DNA of 64,000 nucleotides from contig NZ_SLZF01000001.1 of NCBI RefSeq assembly GCF_004341515.1, forward strand, positions 682,001 to 746,000, in the 5' to 3' direction. Source of the DNA: Allobosea sp. BK604 (GTDB taxonomy: Bacteria > Pseudomonadota > Alphaproteobacteria > Rhizobiales > Beijerinckiaceae). This document shows, one piece after another, positions 1-64,000 of the stretch. The stretch's first letter is position 1. Each line of letters begins with the position of its first letter. Made by a program: the position numbers and the translations under genes. The notes beneath the pieces were generated by a model. It saw only the letters and a program-made list of their open reading frames with translations. It did no database searches and was not told the origin of the DNA.

Positions 1-424
1 TGTCCTCGGGCGGCTCGACATGCGCGACGCCACCCTTCTCGCTCCACGGACCGAAGCCCGCTACCTCGATCCGTTCCGCCACGGCGATGACGCGATCCTG
101 GTGCCAGGGCACGCGCCAGTTGGATTCAGGTGTCTTATCGAATTTGAGGATGCGCGCCGGCCGGGCTTGCGGCCCCATCAGCGCACGGGCGAGCCGGCCG
201 AGAGCCCCCGCGGGTCCGACAAGCGCCGCGGAAGCGGGATCGAGATTGAAGACCCGCTGCCCTGGCAAGGCAGGATCGAGTGCCTCGAAACCGCTCAGGC
301 AGGCCCCGACGATCGTCTCGTCGACGACTCCGCCGACAACGGCGACCCCGCTTTCAATAAACCGATCGCGAGCCTCCACCTCTGGCAAAGGCTCAAGGAC
401 GGAGTCGGCCAGGCCGAGCGGCAT
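1..424 (-). CDS. Phytanoyl-CoA dioxygenase-like protein, 3' end outside window
   Basis: The minus-strand frame begins with ATG at 424, four bases after the pntB stop, so it is probably translated with the pnt operon. About 141 residues are visible. Residues 106-110 read PWHQD, and the H108-x-D110 pair matches the first two iron ligands of Fe(II)/2-oxoglutarate oxygenases of the PhyH family; the distal His and the 2-oxoglutarate-binding Arg would lie beyond the window. Such enzymes hydroxylate small or lipid substrates in the cytoplasm; the substrate here is unknown. The family call is from the motif and general look of the sequence, and a related PhyH-like hydroxylase subgroup is equally possible. 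Confidence 0.7.
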   Translation of the reverse strand, partial: MPLGLADSVLEPLPEVEARDRFIESGVAVVGGVVDETIVGACLSGFEALDPALPGQRVFNLDPASAALVGPAGALGRLARALMGPQARPARILKFDKTPESNWRVPWHQDRVIAVAERIEVAGFGPWSEKGGVAHVEPPED

Positions 425-428
425 ACGC

Positions 429-1832
429 TCAGTGCGCCATCGCCTTGACGATCTCGTCGGTGACCTTCTTGGCGTCGCCGAACAGCATCATCGTGTTGGG
501 CATGAAGAACAGCTCGTTCTCGACGCCGGCATAGCCCGAGCCCATGCCGCGCTTGATGAAGAGGACGGTCTTGGCCTTCTCGACGTCGAGGATCGGCATG
601 CCGTAGATCGGCGATTGCGGATCGGTCTTGGCGGCCGGGTTGGTGACGTCATTGGCGCCGATGACGAAGGCGACATCGGCCTGGCCGAACTCCGAGTTGA
701 TATCCTCGAGCTCGAAGACCTCGTCATAGGGCACATTGGCCTCGGCCAGCAGCACGTTCATATGGCCGGGCATGCGGCCAGCGACCGGATGGATGGCGTA
801 TTTGACCTCGACGCCCTCCTTCTTGAGGCCGTCGGCCATCTCGCGCAGGGCGTGCTGCGCCTGCGCCACCGCCATGCCGTAGCCCGGCACAATGATGACC
901 TTGGCGGCATTCTTCATGATGTAGGCAGCATCGTCAGGTGAGCCCTGCTTGACCGGCCGCGCCTCGACCGCTCCGCCCGCCGCAGCGGCGGTCTCGCCGC
1001 CGAAGCCGCCGAGGATGACCGAGATGAAGCTGCGGTTCATGCCCTTGCACATGATGTAGGACAGGATCGCACCGGAGGAGCCGACCAGCGCGCCGGTGAT
1101 GATCAGGGCCATGTTGCCGAGCGTGAAGCCGATGCCCGCCGCCGCCCAGCCCGAATAGGAGTTGAGCATCGAGACGACGACCGGCATGTCCGCGCCGCCG
1201 ATCGGGACGATCAGCAGCACGCCGAGTGCGAAGGAAACCAGCACGATCAGCCAGAAGACGACATGGCTCTCGCTCTTCAGGAAGATCAGCAGCAGCACGA
1301 CCAGCGCGACGCCGAGGCCGATATTGATGCCGTGGCGCTGCGGCAGCAGGATCGGCTTGCCGCTCATGCGCCCGTCGAGCTTGAGGAAGGCGATGATCGA
1401 GCCGGTGAAGGTGATCGCGCCGATGGCGACGCCGAGCCCCATCTCGAACAGGCTGGAGCCGTGGATCGAGCCGCCATGGCCGATCCCGAAGGCCTCCGGC
1501 GCATAGAGCGCAGCAGCCGCGACCAGCACCGCGGCGAGGCCGACCAGCGAGTGGAAGAAGGCGACGAGCTGCGGCATCTGCGTCATCTGCACGCGCTTGG
1601 CCATGAAGGCGCCGATGCCTCCGCCAATGCCGATGCCGACCAGGACCAGAAGCCAGCCGGAGAAGCCGGCCGGCGGGAAGAACACCACGGTGGTCAGGAT
1701 GGCGATCGCCATGCCGATCATGCCGTAGAGATTGCCCTGTCGCGAGGTGGTGGGGTGCGACAGGCCGCGCAACGCCAGGATGAACAGGACGCCGGCGACG
1801 AGATAAAGAAGAGCCGAGAGATTGGCGGCCAT
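429..1832 (-). CDS. pntB: NAD(P) transhydrogenase subunit beta
   Basis: The 467-residue beta subunit of the proton-translocating transhydrogenase of the inner membrane, which uses the proton gradient to reduce NADP+ with NADH. The first 280 or so residues are a series of hydrophobic helices (domain II), and the C-terminal 160 residues are the NADP(H)-binding domain III, with the fingerprint VPGYGMAVAQ near residues 315-324 and the conserved stretch HPVAGRMPGHMNV near 348-360. The gene is last of the three pnt genes and starts five bases after pntAB. Length is usual for the family, and the identification is secure. Confidence 0.96.
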   Translation of the reverse strand: MAANLSALLYLVAGVLFILALRGLSHPTTSRQGNLYGMIGMAIAILTTVVFFPPAGFSGWLLVLVGIGIGGGIGAFMAKRVQMTQMPQLVAFFHSLVGLAAVLVAAAALYAPEAFGIGHGGSIHGSSLFEMGLGVAIGAITFTGSIIAFLKLDGRMSGKPILLPQRHGINIGLGVALVVLLLIFLKSESHVVFWLIVLVSFALGVLLIVPIGGADMPVVVSMLNSYSGWAAAGIGFTLGNMALIITGALVGSSGAILSYIMCKGMNRSFISVILGGFGGETAAAAGGAVEARPVKQGSPDDAAYIMKNAAKVIIVPGYGMAVAQAQHALREMADGLKKEGVEVKYAIHPVAGRMPGHMNVLLAEANVPYDEVFELEDINSEFGQADVAFVIGANDVTNPAAKTDPQSPIYGMPILDVEKAKTVLFIKRGMGSGYAGVENELFFMPNTMMLFGDAKKVTDEIVKAMAH

Positions 1833-1837
1833 GCGCT

Positions 1838-2269
1838 TCAGCCCTTCTTCTTGTACATCGAGAGCATGCGCTCGGTGACGAGGAAGCCGCCGAAAATGTT
1901 CACCGAGGCGAGCACGAGCGCGATGAAGCCGAAGATCTTGGCCCAGAGCGGGCCGTCGCCCATCTGCTCCGCCGCCGAGACGCCGACCGCGAGCAGTGCG
2001 CCGACGACGATGACCGAAGAGATCGCGTTGGTGACCGACATCAGCGGGGTGTGCAGTGCCGGCGTCACCGACCAGACGACGTAATAGCCGACGAAGACGG
2101 CGAGCGCGAAGATCGCCAGGCGATAGACCGTCGGGTCGACGCCCGTCGCGACGCCCGCCGCGGTCGCCGCCTGTTCGGCATAGCGCTCGGCCAGTTCCGC
2201 CGCCTGTTTGGCGAGGGTCGCGGCGGCACGGGCCTGTTCGACCGCTTGTTCAGGTGTCGCAGTAGCCAT
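1838..2269 (-). CDS. pntAB: NAD(P) transhydrogenase subunit alpha, part 2
   Basis: A 143-residue membrane subunit carrying the few transmembrane helices that form the C-terminal end of PntA in Escherichia coli. In many alphaproteobacteria PntA is split into two polypeptides, as here. The N-terminal 40 residues are Ala- and Glu-rich and probably helical; hydrophobic segments follow at about 50-70, 78-98 and 110-130. It lies between pntAA (27-base gap) and pntB (5-base gap) and works only as part of that complex. Confidence 0.93.
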
Positions 2270-2296
2270 TGTCTGACACTCCCCTCGCCTTTTGCG

Positions 2297-3436
2297 TCAG
2301 GCCTTCGGCGCGAAATTCGGATGGATGACGGCGCCGTCCCTGGTCAGCGCGGTCGCCTTGACCAGTTCGTCGTCCCAGTTCACCGCGAGCTTCTTCTCGG
2401 CCTTGTCGATCAGGGTCTCGACGAAGGCGAAGAGGTTCTTGGCGTAGAGGCTCGACGAGGTCGCGGCGAGGCGCCCCGGCACATTGAGATGGCCGACGAT
2501 CTTGACCCCGTTCGGCGTGGTCACGACCTCGCCCGGCATGGCGAGCTCGCAATTGCCGCCGCGCTCGACCGCGAGATCGACGATGACGGAGCCCGGCTTC
2601 ATGCTCTCGACCATCGCCGCCGTGATCAGCTTCGGCGCCGGACGGCCCGGGATCAGCGCGGTGGTGACGACGATGTCCTGCTTGGCGATATGGCTCGCGG
2701 TCAGCTCGGCCTGTTTGGCCTGGTATTCCTTGGACATTTCCTTGGCGTAGCCGCCGGCCGTCTGCGCCTGCTTGAACTCGTCATCCTCGACCGCGAGGAA
2801 CTTGGCGCCGAGCGATTCGACCTGTTCCTTGGTGGCCGGGCGTACGTCGGTGGCGGTGACGATGGCTCCTAGCCGGCGCGCGGTCGCGATCGCCTGCAGG
2901 CCGGCGACGCCGACGCCCATGATGAAGATGCGCGCGGCAGGGACGGTGCCGGCCGCGGTCATCATCATCGGCAGCGCCCTGCCATATTCGGCCGCGCCGT
3001 CGACCACTGCGCGATAGCCGGCGAGGTTGGCCTGCGAGGAGAGCACGTCCATCACCTGAGCACGGGTGATACGCGGCATGAACTCCATGGCGAAGGCGGC
3101 GACATTGGCTCTGGCCAGCCCCTCGACCGCGGCCTCGTGGCCATAGGGGTCCATGATGCCGATGACGAGCGCGCCCGCCGGCAGGGACGCGGCCTCCGCC
3201 TCGGAGGGGCGGCGCACCTTCAGCACGATGGCGGCGCCGTTGAGCGCCTCTCCGGCACTGGCGGCAATGCTCGCGCCCGCCGCCTCGTAATCGGCATCTG
3301 TGATGCCGGAGGCCAGCCCCGCGCCCTTCTCCACCGCGACCTCGGCCCCGAGGCCAATGAACTTGCGGACGGTTTCCGGCGTCACGGCGACGCGGGTTTC
3401 CGCCCCTTGCGTTTCGGCTGGGACAGCAATGCGCAT
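2297..3436 (-). CDS. pntAA: NAD(P) transhydrogenase subunit alpha, part 1
   Basis: The 379-residue soluble NAD(H)-binding domain I of the transhydrogenase. It opens with MRIAVPAETQGAETRVAVTP, the usual start of this family and of alanine dehydrogenases, and has a Rossmann nucleotide loop GVGVAGLQAIATARRLGA near residues 173-190 followed by the acidic TDVRP strand end. It is the first gene of pntAA-pntAB-pntB, a split-alpha arrangement typical of alphaproteobacteria. The complex links NADH and NADPH pools to the proton gradient. No regulatory site is evident in the short upstream gap. Confidence 0.96.
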   Translation of the reverse strand: MRIAVPAETQGAETRVAVTPETVRKFIGLGAEVAVEKGAGLASGITDADYEAAGASIAASAGEALNGAAIVLKVRRPSEAEAASLPAGALVIGIMDPYGHEAAVEGLARANVAAFAMEFMPRITRAQVMDVLSSQANLAGYRAVVDGAAEYGRALPMMMTAAGTVPAARIFIMGVGVAGLQAIATARRLGAIVTATDVRPATKEQVESLGAKFLAVEDDEFKQAQTAGGYAKEMSKEYQAKQAELTASHIAKQDIVVTTALIPGRPAPKLITAAMVESMKPGSVIVDLAVERGGNCELAMPGEVVTTPNGVKIVGHLNVPGRLAATSSSLYAKNLFAFVETLIDKAEKKLAVNWDDELVKATALTRDGAVIHPNFAPKA

Positions 3437-3473
3437 GGCGGGCGAGGCCTTTCCGGCGTTATGAGAGCATGTT

Positions 3474-3761
3474 TTAGAGAAGGATCAGCGCAAGCAGCAT
3501 CAGCACGAGCGCAACCGCAGGCGCCCGCCAGCCGATCGAGGTCGAGGCGATGCCGACACCGGTGCCGACCAGCGTCAGCAGCGTGCCGACCAGCGCGGTG
3601 CCCCAGGCATGCTTGGTGCCGCCGACCGCGAGCGCCGCCACGATGGCAAGGCAGGCAACGGTGCCGACCTCGGCGAAATGGATGAAGCCGCGATAGGTTT
3701 CCTCATGCGCGGGGTAGTCCATCTCGGGGATGTCGGTCGCGCTGTGTCCGTGGTCGGCCAT
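3474..3761 (-). CDS. aa3-type cytochrome c oxidase subunit IV-like protein
   Basis: A 95-residue protein with a His-rich polar N-terminus, then the stretch YRGFIHFAEVGTVACLA near residues 23-39, which matches the short alphaproteobacterial oxidase subunit IV family (COX4_pro_2), followed by two more hydrophobic segments at about 52-70 and 78-95. The family is a small accessory membrane subunit of aa3-type terminal oxidases. It is encoded away from the core oxidase genes, directly upstream of pntAA on the same strand (37-base gap), so both energy-linked membrane units may share a transcript. Confidence 0.8.
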   Translation of the reverse strand: MADHGHSATDIPEMDYPAHEETYRGFIHFAEVGTVACLAIVAALAVGGTKHAWGTALVGTLLTLVGTGVGIASTSIGWRAPAVALVLMLLALILL

Positions 3762-3847
3762 GAATAAGATTCCCGCTTCAGAAAGTCCGGCAGTCCTGTA
3801 GCGCAGACGCGCAGGGTCGGCAACGCGTCACAGTATCGCCACTATCT

Positions 3848-3863
3848 ATCTGGCATGCCAGAT
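3848..3863. promoter_or_regulatory. Perfect 16-bp palindrome, candidate operator
   Basis: ATCTGGCATGCCAGAT is perfectly self-complementary and sits between the divergent oxidase-subunit gene and the small plus-strand gene at 3884, only 20 bases before the latter's start codon. The TGGnATnCCA-like core resembles operators of dimeric helix-turn-helix repressors. The regulator is not known. A shorter copy of the core inside the ABC1 gene is likely chance. Confidence 0.45.
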
Positions 3864-3883
3864 TACATTGCAAGGGGGTAGGC

Positions 3884-4117
3884 ATGAAGTCGGGCAAACG
3901 CCCCCCGCCGAAACCGACCTCCGGCGCGCCCGCAGATGCCGACATTTCGCTGAGGGAACAGGGCCGGCAATGGTTCGCCGAAGCGCGCGCCCAGAGCGCC
4001 CGCGACGCTGGCGAGACCGACGCCTGGAACCGCCGGCGCTGGAACGGCCGGGATGGCGCAGGCCCCGCCGGCTCCCCCGGCACCGATGGCGGTGAAGGCG
4101 AAACCAACGGCAAATAG
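3884..4117 (+). CDS. Small hydrophilic protein of unknown function
   Basis: A 77-residue frame starting with ATG after AAGGGGG at good ribosome-binding distance. The product is rich in Arg, Gly, Pro, Asp and Glu with no hydrophobic segment; the middle (about residues 20-58) looks helical and amphipathic with REQGRQWFAEAR and AWNRRRWN, while both ends look disordered. I recognise no family. The ribosome-binding site and the palindrome just upstream favour a real, regulated gene. It ends eight bases before the 3' end of the convergent ABC1 gene. Confidence 0.55.
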   Translation: MKSGKRPPPKPTSGAPADADISLREQGRQWFAEARAQSARDAGETDAWNRRRWNGRDGAGPAGSPGTDGGEGETNGK

Positions 4118-4124
4118 GCCGGTT

Positions 4125-5492
4125 TCAGCCTGTCGGCTGCAATCCGGCTGTGGCGAGGGCGGCGCTCTGCCGGGACGCGACGGCTTCGACCGAGAAATTC
4201 TCGATCTCATGCTCGAACAGCCGGTGGAAATTCAGCTCGGCATCGAGATGCAGGAAGACGCCGCCGAGCCCGATCGCAGCCCGGTCCATGAAGACGAATT
4301 CGCGCGGCACCGTCACAGGACCTTTTCTCTTGAGCGCGGTATGGACCTGGAAAGCCTGCTTGCGGCCATACTCCGCCGGGCTGACGCCCTCGGCGATGCG
4401 GCGGGTGCGGTCCTCCAGCAGCGGCCCGTAGATGAAGCGCGCCCAGATGTTCAGCGTCTCGACCAGGTCCTTGGTCAAGCCCTTGAAACCCCAGGTCTCG
4501 TAGGCGTGGACGACGCGGGCCGGATCATCCTCCAGCAGCCCGCGATAAAGATCGACCACGCCGCCGACGAAACTCGGCGGGAAGATGCGGATGCAGCCAT
4601 AATCGAGCAGGTTGATGCCCTGGGGCGCGCCAGCCTCCGAGAAGACCGTGTAGTTCCCGAGATGCGGATCGCCATGAATGACGCCGTGGTGGCTGAATGG
4701 CCTCCACCACGCCTTGAACATCGCGGTCGAGATTCGGTCGCGCGCAGCCTGGCCATCCTGCTTGTGGTCCAGGATCTTGCTGCCGTCGAGCCAGTGCATG
4801 GTCAGCAGCCGGCGCGTCGACAGCTCCGCCTCCAGTGCCGGCACGCGCACCTCCGGCGTTCCGGCCAGTATCTCGCGATAGAGTGCGATATGCCTGGCCT
4901 CGCGCTTGTAATCGAGTTCCTCGCGGACGCGGGCACCGATTTCCTTGGCGATCTCGGTCGTATCGATCACCGGCTCCATGCGGCGGTGCAGCGCGAACAG
5001 GATGTCGAGCTGGGCGATATCGGCCTCCACGGCCGATTCCATATCCGGATATTGCAGCTTGCAGGCGACTGGCATGCCAGGGAGCGTCGTCGCGCGATGC
5101 ACCTGCCCGAGTGAGGCCGCCGCGGCCGGCTTCAGGTCGAACTCGCCGAAGCGCTCGCGCCAATTCGCGCCGAGCTCCGCCATCATCCGCCGCTTGACGA
5201 AGGCTGCGCCCATCGGCGGCGCCTGTGACTGCAGCTTCTGCAGCTCGGCGGCGTATTCCGGCGGCACGACATCGGGAATGGTGGCGATGAGCTGCGCCAC
5301 CTTCATGATCGGCCCCTTGAGTCCGCCCAGCGCCTTCGCCAGGGCCTCGGCATTGGAAGCTGTGCGGCCTTCGAGCCCGAACAGGCGGGTGCCCGCGATC
5401 CGCGCCGCCACCCCACCGACATTGGCCCCGACCCGGGCATAGCGCGCCGCGCGGGCGGAAAAGCGGTTGGCTTCGCTGTCACGGTCGGACAT
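4125..5492 (-). CDS. ABC1/UbiB-family atypical kinase
   Basis: A 455-residue member of the ABC1 (AarF/UbiB/COQ8) kinase-like family, which supports ubiquinone or other isoprenoid-lipid metabolism. Residues 64-67 read KVAQ where the classical family has KxGQ; the Ala-rich loop AAAAS is at 123-127, the nucleotide-binding Lys at 145, the catalytic loop HGDPHLGN at 273-280, and the metal-binding DYG at 297-299. So the active-site set is present with small substitutions that I believe are usual in one proteobacterial subclade. I chose the ATG at 5492; the frame stays open to 5582 but that part does not look like the family. It has no long C-terminal membrane anchor as in UbiB. Confidence 0.85.
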   Translation of the reverse strand: MSDRDSEANRFSARAARYARVGANVGGVAARIAGTRLFGLEGRTASNAEALAKALGGLKGPIMKVAQLIATIPDVVPPEYAAELQKLQSQAPPMGAAFVKRRMMAELGANWRERFGEFDLKPAAAASLGQVHRATTLPGMPVACKLQYPDMESAVEADIAQLDILFALHRRMEPVIDTTEIAKEIGARVREELDYKREARHIALYREILAGTPEVRVPALEAELSTRRLLTMHWLDGSKILDHKQDGQAARDRISTAMFKAWWRPFSHHGVIHGDPHLGNYTVFSEAGAPQGINLLDYGCIRIFPPSFVGGVVDLYRGLLEDDPARVVHAYETWGFKGLTKDLVETLNIWARFIYGPLLEDRTRRIAEGVSPAEYGRKQAFQVHTALKRKGPVTVPREFVFMDRAAIGLGGVFLHLDAELNFHRLFEHEIENFSVEAVASRQSAALATAGLQPTG

Positions 5493-5587
5493 GGGGGCTC
5501 GCTGGTTCGGCGACGGGGTCGTGCTGAGGATGTAGGGCCTCGTTTCGCTAAAGCCAGTCCGCCTCTTGTCGCGGTGAGCCAACCGCC

Positions 5588-6901
5588 TCAGCGGCGGTCG
5601 GTCGCGTCCAGGACCATGGCGCCGCGCGTCGCCAACCGGCGTAGCGGCAGCAGCCAGGTCGCGAACTCGACCAGATGGTTCACGCCCGGCAGCCGCAGCG
5701 TCCAGCCGATCAGCGCCGGCACGGTGCCGAGATGCTCCAGCGCGCGGCCGAGCGCAGCGATGCCGATAGCATCGAGATCGGGATCGCTGCTGGCATAAAT
5801 CAGGCGCTGGCGGCGAAGCGTCGGCTGGCTCGGCCCGATCTCGATCGTCAGGCCGTCGGCGGCATGGCGCATCAGCCAGGCGAGCACGCGCGCATCCCGG
5901 CCCGCATCGGGGAAATGGAGCACCGCCTCACGCGCCACATAGGGGCGCCGTCGCGGCAGCCAGTCGCCGACAGCGGCACGATAGCGCTGCCAATCCTCAG
6001 GCAGGGCGAGCGCGATATGGGCGCGGTTGTACCAGGCGGCGAAAATGCCGTCGAAGACGAGGAAGGTCAGCGGGATCGTCCAGGCGGCTGTCGACCCGAC
6101 CAGCAGCGCCTGGGACGCCATCACGAGGGCAGATGTCACCTGCATCGGATTGGCGATCGTGGCATAGGGCCCGCTCGTCACCACGCGCTTCGGCGGATCA
6201 TAGGGAACCGGCGTTCCGCGTCCGACAAGCGCGAATTCATGCGCCGCGGCCCAGCCGATCAGCAGCGACGGCAGGCCGACGGCCAATGCCAGCCCCCAGC
6301 GCAGCGGCGATGCCTGCGCCAGCGCGTCGAGATAGTCGCGCCCTTCCCAGGCGAGGACGCAGGCCGGCAGCACCAGCAGCATATAGCCGCCCCAGCCGAG
6401 TCCGTGAAAGCAGGTCCTGAGCACGGGCCTCTCGTCCGCCTCCGTCAGGCGGGCGAGAACGAGGGCCGGAAGCAGCACGAACAGCACGGCGGCCGCCTCG
6501 CCGATCAGCCAATGTTCGCCCAGCACGACGAGCGGCTTCAGCAACGGCATGGACACCAGATCCGCCGCGACCATGCCGGCGACCACCAGCCACCATGGCA
6601 GCTTGCGCGAAGCCAGGACGGCGACGGGCCCCCACCAGAGCGACCAGCCGAGCCAAAGGTCGATCGGCAGCCCGAGAACCGCAGCCGCATCCTCCTGGAA
6701 GCGCCACCAGCCCATGAGCGTCGCGACGAGGTTGAGCAGCAGCAGCGCCGGCAATTGCCACAGGGCCGCGAGCATCACCGCCGTCGCCTGACGGGGCGTC
6801 GAGCGGATCAGGATGAGCAGCAGCATGCTCAGCAGCGCGGGGCCGAGCAGGAGCGCGGCGCGGGCCAGGCCGACGAATTCGGATGCGAGACCGTCAGTCA
6901 T
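5588..6901 (-). CDS. Membrane protein: isoprenylcysteine methyltransferase-like domain fused to DCC-like tail
   Basis: A 437-residue polytopic protein. Hydrophobic segments fill about residues 10-300. The stretch RVVTSGPYATIANPMQ near 239-254 is the SAM-binding signature of membrane methyltransferases of the ICMT/PEMT type. The last 110 residues resemble a DUF393/DCC domain: VLHFPDAGRDARVLAWLMRH aligns with the usual VLYDGDCGLC start but both cysteines are missing, and GIAALGRALEHLG with a following hydrophobic helix matches the usual end. The start overlaps the stop of the upstream membrane-protein gene by eight bases, suggesting coupled translation. Substrate unknown. Confidence 0.65.
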   Translation of the reverse strand: MTDGLASEFVGLARAALLLGPALLSMLLLILIRSTPRQATAVMLAALWQLPALLLLNLVATLMGWWRFQEDAAAVLGLPIDLWLGWSLWWGPVAVLASRKLPWWLVVAGMVAADLVSMPLLKPLVVLGEHWLIGEAAAVLFVLLPALVLARLTEADERPVLRTCFHGLGWGGYMLLVLPACVLAWEGRDYLDALAQASPLRWGLALAVGLPSLLIGWAAAHEFALVGRGTPVPYDPPKRVVTSGPYATIANPMQVTSALVMASQALLVGSTAAWTIPLTFLVFDGIFAAWYNRAHIALALPEDWQRYRAAVGDWLPRRRPYVAREAVLHFPDAGRDARVLAWLMRHAADGLTIEIGPSQPTLRRQRLIYASSDPDLDAIGIAALGRALEHLGTVPALIGWTLRLPGVNHLVEFATWLLPLRRLATRGAMVLDATDRR

Positions 6902-7271
6902 TGCCGCTCCGCTCCCGCCACCAGCCTATCGCCACCGAAAGCGCGAGCAGCGCCGGCACGGCCATGATCATCGGCGCGAGCCAGGGGCCGGCGAGCGTGC
7001 CGGCAGCGCAGCCGACGACGGTCAGCCGCTTCGCCAGCCGCGAGACAAAGGCTGGGGGATCGGGCGCGAATGCCAGCGTGACACCTAACAGCGCCGGCAG
7101 GACGACCAGGAGCGCGATGCGCTCGACCGGCCAGACCGGACCGTGGGTCAGCAGCGAGAGGCTCATGCAGGCAGCGGTCAGAAGCGCGAGGCCCTGCGCC
7201 CAGCGGTCGCGCCATTGCGGTAGTAGCGGCGCCGAGCCGTACGGATAGTCCGCTCCGACCCTGTCCCCCAC
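6894..7271 (-). CDS. Small membrane protein of unknown function
   Basis: The frame is open from 7430, but a GTG at 7271 is preceded by GGGAGGT eight bases away, and hydrophobic sequence begins soon after, so I take that start (125 residues). Three or four hydrophobic segments follow a short polar N-terminus (PYGSAPLLPQWRDRWAQG). No family is recognised. It overlaps the start of the ICMT-like/DCC-like gene by eight bases and is probably its operon partner. The upstream region to 7477 would hold promoters for this gene and the divergent MaoC gene. Confidence 0.6.
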   Translation of the reverse strand: MGDRVGADYPYGSAPLLPQWRDRWAQGLALLTAACMSLSLLTHGPVWPVERIALLVVLPALLGVTLAFAPDPPAFVSRLAKRLTVVGCAAGTLAGPWLAPMIMAVPALLALSVAIGWWRERSGND

Positions 7272-7477
7272 TCGCCCCGACCTCCCGTCCTCAAGCCGAG
7301 CCCGCTCAGCCGCCTGCGGCCTGAACCAGCCTGACCCAATCCGGCTCGACCTGTCCTTTGGCGAGCCCCTTTCAACCATCATCTCCGCAACCTGGCCGTG
7401 AGTAAATGCAGGGGCTCGCACCCTTGTCACAAATGGTCTCGGGCGCGTTAAACTGAATAAAAAGCGGGAGGGAATGC

Positions 7478-7930
7478 TTGGGTCTCTATTTCGAGGATTT
7501 CGACCTCGCGCACAGCATCACCACGCGCGGGCGCACGGTGGCCGAGGGCGACGTCACGCTTTTTGCCGGCCTCTCCGGCGACTTCAATCCGCTCCATGTC
7601 GATAGCGAGTACTGCGCCGGCACGCAGTTCGGTGAGCGCATCGCCCATGGACCGCTGACGCTCGCTATGGCGATCGGGCTGATGTCGCAGCAAAACCTGA
7701 TCGATGGCACGACCATGGGCCTGCTCGATCTGCACTGGTCCTTCACCGGCCCGGTCAGGATCGGCGACACCGTCCATGCCGTCGTCACCGCCGTCGAGAA
7801 GAAGCCGAGCCGCAAGCCCGACCGTGGCGTCCTCACCTTGCGGCTGGAGGTGCTGAACCAGCGCGGCGAGCATATCCAGACCGGCCATCTCAAGCTGCTG
7901 ATGAAGCGCAAGCCGGCGGAGGCAGCCTGA
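7478..7930 (+). CDS. MaoC-family (R)-enoyl-CoA hydratase-like protein
   Basis: A 150-residue single hot-dog protein. The hydratase-2 motif SGDFNPLHVD near residues 33-42 keeps both catalytic Asp and His, so hydration of enoyl-CoA thioesters is likely. TTG at 7478 is the start: GGGAGGG lies just upstream, and the nearby ATG at 7474 is in another frame. The stop overlaps the ATG of the acyl-CoA synthetase by one base (TGATG), so the two are translated together and probably act on the same acyl-CoA. Divergent from the small membrane-protein gene. Confidence 0.85.
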   Translation: MGLYFEDFDLAHSITTRGRTVAEGDVTLFAGLSGDFNPLHVDSEYCAGTQFGERIAHGPLTLAMAIGLMSQQNLIDGTTMGLLDLHWSFTGPVRIGDTVHAVVTAVEKKPSRKPDRGVLTLRLEVLNQRGEHIQTGHLKLLMKRKPAEAA

Positions 7931-9561
7931 TGCTCGCCCGCCACGCCACCTATGAGGACACCTTCGATCGCTTCCGCTGGCAGATCCCGGAACGCTTCAA
8001 TATCGGCATCGCCTGCTGCGACCGCCATGCCGACGGCTCGGGTAAGCCGGCCTTGCTCTACGAGGGCGAGAATGGCCTTGCCACGCTGAGCTTCGACGAG
8101 CTGAAGCGCGCCACGGGCCGCCTCGCCAACATGCTGCGCGCTCATGGCATCGGCGCAGGCGAGCGCGTCGGCATCCTGCTGCCGCAGCGGCCGGAGACGG
8201 CGATAGCCCATCTCGGCATCTACAAGCTCGGCGCGATCGCGCTGCCTCTCTTCACTCAATTCGGGCCGGACGCGCTCGAACATCGCCTCCAGCACAGCGG
8301 CGCCGCGGCGTTGATCACCGATGCCGAGAATATCGGCAAGATCGACACGATCCGCGACGCGCTGCCGGAATTGCGCCGAATCTTCGTCATCGGCGGCAGC
8401 GGCCATCTCGATTTCGCGGCGGAGCTGGCGAAAGCCTCGGACGCCTTCACGCCGCCCGACACGGGCGCGGAGGACCCGGCTCTGATCATCTATACATCCG
8501 GCACCACCGGAAAGCCCAAGGGCGCACTGCACGCGCATCGCGTGCTGCTCGGCCATGTCCCCGGGGTCCAGCTGCCACAGGAATTCTTCCCGCAGGCTGA
8601 CGACCTGTTCTGGACGCCGGCCGACTGGGCCTGGGCCGGCGGGCTGCTCGACGTGCTGCTGCCCAGCCTCTATTTCGGCGTGCCGGTCCTGGCCTCGCGC
8701 GCCCGCAAATTCGATCCCGAAGCCGCGTTCGACCTGATGGCGCGCCACAAGGTCCGCAATGCCTTCATTCCGCCGACGGCACTCAAGCTGATGCGCCAGG
8801 TCCAGAATCCGCGCGGGCGCTTCGGCTACGCCATGCGCTCGATCGGCACCGGCGGTGAGACGCTCGGCGCCGATATGCTCGACTGGAGCCGCCAGACCTT
8901 CGGCTTCGAGGTCAACGAGTTCTACGGCCAGACCGAGGCGAACCTGATCGTCTCCAACTGCGCCAGCCTCTTCCCGATCCGGCCGGGCTCGATGGGCCGC
9001 GCCGTCCCGGGCCATCGCCTCGCGGTGATTTCGCCCGAGGGCGAGGTCTTGCCGCCGGGTACGCAGGGGCTGATCGCGGTCGCCCGGCCCGATCCCGTGA
9101 TGATGCTGGAATACTGGCGCCAACCGGAGGCGACCGCGGCGAAATTCGTCGGCGACTGGCTCGTCACCGGCGATACCGGCGCCTGCGACGAGGACGGCTA
9201 TTTCTGGTTCCAGGGCCGCGACGACGACATCATCTCAAGCGGCTCCTATCGCATCGGCCCCGGCGATATCGAGGATTGCGTCATTCGCCATCCGGCCGTG
9301 CTGATGGTCGCGGTGGTCGGCAGCCCCGACCCGGTCCGCACCGAGGTGGTCAAGGCCTTCGTGCTGCCGAAACCCGGCATCGCGCCTTCGGATGCACTCG
9401 CCGCCGAGATCCAGGATTTCGTCAAGGCGCGCCTCGCCGCCTACCAGTACCCGCGCGAGATCGAGTTCGTGACGGAACTGCCGATGACCGCGACGGGAAA
9501 GATCCGGCGGAAGGACCTCCGGGACCGGGAGATCGCGCGCAAACAGGCAAAGCCCGGTTAG
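7930..9561 (+). CDS. AMP-dependent acyl-CoA synthetase
   Basis: A 543-residue adenylate-forming ligase that activates a carboxylic acid to its CoA thioester. The P-loop-like motif YTSGTTGKPKG falls near residues 188-198, the acyl-adenylate motif YGQTEAN near 336-342, the TGD motif near 417-419 and the C-terminal catalytic Lys in TATGKIRRK near 521-529. The overall layout is closest to acetyl- or medium-chain acyl-CoA synthetases (AcsM/ACSM type), but the substrate cannot be read from the sequence. It forms a two-gene unit with the MaoC hydratase and is convergent with the alpha/beta hydrolase gene, with 17 bases between them. Confidence 0.88.
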   Translation: MLARHATYEDTFDRFRWQIPERFNIGIACCDRHADGSGKPALLYEGENGLATLSFDELKRATGRLANMLRAHGIGAGERVGILLPQRPETAIAHLGIYKLGAIALPLFTQFGPDALEHRLQHSGAAALITDAENIGKIDTIRDALPELRRIFVIGGSGHLDFAAELAKASDAFTPPDTGAEDPALIIYTSGTTGKPKGALHAHRVLLGHVPGVQLPQEFFPQADDLFWTPADWAWAGGLLDVLLPSLYFGVPVLASRARKFDPEAAFDLMARHKVRNAFIPPTALKLMRQVQNPRGRFGYAMRSIGTGGETLGADMLDWSRQTFGFEVNEFYGQTEANLIVSNCASLFPIRPGSMGRAVPGHRLAVISPEGEVLPPGTQGLIAVARPDPVMMLEYWRQPEATAAKFVGDWLVTGDTGACDEDGYFWFQGRDDDIISSGSYRIGPGDIEDCVIRHPAVLMVAVVGSPDPVRTEVVKAFVLPKPGIAPSDALAAEIQDFVKARLAAYQYPREIEFVTELPMTATGKIRRKDLRDREIARKQAKPG

Positions 9562-9578
9562 CGAATCGGCCCGATGGT

Positions 9579-10532
9579 CTAGAGCCACGCTTTCATCAGG
9601 AAAGCCGCCGTCGCCTCGAACAACCCTTCACGCGCATATTCAAGGTGCATCAGATGCGTGCCGCAGGGAATGACGACATCGCGCGTCTCGGCCGAACCCA
9701 AGCGCTCGCGCAGCCAATGCGCATCGGCATCCGTCGTCAGGCTGTCCCAGGCCCCGCGCACGATCAGCGCCGGCGCCGTGACCGCGGCCGGATCGTAGCC
9801 GAGCCGGCCCGACCATGCCGCGCCGATATCGGCTGAGGGCCCCAACGGGATCTTGACCGCAGGTACCGGCATGCGGGCGGCGGCCTCGGGATCGCTGGCG
9901 AGATAGGCCGGGCCCCAATCCTGCAGCTCCGGCTCGATCAGGACCGGCGGATGCCCTTTCGGCACATCCTCGACGAAGCGGGCGAGCTGCGCGGCGATCG
10001 GGACGAGGCGCCACGCGCCGGGATTTGCAGGCGCAGGTCGGGGGCCGACGCGCTGACAGATCGGCCCGAATAGCACCAGCCGCTCGATCTGCTCGGGCTG
10101 GCGCGAGGCGAACAGTCCGGCGACGATCGTGCCCCAGGAATGCGCGACGAGCGAAACGCGCTGGTGCCCGGTGGTGAGACGCACATGCGAGACCACCCTG
10201 GCGAGCTGCCCGGCTGCATCAGGAGCGCGACCGGTGGGCTCGCCACGCTCGGCCGCCTCGGCGAATGCCGCGGGTCGGTCAGAGCCGCCATAGCCGGCGA
10301 AATCGAAGCTCCAGACGTCGAAGCCACGCTCCTGCAGATCATCCATCCAGGAATGGCCGCCAAACCGATAGGCGACGGAGAGGGCCGATGGAAACGTCGC
10401 GCCATGGACATAGACCACGCTCGGACCCGCCCCCGACGCGTGCCGGATCAGGATCGTTGGCTCGTCCGCTCCGCCTGCGAGGCGGCTGACCTCGCCGGCC
10501 GCGCCCTTGTTCTTTTCAACAACCGCATCCAT
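9579..10532 (-). CDS. Alpha/beta hydrolase
   Basis: A 317-residue alpha/beta hydrolase with the oxyanion stretch VYVHGATFP, the nucleophile elbow AHSWG (Ser near residue 132), an acid residue in RGAWDSLT and the catalytic His in CGTHLMHLE close to the C-terminus. The start at 10532 has GGGAG six bases upstream; the longer frame to 10568 lacks one. It lies last on the minus strand after an acyl-CoA synthetase and a tandem PPC protein, so hydrolysis of an ester or thioester in the same pathway is a reasonable guess, with substrate unknown. Confidence 0.8.
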   Translation of the reverse strand: MDAVVEKNKGAAGEVSRLAGGADEPTILIRHASGAGPSVVYVHGATFPSALSVAYRFGGHSWMDDLQERGFDVWSFDFAGYGGSDRPAAFAEAAERGEPTGRAPDAAGQLARVVSHVRLTTGHQRVSLVAHSWGTIVAGLFASRQPEQIERLVLFGPICQRVGPRPAPANPGAWRLVPIAAQLARFVEDVPKGHPPVLIEPELQDWGPAYLASDPEAAARMPVPAVKIPLGPSADIGAAWSGRLGYDPAAVTAPALIVRGAWDSLTTDADAHWLRERLGSAETRDVVIPCGTHLMHLEYAREGLFEATAAFLMKAWL

Positions 10533-10659
10533 TCCCGTCTCCCGGTCTTTGCCATGGAGGCGGGACATTGCCGCACGACGCGCCTTGAGACAGTTCGGAA
10601 CGCTACGGTCTCGGACGTAGGCTTTGTCCCGGACCGGGTACGATATCCGGTCCGATGGT

Positions 10660-11505
10660 CTAGCGCGCCTCGAGCACCAGCTCGAAGGTCATCAGCACCG
10701 GGTTGTCACCGCGCTTCAGCGCCCCCGCCGCAGTCGCGCCGGAAAAATCCACCAGCGCGACATCGATCTCGGCCCCCTGGACGGTTGTGACGCCGCCACG
10801 GCCGATCGCGACCTCGGTGGCGAAATTCTTGACCACGCCGCCATCCTCGAAATGCGCTCCGATCGTGCTGCCGACACCGCCATGGATCACCGCTCGCTTG
10901 ATGCCCCGCGCGGCGCAGAAGCTTTCCAGCGCTTCGGCCAGGTCGACATTGGGCCGCACGCGCAGGGCATAGAAGCGCCCTTCCAGCGAGGTGCCGTGGA
11001 ACGCGGCCGGCACCGGTCCGAACAGCTTGAAATTCGTCTCCGGGTCCGCCTCGGCGACGAAGGCCGCCCCATCGAGCCCGACCGCCTCCAGCGTGATCGC
11101 TTCGGCGAGAACCGTGTCGTCGGGCAGGATATGGCCGCCGCTGCGCTTGCCGCCTGCCTCCGTCCAGACCCCGTGGCAATGGAAGAAGGGCATCCCGTCA
11201 CGCTGGCCGAAGGTCATCGCTCCACGCTCGATTCGGGTGACGCCGAAGGGGCGGAACGTCTCACTGTAGAAGGCGGCGTGCTCGCGGTTCTTGGCCAGGG
11301 CAGGCATGACATAGGCGAAAGGCCCGAGCGCCAGCCCGTCGACACGCAGCACACCGCTGGTGAAGCCCGCCGCTGCGAAGCCGCGCCTGACGGCCTCGAG
11401 CAGCGGCAGCCCGGCCGCCAGCGGCATCTCGAAGCGACGCCCGTGGCACTCGACCCATTGCACGCGCTCTGCCGGGCCGATGCCCGGCTGCTTGATCTGC
11501 CTCAC
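10660..11505 (-). CDS. Tandem PPC (DUF296) domain protein
   Basis: A 281-residue cytoplasmic protein built from two copies of the plant-and-prokaryote-conserved (PPC/DUF296) fold: one about residues 15-145 with FHCHGVW, one about 155-280 with IHGGVGSTIGAHF. The GTG start at 11505 overlaps the stop of the acyl-CoA synthetase by four bases (GTGA), which settles the start. PPC proteins form trimers with a His-lined site; their biochemical role in bacteria is poorly known. Coupling to a CoA ligase suggests work on the same acyl substrate. A single-domain relative is at 26780-27229. Confidence 0.75.
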   Translation of the reverse strand: MRQIKQPGIGPAERVQWVECHGRRFEMPLAAGLPLLEAVRRGFAAAGFTSGVLRVDGLALGPFAYVMPALAKNREHAAFYSETFRPFGVTRIERGAMTFGQRDGMPFFHCHGVWTEAGGKRSGGHILPDDTVLAEAITLEAVGLDGAAFVAEADPETNFKLFGPVPAAFHGTSLEGRFYALRVRPNVDLAEALESFCAARGIKRAVIHGGVGSTIGAHFEDGGVVKNFATEVAIGRGGVTTVQGAEIDVALVDFSGATAAGALKRGDNPVLMTFELVLEAR

Positions 11506-13142
11506 GAAGCGCTCCGCAGCCAGTCCAGTTCGCCGCGCTTCTCCAGCTCGTCCTTCACCAGACGCTTCGGCACCTTGCCATATCCCGATTTCGGCAGCGC
11601 CTCCCAGAAGAAGAAGCGCTTGGGCATCTTGTAGCGCGCGATCTTCGCCGACAGGAACTCGGCGAGCTCGGTCTCCGCCAATGTCGCGCCCTCCTTGGGC
11701 ACGCAGACGGCGACGCCGATCTCGCCCCAGACCGGGTCCGGCACGCCGAGCACCGCGCATTCGACGATCGCCTGATGCGTCAGGATCTTCTCCTCGATCT
11801 CGCGCGGATAGATGTTCGAGCCGCCGGAGATGTACATGTCCGAGGCCCGGCCGGTGATGTAGACAAAGCCCTGCGCGTCCATATGGCCGAGATCGCCGGT
11901 GCGAAACCAGCCGTCGCGGAAGGCTTTCGCATTGGCGTCGGGGTTGTCGTAATAGCCGGCGAAGACGGCCGGGCCGATCACGCAGATCTCGCCCTGCTGG
12001 CCGAAGGGCAGCTCCTGCCCGTCATCGCCCTGGATCTGCACCTGCATCCCGGTGCGCTCGAAGCCGCAGGTGCCGATGCGCGCATTGGGTCCGTCCTCGG
12101 GATCATGCAGGGCGGGAGGCAGCACGGTGATGTTGCCGGTGACCTCGCCGAGGCCAAAATACTGCACCAGGACCTTGCCGAGCTTGGCCAGCGCCCGCTT
12201 CTGGTCCTCGCGATACATCGGCGCGCCCGCATAGATGATGTAGCGCAGCGAGGAGTGATCGTGCTGGTCGGCCGCCGGGTGCTCGGCCAGCATCTTCAGG
12301 ATGGTCGGCACCGTGAACATATTGGTGACCCGGTAGCGCGCGATCAGCCGATAGGCCTCGTCGATATCGAAGCGCTCGGAGGGCAGCAGGATCGTCGTCG
12401 CCCCCTTGGCCGCCTGCGCGAGCTGATGCACGCCGGCGCCATGCGAGAGCGGGGCGACGACGAGCGAAGCATCCGCATCGGTCGTGCCCGGCATCAGGTC
12501 GCAGAGATGGTTGGTGATGACGAAGCCCATCTGGCCATGGGTCAGCACCGACGCCTTCGAACGGCCGGTCGTGCCCGAGGTGAAGAAATACCAGCACGGA
12601 TCGTCGCGCTCGACCGCGGCGTCGACGACGCTCTCGCCGCGATGACGCGCGACGATCTCCGCGACATCGGCCTCGCCGAACGCGCCTTGCCCGATCCGCC
12701 AGATGAACTCCGGCGCAGGACCCGCGCCTGCGACCGCCTTGGCGTGCTCGGGAAAATCGCCATGGCAGAGAAAGCCCTTCGGCCCGGCAACCTCGGCGAG
12801 AGCGGCGACCTCGTCCGGCAGCAGCCTGAAATTGGTCGGCACCCAGATCGCTCCCAGCCGGAAGGTCGCGAACATCGAGAAGAACATGATCTCGCAGTTC
12901 TTCGAATGGACGAGGACCCGGTCGCCCTTGCCGATGCCGCGCGCCTTGAGACCTGCGGCAAGCGCCGAGACCTGCGCCTCAATGTCGGCCCAGCTCCAGC
13001 TGCGCTCGCCCCAGATGAAGCCGGCCTTGTCGCCGAGCCGGCGTGCGTTCTGCGAGACGATATGGGCGAGGTTCATCACCCGCCGCGTCATCGGCACGAG
13101 GCCGCCCTTCGGCGCGCTTTCACTGGCGGAGGTTTCGGTCAC
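11502..13142 (-). CDS. AMP-dependent acyl-CoA synthetase
   Basis: A 546-residue fatty-acyl or aryl CoA ligase. The phosphate-binding motif FTSGTTGRSKA lies near residues 187-197, the motif YFGLGEVTGN near 335-344, RTGDLGHMD near 418-426 and the C-terminal catalytic Lys in SGYGKVPKR near 523-531. GTG at 13142 is preceded by AAGGAG. It starts a three-gene minus-strand unit with the tandem PPC protein and an alpha/beta hydrolase, and is divergent from a TRAP carrier across a 350-base gap, so the imported acid may be the ligase's substrate. Only distantly similar to the synthetase at 7930. Confidence 0.88.
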   Translation of the reverse strand: MTETSASESAPKGGLVPMTRRVMNLAHIVSQNARRLGDKAGFIWGERSWSWADIEAQVSALAAGLKARGIGKGDRVLVHSKNCEIMFFSMFATFRLGAIWVPTNFRLLPDEVAALAEVAGPKGFLCHGDFPEHAKAVAGAGPAPEFIWRIGQGAFGEADVAEIVARHRGESVVDAAVERDDPCWYFFTSGTTGRSKASVLTHGQMGFVITNHLCDLMPGTTDADASLVVAPLSHGAGVHQLAQAAKGATTILLPSERFDIDEAYRLIARYRVTNMFTVPTILKMLAEHPAADQHDHSSLRYIIYAGAPMYREDQKRALAKLGKVLVQYFGLGEVTGNITVLPPALHDPEDGPNARIGTCGFERTGMQVQIQGDDGQELPFGQQGEICVIGPAVFAGYYDNPDANAKAFRDGWFRTGDLGHMDAQGFVYITGRASDMYISGGSNIYPREIEEKILTHQAIVECAVLGVPDPVWGEIGVAVCVPKEGATLAETELAEFLSAKIARYKMPKRFFFWEALPKSGYGKVPKRLVKDELEKRGELDWLRSAS

Positions 13143-13492
13143 GCTGCTGCTCTCCTTGGACAGGCCGCGGCGCGTGCCGCGAGGGAACGGCCAGCCCCGG
13201 AACGCACCGCTCCTCCTGTACCTCCCCGCGCCTGGCTCTGAACCTTATTCTTCTGTCTAAACCGTAGTTTGCACCCTACCCGATTGCAATGAAACTTGGC
13301 CCATGCAAAGCCTTGTCTCGTCCGCGTGGCCTGGTCCACGACAGGGACGGCGCCGAATGCTGACCAACAAGCGAACCCACGGCGCCCGGGAGGAAATTGA
13401 TGTCGTTGCAGGAAGCGCCCGTTCGGCGCGCCGCGCCCATGCCGTCTCCACCATCGCGCCGCCAAGGCGCGGGACTGCCATGAGGCGATGCA
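13143..13492. promoter_or_regulatory. Divergent promoter region between CoA ligase and TRAP genes
   Basis: No gene is supported in these 350 bases. The part around 13255-13300 is less GC-rich and probably holds the divergent promoters. I see no clear palindromic operator, and no regulator gene is next to this pair of operons. Confidence 0.4.
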
Positions 13493-15361
13493 GTGGCTGA
13501 CGTCGTCAACACCCTGACCCTGCCCGATGATCCGCTCGACAATGAAGGCGCCCGGCCAGGCTCCGCCTTCATGCGGCCGGTCGAATTCGTCTGCGCCATC
13601 CTGCTGCTGGTCATCGTCGGCGTGCTGCTGCTCGGCGTGACCTCGCGCTATGTCTTCTCGCTGCCGGTGGTCTGGATCGACGAGGTCGCCTCGATCTCCT
13701 TCCTCTGGCTCGCCATGCTCGGCGCCGCCATCGCGATCGACCGCAACGAGCATCTCAAGCTCACCCTCTTCATCGGCATGATGTCGCAGCGCCTGCGCGA
13801 CTTCGTCAACGCGCTGGCCATGCTGATCGTCGCCGCCTTCCTGGCAGGGCTGATCTATCCCGCGATCGACTATGCGATCGAGGAATCCTACGTCACCTCG
13901 GCCGCGCTCAACATTCCCAATAGCTGGCGCACCTCGGCGCTGCCCGCCGGCATCGCGGCGATGTTCGTGCTCGCCCTGCGCTATGCCGTGAGGACCAGCA
14001 GCATCGGCGATCTGCTGCTCGCCGCGCTCGTGATCGCGGCGCTTGCCGGCGCCTTCTACCTGTTGATGCCGAGCTTCAAGACGCTCGGCTACGGCAATAT
14101 CCTGATCTTCCTCGTCATCATCGTCGCGCTCTGCCTCGTGGCCGGCGTTCCAATCGCCTTCTGTTTCGGCATGGGCACGCTCTGCTTCCTCGCCTTCTCC
14201 ACGACGGTGCCGATGATCGTGATGATCGGACGCATGGATGAGGGCATGTCGAGCATCATCCTGCTCTCGGTGCCGATCTTCGTGCTGCTCGGCTGCATCC
14301 TCGACGCCACCGGCATGGGCAAGGCGATCGTCGATTTCCTGGCGTCGCTGCTCGGCCATGTCCGCGCCGGCATGTCCTATGTCCTGCTCGGCTCGCTCTT
14401 CCTGGTCTCCGGCATTTCGGGCTCGAAGGTCTCGGACATGGCGACAGTGGCGCCTGCCCTCTTCCCGGAGATGAAGCGCCGCGGCTACCAGCCGAAGGAA
14501 CTGATCGCCCTGCTCTCGACCGGCGCCGCCATGGCCGACACGGTGCCGCCCTCGATCGTCCTGATCGTGCTGGGCTCGGTCGCCGGCGTCTCCATTGCCG
14601 GGCTGTTCAATGCCGGCTTCGCCATTGCCATGGTGCTCCTGCTCTCGCTCGCCCTGCTCGCGCGCTGGAAGGCGATCGGCGAGGATCTGAAGGGCGTGCG
14701 CCGCGCGCCGCTGACCGTCATCGGCCGCACCGCGCTGATCGCGGCGCCGGCACTCGTCCTGCCCTTCCTGATCCGTGGCGTCGTCGGCGGCGGCATCGCC
14801 ACCGCGACCGAGGTCTCGACCATCGCGGTGCTCTACGCCTTCATCATCGGCATCATCCTCTATGGCGGCATCAGCCCGCGGCGCTGCTACGCCATGCTGG
14901 TCGAGACCGCGGCGCTCTCCGGCGCGATCCTGCTGATCCTGGGCACCGCGCTCGCCATGGCCTGGGCCCTGACCCAGACGGGCTTTGCCCGCGACCTCGC
15001 CAACTTCATGGCCGGGCTGCCGGGCGGCTGGCTCAGCTTCATGGCGGTGACGATCGTCGTCTTCCTCATCCTCGGCTGCATGCTCGAGGGCTTGCCGGCC
15101 ATCGTGCTGATGGCGCCGCTGATGTTCCCGATCGCCAAGAATCTCGGCATCAACGACGTGCATTATTCGATGGTCGTGGTCACCGCGATGAATATCGGCC
15201 TGATGACCCCGCCCATCGGCATCGGCTTCTATATCGCCTGCAAGATCGGCAATGTCTCGCCGGACGAGGCGATGGGCGCGATCTGGCCCTATCTCGTCGC
15301 GCTGATCATCGGCCTCGTGATCATCGCCGTCATACCCGGCCTGTCCACCTGGGTCCTGTGA
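13493..15361 (+). CDS. TRAP transporter fused small and large permease (DctQM)
   Basis: A 622-residue inner-membrane protein. Residues 25-190 or so are a DctQ-type small subunit with four helices, including the conserved WIDEVASISFLWLAMLG; residues 200-622 are the DctM-type large subunit with GMGTLCFLAF, ISGSKVSDMA and the late MTPPIGIGFYIAC signature. The carrier uses a sodium gradient and a periplasmic receptor to import carboxylates. GTG start after GAGGCG; the ATG at 13488 is out of frame. The receptor gene follows after a palindromic repeat. The other TRAP system in this window has separate Q and M subunits. Confidence 0.92.
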   Translation: MADVVNTLTLPDDPLDNEGARPGSAFMRPVEFVCAILLLVIVGVLLLGVTSRYVFSLPVVWIDEVASISFLWLAMLGAAIAIDRNEHLKLTLFIGMMSQRLRDFVNALAMLIVAAFLAGLIYPAIDYAIEESYVTSAALNIPNSWRTSALPAGIAAMFVLALRYAVRTSSIGDLLLAALVIAALAGAFYLLMPSFKTLGYGNILIFLVIIVALCLVAGVPIAFCFGMGTLCFLAFSTTVPMIVMIGRMDEGMSSIILLSVPIFVLLGCILDATGMGKAIVDFLASLLGHVRAGMSYVLLGSLFLVSGISGSKVSDMATVAPALFPEMKRRGYQPKELIALLSTGAAMADTVPPSIVLIVLGSVAGVSIAGLFNAGFAIAMVLLLSLALLARWKAIGEDLKGVRRAPLTVIGRTALIAAPALVLPFLIRGVVGGGIATATEVSTIAVLYAFIIGIILYGGISPRRCYAMLVETAALSGAILLILGTALAMAWALTQTGFARDLANFMAGLPGGWLSFMAVTIVVFLILGCMLEGLPAIVLMAPLMFPIAKNLGINDVHYSMVVVTAMNIGLMTPPIGIGFYIACKIGNVSPDEAMGAIWPYLVALIIGLVIIAVIPGLSTWVL

Positions 15362-15394
15362 GGAGCGCGGGCCCTACGTGAAAGCCACCAAACC

Positions 15395-15477
15395 TCATTG
15401 TGAGCGCAGCGAGGCAATCCAGCGGGGACCCGCTCCCCGTCCCCGATTGCTTCGTCACTCCGCTCCTCGCAATGACC
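15395..15477. repeat. Family A palindromic repeat, copy 1
   Basis: An imperfect inverted repeat whose arms read roughly GAGCGCAGCGAGGCAATCC and the reverse complement ATTGCTTCG...CTCCTCGCAATGAC. It lies between the fused TRAP permease and its receptor gene. Further copies are at 20498 and 22417. It probably folds as a stem in the transcript. Confidence 0.8.
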
Positions 15478-15515
15478 TCAAGCACCAAGAGCAAGGACCA
15501 TCAGGAGAAACGTCC

Positions 15516-16535
15516 ATGAGCATCTCACGCCGCACGCTTCTGCAGGGCACGGCCGCGGCCACCGCGATCGGCTCGTTCCATATCGGCCGCGCCAGCGCGC
15601 AGACGCCCGAATTCACCTATAAATACGCCAATAACCTGCCCGTCGCGCACCCGATGAACATCCGCGCCAACGAGGCGGTGGAGAAGATCAAGGACGAGAC
15701 CAAGGGCCGCGTCCTGATCCAGATCTTCCCGAACAACCAGCTCGGCTCCGACACCGACATGCTGAGCCAGGTCCGCTCCGGCGGCGTCGAGTTCTTCACG
15801 CTCTCGCCGCTGATCCTCTCGACTTTGGTGGCGAATGCCTCGGTCAGCGGCATCGGCTTCGCCTTCCCGAATTACGACGCCGTCTGGAAGGCGATGGACG
15901 GCGAGCTCGGCGCTTATGTCCGCGGCCAGATCACCAAGTCCAACCTCGTCGTCATGGACAAGATCTGGGACAACGGCTTCCGCCAGATGACGAGCTCGAA
16001 AGGCGCGATCAACACGCCCGACGACCTCAAGGGCTTCAAGATCCGCGTGCCGGTCTCCCCGCTCTGGACCTCGATGTTCACCGCCTTCCAGTCGGCCCCG
16101 GCCAGCATCAACTTCGCCGAGGTCTACACCGCGCTGCAGACCAAGGTCGTCGACGGCCAGGAGAACCCGCTCGCGATCATCTCGACCGCCAAGCTCTTCG
16201 AGGTCCAGAAATACCTCTCGGCGACCAACCACATGTGGGACGGTTTCTGGTTCCTGGCCAATCGCCGCGCCTGGGAGCGCCTGCCGGAAGACCTGCGTGC
16301 CGTCGTCGCCAAGAACATCAACGCTGCCGCGATGCTCGAGCGCGAGGATGTCGCCAAGCTCAATGCCGGCCTCAAGGACGAGCTCGTCTCCAAGGGCATG
16401 GTCTATAACGAGACCAAGGCCGAGCCCTTCCGCGACGCCCTGCGCAAGGCCGGCTTCTATGCCGAGTGGAAAAAGAAATACGGCGACGAAGCCTGGGGCA
16501 TCCTCGAGAAGGCCGTCGGCGGCAGCCTGAGCTGA
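15516..16535 (+). CDS. TRAP transporter substrate-binding protein (DctP family)
   Basis: A 339-residue periplasmic receptor. It starts MSISRRTLLQGTAAATAIG: SRRTLL is a twin-arginine export motif, with cleavage expected after ASA near residue 27. The DctP signatures are GFKIRVP with the carboxylate-binding Arg (near residue 178) and ALQTKVVDGQENP (near 210-222). CAGGAGAAA precedes the ATG at 15516; the longer frame upstream runs through repeat sequence and is not real. It serves the fused DctQM permease upstream. The ligand is an organic acid of unknown identity. Confidence 0.9.
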   Translation: MSISRRTLLQGTAAATAIGSFHIGRASAQTPEFTYKYANNLPVAHPMNIRANEAVEKIKDETKGRVLIQIFPNNQLGSDTDMLSQVRSGGVEFFTLSPLILSTLVANASVSGIGFAFPNYDAVWKAMDGELGAYVRGQITKSNLVVMDKIWDNGFRQMTSSKGAINTPDDLKGFKIRVPVSPLWTSMFTAFQSAPASINFAEVYTALQTKVVDGQENPLAIISTAKLFEVQKYLSATNHMWDGFWFLANRRAWERLPEDLRAVVAKNINAAAMLEREDVAKLNAGLKDELVSKGMVYNETKAEPFRDALRKAGFYAEWKKKYGDEAWGILEKAVGGSLS

Positions 16536-16545
16536 GGAGCGCTTC

Positions 16546-16770
16546 TTTGCTTCTCCCACCCATCTCCGGCTTGCCCGAGATGGGCAAACCCGAGTGTCAA
16601 AGTCGGCAGCAGCCGACTTTGATGCGGGAGAAGGTGGCTCGGCGAAGCCGAGACGGATGAGGGGTCGCGCGACGATTGCCGCGCGACCCCTTTTTCAGCT
16701 CAACAATGTAGGACAGGGCGCCCCCTCATCCGGCGCTACGCGCCACCTTCTCCCGCAGGGGCAGAAGGAA
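16546..16770. repeat. Composite palindromic repeat between convergent TRAP operons
   Basis: Several inverted repeats are stacked here: TTGCCC-GAGA-TGGGCAA at about 16571, a perfect 10-bp stem CAAAGTCGGC/GCCGACTTTG at 16598-16621, and outer arms CTTCTCCC...GGGAGAAGGTGGC and GGATGAGGGG...CCCCTCATCC. The arrangement looks like nested REP-type elements that ended up between two convergent operons. A terminator lies inside it. Confidence 0.75.
16661..16695 (+). terminator. Rho-independent terminator
   Basis: A perfect 11-bp stem, GGGGTCGCGCG with CGCGCGACCCC, encloses an 8-base loop and is followed by TTTTT. It ends the plus-strand TRAP operon (DctQM, DctP). The minus-strand TRAP operon ends at 16777, just beyond it. 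Confidence 0.88.
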
Positions 16771-16776
16771 AAGAGG

Positions 16777-18063
16777 CTACTTCCCCAACACCAGATTCGG
16801 CAGCCAGGTCGTCAGTGGCGGCCAGAGCGTGATGGCTGCGAGCACTGCGAGCAGCGGCAGCAGCCAGGGCACGATTGCACGGGACATCGCCTCGAAGGAG
16901 ATCTTCGCGATCTTTGAGGTCACGAACAGCACCACCCCGACTGGCGGCGTGATCGTCCCGATCATCAGGTTGAGAACGAAGATCAGGCCGAACTGGATCG
17001 GGTCGATGCCGAACTGCGCCGCCGCGGGCGTCAGGATCGGGATCAGGATCAGCATCGCCGCCAGCGCCTCCATGAAGCAGCCAACGAAGAGCAGCAGCAG
17101 ATTGACGATGAGCAGGAAGACGAAGGGGTTGCCGGCGAGATCGACCAGCATCGGCCCGACCGTCTGCGGAATCCGCGAGATCGACAGGCACCAGCCGAGC
17201 GCCGCCGCCGCCATCACCAGCGCCAGCACGACGCCGGTGGTCTCGACGGTGTTGACCACGATCTCCGGCAGTTCCTTCAGGTCGAAGCTGCGATAGACGA
17301 AAAGGCCAAGCACAAGAGCGTAGGCGGTCGCGACGGCCGCCGCCTCGGTCGGCGTGAAGATGCCGCCCATCATGCCACCGAACAGGATGACAGGCGTCAT
17401 CAGAGCCCAATGGGCTTCCTTGTAGGCGATCCAGAGCTGGCGGCTGCCTGGGAAGGGGTGGCGCGGCAGGTCGCGCTTCTTCGCGACATAGACCACCATC
17501 GCCATCAGCGCGCCGGCCATCAGCAGGCCGGGAATGACGCCGGCGAGGAAGAGTCCGCCGATCGAGACATCGGCCGAGACGCCATAGATCACCATCGGCA
17601 GCGACGGCGGAATGATCGGGCCGATCGTGGCGGAGGCGGCAGTGATCGCGGCGGCCGTCTCCGCGTCGTAGCCCTCGTCCTGCATCGCCTTGATCTCGAG
17701 CGTGCCGACGCCGCCGGCATCGGCCACAGCCGAGCCCGACATGCCGGCGAAGATCACGCTGGCGAGGATGTTGGCGTGGCAGAGCCCGCCGCGCAGCCAG
17801 CCGACGCAGGCCGTGGCGAAGGCGAAGATCCGGTCGGTAATCCCCGCCGAATTCATGATGTTGCCCATCAGGATGAAGAGCGGTGCCGCCAGCAGCGGGA
17901 AGGAATTGGCCGATTGTGCGATCTTCTGCGGCACGATCCCCATCGGGAAACCGCCCATCAGTGCGAAGGCGACGGCCGCCAGCCCCATCGAGACGAAGAG
18001 CGGCACGCCGATCAATAGCGCGGCGAACCAGACCGGCAGGATCTGAAACATGATCGCGCTCAT
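16777..18063 (-). CDS. TRAP transporter large permease (DctM)
   Basis: A 428-residue membrane protein of the DctM family with about 12 hydrophobic segments, the early LLIGVPLFVSMG, the central GSAVADAGGVGTLE and the C-terminal TPPVGVVLFVTSKIA. The ATG at 18063 overlaps the DctQ stop (ATGA), which fixes the start; the long open frame further upstream is a shadow of dctQ. Together with the receptor (18727-19719) and DctQ it forms a three-part sodium-coupled carboxylate importer. It is the last gene of the minus-strand run. Confidence 0.93.
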   Translation of the reverse strand: MSAIMFQILPVWFAALLIGVPLFVSMGLAAVAFALMGGFPMGIVPQKIAQSANSFPLLAAPLFILMGNIMNSAGITDRIFAFATACVGWLRGGLCHANILASVIFAGMSGSAVADAGGVGTLEIKAMQDEGYDAETAAAITAASATIGPIIPPSLPMVIYGVSADVSIGGLFLAGVIPGLLMAGALMAMVVYVAKKRDLPRHPFPGSRQLWIAYKEAHWALMTPVILFGGMMGGIFTPTEAAAVATAYALVLGLFVYRSFDLKELPEIVVNTVETTGVVLALVMAAAALGWCLSISRIPQTVGPMLVDLAGNPFVFLLIVNLLLLFVGCFMEALAAMLILIPILTPAAAQFGIDPIQFGLIFVLNLMIGTITPPVGVVLFVTSKIAKISFEAMSRAIVPWLLPLLAVLAAITLWPPLTTWLPNLVLGK

Positions 18064-18557
18064 AGCGGCTGCGCTCCCGGCTCGGCGGCCACGGGCTCGC
18101 GCCCGGCCAGCGCCTCGGCGATCTCGGCCAGTGCCTGCAGGATCAACGCAAGGCCCGCGAGCGGCATGACGATGTAGAGCGCCGCCGCCGAGAACGGCAC
18201 GCTGATCGACTCGACGTCCCAGTTCCGTTCGATCAGCCCGAAGCTGTACCGGATCAGCACGGCCGCGAAGATGATGACGCAAACCTGGATCAGGATTTCC
18301 AGCACTCGGCGCGGCACGCCTTTCAGCAGGTCGGCGAAGACGGTGATGCGGATATGCGTGCGCCGGCGTGCTGCGATGATCCAGCCGACGAAGCCGGTCC
18401 AGACCAGAAGGTATTGCGCCAACTCGTCCGACCATGCGAGCGGGTTGTTGAGCTGACGGAACAGCACGCCGAGCACCACCGTGACGAGCAGGCTTAGCAG
18501 CAGCACGACAGCCGTCCAATGGACGAGGCGGTCTGCGAGATGGACGAGCGCTTTCAC
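18060..18557 (-). CDS. TRAP transporter small permease (DctQ)
   Basis: A 165-residue four-helix membrane subunit with SDELAQYLLVWTGFVGW near residues 43-59, the usual DctQ signature, followed by the basic stretch RRRTHIRITVFADLL. GTG at 18557 has GGGAAG just upstream; the longer frame to 18629 runs into a repeat and is unlikely. It overlaps dctM by four bases. The gap to dctP holds a family B repeat. Confidence 0.88.
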   Translation of the reverse strand: MKALVHLADRLVHWTAVVLLLSLLVTVVLGVLFRQLNNPLAWSDELAQYLLVWTGFVGWIIAARRRTHIRITVFADLLKGVPRRVLEILIQVCVIIFAAVLIRYSFGLIERNWDVESISVPFSAAALYIVMPLAGLALILQALAEIAEALAGREPVAAEPGAQPL

Positions 18558-18596
18558 CTGGCTTCCCTTGTTTGCTTCGTGCGCGAGACCGCTCTT

Positions 18597-18694
18597 CCCG
18601 TCATGCTCGCCCTTTTGGCGAGCATCCACGGCTTAGGCACCGCCCGCTGGAAAGCGGAGACGTGGATGATCGGGACAGGCCCGACCATGACGGG
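18597..18694. repeat. Family B palindromic repeat, copy 1
   Basis: The arms begin CCGTCATGCTCGCC and end GGGACAGGCCCGACCATGACGGG, with an inner CGAGCATCCACG arm and partner CGTGGATGATCG. It separates dctP from dctQ within one transcription unit. A second copy is at 23479. Confidence 0.8.
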
Positions 18695-18726
18695 ATTGAG
18701 CCGCCCTCAGGGACGGCCGGCGGCGC

Positions 18727-19719
18727 TCACAGCGCCGCCAGCGTATCCCAGGTGCCCTTGCCCCATTTGCTCTCGAACTGCCCGGGCAGGGTCGCGAGCA
18801 CGGGCTTCCTGAAGCTCTCGACATCGGGCTCGGTTACGGTCATCCCGGCGCCCTTCAGCGTAGCGACGAGCCCGTCCTCCTGGCTCGACAATTCCTTGTC
18901 CTGCCAGGCGACACCACCGGCGATCGCGGCCTCCAGCGCGCTGCGATCGGCATCCTTCAGCCCCTTCCAGAAATCCTCGTTCACGATGACCAGGCGCGGC
19001 GTGATGATGTGGCCGGTCAGGATCAGGTTCTTCTGCACCTCCTGCAGCTTCGCGCTGTGGATGGTCGGCAGCGGGTTCTCCTGACCGTCGACGGCGCCCT
19101 GGCTGAGCGCGAGGTAGAGCTCGTTGAAATTGACCGGCGTCGCCTTGGCGCCCCAGGCCTCGGCCATGGCACGGAATGTGTCGACCGGCGGCACTCGCAG
19201 CTTGAAGCCGTTCATGTCGGCGACGGTCTTGACCACGCGTGAGCCGCTGGTGAGGTGGCGCTTGCCGTAATAGGTCACAGCGACCATGCGCATCCCGCGC
19301 TTCTTCGAGAGATCGCCGTTCATTTGCGTGAAGATCGGCGCATTGGCGACCTTGGCCATGTGGGCTGCGTCGCGCCAGAGATAAGGCGCCTCGATCACCG
19401 AAAGCTGCGGCAGGAACGTGCCGAGCGCAGCGGCACCGTCCGTCGTCATGGTCAGGGCGCCGGAGGCGACCGCCTCCATCATGTCCTTGCCGGAGCCGAG
19501 TTGCCCGGCCGGGAAGGCCTGGATCTCGACACGGCCGGAGGTCTTCTCCTTCACCTCCTTGGCGATGCGCTCGACCATCTGCACCTGCGGGTGCGTCGTG
19601 GGCAGCATCTCGCCCCAGCGCATCACAGTCGCCTGCGCACGGGCGATCGCCGGCATGAACACGGCGGTGCCGGCCGCGGCGGAACTTGCGAGGAACTCGC
19701 GTTTCGTCAGTTTCGTCAT
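18727..19719 (-). CDS. TRAP transporter substrate-binding protein (DctP family)
   Basis: A 330-residue periplasmic receptor. ATG at 19719 follows GGGAGGAG. The signal sequence MTKLTKREFLASSAAAGTAV carries a KR pair instead of the twin arginines and ends near ARA (residue 28). The binding signatures GFKLRVP and ALSQGAVDGQENP are present. It heads dctP-dctQ-dctM and lies directly after the GntR regulator on the same strand (86-base gap). The ligand is likely a sugar acid or related carboxylate handled by the neighbouring aldolase; that link is inferred from position only. Confidence 0.9.
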   Translation of the reverse strand: MTKLTKREFLASSAAAGTAVFMPAIARAQATVMRWGEMLPTTHPQVQMVERIAKEVKEKTSGRVEIQAFPAGQLGSGKDMMEAVASGALTMTTDGAAALGTFLPQLSVIEAPYLWRDAAHMAKVANAPIFTQMNGDLSKKRGMRMVAVTYYGKRHLTSGSRVVKTVADMNGFKLRVPPVDTFRAMAEAWGAKATPVNFNELYLALSQGAVDGQENPLPTIHSAKLQEVQKNLILTGHIITPRLVIVNEDFWKGLKDADRSALEAAIAGGVAWQDKELSSQEDGLVATLKGAGMTVTEPDVESFRKPVLATLPGQFESKWGKGTWDTLAAL

Positions 19720-19805
19720 CGATGTCTCCTCCCAGAACGGCCGGTTTTCCGGCTCGCCATGCTTCAAGATTCCGCCCCGTCGCGGGCCGGCTGTCGCAGA
19801 CTCCG

Positions 19806-20483
19806 TCAGTAATGCAGTGCCCGGTTGCGGGCGTTGGTGATATGCTCGCTCATCGCCTCGGCCGCGGCCTCGGGGTCGCGCGATTCGATCGCGGCGATGA
19901 TCTTCAGATGGTCCTGCATGACCGGCACGATGATGCTGTTATGGATGCGGGTCTCGTATTGCCGGATCAGCCTGATCTTCAGCCAGGTGACGCGGAAGGC
20001 CTGGCTGACGATGTCGTTGTCGAGATGGTCGATGATCGCCTCATGCATCAGGCGATCGACATCCTCGGCGTCCTCGATCAGCGCCTCGCCCTGCTCGCCC
20101 GCCTCGGCGCGGCGCACGATCGCCTCGTGGCGCTGCCGTTGCTCGGCGATCTCGGCCTCGGTCGCCTCGCGGGCATAGGCGGCTGCCGCTTCCTTCTCGA
20201 GGAGGAGCCGGAACTGGAAAGCGTTGCGGATCAGGTTGAGATCGACATGGGCGACCTGCATGCCGCGCTGCGGCACGGTCTTGATCAGCCCTTCGGCCTC
20301 CAGCCGCGGGATCAGTTCGCGGATCGCGCCGAGCGGGAAGCCGGTCATGGCGACGAGCTCGCGCTGGGTCACGAACTGACCCGGCTTGATCTCACGCGCG
20401 AGCAGCCGCTCGGTGAAGCTGACATAGGCCTTTTCCCGCAGCTTCAGCGGCTCGCCATCGCGTTCCTGCTCGCTCTCGCTCAA
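19806..20483 (-). CDS. GntR-family transcriptional regulator (FCD subfamily)
   Basis: A 225-residue regulator: winged helix-turn-helix at about residues 12-82 (LREKAYVSFTERLL ... GLIKTVPQRGMQVA) and an all-helical FCD ligand domain at about 90-220 with the metal-site type residues in DVDRLMHEAIIDH and VMQDHLKII. TTG at 20483 has GGAGGAGG seven bases upstream; the frame is open to 20579 but that part is repeat sequence. FCD regulators usually respond to organic acids. It sits between the aldolase and TRAP genes and is likely their local regulator. Confidence 0.88.
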   Translation of the reverse strand: MSESEQERDGEPLKLREKAYVSFTERLLAREIKPGQFVTQRELVAMTGFPLGAIRELIPRLEAEGLIKTVPQRGMQVAHVDLNLIRNAFQFRLLLEKEAAAAYAREATEAEIAEQRQRHEAIVRRAEAGEQGEALIEDAEDVDRLMHEAIIDHLDNDIVSQAFRVTWLKIRLIRQYETRIHNSIIVPVMQDHLKIIAAIESRDPEAAAEAMSEHITNARNRALHY

Positions 20484-20497
20484 GCCGTCCTCCTCCT

Positions 20498-20584
20498 CGT
20501 CATTGCGAGCAGAGCGAAGCAATCCAGACTCGTAGAGCCCGACGGCCCCTGGATTGCTTCGTCGCTGCGCTCCTCGCAATGACG
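20498..20584. repeat. Family A palindromic repeat, copy 2
   Basis: The clearest copy in the window: arms CGTCATTGCGAGC...GCGAAGCAATCCAG and CTGGATTGCTTCGTCGC...CTCCTCGCAATGACG. It fills most of the gap between the aldolase stop and the regulator start and ends 15 bases before the latter. Confidence 0.85.
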
Positions 20585-20606
20585 GCTTGCATGATCCTTG
20601 CCCCTC

Positions 20607-21503
20607 TCAAGCCGCCTTGGCCTGGGTGATGCTGTCGAAGGCCGCGATCACGCGCTGGCGCTGCGCCTCGCTGAGCGGCTCCAGCGGCGGGCGCATCGCG
20701 CCATAGCCGGCATCGCCGTGCAGATGCCCGACCAGCGCCTTCACCGCCGCAAGCACGGGATAGCTGACGATCTCGTCGACCAGCTTGTTCACCACCGCGC
20801 TTTCCGCGCCCTCGTAGACCATCGGCCGCAGCAGGTGCGGCGTCAGGTTGGCGAGGCCGCAGATCGTGCCCTGCGCCCCGTTCCGCACGGCCTTGGCGAG
20901 CTGGCGCTCGTCGCCGACCAGGATCGCGAGCTCGCCATGAGCCTTGAGCAACGCCTCGGTGTTGGAATAGTCGCCCGAGGAATCCTTGACGCCGATGACG
21001 ATGCCCGGGAACGCCTTCTTCAGCCGCTCGACGAGGTCGATGCTGATATCGACCGCGGTCACCGAGGGGATATGGTAGAGCACGGTGTTCCGCGCGGCCG
21101 GGCCGAGCTTCTCGAAGAACTGCGAGAACCAGGCATAGAGCCCCTCGTCGCTCACGCCCTTGAAGTAGAAGGGCGGCGCGACCAGGAGGCCCTTCGCGCC
21201 GATGCCGAGTGCGACCTTGGCCTGCTCGATCGATTCATGCAGCGAGGCGGCGGCGACGCCGGCATAGATCTTGGTCGCCGGGTCGATCCCGGCGCCGACC
21301 AGCGCACCGAGCATCGCGGTGCGCGCCGGCAGGCCGAGCGCGGCGCCCTCGCCGGTGGTGCCAAACAGCGTGACCGAATCGCAGCCCTGCGCCAGCACAT
21401 GGCGCGCATGCTTGACGAGGCGCGGCAGGTCGATGTCGCCGCCCGCGCGCATCGGCGTGGTGATGGCGCAGGAGAGGCCGAAGCGGTTCTGGTCGAGGGC
21501 CAT
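20607..21503 (-). CDS. DHDPS/N-acetylneuraminate lyase-family aldolase
   Basis: A 298-residue TIM-barrel class I aldolase or dehydratase. FGTTGEG (near residues 47-53), the catalytic Tyr in YHIPSVT (near 142-148) and the Schiff-base Lys in GVKDSSGD (near 171-178) are all intact. The family includes dihydrodipicolinate synthase, sialic acid lyase and 2-keto-3-deoxy-sugar-acid aldolases. Its place after sugar ABC genes, before a GntR-TRAP unit, and near a lactonase and a mutarotase favours a 2-keto-3-deoxy-acid aldolase role over lysine synthesis. Sialic acid lyase remains possible because TRAP carriers often import sialic acid. Confidence 0.85.
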   Translation of the reverse strand: MALDQNRFGLSCAITTPMRAGGDIDLPRLVKHARHVLAQGCDSVTLFGTTGEGAALGLPARTAMLGALVGAGIDPATKIYAGVAAASLHESIEQAKVALGIGAKGLLVAPPFYFKGVSDEGLYAWFSQFFEKLGPAARNTVLYHIPSVTAVDISIDLVERLKKAFPGIVIGVKDSSGDYSNTEALLKAHGELAILVGDERQLAKAVRNGAQGTICGLANLTPHLLRPMVYEGAESAVVNKLVDEIVSYPVLAAVKALVGHLHGDAGYGAMRPPLEPLSEAQRQRVIAAFDSITQAKAA

Positions 21504-21583
21504 TGCAGATGTCTTTCCGGAGCTGTGAACGAGTAAGGCGTGAAGCGGGTTACGGATGCCGCAAGGCGCGGCAATGCGAAGGT

Positions 21584-22402
21584 TCAGCCATCCTTGAGCC
21601 CTCCGGCGGAGAGGCCGGCGACGATCTCGCGCTGGGCGAGCACGGTCAGCAGCAGCACCGGCAAGGTGACGAGCAGCGCGGCGGCGGCGAGCGGCCCCCA
21701 GGAGATCTGCTCGAAGGTCAGCGAATTGTAGACGGCCGAAGGCAGCGTCCGGCTGTTCTTGCCGCCGAGCACGACCGAGAAGATGAAGTTGTTCCAGGAG
21801 AAGATGAAGGCGAGGATGCCACCGACGACGATGCCCGGCCGCGCCAGCGGCAGCGCGACATGACGGAAGGCCTGCCAGGTCGTGGCGCCGTCGATCCGCG
21901 CCGCGTCCTCGAGTTCGATCGGGACGTTCTCGAAATACCCGATCATGATCCAGACGATGATCGGGATGGTTATGACGAGATGCGTGATCACCAGTGCCGT
22001 GATGGTGCCGACGAGCCCGCTCATCTGGAACAGCAGGAAGAGCGGGATCAGGTAGGACAGCGCCGGCGTCATGCGTGCGATCAGGATCAGGATCGCGAAC
22101 TTGGCCGACTTGCCACGCGCGATGCCGTAGCCGGCAGGCACGCCTATCGCGAGCCCGATCAGGACCGCACCGCCGGTGACCAGGATCGAGTTCCAGAGGT
22201 ACAGCGCGAAGTTGTTCTTCTCGAACACGTCGAGATAGTTCTTCAACGTCGGCGGGTCCGGGATGAAGACCGGCGGGAAGGCGGTGTTGTCGAGCTCGTT
22301 CTTGAGCGAGAGCGACAGCATCCAGAGGAAGACGAGCACGGCCGGCGAAACCAGGACGAAGACCGAGAGCGCAAAGCCGATCTTGGAGGCGAGCCGCTTC
22401 AT
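21584..22402 (-). CDS. Sugar ABC transporter permease (MalG type)
   Basis: A 272-residue permease with six hydrophobic segments and the EAA loop EDAARIDGATTWQAFRHVAL near residues 167-186, which docks the ATPase. ATG at 22402 follows GGAGGG. It pairs with the MalF-type permease upstream and the binding protein at 23584-24936. No ATPase gene is present on either side, so an ATPase encoded elsewhere must drive it. Confidence 0.92.
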   Translation of the reverse strand: MKRLASKIGFALSVFVLVSPAVLVFLWMLSLSLKNELDNTAFPPVFIPDPPTLKNYLDVFEKNNFALYLWNSILVTGGAVLIGLAIGVPAGYGIARGKSAKFAILILIARMTPALSYLIPLFLLFQMSGLVGTITALVITHLVITIPIIVWIMIGYFENVPIELEDAARIDGATTWQAFRHVALPLARPGIVVGGILAFIFSWNNFIFSVVLGGKNSRTLPSAVYNSLTFEQISWGPLAAAALLVTLPVLLLTVLAQREIVAGLSAGGLKDG

Positions 22403-22416
22403 GCGCAGGCCCTCCC

Positions 22417-22504
22417 CGTCATTCCGAGCGCAGCGAAGCAATCCAGGACGACTGGGTGCCCGGCTGCCTCTGCATTGCTTCGTCGCTGTGCTCCTCGCAA
22501 TGAC
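22417..22504. repeat. Family A palindromic repeat, copy 3
   Basis: The arms CGTCATTCCGAGCGCAGCGA...AAGCAATCC and GCATTGCTTCGTCGC...CTCCTCGCAATGAC lie between the two permease genes of one ABC importer. It is a little more diverged than copy 2. Confidence 0.82.
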
Positions 22505-22526
22505 CGCATGGAAAGTTCGCCCCTCA

Positions 22527-23453
22527 TCACGCGTTCCACTTCGACTTCTGGCGCGCGTAGAGCAGCAGCAGCGAGAGCATGATGATGATCACGAAGAAGA
22601 TCACCACGACGGCCGAGGCGTAGCCGATCTTGTAGAACTGGAAGGCCTGCAGGTAGAGGAAGATGTTCAGCGTCTCCGAGGCCGTGCCCGGCCCGCCCTG
22701 GGTGATCACGAAGATCGTGTCGAAGGCCTTCAGCGCGTCGATGGTCCGGATCACGATCGCGACCATGATGAAGGGCCAGACCAGCGGCAGCGTGATGTGC
22801 CGGAACATGTGCCAGGCATTGGCGCCGTCGATCAGCGCGGATTCATAGGGCTCGCGCGGCAGGCCGGCGAGGCCGCCGAGCACGATCAGCATGACCAGCG
22901 GCGTCCAGTGCCAGACCTCGACCAGGATCAGCGTCGGGATCACCGTGTTGGGATCGTAGACCCAGGGCTGCGGGCCGATGCCGACCAGGGAGAGCAGGTA
23001 GTTCAGCACGCCGAGCTGCGGGTGGAACATCATCGTCCAGACCAGCGCCACCGCGACCGGCGTCGCCATCATCGGCATCACGAAGATCGTGCGCAGCAGC
23101 CCGCGGAACGGGAATTCGCGATGGAAGACCAGCGCGGCGGCCGTGCCGAACAGGATCGGCAGCACCACGGCCAGGATGGTGAAATAGGCGGTGTGCCCCA
23201 TCGACTCGATGAAGCGGGTATCGCGGAAGAGTTCGGCATAGTTCTGGGCGCCGACGAATTCCGGCCCGCCGCCGATCTTCCAGTCATGGGTCGACATGTA
23301 GAGCGTGAACACCCACGGGAAGACGATCACGCCGAGAATGACCAGCACCGCCGGCAGCGAGAACAGCCAGTAGCGCGGCGTGAAATCCGCTGATTGTCGG
23401 GCCGGCGACGTTGGCGTCGCGAGGTCCGCTCGCAGGGCGGTGGTGCTGGTCAT
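22527..23453 (-). CDS. Sugar ABC transporter permease (MalF type)
   Basis: A 308-residue inner-membrane permease with six hydrophobic segments after a polar N-terminus. The EAA loop ESALIDGANAWHMFRHITLP falls near residues 204-223, and the conserved ITQGGPG near 252-258 is typical of the MalF/UgpA class. It is second in the binding protein-permease-permease order and is separated from both neighbours by palindromic repeats. Confidence 0.92.
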   Translation of the reverse strand: MTSTTALRADLATPTSPARQSADFTPRYWLFSLPAVLVILGVIVFPWVFTLYMSTHDWKIGGGPEFVGAQNYAELFRDTRFIESMGHTAYFTILAVVLPILFGTAAALVFHREFPFRGLLRTIFVMPMMATPVAVALVWTMMFHPQLGVLNYLLSLVGIGPQPWVYDPNTVIPTLILVEVWHWTPLVMLIVLGGLAGLPREPYESALIDGANAWHMFRHITLPLVWPFIMVAIVIRTIDALKAFDTIFVITQGGPGTASETLNIFLYLQAFQFYKIGYASAVVVIFFVIIIMLSLLLLYARQKSKWNA

Positions 23454-23478
23454 GCTCTATGCTTCGTTCGATACGTTT

Positions 23479-23574
23479 CCGTCATGCTCGGCCTTGTGCC
23501 GAGCATCCACGTCTTGAACACCGCCTTCGATCAACGAAGGCGTGGATGGTCGGGACAAGCCCGACCATGACGGG
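23479..23574. repeat. Family B palindromic repeat, copy 2
   Basis: Same layout as the copy at 18597: CCGTCATGCTCGGCC...CCGAGCATCCACG and CGTGGATGGTCGGGAC...CCGACCATGACGGG. It lies between the ABC binding-protein gene and the first permease gene and ends ten bases before the binding-protein stop. Confidence 0.82.
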
Positions 23575-23583
23575 AAAGGCCCG

Positions 23584-24936
23584 TCAGCCCTGCTCGCTCT
23601 TCACGAGCACCGGCGCGAAGGTCTCGGTCGCCTTCTTCAGCTCGCTCGCGACATCGGCGCCGCCGATCGCATTGGTCAGCGCCACGCCGAAGACGTCGCG
23701 GAACTCGGTGACAGGGACGATCTGCGGCAGGCCGGCGCGCGCGATCTTGGCCGAGCCCAGCAGGCACTCGAAATATTGCTGGCTGAACTTCGACTGGGCG
23801 ATGGTCTCCTTGTCGAGATAGGCCGAGGAGCGGCCCGGCGCGCCGGCGCCCGCCTTCAGCATCGCGATCTGGTTGGCCTTGTTGGTCATGAACTGGAGAT
23901 AGAGCCAGGCTGCCTGCTTCTTCTGCGAGCCCCGCGAGATGCCCATGCCGTCGGCGAACATGCCGGCATGATGCGCCTTCGGTCCCGGCGGCGTGATGCC
24001 GTAGCCGACCTTGCCGACGATCCGCGACTTGGACGGATCCTCCAGCGGCGTCGCGAAACCGATGCCGTCGAGCCACATCGCGGCGCGGCCCTGCATGAAG
24101 GTGGTCTGGCATTCGTTCCAGTTGAAGCCGACGGCGCCGGTCGGGCCGGTATCCTTGTTGAGCTTCTTGTAGAGCTCGCCTGCCCAGATCGCTTCCGGGG
24201 TATCGGTGACGAGCTTGCCCTCGGGCGAGACCGTCTCGATGCCCTGGCCGAGCGCGAGGCTGGTCCAGACCGGGACATTGGCGTTCTTCAGGCCGCGCGA
24301 GACGAAGCCCGCGATGCCCTTGGCCGGGTCGTGCAGCTTGGCCGCGACGGTGGCGATCTCGTCCATCGTCTTCGGATAGGCCACGCCCTTCGCGTCGAAG
24401 AGCTCCTTGTTGTAGTAGATCATCCAGTAGTCGACGAAGAACGGGATCGTATCCAGCGCTCCATCGGCCTGGCGGGCATAGGCCACGGGGCCTGCGCCAA
24501 AGTCTTCGAAATTGAAGTCGGGCGCGGTCAGCGAGGCATCGGCGATATAGGGCCGGAGATCCTCGAACCATTTGCCCTTGGCGGCCATGCGCTTCTGGAC
24601 ATGCAGCGAGATGCCGCTGACGTCGAAGCTCGGCTTGCCCGAGGCGAATTCGATCACCGCCTTCTGGCGCTGCTGCTGCTCCGGCACCTGCTCGGCCGAG
24701 ACCTTGATGCCGGTGAGTTCGGTGAACTCCTTCTCGGCCGCCTGCATCAGGTCGGAGCGCGGGTTCTTCACCAGCAGCACGTCGATGGTCGTGCCGGAGA
24801 AGCGCTTCCAGTTGAACGGCGCCTGAGCGCGGGCCTCGCGCAGCACCATCGGCGAGCCGATCGCTCCCGCGGCACCCAGGGCAGCAGCCCCGCGCAACAG
24901 CGCGCGCCGGCTCGGCTTCAGAAACGTATCGGTCAT
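23584..24936 (-). CDS. Sugar ABC transporter substrate-binding protein
   Basis: A 450-residue extracytoplasmic solute-binding protein of family 1 (MalE/UgpB type). The N-terminus has a twin-arginine signal (SRRALLRGAAALGAAG) ending at AQA near residue 38. Later stretches GIAGFVSRG and AAMWLDGIGF are usual in this family. ATG at 24936 is the sensible start; the frame stays open to 25023. It heads the long minus-strand run and is divergent from the lactonase gene. The ligand is probably a sugar or sugar acid. Confidence 0.9.
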   Translation of the reverse strand: MTDTFLKPSRRALLRGAAALGAAGAIGSPMVLREARAQAPFNWKRFSGTTIDVLLVKNPRSDLMQAAEKEFTELTGIKVSAEQVPEQQQRQKAVIEFASGKPSFDVSGISLHVQKRMAAKGKWFEDLRPYIADASLTAPDFNFEDFGAGPVAYARQADGALDTIPFFVDYWMIYYNKELFDAKGVAYPKTMDEIATVAAKLHDPAKGIAGFVSRGLKNANVPVWTSLALGQGIETVSPEGKLVTDTPEAIWAGELYKKLNKDTGPTGAVGFNWNECQTTFMQGRAAMWLDGIGFATPLEDPSKSRIVGKVGYGITPPGPKAHHAGMFADGMGISRGSQKKQAAWLYLQFMTNKANQIAMLKAGAGAPGRSSAYLDKETIAQSKFSQQYFECLLGSAKIARAGLPQIVPVTEFRDVFGVALTNAIGGADVASELKKATETFAPVLVKSEQG

Positions 24937-25307
24937 GATGTCCTCCCTAATGGACTCGAGGCCACGGCCCGTTCTCGGGCCTGTTGCTTGTCGGCGAGAG
25001 CCATCCTTCCAGAGACCGGCCACCCGCTCAATTCGGGCGTGACGCTAATCTGCTTTCAAGCCGGTTGCAAGCTAACATGTTGGCGTGCACATAGTGATTG
25101 CAGACTCGCCTGGATGCGCCTCCATGCCCACTGATCACATCGTCACCGTGCCGTTTCCCTCCCTCGTCATCCCGGCCGCGGCGTAGCGGAGCGCCGGGAT
25201 CCATCGTAGGGCTCGGCAGTCTACGATTGATCCCGGAGCGGCGCCGCAGCGCGGCTTGCAGGGGATGACGAGGCGGACCGATTTCGGAAGCACATGAGGC
25301 GGGAGGC
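24937..25307. promoter_or_regulatory. Divergent promoter region of the sugar locus
   Basis: No gene is supported in these 371 bases. Nearest the binding-protein gene, around 25040-25110, the sequence is less GC-rich and has two short perfect palindromes, AACATGTT (about 25075) and GTGCAC (about 25085), which could belong to an operator of the local GntR regulator. The right half is taken up by a family C repeat. Confidence 0.4.
25165..25270. repeat. Family C palindromic repeat
   Basis: The outer arms CGTCATCCC and GGGGATGACG enclose the inner pair GCGCCGGGATCCAT and ATTGATCCCGGAGCGGCGC. It is the only copy in the window, of the same general build as families A and B but unrelated in sequence. 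Confidence 0.75.
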
Positions 25308-26156
25308 ATGACGGCAATGAGGATCGACGCCCACCAGCATTTCTGGACGCTCGCACGCGGCGACTATGGCTGGCTGACGCCGGCTCTCGGCCCGATCCAC
25401 CGCGATTTCGGCCCGGCGGACCTCGCTCCCCTGCTCGCCGAGCAGCGGATCGACCGCACCATCCTGGTCCAGGCCGCGCCGACCGAGGCCGAAACCGAGT
25501 TCATGCTCGCCGTCGCCGCACGCACGACCTTCGTCGCCGGTGTCGTCGGCTGGTGCGAGTTCGAGGCGCCGGACGCGGCCGAACGCATCGCGAGACTGAG
25601 CGCCGACCCGCTGCTCGTCGGCCTGCGCCCCATGGTCCATGATATCGCCGATCCCGACTGGCTGGCCCGGCCGGATCTCGCCCCGGCCTTCGCGGCCTTG
25701 ATCGCCCATGGCCTCACCTTCGACGCGCTGCTGCGGCCGCAGCATCTGAAGCCGCTGTGCGTACTGCTCGCACGCCATCCCACGCTCGCCTGCGTCGTCG
25801 ACCACGCCGCCAAGCCGAACCTCGTCAGCGGCGAGATCTCTGCCTGGCGCCAGGACATCAGCGCGGTTGCGACGCATCAGCAGGTCTTCTGCAAGCTCTC
25901 CGGCCTCGCCACCGAGGCGAACGAGGACTGGACGATCGAGACATTGCGCCCGGTTTTCGACCATCTCCTCGCCAGCTTCGGTCCGGACCGCCTGATCTTC
26001 GGCAGCGACTGGCCGGTGCTGACGCTGCGCGCCGGCTACGCACGCTGGGTCGGCACCGTCGAGGAACTCATCGCCGATCTGCCGGAAGCCGACCGCGCCG
26101 CGATCATGGGCGGCAATGCCCGCCGCTTCTATCTCTCGTACAGAGGACGCAACTGA
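25308..26156 (+). CDS. Amidohydrolase-family sugar lactonase (fuconolactonase-like)
   Basis: A 282-residue metal-dependent TIM-barrel hydrolase (amidohydrolase 2 family). RIDAHQHFW at residues 5-13 gives the first two metal-site His residues, DHAAKP (near 164-169) another His, and FGSDWP (near 230-235) the catalytic Asp. The HQHFW start is typical of L-fucono-1,5-lactonase and L-rhamnono-lactonase. GGGAGGC precedes the ATG. The next gene is a FucU-type mutarotase, which supports a role in opening the lactone of an oxidised deoxy sugar. Dehydrogenase and dehydratase genes for the pathway are not in the window. Confidence 0.82.
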   Translation: MTAMRIDAHQHFWTLARGDYGWLTPALGPIHRDFGPADLAPLLAEQRIDRTILVQAAPTEAETEFMLAVAARTTFVAGVVGWCEFEAPDAAERIARLSADPLLVGLRPMVHDIADPDWLARPDLAPAFAALIAHGLTFDALLRPQHLKPLCVLLARHPTLACVVDHAAKPNLVSGEISAWRQDISAVATHQQVFCKLSGLATEANEDWTIETLRPVFDHLLASFGPDRLIFGSDWPVLTLRAGYARWVGTVEELIADLPEADRAAIMGGNARRFYLSYRGRN

Positions 26157-26157
26157 C

Positions 26158-26613
26158 ATGCTGAAGGGGCTCGACCCGGTGCTGAGCGCCGATCTGCTCT
26201 GGGTGCTCGCGGCCATGGGCCATGGCGACGACCTCGCCCTGGTCGATGCCAATCACCCGGCCGAAACGATCGCGCGCGCCACGACCAGCGGCAAGCTGAT
26301 CACCTTGCCCGGTCTCAGCATCGCGCGAGCCGCCCGCGCCATCCTCTCAGTGCTGCCGATCGACGATTTCGAGCCGGCTCCGATCCGCCGCATGGAGGTC
26401 GTCGGCAATCCCGCCGAAATCCCCGTCGTCCAGGTCGAGGCCCAGGCCGAGATCGACCGGGCCCTCGGTCAGCCCTCGCCCGCCGCCGGAATCGAGCGCT
26501 TCGCCTTCTACAAGGCGGCCAAGGCGAGCTTCGCCGTGGTGCAGGCTGGCGATCCGCGCGCCTATGGCTGCTTCCTGCTGCGTAAGGGCGTGATCACCGG
26601 CGAGCCCGGCTAG
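26158..26613 (+). CDS. fucU: RbsD/FucU-family sugar mutarotase
   Basis: A 151-residue protein that interconverts sugar anomers. It keeps MGHGDDLALVDANHP (residues 20-34) with the catalytic His and Asp, and the end FAFYKAAKASFAVV ... YGCFLLRKGVI, which I recall as close to E. coli FucU. It starts one base after the lactonase stop, so the two are co-translated. Its TAG stop is the first three bases of a family D repeat. L-fucose is the likely substrate type; D-arabinose or L-galactose-like sugars are possible. Confidence 0.85.
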   Translation: MLKGLDPVLSADLLWVLAAMGHGDDLALVDANHPAETIARATTSGKLITLPGLSIARAARAILSVLPIDDFEPAPIRRMEVVGNPAEIPVVQVEAQAEIDRALGQPSPAAGIERFAFYKAAKASFAVVQAGDPRAYGCFLLRKGVITGEPG

Positions 26614-26715
26614 AGCATTTTCGAGCGAAGTGGATACCGGTTCGCGTGAAGAAAATGCGTCAAAACAAGTAGATAGAGAATTTTCGCGATTCGAAGAAAC
26701 GCGGAAATGCTCTAG
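26611..26715. repeat. Family D palindromic repeat, copy 1
   Basis: Begins TAGAGCATTTTCGAGCGAAG, continues with TGGATACCGGTTCGCGTG and AAGAAAATGCGTC, and ends with an imperfect hairpin closing on AAACGCGGAAATGCTCTAG. The first three bases are the fucU stop. A related GC-rich palindrome (GAAAAGTGGCC...GGCTTTCGGAAAAGCC) continues to about 26776. Confidence 0.85.
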
Positions 26716-26779
26716 CGCGCCGGCCCGAAAAGTGGCCTGCGGCTTTCGGAAAAGCCGGTGCAAAACGGGGAGCTAGGCC

Positions 26780-27229
26780 TCAAAGCTGCAGGATATTGGC
26801 CTTGATTCCGGGATCGACGATGCGTTCGAGCCGCGTGTCGTGAACGGCGATCGTGATCTCGAGCGAGCCGGTGCCGACCTTGAGGCCGAGCAGATGACCG
26901 CCGACGCCGGCGAAATCGGCGCCGGCCACGATGCCATGCGCATGGATCGAGGGCTTGCCGTTCTGCCAGGCGATCGTGCCGGTCATGCTGGCGAGCTCGA
27001 CATTGTGGAAGGTCTTCGGATCGAAGGCCTTCTTGCCGAAATCGTAGAAGCCGAAGGTCACCTCGCTCAGGAAGCCCATACCAACGAAGCTGGCGCTCGG
27101 GATGGCCTCGCGCTCGGCCAGATCCGCGAGCTCGGCCAGCACATCCGCGCCCTGCCGCAGCACCATCAGATGGCCGGTCGGCGTGCGGATCGAGCGCGGA
27201 CCGTGCTCTCCGACCGCTTCATTCGTCAT
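26780..27229 (-). CDS. Single PPC (DUF296) domain protein
   Basis: A 149-residue protein with one PPC fold, starting after a strong AGGAGG site at ATG 27229. IHAHGIVAGADFAGVGGHLL near residues 100-119 holds the conserved His residues and Gly-rich loop. Family members form trimers; in plants they are part of AT-hook proteins, but this one has no DNA-binding tail. The biochemical role is unknown. It has no clear operon partner; the divergent neighbour is an OsmC protein. A tandem version is at 10660-11505. Confidence 0.75.
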   Translation of the reverse strand: MTNEAVGEHGPRSIRTPTGHLMVLRQGADVLAELADLAEREAIPSASFVGMGFLSEVTFGFYDFGKKAFDPKTFHNVELASMTGTIAWQNGKPSIHAHGIVAGADFAGVGGHLLGLKVGTGSLEITIAVHDTRLERIVDPGIKANILQL

Positions 27230-27403
27230 GGCCTCATCCTCCTGTCGCTGCCCCCAGCATAGAAGCGGGCGGCAGGGGGTGCGCAAGCTGGCCGAAGGCA
27301 TGAGGCCCGGCCATGCGCGCGGGGCTGGCGGTCCAGCCGCCGAACCGGCAGGATCACCAGCACATCAGGGGCGCGAAGCTCCAGCTCGCATCGGAGGATC
27401 GCC

Positions 27404-27796
27404 ATGGCTCGCGCGACGGCGCATATCGGCACGACGAATTTCGCCACCACGATCAGGATCGGCGAACGCACCATCGTCTCGGACGAGCCGAAGGCACTCG
27501 GCGGCCAGGATGCCGGTCCGGCGCCCTATGATCTCCTGCTCGCGGCGCTTGGCTCCTGCACTGCCATCACCTTGCGCATGTATGCCGAGCGGAAGGATTG
27601 GAGGCTGACGGCGGTCGATATCGAGCTGCACCATGCCAAGCAGGACAAGCGCTCGCAGATCACCCGCAGCATCCATTTGCACGGGGAACTTTCGGAAGAG
27701 CAGCGCACGCGGCTCGCCGAAATCGCCGAACGCACGCCGGTCACGCTGACGCTGAAAGAGGGAACCGATATCGCGACGACGGTCACGGGCAGGTAG
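27404..27796 (+). CDS. OsmC/Ohr-family protein
   Basis: A 130-residue OsmC-fold protein. The family normally reduces organic hydroperoxides with two cysteines. The first is present in [19 protein letters not shown] (Cys near residue 52), but at the second site the sequence reads [11 protein letters not shown], with Thr in place of Cys and of the usual His. So peroxidase activity by the standard two-Cys route is doubtful. GGAGGATCGCC precedes the ATG. A GC-rich hairpin follows the stop. Confidence 0.85.
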
Positions 27797-27825
27797 CGCG
27801 GCTGCTGTCGGCCCGCGCAGCCGCG
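27797..27825 (+). terminator. Hairpin after OsmC gene
   Basis: A perfect 9-bp stem, CGCGGCTGC with GCAGCCGCG, and an 11-base loop lie right after the OsmC stop. There is no clean T run, though the next 20 bases are AT-rich. Its last base is the first base of the upstream-most GTG candidate of the chemoreceptor gene. Confidence 0.55.
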
Positions 27826-29267
27826 TGAATTTCTTAAGCTTCTTATGTGACGCTGCTGGCTTCTCGAGCAACGGGACGTGGTTCTTGGGCCAGCCTCCGG
27901 CGCATACCCCTCCCGAATCACGCCCGGTCGCCATCACCGGCACTGCGGTGGAGCGTCTTCTTCAAGCCTGCGCCGTCGACGAAGCCACCCTGGAGATCGC
28001 GCGCACGCTCCTGCCGATCGTCACGGCGAGGACCAACGCCGCCTGCCACGATTATTGCGACCATCTCGAACGCTCCGTCGCCGACATGAAGCCGCATGTC
28101 GAGCGCCACCGGCACGATATCGTCGCGGCCGAGGAGAAGCATCTCCAGCTCGTCTTCCGCGGTTCCTTCGGCGAGGACTACATCAAGGACATGACCGGGG
28201 CGACCGAGACCGAATATGGCGACATGCTCGGCATCCGCACCCGTCTCGCCACGACGCTGCGGCTGATCGACCCGCTCTTCAAGGAGATCGGCCGGCGCCG
28301 CCGCTTCGGCGGCAGGAAAGCGGCCGAGGACTGCGCCGCGATCGCCCGGCTGATCCTGTGCGACGCCATCGCCGCGACCTCCTGCCACCAGCGCGCCAGC
28401 CGGACCGGCCTGAAGCGGCGCGAGAACGAACTCCATCTCGCCGCGACCACCTTCCAGGACAGCGTCGCCGCACTCGCCGAAAGCCTGCGCACCGCCGCCA
28501 CGATGCTGCGCGGCAGCGCCGCCGCCAACCTCGATCGCAGCGGCCGCGCCGGGCACGAGGCCACGATCGCGGAGGACGCCGCCCGCAATTGCTCCCAGCA
28601 TATCGACCGTACGGCTGAGGCGACGCAGGACCTGGTGCGCGCGCTCGACCTCGTCAGGAGCGAATCGCAGGAGGCCGCCGCCATGACCGGCCAGGCTGTC
28701 GTCGACACGAGGGAAGTCACGGCCGCCATTGCCGGCCTTGCCGATGCCGCGCGGCTGATCGGCTCGATCGTGACGCTGATCCAGGAGATCGCGAACCAGA
28801 CCAACCTGCTCGCGCTCAACGCGACGATCGAGGCGGCGCGGGCTGGCGATGCCGGCAGGGGCTTCGCCGTCGTCGCCGGAGAAGTGAAGAGCCTTGCCGA
28901 CCAGACGAGCAAGGCAGCCGCCGAGATTTCCTCGCAGATCGCCGAGGTCCAGACCGCAGCGGAATCCTGCGTCATGCATGTCGACTCGATCAGCAGCACG
29001 ATCACGCAGCTGGAGCATTCGGCCGCTTCGATCGCGCAGACCGTCAAGAAGCAGCTCGCCGCGACCAGCCAGATGGCCGTCAACACCCGCGAGGTCGCGA
29101 CACTGACTCAGGAGGGCCTCTCATCGGCCCAGGCCGCGCGCAGCGCGATCGGTGAGGTCACCTCGATGTCGGTCGAGCTCGACGGCGCCGCCGTCCAGGT
29201 CGAGGCATCGGCGGGCAGGATCGGCGATCTCGTCGCGCGCTTCCTGGCTGATCTGCGCGCGGCGTGA
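27825..29267 (+). CDS. Globin-coupled methyl-accepting chemotaxis protein
   Basis: A soluble chemoreceptor with no transmembrane helix. Residues 40-190 match the protoglobin-type globin-coupled sensor domain ([14 protein letters not shown] near 106-119), and residues 200-480 are the MCP signalling domain with the hairpin tip [20 protein letters not shown] near 319-338. In the globin part the position of the haem-binding proximal His (four residues before the Gly of LGIRTRL) is Gly, with Tyr next to it. The start is uncertain: GTG 27825 sits at the end of a hairpin and has no ribosome-binding site; TTG 27885 and GTG 27948 are alternatives in frame. Confidence 0.85.
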
Positions 29268-29272
29268 GCACG

Positions 29273-29376
29273 TAGAGCATTTCCGCGTTTCTCTGAAACA
29301 CGAAAATGCTCTATCCCTTTGTTTCGACGCATTTTCTTCACGCGAACCGGTATCCACTTCGCTCGAAAATGCTCTA
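29273..29376. repeat. Family D palindromic repeat, copy 2 (inverted)
   Basis: Inverted relative to copy 1: the short hairpin TAGAGCATTTCCGCGTTT comes first, then GACGCATTTTCTTCACGCG, AACCGGTATCCACTTCGC and the end TCGAAAATGCTCTA. It separates the chemoreceptor gene from the convergent secretion genes and may act as terminator for both. Confidence 0.85.
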
Positions 29377-29402
29377 TTGGCCCTGCCCCGTGGCAGCGAG
29401 GC

Positions 29403-30719
29403 TCACCTTTCCCTGAACGCCTTGGCGATCTGATCCTTGAGCGGCTTGATGATGTATTCGAGCGGGGTCCGATCCTCGGTCCGGACGAAGACATCGGCCA
29501 GCATGCCCGCCGTGACGCGATGCGGCGCGAGGCGGGCAAACTCGACCGGCGGAACCGTGATGCGGATCGTGTAGAACGCCGCGCCGGTCTGCTGGTCGCG
29601 GCTGGTATCGGCCGAAATGCGCGTCACCGTTCCGGTGAGTTCCGGCGTGGTGCGCTGGTTGAAGGCATGAAGCCTGACCTGCGCCGCATGGCCGAGCGCG
29701 ACCTGGTCGATATCGGGCGGATTGATCCGCGCCTCGACCTGCAGGCTGTCCTCGGCCGGCACGATCAGCATGGCGGGCTCCGCCGGAGAGATCACGCCGC
29801 CGACGGTGTGGACCGCGAGCTGATGCACGAAGCCGGCACTCGGCGCCCGGATCTCGACGCGCTTGAGCTGGTCCTCCGCGGCGATGCGGCGCTCGCTCAA
29901 CTCGGCGGTCTTGCCCTGGATCTCGCGCAGCTCCTTCATCACCTCCTCGCGCAGGCTGTCGTCGATCTGGATGATCTGCAGCTGCGTCTCGGCGATCTTG
30001 CCTTCGGACTGGGCGACGGAGGCGATGAGCTGTCCCTTCTGACCGTCAAGCCTCGCCGTCTCGCGTTCGAGCGCGGCCCTGCGGTTCAGCGAGACCAGGT
30101 TCTTGGCGTAGAGATCATGAACGGCGCCGAGCTCTTCCCTGATCAGCACCGCCTGGCGATCGAGCGCGCTCTGCTGCGCCTTCAAGCCCTCGATCTCGTC
30201 CTGGAGCTGGCCGACCCGCTTGGAGAGCTGCGCCTTCTGGCCGTCGCGCGCGGCCCGGCGTGCCTCGAACAGGCTTGCCTCCGCGCCAACCAGTTCGGCG
30301 ATCTCTGGCTCGCTCATCCGGCTTGCGAGCTCGGGCGCGACGGTCACGCTGTCGCGCTTGTCGCGCTCGGCCTGGAGCCTCGCCCGCCGGGCGGAAAACT
30401 CGTCGAGTTGCTTGACCAGCACCTGGAGATTGGCCCGGGTGACAGTGTCGTCGAGCCGGATCAGCACCGCGTCCTGCTCGACGCGGTCGCCCTCGCGCAC
30501 CTTGAGCTCGCCGACGATGCCACCGGTCGCGTGCTGGATCTTCTTGACATTGCCATCGACGACGAACTGGCCGGATGCCACGACCGCGCCCGCCAGCGTC
30601 GTCGCCACCGCCCAGACCCCGACGGTCCCGGCGAACAGCGCCGCCGCCGCCGTCCCGGCCAGCGTCAGGCTGCGCAGCGAACGCCGGAAATCCGGCTGCC
30701 TTTCATCCGCCGCGCTCAT
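29403..30719 (-). CDS. Type I secretion membrane-fusion protein (HlyD/PrtE family)
   Basis: A 438-residue periplasmic adaptor: one N-terminal membrane anchor (about 20-43), a first half-motif GEVxx-like stretch GGIVGELKVREGDRV near 66-80, a long alpha-helical coiled-coil hairpin (about 95-290), and the C-terminal barrel part with RISADTSRDQQTGAAFYTIR near 385-404. It bridges the ABC exporter and an outer-membrane TolC-type channel. Its ATG overlaps the stop of the exporter gene by four bases. No TolC gene or secreted substrate is visible nearby. Confidence 0.92.
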   Translation of the reverse strand: MSAADERQPDFRRSLRSLTLAGTAAAALFAGTVGVWAVATTLAGAVVASGQFVVDGNVKKIQHATGGIVGELKVREGDRVEQDAVLIRLDDTVTRANLQVLVKQLDEFSARRARLQAERDKRDSVTVAPELASRMSEPEIAELVGAEASLFEARRAARDGQKAQLSKRVGQLQDEIEGLKAQQSALDRQAVLIREELGAVHDLYAKNLVSLNRRAALERETARLDGQKGQLIASVAQSEGKIAETQLQIIQIDDSLREEVMKELREIQGKTAELSERRIAAEDQLKRVEIRAPSAGFVHQLAVHTVGGVISPAEPAMLIVPAEDSLQVEARINPPDIDQVALGHAAQVRLHAFNQRTTPELTGTVTRISADTSRDQQTGAAFYTIRITVPPVEFARLAPHRVTAGMLADVFVRTEDRTPLEYIIKPLKDQIAKAFRER

Positions 30720-32461
30720 GACGCCACCGTCTGGCGCTGCACGCTCGGCATGCCGCCCCGCTTGACGATACGCTGCAGGATCTCGTCCTTCGGGCCCATC
30801 GCCTGGATGCGGCCCTCGGCCATCATCGCGATCTGGTCGACGCCAGCGATCGCGGTCTGCCGATGGGTCACGACGATGACGATGCCGTCGCGCGCCCGCA
30901 CGCCCTTGACCGCCGTCGTCAGGGCCTCGTCGCCATCCTGGTCGAGATTGGAATTGGGCTCGTCGAGCACGACGAGGAACGGATCGCCATAGAGCGCCCG
31001 CGCCAGGCCGATGCGCTGGCGCTGGCCGCCGGAGAGCGAGGCGCCGCCCTCGCCGATGCGGGTGTCGTAGCCATTTTCCAGCTTGAGGATCAGCTCATGC
31101 GCGCCAGCGGCCTGTGCCGCCGCGACGACCGCCTCGTCCGCGGCATCGGGCAGGAAGCGCGCGATATTCTCCGCCACCGTGCCATCGAACAGCTCGATAT
31201 CCTGGGGCAGGTAGCCGATATGGCGGCCGAGCCCGGCCGGGCCCCATTGCTCGAGCGCTGCGCCGTCGAGACGGACCTCGCCCTTGAGCGGACGCCAGAC
31301 CCCGACCAGCGATCGCACCAAGGTCGACTTGCCCGAAGCGCTCGGCCCGACGATGCCGAGCCCCTGGCCGGCTTGGAGCCGAAGCGAAACGCCTTGCAGG
31401 ATCGGCGCCTGGCGGCCGGGCGCAGCGACGATCAGACCATCCGCCGTCAGATCGCGCTTCGGCATGGGCAGGGCGGTGCGCTCGCGCTCGTTGAAGCTCG
31501 GAAGATCGAGCATCTGCTTGAGCCGGGCGACGCCTTCGCGGGCGGCGACGAAGCCGCGCCAATGTGCCACCGCGATCTCGATCGGCGCGAGCGCCCGCGA
31601 GGTCATGATCGAAGCGGCGATCATCGCACCGCCCGAGATCTCGTTGTGCATGGCGAGGTAGGCGCCGAGGCCGAGCACGGCCGATTGCAGCAGCATCCGG
31701 AAGATCTTGGCGAAGGCGCCGAGGCCGCTCACCGCATCCGAACCCGCGAGCCAGTCGCTGACATGGCGCAGATTGATCTCGTGCCATTTGCGCTGGAAGG
31801 CCGGCGCCATGCCCATCGCCGTCAGCGCCTCGGCATTGCGCCGTGCCGCTTCGGCCAGCGCCAGGCGGCCGGTCCCGCTCGCCATCAGCGCCTTGTTCGC
31901 CGCGCGGCTGCCGCGCTCGCTGACATAGGTCAGGATCAGGATGACGACGCCGCCCGCGACTGCGAGCCAGCCGAGCCAGGGATGCAGCAGGAAACAGCCG
32001 GCAAAGAACAGCGGCATCCACGGCATGTCGAACAGAGCCGTCGGCCCCAGCGAGGCGAGGAAGCCGCGAATCTGATCGAGGTCACGGATCGGCTGCAGCA
32101 CCTGCTCGGAGCGCAGCCCGAGTAGCGGCAGGCGCTGCGCCGCAGCGAAGGCTGCAGGCGAAACCTGTTCGTCGAACCGTGCTCCGATCCGCGCCAGCAT
32201 CTTGACCCGGACCGCATCGAGGAAGCCCTGCAGCGCATAGGCCAGGAGCAGCAGCAGCGAGAGCCCGATCAGCGTCGGCACGCTGCGCGAGCTGAGCACC
32301 CGGTCATAGACCTGCAGCATGTAGAACGAGCCGGCCAGCATCAGCACGTTGATGATGCCGGAAAACAATCCGACCGCCATGAACGCTCCGCGGCAGGAGG
32401 CGAGCGCTGAGCCGACGATCGAGCCAGCAGGCGCGGACGTGGAAGCAATACTGCGCGACAA
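30716..32461 (-). CDS. Type I secretion system permease/ATPase (PrtD family)
   Basis: A fused membrane-ATPase exporter subunit of up to 581 residues. The membrane part covers about 25-310 with LFSGIINVLMLAGSFYMLQV near 32-51, usual for PrtD/LapB-type exporters. The ATPase has Walker A GPSASGKST (372-380), signature LSGGQ (476-480) and Walker B with LDEP (499-502). It lacks the N-terminal C39-like domain, so substrates probably carry a C-terminal signal. TTG at 32461 has no ribosome-binding site; ATG at 32380 follows GGAG at good distance but would remove the residues before the first helix. Confidence 0.93.
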   Translation of the reverse strand: MSRSIASTSAPAGSIVGSALASCRGAFMAVGLFSGIINVLMLAGSFYMLQVYDRVLSSRSVPTLIGLSLLLLLAYALQGFLDAVRVKMLARIGARFDEQVSPAAFAAAQRLPLLGLRSEQVLQPIRDLDQIRGFLASLGPTALFDMPWMPLFFAGCFLLHPWLGWLAVAGGVVILILTYVSERGSRAANKALMASGTGRLALAEAARRNAEALTAMGMAPAFQRKWHEINLRHVSDWLAGSDAVSGLGAFAKIFRMLLQSAVLGLGAYLAMHNEISGGAMIAASIMTSRALAPIEIAVAHWRGFVAAREGVARLKQMLDLPSFNERERTALPMPKRDLTADGLIVAAPGRQAPILQGVSLRLQAGQGLGIVGPSASGKSTLVRSLVGVWRPLKGEVRLDGAALEQWGPAGLGRHIGYLPQDIELFDGTVAENIARFLPDAADEAVVAAAQAAGAHELILKLENGYDTRIGEGGASLSGGQRQRIGLARALYGDPFLVVLDEPNSNLDQDGDEALTTAVKGVRARDGIVIVVTHRQTAIAGVDQIAMMAEGRIQAMGPKDEILQRIVKRGGMPSVQRQTVAS

Positions 32462-32922
32462 GGTTGAAACCCACAGAGGCCGGAGAGACGTGCCAAAATC
32501 CTTCGAGCCGGCGGAGCAGCGCCCGCGCCAGCTTGAATGATAAAGACGTGTTCACTCTATCATATGAAATCCGGACCTGCTCCTGCGCAGATTACCGGCG
32601 GCACAAATTTTGACGGCACTGCGTCACGGGAGTGACAAGCACTCAAATCTCGGTTTACGATCAATAAATCGAGGCAATCCGCTGTGCGGATAATCGGCTA
32701 TTATTGAATAAAATCAATTATTTTTATCGAATAGACGGAAGTTGAACGCAATTGCCGGCGGAGGCTCGAGTACCTCGATTTCTCAGCAAATCAGAATTGC
32801 TATTGCCTCCAAAAAGTTAGGCAGTTCATACCTATGCGCCCGGGCACCAGCCAGATCGCAACCTTTCGTTGCGCGATCGGGCCGACTTCGGCGCCATGGA
32901 CCAGCTCAAGGCGGTCTTGAGC
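32462..32922. other. Gene-free AT-richer stretch upstream of type I secretion genes
   Basis: In 461 bases I find no convincing gene. The part from about 32590 to 32860 has clearly lower GC than its surroundings, with a perfect inverted repeat ATTGA-ATAAAA-TCAAT at 32703-32718 and GTCAC-4-GTGAC at 32623-32636. It most likely holds the promoter of the secretion operon, or a remnant of transferred DNA. An open frame at about 32742-33050 runs into the dehydrogenase gene and has no usable start. Confidence 0.5.
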
Positions 32923-33783
32923 CTAATTGGCGTAGACGAAGAAACCGCGACCCGACTTGCGCCCGAGATAGCCCGCGTCGCACATCTGCTTCAGCAGCGG
33001 GCTCGGACGGAATTTCGGATCGTCGAATCCGTCATGCAGCGTCTCCATGATGTTGCGCACCACGTCGAGACCGATGAGATCGGCGAGCGACAGCGGCCCC
33101 ATCGGATGGTTGGCGCCGAGCTTCATCATCGCATCGACATCCTCTGCCGGCGCGACGCCTTCATGCACGCAATTGATTGCTTCGTTGATCATCGGCACGA
33201 GCACGCGATTGACGACGAAGCCGTAGCTGTCCTTCGAGACATGCGCGGTCTTGCCGAGCGACTCGGTCAGCTTGACGATCGCATCGCAGGTGGCGTCGCT
33301 GGTCTGCAGCGCCCGGATGATCTCGACGAGCTGCATCAGCGGCACCGGATTGAAGAAATGCATGCCGATGATGCGGCTCGGATCCTTCGAGGTCGCCGCC
33401 AGCTTCGTCACCGAGATCGAGGAGGTGTTGGTCGCCAGGATCGCACCGTCGCGGCAGATCGCGTCGAGTTCCCGGATCAGCGTCGCCTTGATCTCGTAAT
33501 TCTCCAGCACGGCCTCGATCACGAGGTCGCATTCGGCGAGATCGCCGATCTCGATGGTCGGCTTGATCCGGCCGAGCGCGGCCTCGCGCTCCTCGGCGCT
33601 GAGCTTGCCCTTGCTGACGAAGCGCTCGAGATTCTTGCCGATCGTCGCCATGCCGCGATCGAGGAATTCCGGCTTCAGGTCGCGCATCGTGACCGCGTAA
33701 CCGGCGGAGGCGCAAAGTTGGGCGATGCCGTTGCCCATGGTGCCGGCGCCGACGACGCCGATGCGAGAAATGCCGGTCGACAT
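32923..33783 (-). CDS. hbd: 3-hydroxybutyryl-CoA dehydrogenase
   Basis: A 286-residue NAD(P)-dependent dehydrogenase of the short single-domain type. The dinucleotide fold opens with IGVVGAGTMGNGIAQLCA (residues 8-25), the catalytic His lies in GMHFFNPVPLMQLVEI (near 140-155), and the C-terminal dimer domain has GFVVNRVLVPMINEAI and NHPMGPLSLADLIGLD. It interconverts (S)-3-hydroxybutyryl-CoA and acetoacetyl-CoA. It is divergent from the PhaC-like/phosphotransacetylase operon, which suggests linked C4-acyl-CoA or polyester metabolism. The frame upstream to 33873 is not part of the gene. Confidence 0.92.
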   Translation of the reverse strand: MSTGISRIGVVGAGTMGNGIAQLCASAGYAVTMRDLKPEFLDRGMATIGKNLERFVSKGKLSAEEREAALGRIKPTIEIGDLAECDLVIEAVLENYEIKATLIRELDAICRDGAILATNTSSISVTKLAATSKDPSRIIGMHFFNPVPLMQLVEIIRALQTSDATCDAIVKLTESLGKTAHVSKDSYGFVVNRVLVPMINEAINCVHEGVAPAEDVDAMMKLGANHPMGPLSLADLIGLDVVRNIMETLHDGFDDPKFRPSPLLKQMCDAGYLGRKSGRGFFVYAN

Positions 33784-34093
33784 TGAGGAATCCCTTCGGA
33801 AGGTCGCACCGCCACTGACTTTACGGCAGCGCAGCCGGCTATTTCGACGATCTATTTTGCGCGGCTGTGACACATCGGTGTCGGAACCGTCACGTGAGCA
33901 CGTTTCGCCCGCTCAGAATTGTTCATCAGCCCGTCATTTGAGCCCTCGATATTGCGCCGCAGCGCGAGAGGCACTGCATCTCGTGCAAACACAGCGACTT
34001 GGGCGTGCCGGCAGCCGACCATGCCAGGGATCCTGGCTCGGTCGTCCTGTCCAGGGCGCTCCGGTGAAGGGCGTTATCGGCCTCGAGCCTTTC
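33784..34093. promoter_or_regulatory. Divergent promoter region of hbd and the DUF3141 operon
   Basis: These 310 bases hold no supported gene. A perfect GACAC-ATCG-GTGTC inverted repeat is at 33869-33882, and the run from 33885 to 33925 is a little less GC-rich, so promoters are probably there. I cannot assign a regulator. Confidence 0.4.
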
Positions 34094-36391
34094 ATGAGCG
34101 AGACATCCATGGATCTGAAAGCAGTAAACGACGCGCTCGCCATGAACCTGGAGAACGCGACCGCGCTGTCGCGCCTGTGGTTCGACCATTCCCGCCGCAT
34201 CGCGGATGAGCAGATCGCGCTCGCCAGCGAGCGCACGGCCAAGGCCTCGTCTGCCTTCACCTTCGCGCCCGGCCTGAATCCCTGGCAGGCCTGGACCGAT
34301 TACGTGACCGATGCCGGCCAGCGCACCGCCCTCGTCCTCGACGTCCTGCGTCAGCGTGGCAATGCCTTCAATGAGCAGGCGGACGGCAATATCCCGCCCG
34401 TTCTCGACTTCGACTACGAACTGGTGATCGACGGTCGCGACCTGCCGCGGCCGGTCAACTATTCGCTCGTCGTGATCACGCCGCCGAAGGGCGTCGCGAT
34501 CGATCCCAAGCGCCGCCCCTTCATGATCGTCGACCCGCGCGCCGGCCATGGCGCCGGCATCGGCGGCTTCAAGCCCGAGAGCCAGGTCGGCGACGCGTTC
34601 GACGAAGGCCATGCCGTCTATTTCGTGATCTTCCGGCAATGGCCGGAGCCCGGCCAGACTCTGGCCGATGTCCGCGACGCCGAGGCCGCCTTCCTCGAAG
34701 AGATCCGCCGCCGCCATCCCGATGTCGAGAAGCCGGTCGTGATCGGCAATTGCCAGGGTGGCTGGGGCTGCATGCTGCTCGCAGCCTCCCATCCCGACAA
34801 GGTCGGCCCGATCGCCATCAACGGCGCCCCGATGGCCTATTGGGCCGGCACGACCGGCAAGAACCCGATGCGCTATACCGGCGGCCGCGTCGGCGGCGTC
34901 TGGCCGGCGATGCTGATGGCCGATCTCGGCAACGGCGTCTTCGACGGCTCGCTGCTGGTGCAGAATTTCGAGACGCTGAATCCGGCCAACACCTACTGGA
35001 AGAAGCTCTACGGCCTGTATTCGAAGGTCGATACCGAGGCCGAGCGCTTCCTCGAATTCGAGCGTTGGTGGGGCGGCTTCTTCATGATGAATGAAGAGGA
35101 GATCCGCTGGATCATCGAGAACCTATTCGTCGGCAACCGCCTCGCCCATGGCCACGCCTATTTCGGCGACGAGCGTATCGACCTCAAGAATATCCGCTCG
35201 CCGATCATCGTCTTCGCCTCGCATGGCGACAACATCACCCCGCCGCAGCAGGCGCTGAACTGGATCGCCGACACCTATCACGACGTCAACGAGATCAAGG
35301 CGCGCGGCCAGCGCATCGTCTATCTGCTGCACGATACGATCGGCCATCTCGGCATCTTCGTCTCCGCCAAGATCGCCGGACGCGAGCATGAGGCGATCAC
35401 CGACACGATGCGCGCGATCGAGGCGCTGCCGCCCGGCCTCTACGAGATGGAGCTGGAGCAGGGCGACGACCGGCTGCACATCAAATTCGCGCCGCGCACC
35501 GTCGAAGACATCATGAAGCTCGACGATGGCCGCAAGGACGAGGAGATGTTCTCGGCCGTGGCCAAGGTCTCCGAGGTCGGCGCGACCGTCTACGAGAACC
35601 TGATGCGTCCCTTCGTGCGCGCCATCGTCAATGACGAGACTGCCAGGCAGTTCTTCAAGACCCGGCCGATGCGGCTGGAGCGCTCGCTGCTCTCCGATCA
35701 GAACCCGCTGCTGGGATCGGTCAAGGCGCTGGCCGAGCAGGCGCGGACCAAGCGCCAGCCCGTCAAGGCCGACAATCCGTTCCTCGCGATGGAGCGGCTG
35801 ATGTCGGACGCGATCGAGCAGAACCTCGATCTCTACCGCGACCTTCGCGACGCGATGCAGGAAATCTCCTTCAACGCCATCTACGGCTCGCCCTTCATGC
35901 GCGCCATCGGCGCCAACGGGCTGGTCGGCCGCGATCAAACCACTGCCGAGAACCTGCTGATGCTACCGGAAATCCGCGCCGCGCTCGACCATATCGAGCA
36001 GGGTGGCGAGGCCGAGGGTATGGTCCGCATGCTCGAGCTCCTGTCGCAGGCGCGCGGCTATGTCCGCCGCTCGCGGCTCGAGCGCGAACTCCAGATCTTC
36101 GCGACCGAGAAGCCCTTCTCGACAATGGACGAGGAGAAGCGCTCCAGGCTCATCCATGAGCAGGCGCTGATCGTGCAGTTCGCGCCGGAAAAGGCCAAGG
36201 CCAGCCTGCCGAAGCTGCTCGACACGGCCAAAGAGCGCGAGCGCGCCCTGGATCTGGTGATGAAGGTCGCCGGGCCGATCGAGACCATGCATCCGAACGC
36301 CCTCGCGCTCTATCGCGAGTTCGAGGCGATGCTCGGACGCCGCGCCAAGGCCGCCCCGGCCGCCAATGACGATGGGCGGCTCTCGGCATAA
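34094..36391 (+). CDS. DUF3141 protein, PHA-synthase-like alpha/beta hydrolase
   Basis: A 765-residue protein taken from ATG 34094; the true start may be ATG 34109. Residues 90-430 form an alpha/beta-hydrolase part. GNCQGGWG at 218-225 is a lipase-type box with Cys220, matching the GxCxG box of polyhydroxyalkanoate synthases; HGDNITPP has Asp379 and TIGHLGIF has His418. The Cys-Asp and Asp-His spacings (159 and 39) are near those of PhaC. The C-terminal 300 residues are helical and unassigned. It leads an operon with a MaoC-phosphotransacetylase, acetate kinase and PPK2. Whether it makes, cuts or transfers an acyl chain is unknown. Confidence 0.82.
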   Translation: MSETSMDLKAVNDALAMNLENATALSRLWFDHSRRIADEQIALASERTAKASSAFTFAPGLNPWQAWTDYVTDAGQRTALVLDVLRQRGNAFNEQADGNIPPVLDFDYELVIDGRDLPRPVNYSLVVITPPKGVAIDPKRRPFMIVDPRAGHGAGIGGFKPESQVGDAFDEGHAVYFVIFRQWPEPGQTLADVRDAEAAFLEEIRRRHPDVEKPVVIGNCQGGWGCMLLAASHPDKVGPIAINGAPMAYWAGTTGKNPMRYTGGRVGGVWPAMLMADLGNGVFDGSLLVQNFETLNPANTYWKKLYGLYSKVDTEAERFLEFERWWGGFFMMNEEEIRWIIENLFVGNRLAHGHAYFGDERIDLKNIRSPIIVFASHGDNITPPQQALNWIADTYHDVNEIKARGQRIVYLLHDTIGHLGIFVSAKIAGREHEAITDTMRAIEALPPGLYEMELEQGDDRLHIKFAPRTVEDIMKLDDGRKDEEMFSAVAKVSEVGATVYENLMRPFVRAIVNDETARQFFKTRPMRLERSLLSDQNPLLGSVKALAEQARTKRQPVKADNPFLAMERLMSDAIEQNLDLYRDLRDAMQEISFNAIYGSPFMRAIGANGLVGRDQTTAENLLMLPEIRAALDHIEQGGEAEGMVRMLELLSQARGYVRRSRLERELQIFATEKPFSTMDEEKRSRLIHEQALIVQFAPEKAKASLPKLLDTAKERERALDLVMKVAGPIETMHPNALALYREFEAMLGRRAKAAPAANDDGRLSA

Positions 36392-36429
36392 GCCGGGGCC
36401 GCGCCAACGATCCGTATAGGAGCGCAACC

Positions 36430-37857
36430 ATGAGTGCTTTGTCGCATCGCAACACGACGTTCGACGAGCTCATCGTCGGACAAACGGCAAGCGTCGAGCG
36501 GCCGGTCACGGCCAACGACCTCTATGTGTTCGCTCACGTCTCGGGCAACACCAACCCGCTGCACATGCCGGGCGCCGATCTCGACAAGGACGGGGCGTCC
36601 GACACCGTAGCGCCCTCGCTCTGGGTCGGCTCGCTCGTCTCCTCGGTGCTGGGCACCATCCTGCCCGGCGCCGGCACGCTCTATCACGGCCAGACCTTCC
36701 GCTTTCCCGGCCGCGCCCTGATGGGCGACCGGCTCACCGTCTCGGTGCGCTGCATCGAGAAGCGTGAGGCGCCGCTCGCCGTGTTCGAGACCCGGGTCGA
36801 GAAGGCCGACGGCACGCTGGTGCTCGAAGGCATTGCCGAGGTCAGCGCCCCCACGCATTCGATCGTGCAGGAGAAGCGCGAGCTGCCGCTGCTCCTGCTC
36901 GACCAACATGATCATTTCGGCGCGCTGGTCGCGCGCTGCCGCCGCCTGCCGCCTATGCCGACCGCGATCGTCTGCCCCGACGATGCCAACTCGCTCGGCG
37001 GCGCCGTGCTCTCGATGCGCGAAGGCCTGATCGAGCCGATCCTGATCGGCTCGCGCGACAAGATCCTGCGCGCGGCCGATGCTGCCGGCGCCGATATCTC
37101 GGCACTGCGGCTGATCGACATCGCCGACCATTCCGAGGCGGCCAGGCAGGCCGTCGCCATGGTCCATGCCCGCGAGGCCCGTGCGGTGATGAAGGGCAAT
37201 GTCCATTCCGACGAGTTGCTCGGCCAGGTCGTCAAGAAGGATGGCGGCCTGCGTGGCTCGCGGCGCATCAGCCATGTCTTCGTGATGGACGCACCGACCA
37301 AGCCGAACCTGCTCTTCATCTCGGACGCGGCGATCAATATCGCGCCGGACCTCACGACCAAGGTCGACATCGTCCAGAACGCGATCGACCTCGCCATCGC
37401 CTGCGGGCTCGCCAAGCCGAAGGTCGGCATCCTCGCCGCCGTCGAGACCGTCAACATCAACATGCCCTCGACGCTCGAGGCGGCCGCGCTCGCCAAGATG
37501 GCCGATCGTGGCCAGATCACCGGCGCGCTCGTCGACGGCCCGCTCGCCATGGACAATGCCGTCGATATCGAGGCGGCCCGCACCAAGGGCATCGTCTCCT
37601 CGGTCGCCGGCCAGGCCGATGTCCTGATCGTGCCGAACCTCGAAGCCGGCAACATGCTCGCCAAGCAGCTCACCTTCGTTGCCCGGGCCGAGGCCGCCGG
37701 CCTCGTCGTCGGCGCGAAGGCGCCGGTGATCCTCACCTCGCGCGCCGATAACGACAAGGCGCGGCTGGCTTCCTGCGCGGTGGCGCAGCTTTACGATTAC
37801 TGGCGGCAGAATGGCGAGCCGCTGGCCTACCAGCCTCTGCTCAAGGCAGCGGAGTAA
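36430..37857 (+). CDS. MaoC-like/phosphate acyltransferase fusion
   Basis: A 475-residue fusion. Residues 1-150 are a MaoC hot-dog domain; residues 160-475 are a phosphate acetyl/butyryltransferase that swaps CoA and phosphate on an acyl group (motifs AVMKGNVHSDELL near 250-262 and DGPLAMDNAVD near 365-375). In the MaoC part the catalytic motif reads SGNTNPLH rather than SGDxNPxH, so the catalytic Asp is Asn and hydratase activity is doubtful. GGAG lies before the ATG. The next gene, seven bases on, is acetate kinase, giving acyl-CoA to acyl-phosphate to ATP. Confidence 0.92.
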   Translation: MSALSHRNTTFDELIVGQTASVERPVTANDLYVFAHVSGNTNPLHMPGADLDKDGASDTVAPSLWVGSLVSSVLGTILPGAGTLYHGQTFRFPGRALMGDRLTVSVRCIEKREAPLAVFETRVEKADGTLVLEGIAEVSAPTHSIVQEKRELPLLLLDQHDHFGALVARCRRLPPMPTAIVCPDDANSLGGAVLSMREGLIEPILIGSRDKILRAADAAGADISALRLIDIADHSEAARQAVAMVHAREARAVMKGNVHSDELLGQVVKKDGGLRGSRRISHVFVMDAPTKPNLLFISDAAINIAPDLTTKVDIVQNAIDLAIACGLAKPKVGILAAVETVNINMPSTLEAAALAKMADRGQITGALVDGPLAMDNAVDIEAARTKGIVSSVAGQADVLIVPNLEAGNMLAKQLTFVARAEAAGLVVGAKAPVILTSRADNDKARLASCAVAQLYDYWRQNGEPLAYQPLLKAAE

Positions 37858-37863
37858 GGCGCA

Positions 37864-39075
37864 ATGTCCGAGCACATCCTCACCGTCAATGCCGGCTCGT
37901 CATCGCTGAAATTCGCCCTGTTCGCGACGTCCAGGCTGGACTGCGTCGCGATCGGCATGATCGACGGCCTCGGCACCGACCCGAACTTCGTGATGAAGGA
38001 CGGCAAGGGCCAGAAGCTGCTCTCCGATCCGCTCGAAGGCGAGCGCTTCGTTGCCGACCACCATGGCGCGCTCAGCACGGTCCTCGACGCGCTGGCGCGG
38101 CAGTTCCCCCAGGCCAGGATCGCCGCCGTCGGCCATCGCGTGGTTCATGGCGGCATGGCCTATTCGGCGCCGGTACTCGTCGATGACGAGATCCTGGAAC
38201 AGCTGACCGGCTTCGTCCCGCTCGCTCCGCTGCATCAGCCGCACAATCTCTCCGGCATCCGGGCGGCGCAGGTCGCCTTCCCCGGCGTGCCGCAGGTCGC
38301 CTGTTTCGACACGGCCTTCCACCGCGCCCATCCCTTCGTCAACGACGCCTTCGCCCTGCCGCGCTCGCTCTATGACGAGGGCGTGCGGCGCTACGGCTTC
38401 CATGGCCTGTCCTACGAATATGTCACCGGCCGCCTCGCCGAGATCGCGCCGTTCCACGCCAAGGGCCGGGTCATTATCTGCCATCTCGGCTCCGGTGCCT
38501 CGATGTGCGCGATCCGCAACGGCTATTCGATCGCCTCGACCATGGGTTTCTCCGCGCTTGACGGCCTGCCGATGGGCACGCGCCCGGGCCAGATCGATCC
38601 GGGCGTCCTGCTCTATCTGATGGACCAGAAGGGCATGGACGCGAAGGCGATCTCGGACCTGCTCTACAAGTCCTCCGGACTGAAGGGCCTCTCCGGCATC
38701 TCCAACGACATGCGCGATCTGGAGGCCTCGGACGATCCGCGCGCGAAGCAGGCGATCGACTATTTCGTCTTCCGGCTGCGTCGTGAGATCGGCGCCATGG
38801 CGGCCGTGCTCGGCGGCCTCGATGCGATTGTCTTCTGCGGAGGCATCGGCGAGAATTCGCGCCTGATCCGTGAATCCGCGCTCGAAGCGATGGAATGGAT
38901 CGGCATCGAGCTCGATCTCGACCGCAACCGGGAGGGCGCCGATGTGATTTCGTCCGATCGGTCGCGGGTCCGGGCTTTCATCATCCGCACCAACGAGGAG
39001 CTGATGATCGCGCGCCACACCCAGCAGCTGCTGACGCCGCAGGCCGCCATCCACCTCGTCAACGCCCAGGCTTGA
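37864..39075 (+). CDS. ackA: Acetate/propionate-family kinase
   Basis: A 403-residue ASKHA-fold kinase that makes ATP and a short-chain acid from the acyl phosphate, or the reverse. NAGSSSLKFALF (residues 8-19), VGHRVVHGG, CFDTAFHRAHP, YGFHGLSYEYV, the nucleotide stretch ICHLGSGASMCAI and FCGGIGEN are all standard and the length is usual. It sits seven bases after the phosphate acyltransferase gene and 36 bases before PPK2, so the ATP it makes or uses may be balanced by polyphosphate. Whether acetate, propionate or butyrate is preferred cannot be told. Confidence 0.95.
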   Translation: MSEHILTVNAGSSSLKFALFATSRLDCVAIGMIDGLGTDPNFVMKDGKGQKLLSDPLEGERFVADHHGALSTVLDALARQFPQARIAAVGHRVVHGGMAYSAPVLVDDEILEQLTGFVPLAPLHQPHNLSGIRAAQVAFPGVPQVACFDTAFHRAHPFVNDAFALPRSLYDEGVRRYGFHGLSYEYVTGRLAEIAPFHAKGRVIICHLGSGASMCAIRNGYSIASTMGFSALDGLPMGTRPGQIDPGVLLYLMDQKGMDAKAISDLLYKSSGLKGLSGISNDMRDLEASDDPRAKQAIDYFVFRLRREIGAMAAVLGGLDAIVFCGGIGENSRLIRESALEAMEWIGIELDLDRNREGADVISSDRSRVRAFIIRTNEELMIARHTQQLLTPQAAIHLVNAQA

Positions 39076-39111
39076 CCTGCAACCAAGTGCCAACTGAATA
39101 GGACAGGTTTT

Positions 39112-40011
39112 ATGACCCCCGATCTGGATCGCATCAAAGCCGAGATCGCCGATAGCTTCGACGAAGAGCTGGAGACGCAGCTCGAAGAGGACCGGCTTGA
39201 CGAACTCGTCGCCCAGGGCCTGGAGCCCGCCGGTGCCACGCTGGATCGCAAGGTCTATTTCCGCGAACTCTTCCGCCTGCAGCATGAGCTCGTCCGGCTG
39301 CAGGACTGGATCCAGTACAAGAAGCTCAAGGTCGTCGTCCTGTTCGAGGGCCGCGACTCCGCTGGCAAGGGCGGCGCGATCAAGCGCGTCACCCAGCGCC
39401 TCAACCCGCGCGTCTGCCGCGTCGTCGCCCTGCCCGCTCCGACCGAGCGCGAGCGCAACCAGTGGTATTTCCAGCGCTATGCGGCGCATCTGCCGACCGC
39501 CGGCGAAATGGTGCTGTTCGACCGCAGCTGGTACAACCGCGCCGGTGTCGAGCGCGTCATGGGCTTCTGCACCCCGGACGAGCTCGAGGAATTCTTCCGC
39601 TCGACCCCGGATTTCGAGCACATGCTCGTGCGCTCCGGCATCATCTTGATCAAGTACTGGTTCTCGATCACCGACGAGGAACAGGAATTCCGCTTCCAGA
39701 TGCGCATCAACGATCCGCTGAAGCAGTGGAAGCTCTCGCCGATGGACCTGGAGAGCCGCGTCCACTGGGAGGACTACACCCACGCCAAGGAAGAGATGCT
39801 GGAGCGGACCCATACCGAGCAGGCGCCCTGGTGGGTCGTGCAGGCGGTCGACAAGAAGCGGGCGCGCCTCAACTGCATCTCGCACCTGCTGGCCCAGATC
39901 CCCTATGAGGACGTTCCGAAGCCCGAAATCGAGCTGCCGGAGCGTGTCCGCCACGCCGACTACCTGCGCAAGCCGGTCCCGGCCGAGATGTACGTGCCGG
40001 AAACCTTCTGA
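39112..40011 (+). CDS. ppk2: Polyphosphate kinase 2
   Basis: A 299-residue single-domain PPK2, which moves phosphate between polyphosphate and nucleoside di- or monophosphates. Walker A FEGRDSAGKGGA is at residues 78-89, Walker B-type FDRSWYNRAGVE near 137-148, and the lid-region Arg pair in RMRINDPLKQWK near 200-211. One-domain length and the DRSWYNR motif fit the class I group. It ends the operon begun by the DUF3141 gene; the combination with a kinase and phosphotransacetylase suggests energy buffering. A hairpin follows the gene. Confidence 0.94.
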   Translation: MTPDLDRIKAEIADSFDEELETQLEEDRLDELVAQGLEPAGATLDRKVYFRELFRLQHELVRLQDWIQYKKLKVVVLFEGRDSAGKGGAIKRVTQRLNPRVCRVVALPAPTERERNQWYFQRYAAHLPTAGEMVLFDRSWYNRAGVERVMGFCTPDELEEFFRSTPDFEHMLVRSGIILIKYWFSITDEEQEFRFQMRINDPLKQWKLSPMDLESRVHWEDYTHAKEEMLERTHTEQAPWWVVQAVDKKRARLNCISHLLAQIPYEDVPKPEIELPERVRHADYLRKPVPAEMYVPETF

Positions 40012-40041
40012 GCGGCCACGTCGCCAATCCGATAGGAGAGA

Positions 40042-40067
40042 GCGGGAGCCCCATTCGGCGCTCCCGC
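40042..40067. terminator. Hairpin between convergent ppk2 and araC genes
   Basis: A perfect 8-bp stem, GCGGGAGC with GCTCCCGC, has a 10-base loop. It lies between the stops of two convergent genes. It lacks a T run on either side, so it may be a weak bidirectional terminator or only a transcript-end stabiliser. Confidence 0.5.
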
Positions 40068-40087
40068 GCTGCGACTTTCCGATTGCG

Positions 40088-41161
40088 TCAGGCCTGCGCC
40101 GAGACGATGGCGCGCTGGCTTGTCCTGATCTCACGCGGCGCTGCACCGAAGCGGCGCCGGAACGACCGGTTGAAATAGGAGAGATCGCCGAAGCCGACGC
40201 CGAAGGCGATTTCGCTGATGCTGGTCTCGAAGGCCTCCGCTGATTGCAGCAGGCGCAGCGCGCGATCCAGCCTGCGCTGCAGCACGAATTCCGAAAAGGT
40301 CGTCTGCTCGTCCTCAAACAGCTTTTGCAGATAGCGCAGGCTGATCCCGTGCCGGTCGGCGATCTGCCGCGCGCCGAGCCCTCGCTCCGTCAACCGGGCT
40401 TCGATGTCCGACTTGATGGCGCTCATCCGGTCGTCCGGACGATGCCTGGGCTGGCCCGGGGGAGCGCTCTCGGGTGACATGATGTTGACGAGGCCGCACA
40501 TGAACTGTCGCGCCAGATCGCAAAGCTCGGGCGTCCGGACCGGCGCCATTCCGCGCAGGAGCGCCGCACCATAGCTCCCGAGCATTTGCAGGGCGTCGTT
40601 GCCGGCGCCGAACACGCGCAGCTCCGCGGCATGCCCACAGGCGCGCTCGCCAATCGCATCGGCGGGCATGACGAGACAATCGAGCCGGCTGATCTGAACA
40701 GGCAACAGGCCGATGCCTGCAAGCTCGGTCAGCAGAATGGCCTCGCGCCCACCCACGATCGCACGCCGGCTGCCGCGGGTCACGACGAGCGCGCCATCGG
40801 CGGGGCGCAGCAGCAGGGCCGAGCCCTCCTCGATCAGGCCCGGCAGCGGCAGCGAAACCGCGGCGCTCGGGGCGAAGAGCGAGACGAGGCCAATATCCGG
40901 CTCGAGCCGCAGCATCGCCCCGGCGCCAAACGGCGCCGGATTGGTCCGGTCGAACACCGTGCGGCGCGCCGCCCTGCCATCGACATGAAGGTCGATATCG
41001 GACTGCGGCATGTCCCTGGACAGGAGCCAGACCGGTCCGCCCTCGCGCGCCATCGAAGCCTGCGGCGTCGGCGCAGGTCGTTGAGCCGCCTCTGGGTCAC
41101 TGCGCCTGAGTCCGCTAGTCACTTCGCATCCGTCCAAGAAATCATCGGACCGATTATGCAA
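40088..41161 (-). CDS. AraC-family transcriptional regulator
   Basis: A regulator of up to 357 residues with an N-terminal cupin-like effector part similar to the AraC-binding-like domain 2 (about 40-230) and a C-terminal double helix-turn-helix (about 250-350), with the second-helix signature IAFGVGFGDLSYFNRSFRRR. The start is unclear: TTG 41161 lacks a ribosome-binding site, GTG 41122 follows GGACGGA and ATG 41053 is another option. It adjoins the siderophore locus and is the likely local activator, possibly with the siderophore as effector as in other AraC siderophore regulators. Confidence 0.85.
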   Translation of the reverse strand: MHNRSDDFLDGCEVTSGLRRSDPEAAQRPAPTPQASMAREGGPVWLLSRDMPQSDIDLHVDGRAARRTVFDRTNPAPFGAGAMLRLEPDIGLVSLFAPSAAVSLPLPGLIEEGSALLLRPADGALVVTRGSRRAIVGGREAILLTELAGIGLLPVQISRLDCLVMPADAIGERACGHAAELRVFGAGNDALQMLGSYGAALLRGMAPVRTPELCDLARQFMCGLVNIMSPESAPPGQPRHRPDDRMSAIKSDIEARLTERGLGARQIADRHGISLRYLQKLFEDEQTTFSEFVLQRRLDRALRLLQSAEAFETSISEIAFGVGFGDLSYFNRSFRRRFGAAPREIRTSQRAIVSAQA

Positions 41162-41339
41162 ACAAGTCCGATGAAATTCAATGCCGACAAAGACTCACCC
41201 AACGAAGATTGGCATGAATCGTAATTTATACCAATTTCAAACTGGAAGATTATTCAGATATATTTCCAAATTTAATCAAGAAAGCCCTCCCCTCTCCTTC
41301 TTGCGAGAGAAGAGAACTTACGAAGACGAGAGGATTAAC

Positions 41340-41423
41340 ATGCGCACGATAGTCTTACCGCTGGCGATTTTTCTGTCTTCTTCCATTCGCGGCGCACGGC
41401 GAAGCTATGGAGCGGCATCGTGA
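41340..41423 (+). pseudogene. Possible remnant of a secreted-protein gene (leader only)
   Basis: ATG 41340 follows GAGAGG at proper distance and begins MRTIVLPLAIF. As written the frame gives a 27-residue peptide. If one T of the TTTTT run near 41368 is removed, the frame reads MRTIVLPLAIFCLLPFAAHG, a clean Sec signal peptide, then runs only a few codons more before a stop. It may be the broken start of a lost secreted or outer-membrane protein, such as a receptor. It overlaps the 3' end of the convergent MFS gene. Tentative. Confidence 0.3.
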
Positions 41424-42565
41424 CCGCGCGGCTGGCCGATAGCGGACAGCACCAGCATGACTGCGATGCCGAGCGCAGCACAAAGCATGAAGGGCGTCTG
41501 CGGCGAGAGCGCGAAGGCGAAGCCGCCGGTCAGCGCGCCAGCACCCTGACCAAGAACGTGCAGGCTGGCGAGCCAGCCTGCGGCAACGGCCTGCTGCTGT
41601 GGCGCAACACGATCGACCAGCCAGGCCGTATAGGCCGGCGTCGCGAGCGCGATCCCGGCGCCGGCGATCACGGCGCCGAACACGAGCATGGCGATCGAGG
41701 GCGCAAGGCCCATCGCGACGCTTCCGAGAGCGAAGGCGCCGAGGCCGATCCGCAGGTTTCGCGCGAGCTTGTTTCCCAGGCGAGGCACGAGGCCGACCTG
41801 CACGGCGATCATGCCGATGGCGACCAGCGCATAGGTTATCCCGCCCCAGCGGGCTGCGGCATGGACGTCAAGTCCGAAGCGCGCCTGCAGGAAGAGGCCG
41901 AGCACCATCTGGATCTGGCCGAAGCCGAGCGTCAGGACGAAACCGATCGCCAGAAGCGGCAAGGCGGCGCGGGCGAGGTCGCGTTTCCGCTGGCTCTGCT
42001 CGCCTTTCTCGGCCGGCGCGACGTCTGGGGCGGCGAGCAGGATGAGCGGCATCGCCACCATGGCCGCGAGCGCGGGCATGAGACCAGCGGCACCGGGCAA
42101 GGTGACGAGCGGACCGAGAACGCGGCCAACGCCGAGTCCGGCGCTGAGGCGGGCCAGGGCGGCAGGGCGCTTCTCCGGAGTGCTCATCCGCACGACCGCC
42201 GCCTGCGCATGCGGCATCACGCCGGCGGCGGCCGCGCTGTAGACGATGCGCGCGAGTGCGAGCATCGCGAAAGCGGCGGCGGCCGGCATGGGGCCGGCCG
42301 CCAGCACACCCAGGAAGAGAAGCTGCGCGCCCGCCATCAGCCAGGCCAGCAGCATGAAACGGCGACGCAGCCGACCCTCGCGATAGCCCCAGGCGGGTGC
42401 GGCAACGAGAAAGGCGAGCGCTCCGAGAAAGCCGATCGCGCCGATCGCCGGCGCCCCCAGGCCCGTCGCGTCCGAGACGATCGGCACCAGCGCCAGCAAT
42501 GCCGATTGGCCGAAGCCGACGGTCGCTGCCATCAGCGAGAGCCCGCTCACCTCTCTGCCTCTCAT
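41405..42565 (-). CDS. MFS transporter, probable siderophore exporter
   Basis: A 386-residue, 12-helix major facilitator. The loop between helices 2 and 3 has GYREGRLRRRFMLLAWL, a degenerate form of the GxxxDrxGRR motif. ATG 42565 follows GGAG at normal distance; the frame extends to 42682 through AT-rich promoter sequence. It is divergent from the first siderophore-synthesis gene, the place where exporters of hydroxamate-citrate siderophores commonly lie, so export of the product is likely. Uptake of the ferric form is a less likely option. Confidence 0.8.
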   Translation of the reverse strand: MRGREVSGLSLMAATVGFGQSALLALVPIVSDATGLGAPAIGAIGFLGALAFLVAAPAWGYREGRLRRRFMLLAWLMAGAQLLFLGVLAAGPMPAAAAFAMLALARIVYSAAAAGVMPHAQAAVVRMSTPEKRPAALARLSAGLGVGRVLGPLVTLPGAAGLMPALAAMVAMPLILLAAPDVAPAEKGEQSQRKRDLARAALPLLAIGFVLTLGFGQIQMVLGLFLQARFGLDVHAAARWGGITYALVAIGMIAVQVGLVPRLGNKLARNLRIGLGAFALGSVAMGLAPSIAMLVFGAVIAGAGIALATPAYTAWLVDRVAPQQQAVAAGWLASLHVLGQGAGALTGGFAFALSPQTPFMLCAALGIAVMLVLSAIGQPRGHDAAP

Positions 42566-42727
42566 GCGCAAATCTCCAAAGAAACCGTCATCATAAAGCC
42601 ATTTATGAATATTCATTCCGTCAATCAATCGCACGACACAGATTTTAATAAATATAAATTCGCATAGATTGGAATGCCTCAAAAATAACTGTGAATATTA
42701 CTTCTGTCGAACTGGCGAGAAAATGAG
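42566..42727. promoter_or_regulatory. Divergent siderophore promoter with repeated palindrome
   Basis: This AT-rich gap between the exporter and first synthetase genes has a perfect 12-bp palindrome ATGAATATTCAT at 42605-42616, and a partial copy GTGAATATTAC at 42691-42701. The shared GAATATT core suggests an operator for the AraC regulator or an iron regulator (Irr, RirA or Fur). I cannot say which. Confidence 0.5.
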
Positions 42728-44518
42728 ATGCTAGAGACAAAAATGGGAACGATTGAGCTCGCCGAGCGAGTATCATCCCGTGCATTTCTACTCAGCCTGA
42801 TGCGGGAATGGCGCGGCTGGTCCATCGAGAGTGAGGTGGCATTGCCTTCGGACTCTGCGCGGCCGCGTCGGGTTCTCAGGTTACCGCTGGCCGGTCGCGA
42901 CATCCGCGTGGCGCTGACCCATGCCTCGCAGGTCGGTTGCCACGGCATCCGCCCGCCCTTCTACGAGATCGGCCCGGATGGCTCGGTGCGCGTCGTCGGC
43001 TTTCCCGAATTGGCGAACCTCGTCGCGTCGGAACCGGACATCGCCGGACCGGATGCAGGCGCGAAGGCGCTCGTCTTCCTGCGCCGCGCGCTCGACAGCC
43101 TCGCGAATGTCGAAGACACGCTGAAGCGTCCCACCCTTGACGAGGTCGTTTTCTCCGGGCGCGATCCCAGCTTCATCGAAGCGGAACAGGCGCTGCGCTT
43201 CGGCCACAATGTCCACCCGACACCACGCAGCCGCGACGAATTCACCCTGGAGGATTCGCGACGCTTCGCAGGCGAATACGGCCGGGGCTTTGCGCTGCAC
43301 TGGTGGTCGGTCTCGCCGCAGATCGTTCTGCAGGGCAGTTCGCGCGAATTGGCGGCATCGGAGATGGCCGCCCGCCTAGCGACCGACGACCCCGTGATGG
43401 AAGCTGCCATTCGCGACCAGGCGGCCAGCGGACGTGTGCTGTTGCCGATGCATCCCTGGCAGGCCTCGCGGCTCATGCTCGATCCGGCGATCGCGCGCCT
43501 GATGAAGGCTGGCCATATCCGCACGCTCGGGCCGGCCGGCTCGCCCTGGTACGCGACCTCGTCGCTGCGCAGCATCTACGCACCGCACGCCGCCTGGATG
43601 CTGAAGATGTCGCTGAGCCTGCGGCTGACCAATTCGCAGCGCCTCATCGAGCCCTATGAATGCGAGCGCGGGATCGAGATCGACAAGCTGCTGGCCGGGG
43701 CGGTTGGGCAGAGGATCGCGACGCAATTCCCGAGCTTCAAGGTCATGGGCGAGCCGGGCTATCTCGCCCTGCGCGACGAGGACGGCGCGCCCTTGCGCTC
43801 GACTATCGTCGTCTTCCGCGACAATCCTTTTGGCAGCGGGGAAAGCCCCTCGGCGGCAGTGCTCGCCGGGCTGTGCGAGATCGGCCCCGATGGCCGCGAG
43901 AGCGCGCTCGCAGCCATTGTCAGGCGCATTGCTGCACGTGAGGGCAGCGATCCCGGAGAGATCGCCCTGCCCTGGTTCGAGCGCTTCCTGCAGATCGTCG
44001 CCATGCCCTTGCTTGGCGTCCAGGCCGATTACGGCCTCCTCTTCGGCGCGCATCAGCAGAATATCGTCGTCGGCCTCGACGACGGCTGGCCCGCCCGGCT
44101 GCACTTCCGCGACTGCCAGGGCACCGGCTATGTCCGCGAATTCCTGCCGAGCCTTTCCGAGCTGGCGCCCGACGTGCGGCTCGAGGCCGGGCATATCTTC
44201 GATACCGGCTACGCGGCCAGGCTCGCCGGCTACTACCTCATCGTCAACAGCGTGTTCTCGGTCATCGGCGCGCTCGCGATCGCCCGCCTCGCCACGGAGA
44301 AGCGCCTGCTCGCGGCCCTGCGCATCGCGCTCTCGGAGCTCGCCGCGCAGCCGCTCCGCGACCGCACTTGCCTCGACTACCTCCTCACCTCGCCAACCCT
44401 GGTCAGCAAAGGCAACTTCATGATCTGCTTCCGCAACATCAACGAAAACACCGATGTGACGGACCCGCTCGCCGGCTATGTCGAGTTGCCGAACCCGATC
44501 CCGGGAGCGCGGTCATGA
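42728..44518 (+). CDS. NIS siderophore synthetase (IucA-like)
   Basis: A 596-residue IucA/IucC-family synthetase that joins citrate or a citryl intermediate to an amine using ATP via an adenylate. Motifs GHNVHPTPRSRDEF (near 159-172), LLPMHPWQ (near 238-245) and the C-terminal GAHQQNIVVGLDDG with FRDCQGTGY (near 439-465) form the active site. First of four genes that overlap by four bases each, in the iucA-iucB-iucC-iucD order of aerobactin and related to the rhizobactin 1021 genes. ATG 42728 is used; ATG 42743 is possible. Confidence 0.92.
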   Translation: MLETKMGTIELAERVSSRAFLLSLMREWRGWSIESEVALPSDSARPRRVLRLPLAGRDIRVALTHASQVGCHGIRPPFYEIGPDGSVRVVGFPELANLVASEPDIAGPDAGAKALVFLRRALDSLANVEDTLKRPTLDEVVFSGRDPSFIEAEQALRFGHNVHPTPRSRDEFTLEDSRRFAGEYGRGFALHWWSVSPQIVLQGSSRELAASEMAARLATDDPVMEAAIRDQAASGRVLLPMHPWQASRLMLDPAIARLMKAGHIRTLGPAGSPWYATSSLRSIYAPHAAWMLKMSLSLRLTNSQRLIEPYECERGIEIDKLLAGAVGQRIATQFPSFKVMGEPGYLALRDEDGAPLRSTIVVFRDNPFGSGESPSAAVLAGLCEIGPDGRESALAAIVRRIAAREGSDPGEIALPWFERFLQIVAMPLLGVQADYGLLFGAHQQNIVVGLDDGWPARLHFRDCQGTGYVREFLPSLSELAPDVRLEAGHIFDTGYAARLAGYYLIVNSVFSVIGALAIARLATEKRLLAALRIALSELAAQPLRDRTCLDYLLTSPTLVSKGNFMICFRNINENTDVTDPLAGYVELPNPIPGARS

Positions 44519-45597
44519 CGATCGCTCCGAAGATCGACGCCGCCGGCGCCACCCCGCTGGCGACACAGACGACCAGTCGCCATTTCCCGGCTCGCGGCGA
44601 TGCGCCGCTCCTCATCGAGATCGACGGTCACGGTGACAGGCTGCGGCTTGCCGGCCGTGAAGGTCTTTCCGCCGAGGCGGAGCTCACGCTCGCGGCTGAC
44701 GGGGTGTCGGGCCGCCTCGCCATCACGCAGCCGGACGGCCTCCACCCGGCCGAGGCCGATGTGCTCGCGGCTCTGATCGAGGCGGCATTCCAGAGCCGCT
44801 CGGCCTTGTTGCGGCTGGAGCTTCCGGACTTCGCCGGCAAGCCCGCCCTGGCCGGGCTGTCGATCGAGAGCGGCGGGACGGAAGGAGCCGCCGATGCCAT
44901 CGTCACGCGCAGCCTCTTCTACCAGCTCCCGCTGCTCTGGCGGCAGGCGGGCCGGCATGTGGCTTATCCGGCGATCCGCTCCGGGCTCGGGCCGGTCGAT
45001 CGCCAGCCGCCGCTGCGGCCGGCACAGCCGAATGGCGAGATCTACAAGCGCTGGCTGCCGCATCTCGGCATGACGCTCTCGCTGCGCACGATCGACCGCC
45101 GCCGCGACCTCGACCTGTTCCATCACTGGATGAACCAGCCGCGCGTCGCCTTCTTCTGGGAGCTGGCGCAATCCCGCGAGGAGCTCGATCGCTATCTCGC
45201 CGCACAGGAGGCCGATCCGCATCTCTTCGGCGTGATCGGCAGCTTCGACGAGGAGCCCGTCGGCTATTTCGAGTTCTACTGGGCCAAGGAGGATCGGCTC
45301 GGCCCCCACTACGAACCGGAGGATTTCGACCGGGGCTGGCATGGCCTGATCGGCAATCCCCACCATCTCGGCCGGGCCAAGACGCTGGCCTGGTTCCGCT
45401 CGCTGACCCACTATCTCTTCCTCGATGAGCCGCGCACGCAGCGCATCGTCGGCGAGCCGCGCGCCTCGCACCATAAGATGCTGAGCTATTGCGCGGATGT
45501 GGCCTATGAGAAGGTCAAGGAGTTCGATTTCCCGCATAAGCGCGCCGCCCTGGTCTGCTGCGAGCGCGAGCGCTTCTTCCGGGAGATCGCACTGTGA
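44515..45597 (+). CDS. Hydroxylamine-siderophore N-acetyltransferase (IucB/RhbD-like)
   Basis: A 360-residue protein with a poorly conserved N-terminal half (about 1-170) and a C-terminal GNAT acetyltransferase (about 185-355) with HHWMNQPRVAFFWE, EPVGYFEFYWAKEDRLGPHY and GEPRASHHKML. It transfers an acyl group to the hydroxylated side-chain amine made by the IucD-like monooxygenase, forming a hydroxamate. Starts inside the synthetase stop (ATGA) and ends inside the next gene's GTG start. The two-part length is usual for IucB/RhbD. Confidence 0.9.
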   Translation: MTIAPKIDAAGATPLATQTTSRHFPARGDAPLLIEIDGHGDRLRLAGREGLSAEAELTLAADGVSGRLAITQPDGLHPAEADVLAALIEAAFQSRSALLRLELPDFAGKPALAGLSIESGGTEGAADAIVTRSLFYQLPLLWRQAGRHVAYPAIRSGLGPVDRQPPLRPAQPNGEIYKRWLPHLGMTLSLRTIDRRRDLDLFHHWMNQPRVAFFWELAQSREELDRYLAAQEADPHLFGVIGSFDEEPVGYFEFYWAKEDRLGPHYEPEDFDRGWHGLIGNPHHLGRAKTLAWFRSLTHYLFLDEPRTQRIVGEPRASHHKMLSYCADVAYEKVKEFDFPHKRAALVCCERERFFREIAL

Positions 45598-47435
45598 GCC
45601 TCGGCCCCCTGCCCGGCGGACGGCCGGTCGAGGCCAGGCTGTGGCGCGAGCTCAACCAGGCGCTGATCGCCCGGGCGATCGCTGAACTTTCCTTCGAGGA
45701 AGGCCTGAAGCCCGAAGCACCCGACCATAGGAACGGCCTCTGGACGCTGCGGCTCGCTGAAGACGTCAGCTACCGCTTCAAGGCGAAGCGGCGCATCTGG
45801 GGCAATCTCGCGGTCGAGCCGGCGAGCCTGTTCCGCCAGGAGGGGGCGCTTGCCGCGCCTGTGGATGATGTCGCCCGCTTCATGATCGACGCCCGGGCAG
45901 TGCTCGAGATCGAGCCCGACACGCTCGCGATCTACATCAAGGAGCTTTCCAGCACGCTCCTCTCCGACGCGCGGGTCGCGGCGATCAGCGCCACGATCGG
46001 CGAGGACGCGCTGATCGCCCTGCCCGACCATTTGCTCCAGCAATATCTCGACGGGCATCCCAAGGCGCCGGCCGCCAAGGGCCGCATCGGCTGGGGGCTT
46101 GCCGATGCCGAAGCCTATGCGCCGGAATTCCAGGCCGAGCTCAGGCCGTTCTGGGTCGCGGCCGCCCGCGACGCCTGCCGCCTCTCACATGATCCTGCCA
46201 TCGCCGAGGAGGATCTCCTCTCCGCTTCGCTCGACCCCGCCGAACGGCGCCGGATCGAAGACGCCTGCGCCGAGGCCTGCCGGCAAATCGGAATGGATCG
46301 CGCCGGCTACCTGCTGCTGCCGATCCATCCCTGGCAATGGGACCATATGATCGCGCCGCAATTCGCCAACGAGATCGCCGCCGGCCGGCTCCTGCCCCTC
46401 GGCCTGTTCGGCGACGGCTACCTGCCGCAGCAATCGCTGCGCACCCTCGCCAATGCCCGCTCGCCGCAGGCGCTGCATCTCAAGCTCTCGCTCACCATCC
46501 TCAACACCTCGGCCTGGCGCGGCGTGCCCGGCAAGTACATGGCGATCGGGCCGCGCTTCTCGGCCTGGCTCGCGGAGAAGGCGGCGGCCGACCCCGCCCT
46601 CGCGCCCGCCATCGTGTTGCGCGAGCCGGCCGGTGCCTTCTATCCGCATCCGCTCTACGAGCAGATCGAGGACGTGCCCTACCAGTTCCGCGAGATGCTC
46701 GGCGTCATCTGGCGTGAATCGATCGAGACCCATCTGAAGCCCGGGCAGAGCGCCATGATGCTCGGCGCCCTGACCAAGCCCACTTCGGCCGGCCGGCCCA
46801 TCGTGAGCGCCCTCATCGCCCGCTCCGGCCTCTCGCATGAAGCCTGGCTGGAACGGCTCTTCGATGCCGTGGCGGTGCCGCTCTACCACTTCCTCTGCTG
46901 TTACGGCGTCGGCTTCATCGCCCATGGCCAGAACGTCACGCTGGTCCTCGACGGATTCACGCCCGTAGGCGTGGCCCTCAAGGACTTGCAGGGCGATGCC
47001 GACCTGGTCGACCGGGATTTTCCGGAGGCGGAGGACCTTGGAGCGGAGATCAAGGCGGTGCTGCTGCGCCGGCCTGCCGCGCATCTCCAGCAGCATCTCC
47101 AGACCGGTCATTTCGCCAGCGTCCTGCGCTTCCTCTCGGATGCGCTGGAAGCGCATGACGGCTTCCCCGAGATCCGCTTCTACGCCGCACTGGCTCGCAG
47201 CCTCCGGCGCTATCAGGGCGCCCATCCGGACATGAGCGAACGCTTCGCCCTGTTCGACCTGTTCACCGCCAAGGTGCCGCGCATCTGCATCAACCGGGTG
47301 CGGCTGGCCATCGGCTATGGCGACGCCAACCGCCGGCCGGCGCCGAGCCTCGGAACCGATCTCGACAACCCTCTTCATCTCGCCGAGCGCGCCAGCGCTG
47401 AACCGGCGGGCAATCTCGTCGGAGCTCAGCCATGA
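45594..47435 (+). CDS. NIS siderophore synthetase (IucC-like)
   Basis: A 613-residue second IucA/IucC-family enzyme. GTG 45594 overlaps the acetyltransferase stop by four bases, which settles the start. Motifs: HPKAPAAKGRIGWG near 152-165 where the first synthetase has HPTPRSR, LLPIHPWQWDHM near 238-249, and the late AHGQNVTLVLDGF (near 442-454) and LKDLQGD. In aerobactin synthesis IucC adds the second hydroxamate arm to the mono-substituted citrate. The presence of two synthetases implies a product with two amine arms. Confidence 0.92.
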   Translation: MSLGPLPGGRPVEARLWRELNQALIARAIAELSFEEGLKPEAPDHRNGLWTLRLAEDVSYRFKAKRRIWGNLAVEPASLFRQEGALAAPVDDVARFMIDARAVLEIEPDTLAIYIKELSSTLLSDARVAAISATIGEDALIALPDHLLQQYLDGHPKAPAAKGRIGWGLADAEAYAPEFQAELRPFWVAAARDACRLSHDPAIAEEDLLSASLDPAERRRIEDACAEACRQIGMDRAGYLLLPIHPWQWDHMIAPQFANEIAAGRLLPLGLFGDGYLPQQSLRTLANARSPQALHLKLSLTILNTSAWRGVPGKYMAIGPRFSAWLAEKAAADPALAPAIVLREPAGAFYPHPLYEQIEDVPYQFREMLGVIWRESIETHLKPGQSAMMLGALTKPTSAGRPIVSALIARSGLSHEAWLERLFDAVAVPLYHFLCCYGVGFIAHGQNVTLVLDGFTPVGVALKDLQGDADLVDRDFPEAEDLGAEIKAVLLRRPAAHLQQHLQTGHFASVLRFLSDALEAHDGFPEIRFYAALARSLRRYQGAHPDMSERFALFDLFTAKVPRICINRVRLAIGYGDANRRPAPSLGTDLDNPLHLAERASAEPAGNLVGAQP

Positions 47436-48775
47436 TGACCAACCATCCGCTCGATCTCGCCGGCATCGGCATCGGCCCGTTCAATCTCAGCCTCGCCGCG
47501 CATCTCGATGCGGCCGAGGGCGTCGAGGCGCTGTTCTTCGAGCGCCGGGCCGCGTTCGACTGGCATCCCGGCATGATGCTGCCGGATGTGACGCTGCAGA
47601 CCTCTTTCCTGAAGGACCTGGTCAGCGCCACCCATCCATCGAGCCCCTGGACCTTCCTCTCCTTCCTGGTGGCGAAGAAGCGCTTCTATGATTTCCTCAA
47701 CGCCGATTTCGGCGCGATCCCGCGCCAGGAATTCGCGCAATACCTCGCCTGGGCGGCGCAAGGCCTGCCGACCCTGCGCTTCGGCACCGGCATCGACGCG
47801 GTCGATTTCGATGGCCGCTGCTTCGTCCTGCGCAGCGGCACGCGCGAGCAGCGCGCCCGCAACATCGCGCTCGGCGTCGGGCTGAAGCCGGCGCTGCCTT
47901 CCTTCGCCGCCCGGCTGAGGGAGGATGACCATTTCCACTCCTCGCAGGCGCGGTTCCGGCTTGGCGCCTGCGCCGGCAAGCGCGTGGCGGTGATCGGCGG
48001 CGGCCAGAGCGGCGCCGAGATCCTGCTCCACCTGCTGAACCGATCGAAAGAGGACGCACCGAGCCAGATCGCCTGGATCAGCCAGCGCCCCAATTTCCTG
48101 CCGCTCGACGAGACGCCCTTCACCAACGAGCTGTTCACGCCGCCCTATGTCGAGAGCTTCCGCGACTTGCCGGAGCCACGCCGCCACGCCATCGTCGAGC
48201 GCGAGAAGCTCGCGGGCGACGGTGTCTCGAGCGAGACGCTCGCCGCGATCTATCGCCGGCTCTATGTGCTGCGGCACCTGGAAAGTTCCGGCCCGGAGAT
48301 CGAGCTCCTGCCGCACCGCGATGTCGTCAATGCCGAGCCACGCGAGGGCAGCTATCAGCTCATCATGCGCAACGGCATGGATGGGATGATGGAGATCGGC
48401 CATGCCGAGATCGTCATCCTGGCGACCGGCTATCGCTACGAGCTTCCGGACTGTCTCGCCCCGCTGAGCAGCCGCATCGCCGTCGATCGCACCGGCCGCC
48501 CCGTGCCGGATGCCGATTTCGCCATCGCCTGGGACGGCCCCGACACGAACCGGATTTTCGCCCTGAATGCCGGCCTGATCAGCCATGGCATTGCCGAGCC
48601 GCAGCTCAGCCTGATGGCATGGCGCGGCGCCGTCATCGCCAACGCATTGCTCGGCCGGCGCCAGTTCGAGGTCGAGATCCCCAGCGCCATGGTCAACTGG
48701 CGCCGCCCGGTGCATGCCGATCCCCGCCTGGACACGCTGCGCTCGAACGGCGCAGCCCGGCTCGCGCCTCATTGA
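47432..48775 (+). CDS. Flavin N-hydroxylating monooxygenase (IucD/RhbE-like)
   Basis: A 447-residue FAD- and NADPH-dependent N-monooxygenase that hydroxylates the terminal amine of lysine or a diamine. FAD site GIGIGPFNLSLAAHL (residues 11-25), NADPH site VIGGGQSGAEILLHLL (near 188-203) and the C-terminal ATGYRYELP stretch (near 332-340). It starts within the stop of the iucC-like gene (ATGA). Lysine would give aerobactin-like and 1,3-diaminopropane rhizobactin-like or schizokinen-like products; no diaminopropane genes (rhbAB) lie in the window, which slightly favours lysine. Confidence 0.92.
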   Translation: MMTNHPLDLAGIGIGPFNLSLAAHLDAAEGVEALFFERRAAFDWHPGMMLPDVTLQTSFLKDLVSATHPSSPWTFLSFLVAKKRFYDFLNADFGAIPRQEFAQYLAWAAQGLPTLRFGTGIDAVDFDGRCFVLRSGTREQRARNIALGVGLKPALPSFAARLREDDHFHSSQARFRLGACAGKRVAVIGGGQSGAEILLHLLNRSKEDAPSQIAWISQRPNFLPLDETPFTNELFTPPYVESFRDLPEPRRHAIVEREKLAGDGVSSETLAAIYRRLYVLRHLESSGPEIELLPHRDVVNAEPREGSYQLIMRNGMDGMMEIGHAEIVILATGYRYELPDCLAPLSSRIAVDRTGRPVPDADFAIAWDGPDTNRIFALNAGLISHGIAEPQLSLMAWRGAVIANALLGRRQFEVEIPSAMVNWRRPVHADPRLDTLRSNGAARLAPH

Positions 48776-48809
48776 CCGCGGAACGCCCCCTTCAAGGCCC
48801 GAAAGAACA

Positions 48810-50189
48810 TCATCCGGCCGGCTTCAGGTCTCCGAGAACCGTGGGGATCAATTCGGAGACGGTCGGGTGGATCGGCACCGCCCATTGCAGGACCGGATAG
48901 GCCGCGCGGGCGTTCATCATGTCGAGGATGCCGTGGATCGCCTCGTCGCCGCTGACGCCCAGGATGGCGGCGCCGAGGATCTGCTTCGTCTCCGCATCCG
49001 CGACCACTTTCATGAAGCCCTTGGTCTCGTCCCTCTCGACTGCCCGCCCCACCCGCGTCATCGGGCGCTTCGAGACCAGGAGCTCGCGGCCCAGCCTCCT
49101 CGCCTCCGTCTCCGACAGGCCGACGCGGCCGAGCGGCGGATCGACATAAAGCGCATAAGCGGGAATCCGGTCGCCGACCCGGCGGCTTTCGCCATCGAGC
49201 AGATTGGCGGCGACTATCTCGTAGTCGTTATAGGACGTATGGGTGAACGCGCCGCGGCCATTGCAATCGCCGAGCGCCCAGATGCCGGGAACATTGGTCG
49301 CGAGCCCGTCATCCACGGTGATATAGCCGCGCCCATCCAGCTTGACCCCCGCCTGCTCGAGTCCGAGCTCGTCCGTATTGGGCCTCCGTCCGACCGCGAG
49401 CAGGACATGTGATCCGACCGCGACGGGCTCTCCCGATACGCAATCCACGCTGACCGACACGCCATCCGCATGCGGCGCCAGCGCGATGCAGGCGGCATCG
49501 GTGCGCACGGTGATGCCCTCGTCGACGAGGATCTGCCGGATCGCCTCGGAGACATCCTCGTCCTCGCGGGCGACCAGCCTCGGCCCCTTCTCGATGACCG
49601 TGACCTCCGCGCCGAAACGCCGGTACATCTGCGCGAATTCGAGCCCGATATAGCTTCCGCCGACGACGACCAGGTGCTTCGGGACGGTGTCGAGCTTCAG
49701 GATCGAGGTGTTGGTGAGATACGCGACGTCGCCGACACCCGGCAGGTCCGGCACGCTCGCGCGCCCGCCGACATTGATGAAGATGCGCGGCGCCTTGAGC
49801 AGGCTCTCGCCGACCCGCACGAGATCCGGGCCCTCGAAGCGGGCATGTCCTTCGATGACGGTCAGGCCGTCCATGCCGCGCAGCCATTTTTCGACGCCGG
49901 TGCGGGCATTGGTCGAGACCGTATCGGCCCGGGCCTTGACCCGCTTCATGTCGATCTTGATCGGGCTCTCGATGGCGACGCCATAGTCGGCGCCCCGCCG
50001 GGCAAGATGCGCGGCATAGGCGCTCGCGACCAGCGTCTTGGTCGGCATGCAGCCGGTATTGACGCAGGTGCCGCCGAAGAGCTTACGCTCGATCAGCGCG
50101 GCCTTCATCCCGGCAGCGGTCAGCCGCCCGGCGAGGGACGGGCCGGCCTGTCCGGCCCCGATGACGATGGCGTCGAATTCCTGGGTCAT
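48810..50189 (-). CDS. Mercuric-reductase-like FAD/NAD(P) disulfide oxidoreductase
   Basis: A 459-residue class I pyridine nucleotide-disulfide oxidoreductase. FAD motif VIGAGQAGPSLAGRL (near residues 9-23), redox pair in GGTCVNTGCMPTK (near 39-51), NAD(P) motif VVGGSYIGLEFAQM and C-terminal His in PIHPTVSE. It lacks the N-terminal heavy-metal domain and the C-terminal Cys pair of true mercuric reductase, so mercury reduction is not expected. Homologues are often called FAD-containing oxidoreductase; the electron acceptor is unknown. Convergent with the siderophore operon, with 34 bases between. Confidence 0.88.
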   Translation of the reverse strand: MTQEFDAIVIGAGQAGPSLAGRLTAAGMKAALIERKLFGGTCVNTGCMPTKTLVASAYAAHLARRGADYGVAIESPIKIDMKRVKARADTVSTNARTGVEKWLRGMDGLTVIEGHARFEGPDLVRVGESLLKAPRIFINVGGRASVPDLPGVGDVAYLTNTSILKLDTVPKHLVVVGGSYIGLEFAQMYRRFGAEVTVIEKGPRLVAREDEDVSEAIRQILVDEGITVRTDAACIALAPHADGVSVSVDCVSGEPVAVGSHVLLAVGRRPNTDELGLEQAGVKLDGRGYITVDDGLATNVPGIWALGDCNGRGAFTHTSYNDYEIVAANLLDGESRRVGDRIPAYALYVDPPLGRVGLSETEARRLGRELLVSKRPMTRVGRAVERDETKGFMKVVADAETKQILGAAILGVSGDEAIHGILDMMNARAAYPVLQWAVPIHPTVSELIPTVLGDLKPAG

Positions 50190-50369
50190 GGCGAAGAGCC
50201 CCGTGGTGAGCGATACGACGACTATCCTCGCGCCGGAGGCACGCGTCGATTCCGTCGCGATCCCGAGAGACCAAGTCCCGAAGCGCGTGTGCGTGGATGA
50301 GCATGCCCATCGACGCTCACGCGCAAGGATCGTGCTCGCCGGCCGGCAGCGGCAGACGAACTGCCCGCC

Positions 50370-51002
50370 TTATGACGGCAGGGGTTGGCCCGCTTGCTCC
50401 CGGACGATGTACTCGGCGTACCAGTCCGGCCAGTTCTCGTCGTGCTGGCCGCCGTTTCGCTTCTCATGTTCGCCATGCGCGGCTGCCGCGCGCCGGAGCG
50501 TGGCCGCGAGATCCCTGGACGAGCTGAAGCTCGTCTCGCCCGTGTCGATGCGCCCGGGCAGGCGGTTGGTGACCTCCTGGAGCAGCCAGTCATTGCCGTC
50601 CGGATCCTTGAACGCGACCCAGGAGGCGTAGCTGCGCCGTGCCGGCTCCCGCCCGCTGCGGCGCTCTCCGTTCTCGGCGTAATGGTAGACCTCGCTCACC
50701 TCGGCGCCGAGAGCCGCGAGTTCGGCCCGCGCCGCCTCGATATCGGACACGATGAGATAGGGGGCGACCGTGTTCCCCTTGCCGAAAATGACCGAGCAGG
50801 GCGAGCCCGGCGGCGTGACCTGGATGACCCGGAAATTCTCGCCCGCAATATCCGCATCGAGCCTCCACCCCAAAGCGCCATAGAAATGCTTGGCGCGATC
50901 GACATCCGAAACCGGAATGCTCACAACCTCGAGCTTAAGGTCATTCGTCCGGGTTCCCTTAGCCTTGTCGGCGGTCTCGCTGCGCACCTGAGTATCGCTC
51001 AT
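50370..51002 (-). CDS. VOC/glyoxalase-family protein
   Basis: A 210-residue protein with one VOC module (about 22-150) starting LEVVSIPVSDVDRAKHFYGA and ending FKDPDGNDWLLQEV, plus a 55-residue hydrophilic tail that ends with WPDWYAEYIVREQAGQPLP. ATG 51002 follows AAGGAG; the longer frame is not supported. Such proteins bind a metal and act as lyases, dioxygenases or resistance proteins; the substrate is unknown. The tail recurs in similar annotated VOC proteins, as I recall, but has no assigned role. Confidence 0.8.
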   Translation of the reverse strand: MSDTQVRSETADKAKGTRTNDLKLEVVSIPVSDVDRAKHFYGALGWRLDADIAGENFRVIQVTPPGSPCSVIFGKGNTVAPYLIVSDIEAARAELAALGAEVSEVYHYAENGERRSGREPARRSYASWVAFKDPDGNDWLLQEVTNRLPGRIDTGETSFSSSRDLAATLRRAAAAHGEHEKRNGGQHDENWPDWYAEYIVREQAGQPLPS

Positions 51003-51310
51003 GTCGAACTCCTTGGGTTGGGTGCTTGAGGACGGCGGATCAGTCAGGCATGGGCAGGGCGCAGGGTCACCGCCGGTCGGCGGCAAGCTGAAACATCGCG
51101 CCACCCGCCTTGCGGGCGCGGCGGCAGTGAACGAGCTATCGTGAGCGGCTGTGCTGGCGGTCTTTGCGCGCAGCCATGGCTTGATGCGTCGGCATCGACC
51201 GCCTCCTGGTGACCGAGCTTGAGCCCGCGCGAACCTAGCATAGGGGCCGAAGCTTGGCTCGCGTCAAAAGCAGGCGCGTGGCACTAAGGTCCGGCCCCAC
51301 GCTCACGACG
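51003..51310. other. Gene-free stretch between VOC and GntR genes
   Basis: In these 308 bases I see no gene with a ribosome-binding site and no long palindrome. The left end, next to the VOC start, must hold that gene's promoter. The rest looks like GC-rich spacer. Confidence 0.4.
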
Positions 51311-52261
51311 TCAATCGGTCCGCAGCAGCGGCGCCAGCAGCCGCTCGACATCCGCCGGGTCCGGGCTGTGCTTGTATTCGATGGTTGGAACGCCCGGCCT
51401 GACCTGCGCCAGCGCCATCTCCGTGCCGGAGGCGAAGATCAGGACATCGGCCTGCGCCAGAATGGCGGCGCAATCCTCCTGGTCGAGCCGGACGGCATCG
51501 ACCTGCGCGACATGCGCCGCGAAGCGCCGGACACCGACCTTCATGATCGGCAGGAACTCCGAGAACCGCGCCGCCAGCACGACCTTCGCCATCGGCTCGA
51601 TCGAGGCGAGCGCCCGCCTGGTCTCCTCCGACGGAATGAAGCGGATCGTCATCACCTTCGCGCCTGGAAGGAGGCTCTCGACCTCGCGACGGCGATTGAC
51701 GAAGGTGATCGCGACATCGGCCGAGGCCGCCCGTGCCCGCACCGCCGCGTCACGCTGGATCGCGTCGATCGTCATCGCCTCGACCGTGGCCGCGGCGCCG
51801 AGCTGGGTCGCGATGGCCCGGGCATAGCGGACCGTCGCCTCGACGAAGAGGCCGACCATGACGATATTGGCGCCGCGCCCCAGGCGCGTGCGCGTAGCCA
51901 GGCGGGCATGGATCAGCGAAGCGAGATCGGACGCACGCAGGCCGGCCGCCATCGCCTCGTCGATCAGCGCATCGATGCGCTTGTGCAACCCGGCCATGCC
52001 CTGGTTCGCCGCCTGCCGGTTCCGTCCATCGGCGACGATGGTCCCGGCGCCGGTGCGGGTCTCGATCAGCCCCTGCCCTTTCAGCTCGCGATAGACTTGG
52101 CTGACCGTCATCGGGGCGACGCCGATCGTCGTCGCCAGATCGCGGACGGAAGGCAGCATCTCGCCGGCGGCGAAATCGCCGCAGACGATGCCGTATTCGA
52201 TCATGCCCTTGATCTGCTGGCGAATGGAGATCGGCAGGGACCGATCTATCTGAAAATCCAT
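51311..52261 (-). CDS. GntR-family regulator with PBP-like effector domain
   Basis: A 316-residue regulator. Residues 5-75 are a GntR winged helix (SIRQQIKGMIEYGIVCGDFA ... GLIETRTGAGTIV), close to the YtrA/short GntR type. The remaining 240 residues match neither FCD nor UTRA by eye; they alternate strands and helices (ANIVMVGLFVEATVRYARAI, ADVAITFVNRRREVE, ADVLIFASGTEMAL) like a periplasmic-binding-protein or racemase-like sensor. ATG 52261 is preceded by GGAAGGG. It is divergent from a peptide-type ABC importer and likely controls it through the palindrome at 52393. Confidence 0.85.
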   Translation of the reverse strand: MDFQIDRSLPISIRQQIKGMIEYGIVCGDFAAGEMLPSVRDLATTIGVAPMTVSQVYRELKGQGLIETRTGAGTIVADGRNRQAANQGMAGLHKRIDALIDEAMAAGLRASDLASLIHARLATRTRLGRGANIVMVGLFVEATVRYARAIATQLGAAATVEAMTIDAIQRDAAVRARAASADVAITFVNRRREVESLLPGAKVMTIRFIPSEETRRALASIEPMAKVVLAARFSEFLPIMKVGVRRFAAHVAQVDAVRLDQEDCAAILAQADVLIFASGTEMALAQVRPGVPTIEYKHSPDPADVERLLAPLLRTD

Positions 52262-52392
52262 ACCCTTCCACTCGCTATCGGTGTCACAACCCGCCGCAGC
52301 AACTACACGCTCGGGCCCGGCGCGAACAGCCGGTGATTTCGTCCCATTTGGAACGAGATTCCCCATTGACCTGCCGGGATGGCGGTGCAAGC

Positions 52393-52410
52393 GTTATAGT
52401 ACGCTAATAC
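52393..52410. promoter_or_regulatory. 18-bp palindromic candidate operator
   Basis: GTTATAGTACGCTAATAC fits GT-n2-TAG-n4-CTA-n2-AC, a dyad with GT...AC ends like many GntR operators. It lies about midway between the GntR start (52261) and the first importer gene (52540), in the only AT-richer part of the gap. Autoregulation and control of the importer by the divergent GntR protein are inferred. Confidence 0.55.
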
Positions 52411-52539
52411 ACTTTAAGCCGCGAAGACCGAACCGCCAATGTCGACGCTGCCTCGTCAGCCCGCGCTCCAAATCTCGCCCTCCTCATCGAAAGGGGGAGT
52501 GGGCTTGCGGCGCGCGAGCCGTCTGCGAGCCCTCCGGCC

Positions 52540-53463
52540 ATGAGCAGCTACATCCTGAAGCGGCTCGTCGCGATCGTCGCCCTCACCTTCGGCATCACGG
52601 TGGTCGCCTTCCTGATCATCCGGCTGATCCCGGGTGACCCGGTCATCGCCATGCTCGGCACCAGCGCCGGCGACAAGGCGCTGATCGAGCGGCTGCGCGA
52701 GCAGCTCGGCCTGAACCAGCCGCTCTACACCCAGTATTTCGTCTGGATCGCCAATGTGCTGCGCGGCGATTTCGGCTATTCCTACGCCAGCCAGCAGAGC
52801 GTCTCCTCGCTGATCGCCTCGAGCTTCCCGGCGACGGCCCAGCTGACGCTCGCGGCCCTCGCGCTCTCGCTGACCTTCGGAACCGCGCTCGGTGTGCTCG
52901 CGGCGCTGAAGCGTAACAGCCTCGCCGACACGGCCGGCATGGGCTTCGCGCTTGCGTGCATGTCGATCCCGAGCTTCTGGCTCGGCCTGCTGCTGATCCT
53001 CGCCTTCGCCGTGACCTGGCCGATCTTCGACGTGGTCGGCGGCACCTCGCTCAAGGGGCTCGTGCTGCCGGCGGTGACGCTGGCGCTGGGCACGATGGGC
53101 TTCAACGCCCGCTTCGTCCGCTCCAGCGTCATCAACGCGCTGTCGCAGCAGCACGTGACCACGGCCCGCGCCAAGGGCGTGCCCGAAGGCCAGCTCTTCC
53201 TCTGGCACGTGATGCGCAACTCGCTGCTGCCGATCCTGACCATTGCCGGCCTGCAGATCGGCCAGTTGCTCTCCGGCTCGGTCATCGTCGAGACGGTGTT
53301 CTCACGGCCGGGCATCGGCCGGCTGCTGATCCAGGGCATCCTCGCCAAGGACTACACCACCGTGCAGGCGCTGATCATGATGATCGCGCTGATCTACGCC
53401 GTCGCGAATTTCATCGTCGACATCCTCTACCCCGTGCTCGATCCGCGCGTCGGCAGCCGCTAG
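52540..53463 (+). CDS. Peptide/nickel-type ABC transporter permease (DppB family)
   Basis: A 307-residue permease with six hydrophobic segments. It has RLIPGDPVIAMLG (near 28-40) and LRGDFGYSYASQQSV, the usual DppB signatures, and the ATPase-docking loop TTARAKGVPEGQLFLWHVMR near 207-226. It is first of an operon with a DppC permease, a family 5 binding protein and an amidohydrolase. No DppD or DppF ATPase is present. Confidence 0.92.
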   Translation: MSSYILKRLVAIVALTFGITVVAFLIIRLIPGDPVIAMLGTSAGDKALIERLREQLGLNQPLYTQYFVWIANVLRGDFGYSYASQQSVSSLIASSFPATAQLTLAALALSLTFGTALGVLAALKRNSLADTAGMGFALACMSIPSFWLGLLLILAFAVTWPIFDVVGGTSLKGLVLPAVTLALGTMGFNARFVRSSVINALSQQHVTTARAKGVPEGQLFLWHVMRNSLLPILTIAGLQIGQLLSGSVIVETVFSRPGIGRLLIQGILAKDYTTVQALIMMIALIYAVANFIVDILYPVLDPRVGSR

Positions 53464-53478
53464 CGGGACCCTGGCACG

Positions 53479-54378
53479 ATGTCGGACATCACCTCACCCG
53501 CCACCGCAGCCGAGATCGCCGGCACCGCGCGCCCGGCCTGGTCGCGGCGCAAGGCCGTGCTCCGCGCCCTCAGGCACCGCAGCCTCTCGCTCGGCCTCGT
53601 GCTGTTCATCCTGCTCGTGCTCGCAGCCTTCAGCGCGCCGTGGCTGACCTCGTTCGACCCGACGGCGCAGGAGCCGATGGCGACCTTCACGCCACCGGGC
53701 GGTGTGCATCTGATGGGCACCGACGCTTTCGGCCGCGACCTGTTCGCGCGCGTTCTCTTCGGCGCCCGCACCACCATCCTGGCGAGCATCAGTGTCGTCG
53801 TGCTCGGCGCGATCGTCGGCACCGTGCTCGGCCTGGTCGCCGGCTATTTCGGCGGGACGCTCGGCTTCAGCATCATGCGGCTGATCGATCTCCTGCTCGC
53901 CTTCCCCGGCATCCTGCTGGCGCTGACCGTCACGACCATTCTCGGGCCCGGCCTGACCAATGGCGTCATCGCGATCGCCGCCATCCTGGTGCCGATCTTC
54001 GCAAGGCTGGTCGAGGGCGCGACCGCCGAGGTGCGCAACCTGCCCTATGTCGAGGCCGCGACCGCCGCCGGCGCCTCCTCGGCCAGGATCATCTTCAAGC
54101 ACATCCTGCCCAACGTGATGTCGGGCGTCATCGTGCTGACGACGACCTGGCTCGGCATCGCCGCGCTCTGGATCACGGCGCTGGGCTTCATCGGCCTCGG
54201 CGTGCAGCCGCCGCGGCCCGAGCTCGGCGCGATCCTCAACGACGGCCAGAACTACATCATGCTGGCCTGGTGGATCACCGTCTTCCCCGGCCTGTTCCTG
54301 TCCCTCTTCGTGATCAGCGTGAACCTGATCGGCGACGGGCTCAGGGACGAGCTCGATCCGACCTTGAACCGCCTCTAG
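53479..54378 (+). CDS. Peptide/nickel-type ABC transporter permease (DppC family)
   Basis: A 299-residue permease with the DppC signature GTDAFGRDLFARVLFGARTT (near 77-96) and the docking loop YVEAATAAGASSARIIFKHI (near 193-212). It begins 15 bases after dppB-like. The TAG stop codon is the first triplet of a family D repeat, and the binding-protein gene follows after the repeat. Confidence 0.92.
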   Translation: MSDITSPATAAEIAGTARPAWSRRKAVLRALRHRSLSLGLVLFILLVLAAFSAPWLTSFDPTAQEPMATFTPPGGVHLMGTDAFGRDLFARVLFGARTTILASISVVVLGAIVGTVLGLVAGYFGGTLGFSIMRLIDLLLAFPGILLALTVTTILGPGLTNGVIAIAAILVPIFARLVEGATAEVRNLPYVEAATAAGASSARIIFKHILPNVMSGVIVLTTTWLGIAALWITALGFIGLGVQPPRPELGAILNDGQNYIMLAWWITVFPGLFLSLFVISVNLIGDGLRDELDPTLNRL

Positions 54379-54440
54379 AGCATTTTCCAGCGAAGTGGAC
54401 ACCGGTTCGCGTGAAGAAAATGCGTCAAAACAAATAGTTA
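54376..54440. repeat. Family D palindromic repeat, copy 3 (short)
   Basis: TAGAGCATTTTCCAGCGAAG, then TGGACACCGGTTCGCGTG and AAGAAAATGCGTCAAAACAA; the terminal hairpin of the longer copies is missing. The first triplet supplies the stop of the dppC-like gene, exactly as in copy 1 after fucU. Confidence 0.85.
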
Positions 54441-54474
54441 GCGCGGCAACGCAGTCTCAAAAGGGGAGAACAAC

Positions 54475-56058
54475 ATGTCCGCAGGACGAAAGCATCGCTT
54501 GATCAAGACAGTGCTGGCAGCCGGCGCGCTCGCGCTCGCCGCGGGCGGCGCGCAGGCCCAGAACAAGAACGCCAAGCTCGTCGTCGGCTGGGCCGAGCCG
54601 ATCGACACGCTCGACCCGGTCACGACCGGCGCGCGCAATCAGGGCCCGCTGCTCGCCAATATCTTCGACGCGCTGGTCTGGCTGACACCGGACTTCAAGG
54701 TCGAGCCGCTTCTGGCGACCAAGTGGACGATCTCCGAGGACGGCAAGACCTACACCTTCACGCTGCGCGAGGACGTGAAGTTCCATGACGGCACGCCCTT
54801 CGACGCGGAGTCCGTCGTCGCCAACATCAAGTACATCACCGACAAGAACACCCAGGCCAAGGTCGCGCTCAGCCTGCTCGGCCCATGCAAGACCGCGACC
54901 GCCACGGCCAAGTACACGGTCGAGTTCAAGTGCGAGACGCCCTATGCGCCGCTGCTGGCGCAGCTCGGCGTGCCGTATCTCGGCATGCAGTCGCCCAAGG
55001 CGCTCGCCGAATACGGCAAGGATATCGGCCTGCACCCGACCGGCACCGGGCCCTTCGCCTTCGTCAGCTACCAGCCGAACCAGAGCCTCGTGCTCAAGCG
55101 CAACGAGGCCTATGCCTGGAACCCGGCCTCGGTCGGCCATAAGGGCCCGCCGAACATTGCCGAGATCACCTTCCAGATCGTGCCGAACGCACAGGCCCGC
55201 GTGAACCAGTTCCAGAGCGGCCAGTCGCAGATGATGCAGCAGACGCCGGGCGTCTACTGGAACACCTTCCAGAAGATGGATCGCTTCACCGCGATCCCGG
55301 TACCGATCACCGGGCTCGGCATCTTCGCGCCGGTCAACGCCAGCAAGTTCCCGACCAACGACCTCGCCGTGCGGAAGGCGATCCAGTACGCCGTCGACAA
55401 GAAGGGCGTGATCCAGCTCGCCGAGGCCGGCGCCTTCCCCCCGAGCCTGACGCCCCTGCAGCCGAGCATGATCGGCTACGACAAGTCGCTCGAGGACATG
55501 TATCCGTTCGACCCGGCCAAGGCCGAGGCGACGCTCAAGGACGGCGGCTGGACCAAGAAGGACGGCTTCTGGGAGAAGGATGGCAAGCGGCTCTCGCTCA
55601 ACATCACCGCTATCTCGACCTCGACCTCCTACCCGCTGCTGGCGCAGGCGATCCAGGGCTACCTGCAGAAGGTCGGCATGGAAGCCAACATCACCCAGCT
55701 CGCGACGCCGGCCTGGCTCGCCTCCAACATCAACGGCGACATGTCGCTGACCCCGCTGCAATATGTCGGCATCGACCCGGATGCGCTCTCGAACTGGTTC
55801 ACGCCCGGCCAGTATTTCAACTGGAGCCATTTCAACGACCCGAAGCTGACCGGCCTGTTCCAGGACGGCCAGCGCGAGCGTGATCCCGACAAGCGCCTGA
55901 AGATCTATCACGAGATCCAGAAGATCATCATGGATCAGGCCGTGATGCTGCCGCTGCGCCAGAACATCGACCTGGTCATGACCAGCAAGAAGCTGACCGG
56001 CGTCACCTATATCGGCGGCGGCTACGAATATCTCGGCGCCGCCTCGCTGGCGGACTGA
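54475..56058 (+). CDS. Peptide-type ABC transporter substrate-binding protein (family 5)
   Basis: A 527-residue periplasmic binding protein of the DppA/OppA type. The Sec signal runs to AQA near residue 29 (LIKTVLAAGALALAAGGAQA). The family pattern WTISEDGKTYTFTLREDVKF with HDGTPFDAESV (near 82-113) is intact. AAAGGGGAG lies before the ATG. It delivers its ligand to the two permeases upstream. The following amidohydrolase suggests the ligand is a peptide, cyclic amide or other C-N compound. Confidence 0.92.
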   Translation: MSAGRKHRLIKTVLAAGALALAAGGAQAQNKNAKLVVGWAEPIDTLDPVTTGARNQGPLLANIFDALVWLTPDFKVEPLLATKWTISEDGKTYTFTLREDVKFHDGTPFDAESVVANIKYITDKNTQAKVALSLLGPCKTATATAKYTVEFKCETPYAPLLAQLGVPYLGMQSPKALAEYGKDIGLHPTGTGPFAFVSYQPNQSLVLKRNEAYAWNPASVGHKGPPNIAEITFQIVPNAQARVNQFQSGQSQMMQQTPGVYWNTFQKMDRFTAIPVPITGLGIFAPVNASKFPTNDLAVRKAIQYAVDKKGVIQLAEAGAFPPSLTPLQPSMIGYDKSLEDMYPFDPAKAEATLKDGGWTKKDGFWEKDGKRLSLNITAISTSTSYPLLAQAIQGYLQKVGMEANITQLATPAWLASNINGDMSLTPLQYVGIDPDALSNWFTPGQYFNWSHFNDPKLTGLFQDGQRERDPDKRLKIYHEIQKIIMDQAVMLPLRQNIDLVMTSKKLTGVTYIGGGYEYLGAASLAD

Positions 56059-56185
56059 CCGCCCGCTTCGTCCACGCCGGGAGGACGCCTCCCGGCGCGG
56101 CTTTGCCCCCTCGCAGGACAACAGCAGCTTTCCCGGGCGCGCTGATCGCGGCCGCCTGCCTTGCCGACCACGACAGGAGTTCGCC

Positions 56186-57424
56186 ATGACCACGCTCATC
56201 CGGGCAGACAGATTGATCGACGGCACCGGCGCCGCGCCGGTGAGCGACGCCATCCTCGTCGTCGAGGACGGCAAGATCGCCTCGGTCCATTCCGGCAAGG
56301 TGCCCGAAGGCGTGGTCAAGGGCGAGGCCGAGACGATCGACATGACCGGCTGCACCATCCTGCCCGGCCTGATCGACATCCATGTCCATCTCAACCTGCC
56401 GGGCGACGGCTCACTGCTCGAAGAGGCGATGCGCGAGCCCGAGAACGTGCTGGTCGCGACCTCGGCGCTTGCGGTCGGCAAGGCGCTCAAGGCCGGCATC
56501 ACCACGGTGCGCGATGTCGGCGCCTACGGCTCGACCTCGATCGCGGTGCGCCGCGCGCTCCAGCTCGGCCATGGCGAGGGCGCGCGCGTCATCGCCTGCG
56601 GCCAGCCGATCACGATCACAGGCGGCCATACCTGGTATTTCGGCGGCGAGGCCGATGGCGAGGACGGGCTGCGTCGCAAGGTGCGCGAGATGGTCAGGAT
56701 TGGCGCCGAGTTCATCAAGGTGATGGCGAGCGGCGGCGGCACCGTCGGCACCCAGTCCTGGAACCCGGCCTATACGCAGCGCGAGCTCGCCGTGCTGGTC
56801 GAGGAGGCGCATCGCGCCGACCGCAAGATCACCGCGCATTGCCTCTGCGCCCAGTCGATCCTCGACGTGATCGAGGCCGGCTTCGACCAGATCGAGCATG
56901 CCGGCTTCATCACCGACGGCAAGGGCAACCAGTCCTATGATCCGGCCGTCGCGGACAAGCTGGCCAAGTCGGGCATTCCCGTGACGAGTACGCTCGCCGT
57001 CGGCGGCGCGATCATGCGCGAGAAAGCGTCGAAGACGAGCTTCACCCCGACGGAAGAAGCCTTCTTCGCGCGCTGGACCAAGACCCACGCGACAAATCTC
57101 GACCAGTTCCGCAAGCTGCGCGCGGCGGGCGTCACCTTCGTCGCCGGCACCGATGCGGGCTGGCGCTTCACCCGCATCGACGACCAGCCGCTGGAAATCG
57201 CGCTGGTGCACGAAGGCGGCATGAGCCCGCTGGAGGCGATCACCGCCTCGACCGGCTTTGCCGCCAAGGTGATGGGCGTCGAGGACAAGCTGGGAACGCT
57301 GACGCCCGGCCTGGCGGCCGACGTGCTCGTCGTCGGCGGCAACCCGCTCGACGATCTCGCCAGGCTGCGCGACGTGCGGCTGGTCATGCAGGGCGGCAAG
57401 CGCAAGGACGGCGCGCTGCACTAG
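56186..57424 (+). CDS. Amidohydrolase (imidazolonepropionase/Xaa-Pro dipeptidase-like)
   Basis: A 412-residue metal-dependent hydrolase with a complete binuclear site: HVH at 66-68, Lys178 in FIKVMASGGG, His218 in TAHCLCAQ, His238 in QIEHAGF and Asp323 in GTDAGW. This set is that of prolidase-like and related amidohydrolases with a carboxylated Lys. CAGGAG precedes the ATG. No signal peptide, so it acts in the cytoplasm on what the upstream importer brings in. A peptide-like or cyclic amide substrate is inferred from context only. Confidence 0.9.
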   Translation: MTTLIRADRLIDGTGAAPVSDAILVVEDGKIASVHSGKVPEGVVKGEAETIDMTGCTILPGLIDIHVHLNLPGDGSLLEEAMREPENVLVATSALAVGKALKAGITTVRDVGAYGSTSIAVRRALQLGHGEGARVIACGQPITITGGHTWYFGGEADGEDGLRRKVREMVRIGAEFIKVMASGGGTVGTQSWNPAYTQRELAVLVEEAHRADRKITAHCLCAQSILDVIEAGFDQIEHAGFITDGKGNQSYDPAVADKLAKSGIPVTSTLAVGGAIMREKASKTSFTPTEEAFFARWTKTHATNLDQFRKLRAAGVTFVAGTDAGWRFTRIDDQPLEIALVHEGGMSPLEAITASTGFAAKVMGVEDKLGTLTPGLAADVLVVGGNPLDDLARLRDVRLVMQGGKRKDGALH

Positions 57425-57497
57425 CGCGGCTTCGGTTGGTAGGCGAGGCAACAGCGCAAGCGCGTCGGCGTCGAAGCTCAGCTCGCTTTGTCCCAGT

Positions 57498-57598
57498 GCA
57501 TTTTCGAGCGAAGTGGGTACCGGTTCGCGTGAAGAAAATGCGTTAAACCAAAGAGATAGAGCATTTCCGCGTTTCGAGGAAACGCGGAAATGCTCTAT
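57498..57598. repeat. Family D palindromic repeat, copy 4 with perfect hairpin
   Basis: Starts GTGCATTTTCGAGCGAAG, so the leading TAGA is lost, then continues as copy 1. The terminal hairpin is perfect: an 18-bp stem TAGAGCATTTCCGCGTTT (57557-57574) with a 5-base loop and its complement to 57597. It lies after the amidohydrolase gene and could also end its transcript. Confidence 0.88.
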
Positions 57599-57639
57599 CC
57601 TGGGCGGACCAAGCGGACGTTCACAGTCAGAGCGAGTTG

Positions 57640-57927
57640 ATGCCGAGATATACTGACGAGCTCGAGCCGCTCATCAGCCGCGAGCAGGATCTGCGCCAGC
57701 AGATCGCGTTGCGCATCGCCGAAGAAGCGGGACACAAGGTCGGCCCTGCGCCCTCCGAAGGCCAACTCGCGGCCGCGGACGAAGCGATCGACGCATGGAG
57801 CGTGGAGCTGGAAGCTGAGCTCGACCTTCGCGCCTTTCGTCAGCTGACGCCCCTGCAGGACCTGCTCGCCGATCATCACGAAATCTGCCTGCGGATTGCC
57901 GATATTCGCGACCGCCGTCTGTCGTGA
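57640..57927 (+). CDS. Small acidic protein of unknown function
   Basis: A 95-residue frame from ATG 57640. The product is acidic, rich in Leu, Glu and Asp and almost entirely predicted helical by eye (EQDLRQQIALRIAEEAG, LEAELDLRAFRQLTPLQDLL, HHEICLRIADIRDRR), like a small helical bundle or coiled coil. I recognise no family. No strong ribosome-binding site is visible. It follows a repeat and is convergent with wrbA, with 51 bases between. Composition looks coding, but this is one of the less certain calls. Confidence 0.5.
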   Translation: MPRYTDELEPLISREQDLRQQIALRIAEEAGHKVGPAPSEGQLAAADEAIDAWSVELEAELDLRAFRQLTPLQDLLADHHEICLRIADIRDRRLS

Positions 57928-57978
57928 TTGCAGCGCCTTTGGCGGGGGACATCGTCAGTCCCCCGTCATCAGCGGCCT

Positions 57979-58614
57979 TCAGGCGCCGACGAGTTCCGCT
58001 TCGGCGGTTGACGGGATCATCCGGCTTGCGATGGTCGCGACACGTTCGCCCTGGTAGCGCGCCACCGCGAGATCGTCCTCACCCGGCTTCTGCGTGTCCT
58101 TCTGCGAGACGAAGGTCGCGCCATAGGGGGTGCCGGCCTTGGACAGGGACGGGTGCGAATAGCCGAGGGGAACGATGATCAGGCCGAGATGGGCGAGCAC
58201 ATTGTAGAGTGACAGGAGCGTCGACTCGTTGCCGCCATGCTTCGAGGAGCTCGAGCCGAAGACGCTGCCCAGCTTGCCGTTGAGCTTGCCCTGAAACCAG
58301 ACGCCGCCGAGCCCGTCGATATAGGCCTTGAGCTCGGAGGCGACGCTGCCGAATCGCGTCGGCGTGCCGAGCACGATCGCATCGGCCCAGACCGCGTCAT
58401 CAGGGGTGGGCGCCGGATATCTCTCGTTCATCGCCGCGGCCGCCTCGGCCCAGCCGGGCGCCAGCGCCATCGCTTCCGGGCCAACCACTTCGCGGGCGCG
58501 GCGCAGGCGGATTTCGGCGTCGGCTGCGCGGGCGCCCTCGGCAATGGCGAGCGCGAGCGCCTCGCCGGAGCCTTTGCGGGAATAGAAGGCGATCAGGATC
58601 TTGGGCTTCGACAT
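57979..58614 (-). CDS. wrbA: WrbA-like flavodoxin-fold NAD(P)H:quinone oxidoreductase
   Basis: A 211-residue flavodoxin-fold enzyme. The FMN phosphate loop is AFYSRKGSGEALALA (near 8-22), followed by GTPTRFGSVASELKAYIDG (near 83-101) and the WrbA-type SSSSKHGGNESTLLS (near 120-134) and GYSHPSL ... TPYGATFV. It reduces quinones by two electrons to avoid radicals. ATG 58614 fits the domain start. A LysR gene lies upstream in the same direction with a 293-base gap in which I see no other gene. Confidence 0.87.
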   Translation of the reverse strand: MSKPKILIAFYSRKGSGEALALAIAEGARAADAEIRLRRAREVVGPEAMALAPGWAEAAAAMNERYPAPTPDDAVWADAIVLGTPTRFGSVASELKAYIDGLGGVWFQGKLNGKLGSVFGSSSSKHGGNESTLLSLYNVLAHLGLIIVPLGYSHPSLSKAGTPYGATFVSQKDTQKPGEDDLAVARYQGERVATIASRMIPSTAEAELVGA

Positions 58615-58907
58615 GGGACACCGCTTTGCGGAGCAAGATTCGACCGTCCGCGCGGTGCTCCGGGCCGCGCAGCGCAAGGATTTCGATTGGGTGGGAATCA
58701 GGTCGGGCTACGGCCGGACCGGTACGCCCGGAATGCCCGAAACGGCCGCTCCGGGCCTTTCAGCGACCGCCTCGGCTTTTGTCAGCTTGGCAGTGCTGGG
58801 CATGGCTCGTTCGCTCCAGATCGCTTCGTTGGAGCGCAAACTAGGAGCCAAGCCACCAGCCGAGAAGTCGCCGCTATTGAGACTTAGCGTCCAGGTTGGT
58901 GGACGAT

Positions 58908-59819
58908 CTACATCAGCACCGTCTTGGGGAATTCCGCGGCGAGATGATCGAGGAAGGCCCGTACGGATGGCAGCAGCCCCTGCCGATAAGGGATCAATGC
59001 GGTGATCGTGGAATCCCCGGCGAGCCAGTCCGGCAGCACGCGCCGCAAGGCGCCGGATCGGACCGCCGAGCGGCAGACATAGCCCGGCAGCGCCACCACG
59101 CCGAGGCCTTTGATCGCCGCCTGCTGGAGGCCGATCATGTCGTCGCCGAGCAATCTCGGGGTCAGCGGCATGACGATCTCGTCTCGCGCCTCGCGGGCGT
59201 GGCGAAGCCGCCAGACCGGGGCCACACCCGTCCTCATCATGAAAAGCGAAGCATGGCTTTCCAGATCCTGCGGCGTCTCCGGCACGCCGTTTGCGTCGAG
59301 ATAAGCCGCGCCAGCGAACAGGAACCAAGGAGCGGGGGCGAGCGTCCGCTGGACCAGGTTGGAATCGGGCAGCGGCTCGGAATGCGCGCGAATCGCGATG
59401 TCGTAGTTCTCGCCGACAATGTCGACCGTCCGGTTGGCGGCATGTGCGACGACATTCACTTTCGGATATTTCACCAGGAAATCGGCGATGATGTCGGACA
59501 TGGCGAACTGCATCGTCGCGATACCGGCAGTGCACCGGACCGTGCCGGTCGGCTCGGTGAGCCGATGACGGATTGCCGTTTCGGCGAGTTCGGCCTCCCG
59601 CAGCATCGCCACCGCATGACGGTAGAAATCCTCACCCGCATCGGTCATGCCGAAGCGGCGTGAGGTCCGGTTGAGCAGACGGACGCCGAGATTGCTTTCG
59701 AGCTGCTGAATGCGATGACTCAGTGTCGATTTGGGAACGCGCAAGGTCCGGCCCGCAGCCGTGAACCCACCCCGATCGACCACCTGCACGAAAAAGAAGA
59801 AATCGTTCAGATCCAGCAT
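58908..59819 (-). CDS. LysR-family transcriptional regulator
   Basis: A 303-residue LysR regulator: helix-turn-helix at residues 1-60 (LNDFFFFVQVVDRGGFTAAG ... LNRTSRRFGMT) and a substrate-binding-like effector domain at 90-295. It is of the CrgA/AaeR-like type with MTDAGEDFYRHA after the helix. ATG 59819 fits the usual start; the frame is open further upstream. It is followed on the same strand by the WrbA gene, a likely target given how often quinone-reductase genes lie next to LysR regulators, although there the usual arrangement is divergent. Confidence 0.92.
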   Translation of the reverse strand: MLDLNDFFFFVQVVDRGGFTAAGRTLRVPKSTLSHRIQQLESNLGVRLLNRTSRRFGMTDAGEDFYRHAVAMLREAELAETAIRHRLTEPTGTVRCTAGIATMQFAMSDIIADFLVKYPKVNVVAHAANRTVDIVGENYDIAIRAHSEPLPDSNLVQRTLAPAPWFLFAGAAYLDANGVPETPQDLESHASLFMMRTGVAPVWRLRHAREARDEIVMPLTPRLLGDDMIGLQQAAIKGLGVVALPGYVCRSAVRSGALRRVLPDWLAGDSTITALIPYRQGLLPSVRAFLDHLAAEFPKTVLM

Positions 59820-60004
59820 GCACCACTCATCGTCCGATTGTGGCGCGCATTCAACTCTGACGGGGACAGCCAAGCAAAGGACAGAACCGCCGGATGTCCG
59901 TGCAGCAGACGAATGCCGAGTTGCCGAAGCATCGGCCGGCGGCGGAGCCAAGGAAACCGTTGATTTACCGGGAGTTTAAGCCCTTCAAGGGCTTAGCGGG
60001 CCGA

Positions 60005-60080
60005 TGGCGCTCCCTAGGGGACTCGAACCCCTGTTTTCGCCGTGAGAGGGCGACGTCCTAGACCGCTAGACGAAGGGAGC
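60005..60080 (-). tRNA. tRNA-Glu (anticodon CTC)
   Basis: A full cloverleaf on the minus strand: acceptor GCTCCCT/AGGGAGC, D-arm, anticodon arm TCGCC-CTCTCAC-GGCGA with CTC at positions 34-36, T-arm AGGGG-TTCGAGT-CCCCT, discriminator G and encoded CCA. It is 76 bases long including CCA. No neighbouring tRNA is present. Reads GAG codons, which dominate in this GC-rich genome. Confidence 0.95.
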
Positions 60081-60096
60081 AGCGCGGCAGAGGCGC

Positions 60097-60125
60097 TGTT
60101 TAGTCGGGCTTACCCGCGACCGCAA
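60097..60125 (-). promoter_or_regulatory. Promoter of tRNA-Glu
   Basis: On the minus strand TTGCGG (60125-60120) and TAAACA (60102-60097) are separated by 17 bases, with the -10 box ending 16 bases before the mature tRNA. This is a reasonable sigma-70 promoter at the expected place. Confidence 0.5.
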
Positions 60126-60335
60126 CTGTTTTGTCGCAAAAATCGTTGCCGGGCCAAAAAGAGTGGGAGGCCGACGCTGTCGCCCTCCCTTCCAGACCGG
60201 GAGAACATCGATCCGATCGGGGCGGCTCGAACCGTCCCGACGCCCCCGATTGTCCCTAGCGCGAGCCGGCAACCGCCTCGCTCGAAAAGGCGCCGGCCGC
60301 GCGTGCGGCTGCTCGCCGCGTATCCTTCACCCCGC

Positions 60336-61445
60336 TCAGGCCGCCTTCTCGGTCAGGAACGGATAGTCGATATAGCCCTTGGCGTCGCCGCCATAGAAGG
60401 TCGCGACATCCGGCGTGTTGAGCGGTGCGTCGCGGCGCAGGCGCTCGACCAGGTCCGGATTGGCGATGAAGAGCCGGCCGAAGGCGACGAGATCGGCGCG
60501 CTTTTCGGCGAGCGCCTCAATCGCCAGCTCGCGGGTCAGGCTGTTATTGGCGATATAGGCGCCCTTGAAGGCCTTGCGCAGCGGCGCGTAGTCGAATTCG
60601 AGATAGTCGCGCGCATCGCGCGTCGCGCCCTCGACGACATGGATGAAGGCGATGCCGGCCTCGCTCAGCTTTTCCACGAGGTGGAGGAAAAGCGCCTGCG
60701 GATTGCTGTCGCGCGCATCATTGGCCGGGCTCACCGGCGAGATGCGGATGCCGACGCGGCCCTTGCCGAACACCTTCGAGACGGCGTCGACCACTTCGAG
60801 CACCAGCCGCACGCGGTTTTCGATCGGCCCACCATAGATGTCGTTGCGGGTGTTCGAGCCGTCGCGCAGGAACTGGTCGAGCAGGTAGCCATGGGCGCCG
60901 TGCAGCTCGATGCCGTCGAAGCCGGCCGCCTTGGCGTTCTCGGCCGCCTTCACATAATCGCCGATGATGCCGGGAATCTCCTCGAGCGCGAGCTCGCGCG
61001 GCTGCGACACCTCGGTGAAGCCGTTCTCGATATAGGTCTTGGTGTTGGCGGGGATTGCCGAAGGCGCGATCGGCGCCTGGTTGCCCGGCTGCAGCGAGAC
61101 ATGGCTGACGCGCCCGACATGCCAGATCTGCGCGATGATCTTGCCGCCCTCGGCATGCACCGCGTCGGTCACGGCCTTCCAGCCGGCGATCTGCTCGGAC
61201 GAGTAGATGCCAGGTGTCCAGACATAGCCCTGGCCCTGCTGCGAGATCTGGGTGCCTTCGCTGATGATCAGGCCCGCTCCGGCGCGCTGCCGGTAGTATT
61301 CGACATTGAGCGCGTTCGGCGCGTCGCTGCCGCGGGTGGCGCGGTTGCGCGTCAGGGGCGCCATGACGACGCGGTTGCTGAGCGCGATGTCGCCGAGCTG
61401 GAAGGGCTCGAACAGCAGGGCGGCTTGATCGTCGGAACGGCTCAT
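60336..61445 (-). CDS. nemA: Old yellow enzyme-family alkene reductase
   Basis: A 369-residue FMN-dependent ene-reductase. NRVVMAPLTRNRA (near residues 24-36) forms the FMN site, IELHGAHGYLLDQFLRDGSN (near 181-200) holds the two substrate-binding His-type residues, and NDIYGGPIENR and AFGRLFIANPDLVERL complete the family pattern. ATG 61445 gives MSRSDDQAALLFEPFQLGD. It reduces activated C=C bonds or nitro compounds with NAD(P)H. It stands alone between the tRNA and the comF gene. Confidence 0.93.
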   Translation of the reverse strand: MSRSDDQAALLFEPFQLGDIALSNRVVMAPLTRNRATRGSDAPNALNVEYYRQRAGAGLIISEGTQISQQGQGYVWTPGIYSSEQIAGWKAVTDAVHAEGGKIIAQIWHVGRVSHVSLQPGNQAPIAPSAIPANTKTYIENGFTEVSQPRELALEEIPGIIGDYVKAAENAKAAGFDGIELHGAHGYLLDQFLRDGSNTRNDIYGGPIENRVRLVLEVVDAVSKVFGKGRVGIRISPVSPANDARDSNPQALFLHLVEKLSEAGIAFIHVVEGATRDARDYLEFDYAPLRKAFKGAYIANNSLTRELAIEALAEKRADLVAFGRLFIANPDLVERLRRDAPLNTPDVATFYGGDAKGYIDYPFLTEKAA

Positions 61446-61640
61446 CGGGATGGTCCTTGTGAAACTCGCGGCAGGCGCCGGAGGAAATGAAGCTGGAGCA
61501 TGAAAGCACGCGAAACCTGCTCCCGCCATGCTCCTGACGCTGGTCGAGATAGGTGTTGCGCTGCGGAATGACAGGGGCACAAATATCAACTGCCCGTGAA
61601 GAAAACGGGCCTCTCCCAAGCCGGGCCGGAACGGAATGAA

Positions 61641-62441
61641 ATGACTGCGGAGGAGATCGAAAGTCGAAAAATCTCCTCTGCACCACGCCGCTGGCTCGGC
61701 GCCTTGCGCACGGCGTCCCGGCGCGGCCTGCATGGCGCGATCGGCCTCGTCTATCCGCCGAGCTGCATCGCCTGCAAGGGCGCGACAGCGCAGGCGCAGG
61801 CGCTCTGCGCACGCTGCTGGAGCGGTATCGGTTTCATCGAACGGCCCTATTGCGAAAGGCTCGGCACGCCCTTCGAGGTCGATCTCGGCGCCGGGCTGGT
61901 CTCGCCCGCGGCTATCTCCGATCCGCCGGTCTTCGCACGGGCACGCGCCGTCTGCCGCTTCGACGGGACAGCGCGCGAGCTCGTGCATCGGCTGAAATAC
62001 GGCGACCGCACGGAACTCGCGCTGACGCTTGGCCGGATGATGGCGCAAGCAGGCCACGAATTGCTCGGCGAGGCCGATCTGATCGTGCCCGTTCCGATGC
62101 ATCGCACCAGGCTGTGGAGCCGCCGCTTCAACCAGGCGGCGGCGCTGGCGCAGGTGCTGGCGAAGCACAGCGGCGTCACGCTCGCCCCCACGGCGCTGGC
62201 CCGCGTCAAGCGCACGACGCAGCAGGTCGGCCTGACCCGGCCGCAACGCGCCGACAACCTGCAGGGCGCCTTCAAGGTCCTGCCAGCAATGAGGCCAACG
62301 GTCGAGGGCCGCCATATCCTGCTCGTCGACGATGTCCTGACGACCGGGGCAACCGCGAACGCCGCCGCCCGCGCCCTGCTGCGGGCCGGCGCGAGGCAGG
62401 TCGACATGCTGACTTTCGCCCGGGTGGTGACGGATGCATGA
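61641..62441 (+). CDS. ComF-family phosphoribosyltransferase-like protein
   Basis: A 266-residue protein with an N-terminal four-Cys zinc-finger-like part (PPSCIACKG ... ALCARCW, near 38-63) and a C-terminal phosphoribosyltransferase fold with the PRPP loop HILLVDDVLTTGATA near 227-241. ComF proteins act in handling of incoming DNA and recombination in competent bacteria; in others the role is not settled. ATG 61641 is used; the frame is open a little further up. It leads to grxC, a nitrilase gene and a DUF1178 gene, a neighbourhood common in alphaproteobacteria. Confidence 0.9.
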   Translation: MTAEEIESRKISSAPRRWLGALRTASRRGLHGAIGLVYPPSCIACKGATAQAQALCARCWSGIGFIERPYCERLGTPFEVDLGAGLVSPAAISDPPVFARARAVCRFDGTARELVHRLKYGDRTELALTLGRMMAQAGHELLGEADLIVPVPMHRTRLWSRRFNQAAALAQVLAKHSGVTLAPTALARVKRTTQQVGLTRPQRADNLQGAFKVLPAMRPTVEGRHILLVDDVLTTGATANAAARALLRAGARQVDMLTFARVVTDA

Positions 62442-62485
62442 CGGCACACTAGATTGCAGTGCAACGTAACGATGCCGAGTTCACC

Positions 62486-62746
62486 ATGCCGCAGGTCACG
62501 CTCTACACCACCAGCTGGTGCCCCTATTGCACCGCTGCCAAATCGCTTCTCAAGAAAAAGGGCATCGCCTTCGAGGAGATCGATGTCGACGGCAAGCCCG
62601 ACCTGCGCAAGGCCATGACCGAGCGCGCTGGCGGCCGCACCTCGGTGCCGCAGATCTTCATTGGCGCGACGCATGTCGGCGGTTCGGACGACCTGCACGC
62701 GCTCGATGCACGCGGCGAGCTCGACAAGCTGCTGATCGCGGCCTGA
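62486..62746 (+). CDS. grxC: Glutaredoxin 3
   Basis: An 86-residue dithiol glutaredoxin with the active site WCPYC (Cys12 and Cys15), the cis-Pro TSVPQIFIG (near 54-62) and GGSDDLHAL for glutathione binding. It reduces disulfides and mixed glutathione disulfides. The ATG at 62486 fits the fold start; GTG 62459 upstream is possible but adds nothing conserved. Confidence 0.94.
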   Translation: MPQVTLYTTSWCPYCTAAKSLLKKKGIAFEEIDVDGKPDLRKAMTERAGGRTSVPQIFIGATHVGGSDDLHALDARGELDKLLIAA

Positions 62747-62863
62747 GGCCGGTTCCGGGACACCGGGAACCGCTATCGCCCCGGGGACTTGCCGAAAGAC
62801 AGACCGGCGCGAATCCCTCCGAGCGGCCCACTGGGACCGCCCGGACCGCGCAGAAGGAGCCAA

Positions 62864-63730
62864 ATGATGACCTCGACCAGCTTCACCGCGGCCTGCGTCC
62901 AGATGCGCTCGACGCGCGACCAGGCGCAGAATCGCGACGATGCCATCCGCATGATCCGCGAGGCGGCCACGGCCGGCGCGCTGTTCGTGCAGACACCGGA
63001 AATGACCAATCTGGTCGAGCGCAGCACCACGCGCCTGCGCGAGGTCGTCGAGGCCGAAGACAGGCACATCGTCCTCGCCGGGCTGCGCGAGGCGGCGCGC
63101 GAGCGGAAGATCTGGCTCCATATCGGCTCGCTCTCGGTCAAGGTCGGCGAGAAGGTCGCCAATCGCGCCTATATGATCGACCCGAAAGGGCAGATCGCGG
63201 CGCGCTACGACAAGATCCACCTCTTCGATGTCGACCTGCCGAATGGCGAGAAATGGCGGGAATCGGCGACCTATACCGGCGGCGAGAGCGCGGCTGTCGT
63301 CGAGACGCCCTGGGGCCTCGTCGGCCTGTCGATCTGCTATGATATCCGCTTCCCCTATCTCTACCGGGCCGAGGCCGAAGCCGGCGCCGTCATGCTGACC
63401 GCTCCCGCCTGCTTCACCCGCCAGACCGGCGAGGCGCATTGGCAGGTGCTGCAGCGGGCCCGCGCCATCGAGAACGGCGCCTTCATGATCTCGGCCGCGC
63501 AGGCCGGGACGCATGAGGACGGCCGCGAGACCTATGGCCATTCGATCATTGTCGATCCCTGGGGCCGCGTCCTTGCCGAGGCCCAGGCCGAACCGGGCGT
63601 GATCCTGGCCGAGATCGATCTTGCGCTCGTCGCCGATGCGCGCCAGCGCATCCCGACCATGCAGCACACGAAGCCGACGCCGGTTACGGCCTATCGCGCC
63701 GAAAAGTCGCGCCTCGACGCGGCCGAGTAA
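62864..63730 (+). CDS. Carbon-nitrogen hydrolase (nitrilase superfamily, Nit type)
   Basis: A 288-residue nitrilase-fold amidase with the catalytic triad Glu46 (QTPEMTN), Lys117 (RYDKIHLF) and Cys158 (SICYDIRFP). The close relation to Nit1/NIT2 proteins suggests omega-amidase or deaminated-glutathione amidase activity, which fits the neighbouring glutaredoxin gene. AAGGAG precedes ATG 62864; ATG 62867 would work as well. Cytoplasmic. Confidence 0.92.
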   Translation: MMTSTSFTAACVQMRSTRDQAQNRDDAIRMIREAATAGALFVQTPEMTNLVERSTTRLREVVEAEDRHIVLAGLREAARERKIWLHIGSLSVKVGEKVANRAYMIDPKGQIAARYDKIHLFDVDLPNGEKWRESATYTGGESAAVVETPWGLVGLSICYDIRFPYLYRAEAEAGAVMLTAPACFTRQTGEAHWQVLQRARAIENGAFMISAAQAGTHEDGRETYGHSIIVDPWGRVLAEAQAEPGVILAEIDLALVADARQRIPTMQHTKPTPVTAYRAEKSRLDAAE

Positions 63731-63789
63731 GCCTTGCGCAGGCGAGAGGGCAGATTATTTGCCGGGACTAAATCGAGTTTGAAGCCAGA

Positions 63790-64000
63790 ATGATCCGCTA
63801 CGCCCTCGTCTGCGACAACGCACATGAATTCGAAAGCTGGTTCGCGACCTCCTCCAGCTTCGAGGACCAATCCGCCCGCGGCTTGGTGACCTGCCCGATC
63901 TGCGACAGCGCCAAGGTCGAGCGCGCCATCATGGCGCCGAACGTCGCGCGCACCGATCTCGGCCCGCGCCCGGCCGAGCCGGCGGCGGAAACGCCCAGCG
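63790..64000 (+). CDS. DUF1178-family protein, cut by window end
   Basis: The first 70 residues are visible, starting MIRYALVCDNAHEFESWF. Two Cys pairs or singles are seen (VCDN and TCPICDS), as in this small Zn-ribbon-like family. DUF1178 genes commonly follow a Nit-type hydrolase gene in alphaproteobacteria, as here, 59 bases downstream. Function unknown. Confidence 0.85.
   Translation, partial: MIRYALVCDNAHEFESWFATSSSFEDQSARGLVTCPICDSAKVERAIMAPNVARTDLGPRPAEPAAETPS

Follow-up and report, generated by a model that had tools for sequence, protein, structure and literature searches.

Proteins of the DUF3141 family (PF11339) have been grouped in a PHA polymerase-like cluster, as the available text of PMC11878206 has it, so the likeness of DUF3141 to PhaC is already published and not new here. 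A family member from Jeongeupia is labeled PHB depolymerase, an annotation without assay in the accessible part of PMC8050969. In the literature searched, chiefly non-subscription journals, no assayed DUF3141 reaction was found among the matches listed, as far as their available text goes, nor was a link between DUF3141, PTA, ACK, FabI, and PHB. A preliminary description of the locus studied here had stated that DUF3141 has no assigned reaction. This holds for the accessible text of papers naming the family, but the PhaC relationship and the depolymerase label are in print.

The closest described operons are rhizobial. In B. diazoefficiens, the operon blr3456-pta-ackA-blr3459 resembles our cassette in its order (a hypothetical gene, pta, ackA, and a further gene) and in its derepression without phaR: blr3456 was up 7.2-fold in a phaR mutant. 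The available text of that study (PMC10888616) reads pta and ackA as acetate metabolism and does not name blr3456 among its EMSA targets. Judged by gene order, blr3456 may encode a DUF3141 protein. In NGR234, pta and ackA were up 118- to 228-fold in PHB-containing bacteroids, according to the accessible part of PMC3732241. The only PTA match found on pNGR234b belongs to the cassette, and both this replicon and S. meliloti pSymA carry the order DUF3141-PTA-ACK-FabI. Summers et al. reportedly described the S. meliloti operon orfA-pta-ackA-fabI in 1999 and read it as phosphate stress, not PHB; the operon is also said to be connected with the activity of both acetate kinase and phosphotransacetylase, and hence with acetyl substrates. 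The gene called orfA is presumably DUF3141. The S. meliloti PhaR paper, in its available text, mentions neither acetate nor phosphotransacetylase.

Our window, a 64,000-nucleotide stretch from Allobosea sp. BK604, contains a related but distinct arrangement on the plus strand. The DUF3141 ORF (34094 to 36391, 765 aa) is followed after 38 bases by a fusion of a MaoC-like domain and a phosphotransacylase (36430 to 37857), after 6 further bases by an acetate/propionate-family kinase of 403 aa (37864 to 39075), and after another 36 bases by the polyphosphate kinase PPK2 (39112 to 40011). The fusion and kinase genes were assigned by profile matches, as was the 3-hydroxybutyryl-CoA dehydrogenase gene, which is divergent from DUF3141 (32923 to 33873, minus strand); its N-terminus indicates that its true start is likely near 33783. 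Gene set, positions, and divergent orientation thus agree with the preliminary description. No terminator-like site was found in a scan of the operon region (33800 to 41300). The same five genes in identical order are present in Rhizobiales bacterium 62-17 (locus L034, 82% identity), showing that the arrangement is more than chance. Compared to other DUF3141 loci, the window cassette adds PPK2 and the MaoC fusion and is without FabI.

The DUF3141 protein is a full member of its family (796.1 bits against PF11339, curated cut-off 29.7), and its predicted structure has the PhaC fold. When 1000 chains were re-aligned to the model, the seven best entries were all PhaC (Z 22.4 to 24.6), the PhaC alignments covering 295 to 316 residues with an rmsd of 3.4 to 4.2; the next-best fold was a lipase (Z 20.7). 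Cys220 in GNCQGG, Asp379 in HGDNITPP, and His418 in TIGHLG, spaced by 159 and 39 residues, were found exactly as first described. They are invariant in all 80 aligned DUF3141 sequences, an alignment that omits the near-duplicates L053 and L110 and the split-frame L064 (of 82) and also leaves out L001, L005, L021, and L022. Profile comparison by hhalign of 11 PhaC with these 80 DUF3141 sequences (E 1.4e-7 for that single comparison) paired all three residues: GYCVGG with GNCQGG, EDHIAP with GDNITP, and GSGHIAG with TIGHLG. The PhaC stretches L142, L147, and L150 to L152, without a full frame by our filter, are absent from this set. Together, the best matches of the modeled structure and the profile-aligned triad bear out the proposed PhaC-like nature with a Cys-Asp-His triad. 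The PhaC fold suits polymerization as much as release, which is a point against the PHB-mobilizing reading discussed below.

Besides fold domain and triad, DUF3141 shares with class I/III PhaC the segment N(R)LxxGExxxxxxxxDLxxxxxPI. In contrast, its nucleophile box is GNCQGG instead of GYCxGG (N219 and Q221 in 80/80), GDNI replaces the EDHI of PhaC (N380 in 71/80), and it has a glycine-rich segment, DPRAGHGxGIGG. Its scores are far under the PhaC cut-offs, with 42.8 bits against the class III model TIGR01836 (cut-off 365.3) and 23.7 bits against TIGR01838 (cut-off 622.65). The PhaC_N domain PF07167 was not matched by the protein at E 0.01; the sole PF07167 match in the own genome is on contig C5. 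Among solved structures, the best sequence match was a weak one to PHA synthase (E about 0.003 to 0.0036). The extremities also differ from PhaC. The predicted PhaC-fold alpha/beta-hydrolase domain with the triad (about residues 97 to 445) is preceded by a helical, weakly phasin-like N-terminus (residues 1 to 96; 16.9 bits against phasin PF09361, below the cut-off of 24.9). In the 44 rows used for each terminus, phasin was the commonest family match among the N-termini (7/44, best E 3e-4). A helical region (residues 483 to 610) and a C-terminal domain (about 636 to 752) follow. Predicted alone, the latter matched 2h5n, which we take to be TerB-like, with Z 9.0 over 108 residues, the remaining matches reaching Z 4.5 or less. 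Since Foldseek by itself gave E 0.43, the TerB-like reading is tentative.

The fusion protein scored well above the cut-off of the bifunctional model PRK08190 (639.6 bits versus 282) and just above that of PRK11890, "phosphate acetyltransferase" (430.7 versus 413). It stayed below the equivalog cut-offs of phosphate butyryltransferase TIGR02706 (301.7 versus 410.5) and of classical Pta TIGR00651 (63.8 versus 311.2). That the acetyl-named PRK11890 cut-off is exceeded and the butyryl model missed is another point against PHB mobilization. Active MaoC (R)-hydratases carry SGDxNPLH with a catalytic Asp-His dyad. The window domain reads SGNTNPLH and thus has Asn in place of the catalytic Asp, a position occupied by Asn in 29, Asp in 6, and no aligned residue in 2 of 37 rows. 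MaoC as a required (R)-3HB-CoA dehydratase step was dropped for this replacement. The transacylase encoded on contig C9 of the same genome and two rhizobial transacylases consist of the transacylase domain only, with no MaoC match. This leaves the crotonyl-CoA step without a clear enzyme, a further point against PHB mobilization. In the FabI-type enzymes, Tyr-x6-Lys is invariant (61/61).

To see which genes accompany DUF3141, we used the 80 loci most similar to the window protein (the best 80 of at least 590, some ending at contig ends) and an even phylum draw of 24 DUF3141 loci, meant to offset the similarity bias, in which some stretches are cut and L175 and L176 apparently duplicate L055 and L076 of the survey. 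DUF3141 is linked to phosphotransacylase, acetate-family kinase, and FabI-type enoyl reductase in Alpha-, Beta-, and Gammaproteobacteria, with varying gene order. PTA and ACK were near DUF3141 in 35/80 survey loci, and PTA, ACK, and FabI were in the fetched stretch of 16/24 phylum-draw loci (with FabI some 6 kb away in L161). FabI was near DUF3141 in 40/80 and 17/24 loci, respectively. The flanks of 28/80 survey loci lacked FabI, PTA, and ACK altogether, and both PTA and ACK were missing in 8/24 phylum-draw loci, one of which has FabI.

PPK2 was near only 4/80 survey loci and 1/24 phylum-draw loci. Like the window, L034 has it in the operon; in L069 it adjoins the cassette, and in L040 and L071 it lies no more than 10 kb away. 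The assumption that four genes travel together therefore stood for DUF3141-PTA-ACK, but the regular further partner is FabI, not PPK2. The preliminary description had proposed that the operon banks the energy of acyl units as ATP and then as polyphosphate. The window gene is a PPK2 by profile (374.2 bits against TIGR03707, equivalog cut-off 301.8), but the own genome has three further PPK2 genes, and enzymes of this class favor the opposite direction, NTP synthesis from polyphosphate. Because PPK2 is rarely near DUF3141 and FabI is found there instead, polyphosphate banking is unsupported as a general function, and we consider it very improbable. The part of the proposal concerned with acyl units and energy fared better, with the PhaC-like triad fold and the linkage to PHB and PTA-ACK in its favor.

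In the phylum sample, DUF3141 is confined to genomes having a PHA synthase. PhaC_N was found in 24/24 DUF3141 genomes versus 134/275 others (158/299 overall). Outside the window's class, the difference was 8/8 versus 47/178 (p 4e-5). Within the class (16/16 versus 103/113 in all, p 0.35), co-occurrence says nothing, because PhaC is nearly universal there. These data bear on the view that DUF3141 is a PHA synthase variant, with kinase and phosphotransacylase running in reverse, so that ATP activates free (hydroxy)acids to acyl-CoA for polymerization. The engineered Buk-Ptb-PhaEC route is a parallel for such acid activation and polymerization, and the nearest fold of the model and the weak TIGR01836 match point in the same direction. 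However, a PhaC is already present in each of the 24 sampled DUF3141 genomes, the score is far under the PhaC cut-off, and FabI would be superfluous. We regard a synthase variant as rather unlikely. The intracellular PHB depolymerase PhaZ (PF06850) is a PHB enzyme of a different family from DUF3141; its two own copies lie elsewhere in the genome, both with a PhaR-type core at the 5' end.

The upstream region provided a further connection. Using the PhaR operator core TGCRNYGCA as defined in the available text of PMC12542648, we predicted a core TGCGCCGCA within ATATTGCGCCGCAGCGC at 33953 to 33961 (plus strand), 141 bases before the DUF3141 start. It is kept in L034, where the well-conserved upstream block corresponds to 33922 to 33962. 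A degenerate Pho-box-like site, TGTTCATCAGCCCGTCAT, is located at 33920 to 33937 (plus strand; 4 mismatches, 2 in the aligned L034 site); a window scan for Pho boxes allowing 3 mismatches gave nothing near the operon. Ten bases after this site, GATATT (33948 to 33953, plus strand), also kept in L034, may serve as a -10 element and overlaps the PhaR core by one base. A periodic array at about 33865 to 33900 was dropped, its aligned part (from 33874) being poorly kept in L034.

A new finding is that cassette starts are enriched in predicted PhaR-type operators: with estimated start codons and near-duplicates retained, the core was found at 29/79 starts versus 23/360 control upstreams (one of the 80 loci had no usable upstream). 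After removal of near-duplicates (83 to 75 upstreams), 18/75 carried it, compared to a shuffle mean of 3.6 and maximum of 8, while seven control palindromes were near or under chance. Both cassettes of the own genome, in the window and on contig C9, have a predicted core, and so do 6/24 phylum-draw frames in the stretch from 400 bases before to 240 bases after the start of the frame (raw count). The strict core is missing from 50/79 operon starts and was found neither in any of the nine loci L158 to L166 nor in the cassette promoters of S. meliloti and NGR234. FNR/FixK sites, although enriched (12/79 operon starts versus 16/360 controls), were not kept as a general signal, since five are near-identical; they count as support only in NGR234, where a perfect box is upstream of the cassette, and in S. 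meliloti (1 mismatch). NtrC/sigma-54-like sites occurred in 6/83 upstreams, with 5.8 matches expected.

Pho-like sites were detected at 18/79 operon starts versus 17/360 controls. They fit an operon for acetyl-phosphate and acetate overflow, in which PTA and ACK would use acetyl-CoA for ATP synthesis when oxygen or phosphate is scarce, and DUF3141 would be a granule-tied thioesterase, acyl carrier, or regulator. The accessible text on the B. diazoefficiens and NGR234 genes reads them this way (PMC10888616, PMC3732241). The PRK11890 score agrees, as do the enzyme activities said to be known from S. meliloti. However, this view leaves FabI, the PhaC-fold partner, and the PhaR operators unexplained, and the transacylase is far closer to TIGR02706 than to classical Pta (301.7 versus 63.8 bits); we hold it to be unlikely. 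The Pho-like sites and the membership of the reductase in the FabI family would also suit lipid or fatty-acid remodeling under phosphate starvation, with FabI and acyl-phosphate enzymes recycling membrane acyl chains and DUF3141 as an acyltransferase. Against this stand the PhaR operators, the co-occurrence with PhaC, and the short-chain nature of the transacylase and kinase families, and we find it improbable.

As the best explanation, with a probability of roughly 0.4, we propose that DUF3141 works at the PHB granule as the acyl-transfer enzyme of an energy module under PHB control, which mobilizes PHB acyl groups and converts thioester energy to ATP. Direction and substrates are those we infer. 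Cys220 would take (R)-3-hydroxyacyl groups from PHB and hand them to CoA, a thiolytic depolymerization. The acyl-CoA could then be converted straight to acyl-phosphate, be turned into butyryl-CoA first, with the FabI-type enzyme reducing crotonyl-CoA and serving as an NADH sink, or be oxidized via 3-hydroxybutyryl-CoA dehydrogenase to acetyl-CoA. Acyl-phosphate would finally give free acid and ATP, so that a cell short of phosphate or limited in respiration could draw ATP from its PHB reserve. The window cassette has PPK2 as an extra member, and any FabI activity would have to come from the other cassette of this genome, on contig C9.

A more specific version is an inducible "storage fermentation" cassette in many PHB-storing Proteobacteria, in which thiolytic liberation of 3-hydroxyacyl-CoA from PHB granules by DUF3141, redox balance through FabI-type reduction to butyryl-CoA, and a C4 phosphotransacylase with its kinase would yield butyrate (and acetate) plus ATP. 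We consider it doubtful, and slightly more so because the transacylase reaches the acetyl-named PRK11890 cut-off. If true, aerobes and nodule bacteroids could ferment PHB to survive when oxygen or phosphate runs short.

Thus, three separate links to PHB (the fold, the co-occurrence with PhaC in genomes, and the regulator sites) give the widespread DUF3141 family a concrete, testable function proposal. If the module does conserve energy in this way, it would explain the strong induction of the cassette pta and ackA genes in PHB-holding nodule bacteroids. It would also represent an extra ATP-yielding exit from PHB storage, with a bearing on nitrogen fixation and bioplastic production.

The gene set that the preliminary description had placed around the DUF3141 (PF11339) gene was confirmed in coordinates, strands and order. 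The DUF3141 ORF (34094-36391, plus strand, 765 residues) is followed on the same strand by a MaoC-phosphotransacylase fusion, an acetate-family kinase and PPK2, after gaps of 38, 6 and 36 bases, respectively, and is divergent from a 3-hydroxybutyryl-CoA dehydrogenase gene. C220, D379 and H418 were found exactly where they had been reported. The Allobosea genome (7.6 Mb, 24 contigs) contains a second DUF3141 gene on contig C9, in the order DUF3141-PTA-ACK-FabI (phosphotransacylase, acetate-family kinase and enoyl reductase), together with one PhaC_N (PF07167, PHA synthase), one PhaR, two PhaZ and four PPK2 genes. Adjoining the operon is a siderophore-type set (40088-44518) of an AraC regulator (minus strand; nearest model RhrA, 131.9 bits, under the cut-off of 500), an MFS transporter (minus) and an IucA/IucC synthetase (plus). 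Two neighbouring ORFs (29403-32461, minus) resemble, by translation only, a type I secretion pair of membrane-fusion protein and ABC exporter.

To compare folds, an AlphaFold2 model of DUF3141 was built from 80 sequences (mean pLDDT 89.6, pTM 0.87). Its best 14 Foldseek matches among solved structures were all chains of the PHA synthase PhaC. When 1000 chains were re-aligned to the model, the top seven entries were PhaC (Z 22.4-24.6), and the first other entry was gastric lipase (Z 20.7). When DUF3141 was aligned by profile to 11 PhaC sequences (385 columns; E 1.4e-7 for the one comparison), C220, D379 and H418 fell on the motifs that hold the nucleophile, acid and base of PhaC, respectively. 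These residues are invariant in 80/80 sequences, as in 20/20 of an earlier set. Unlike PhaC, all 80 DUF3141 sequences flank the Cys with Asn on its N-terminal side and Gln on its C-terminal side, and 71 have Asn after the Asp. Because the PhaC models score far under their cut-offs on the window protein (42.8 and 23.7 bits; cut-offs 365.3 and 622.65), its sequence profile classes it as PhaC-like and not as PhaC. The N-terminal helices match Phasin_2 weakly (7/44 N-termini at E 0.1; window copy 16.9 bits, under the cut-off of 24.9). A small helical C-terminal domain (residues about 636-752, window 36000-36350) resembles 2h5n (Z 9.0) and is possibly TerB-like. Earlier reports already describe the PhaC likeness (PMC11878206; PMC8601165), and one member has been labelled PHB depolymerase, without an assay (PMC8050969).

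The preliminary interpretation was supported in part: next to fold and triad, linkage to PTA and ACK fits the reading of a PhaC-like enzyme in an energy operon, and polyphosphate banking was not supported as a general role of the cassette. Among the best 80 of at least 590 loci, ranked by likeness to the window DUF3141 (flanks up to 10 kb), PTA occurred in 37, ACK in 37 and both in 35, PRK07533-type FabI in 40, at least one of the three in 52 and none in 28. A CoA-transferase subunit was near in 12-13/80, an HBDH-cluster dehydrogenase in 13/80 (six scoring >390 bits) and PPK2 in 4/80. In an evenly drawn phylum sample, DUF3141 was called (E 1e-60) in 24/299 genomes. In 24 loci from the other 23 genomes, PTA, ACK and FabI were within the stretch in 16 (FabI about 6 kb away in locus L161), FabI alone in one and PPK2 in one; eight lacked PTA and ACK, two of them (G082, G348) being frames with in-frame stops. 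PTA-ACK can precede DUF3141, follow it or be divergent from it, and the side on which FabI lies also differs between loci. Since gene order varies, this argues for a cassette kept by selection on function and not as an inherited neighbourhood.

The DUF3141-PTA-ACK-FabI order is also found on S. meliloti pSymA (ACK match split across two frames in the strain analysed) and NGR234 pNGR234b. In Methylocapsa aurea and M. acidiphila, two facing DUF3141 genes flank a PTA-ACK pair. The DUF3141 match was in two pieces in 10 Rhizobium plasmid rows among the 30 matches listed, and five genomes (G013, G080, G082, G120, G348) have a copy with in-frame stops; thus, the gene seems to be decaying in some lineages. 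Methylorubrum extorquens DM4 plasmid p2METDI (38,579 bases, typed mobilizable) bears fabI-DUF3141, followed by a MaoC-type frame ended by the record boundary; therefore, cassette parts can ride on small plasmids.

PhaC_N was present in 24/24 DUF3141 genomes versus 158/299 of the whole sample (Fisher 1e-7; the 24 represent 17 genera and are not independent). Most of the weight of this co-occurrence comes from class background. In the window's class, PhaC occurred in 103/113 genomes and 16/16 DUF3141 genomes (p 0.35, uninformative), and outside it in 8/8 DUF3141 genomes versus 47/178 (p 4e-5). A separate PHA link is the P. umsongensis GO16 cluster phaCAB-AraC-DUF3141-phasin-phaR (PMC8601165).

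The PHB-binding repressor PhaR is described as targeting YGCRNYGCR-type palindromes (PMC12542648). The strict core TGCRNYGCA was found in 18/75 non-redundant 300-base DUF3141 upstreams (100 dinucleotide shuffles: mean 3.6, maximum 8) and upstream of 21/363 other genes of the same loci; seven control palindromes occurred in 0-2 sequences apiece. With related sequences included, 29/79 operon starts had the candidate core versus 23/360 controls (Fisher 3e-11). The window's candidate core (33953-33961) lies within the block best conserved with the Rhizobiales bacterium 62-17 locus (L034), the C9 DUF3141 frame is preceded by TTGTGCACTGCAC (L130:6996), and both own phaZ frames have a core at their 5' ends. 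The strict core was absent from 50/79 operon starts, from each of the nine loci L158-L166 and from the cassette promoters of S. meliloti and NGR234. In a B. diazoefficiens phaR mutant, blr3456, first in an operon with pta blr3457 and ackA blr3458, was up 7.2-fold; it is not among the EMSA targets named in the accessible text (PMC10888616). From gene order, blr3456 would be DUF3141, and these data agree in part with PhaR control of the cassette. Our literature search did not find, among the matches listed, a FabI-containing cassette with PhaR operators as a family-wide pattern.

Pho-like sites (up to three mismatches) were detected in 18/79 operon starts versus 17/360 controls. The L034 site has two mismatches, with GATATT 10 bases further on; its window copy is degenerate. 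NGR234 has a perfect FNR/FixK box about 80 bases ahead of the first in-frame start-type codons. Its pta and ackA are reported to be up 118-228-fold in bacteroids (PMC3732241), and a distant DNA search of pNGR234b gave a single PTA place, the cassette's.

For the transacylase, the preferred chain may be butyryl or acetyl: the window copy scored 301.7 bits against the butyryl model TIGR02706 and 63.8 against classical Pta, both below cut-off, and reached that of PRK11890, named phosphate acetyltransferase by NCBI. The window MaoC domain is not supported as a dehydratase because its catalytic Asp is replaced by Asn. The catalytic Tyr and Lys of FabI are invariant (61/61 rows). We infer that C220 would be the carrier of 3-hydroxyacyl groups exchanged between PHB and CoA, that transacylase and then kinase would convert acyl-CoA to acid and ATP, and that FabI may dispose of reductant.
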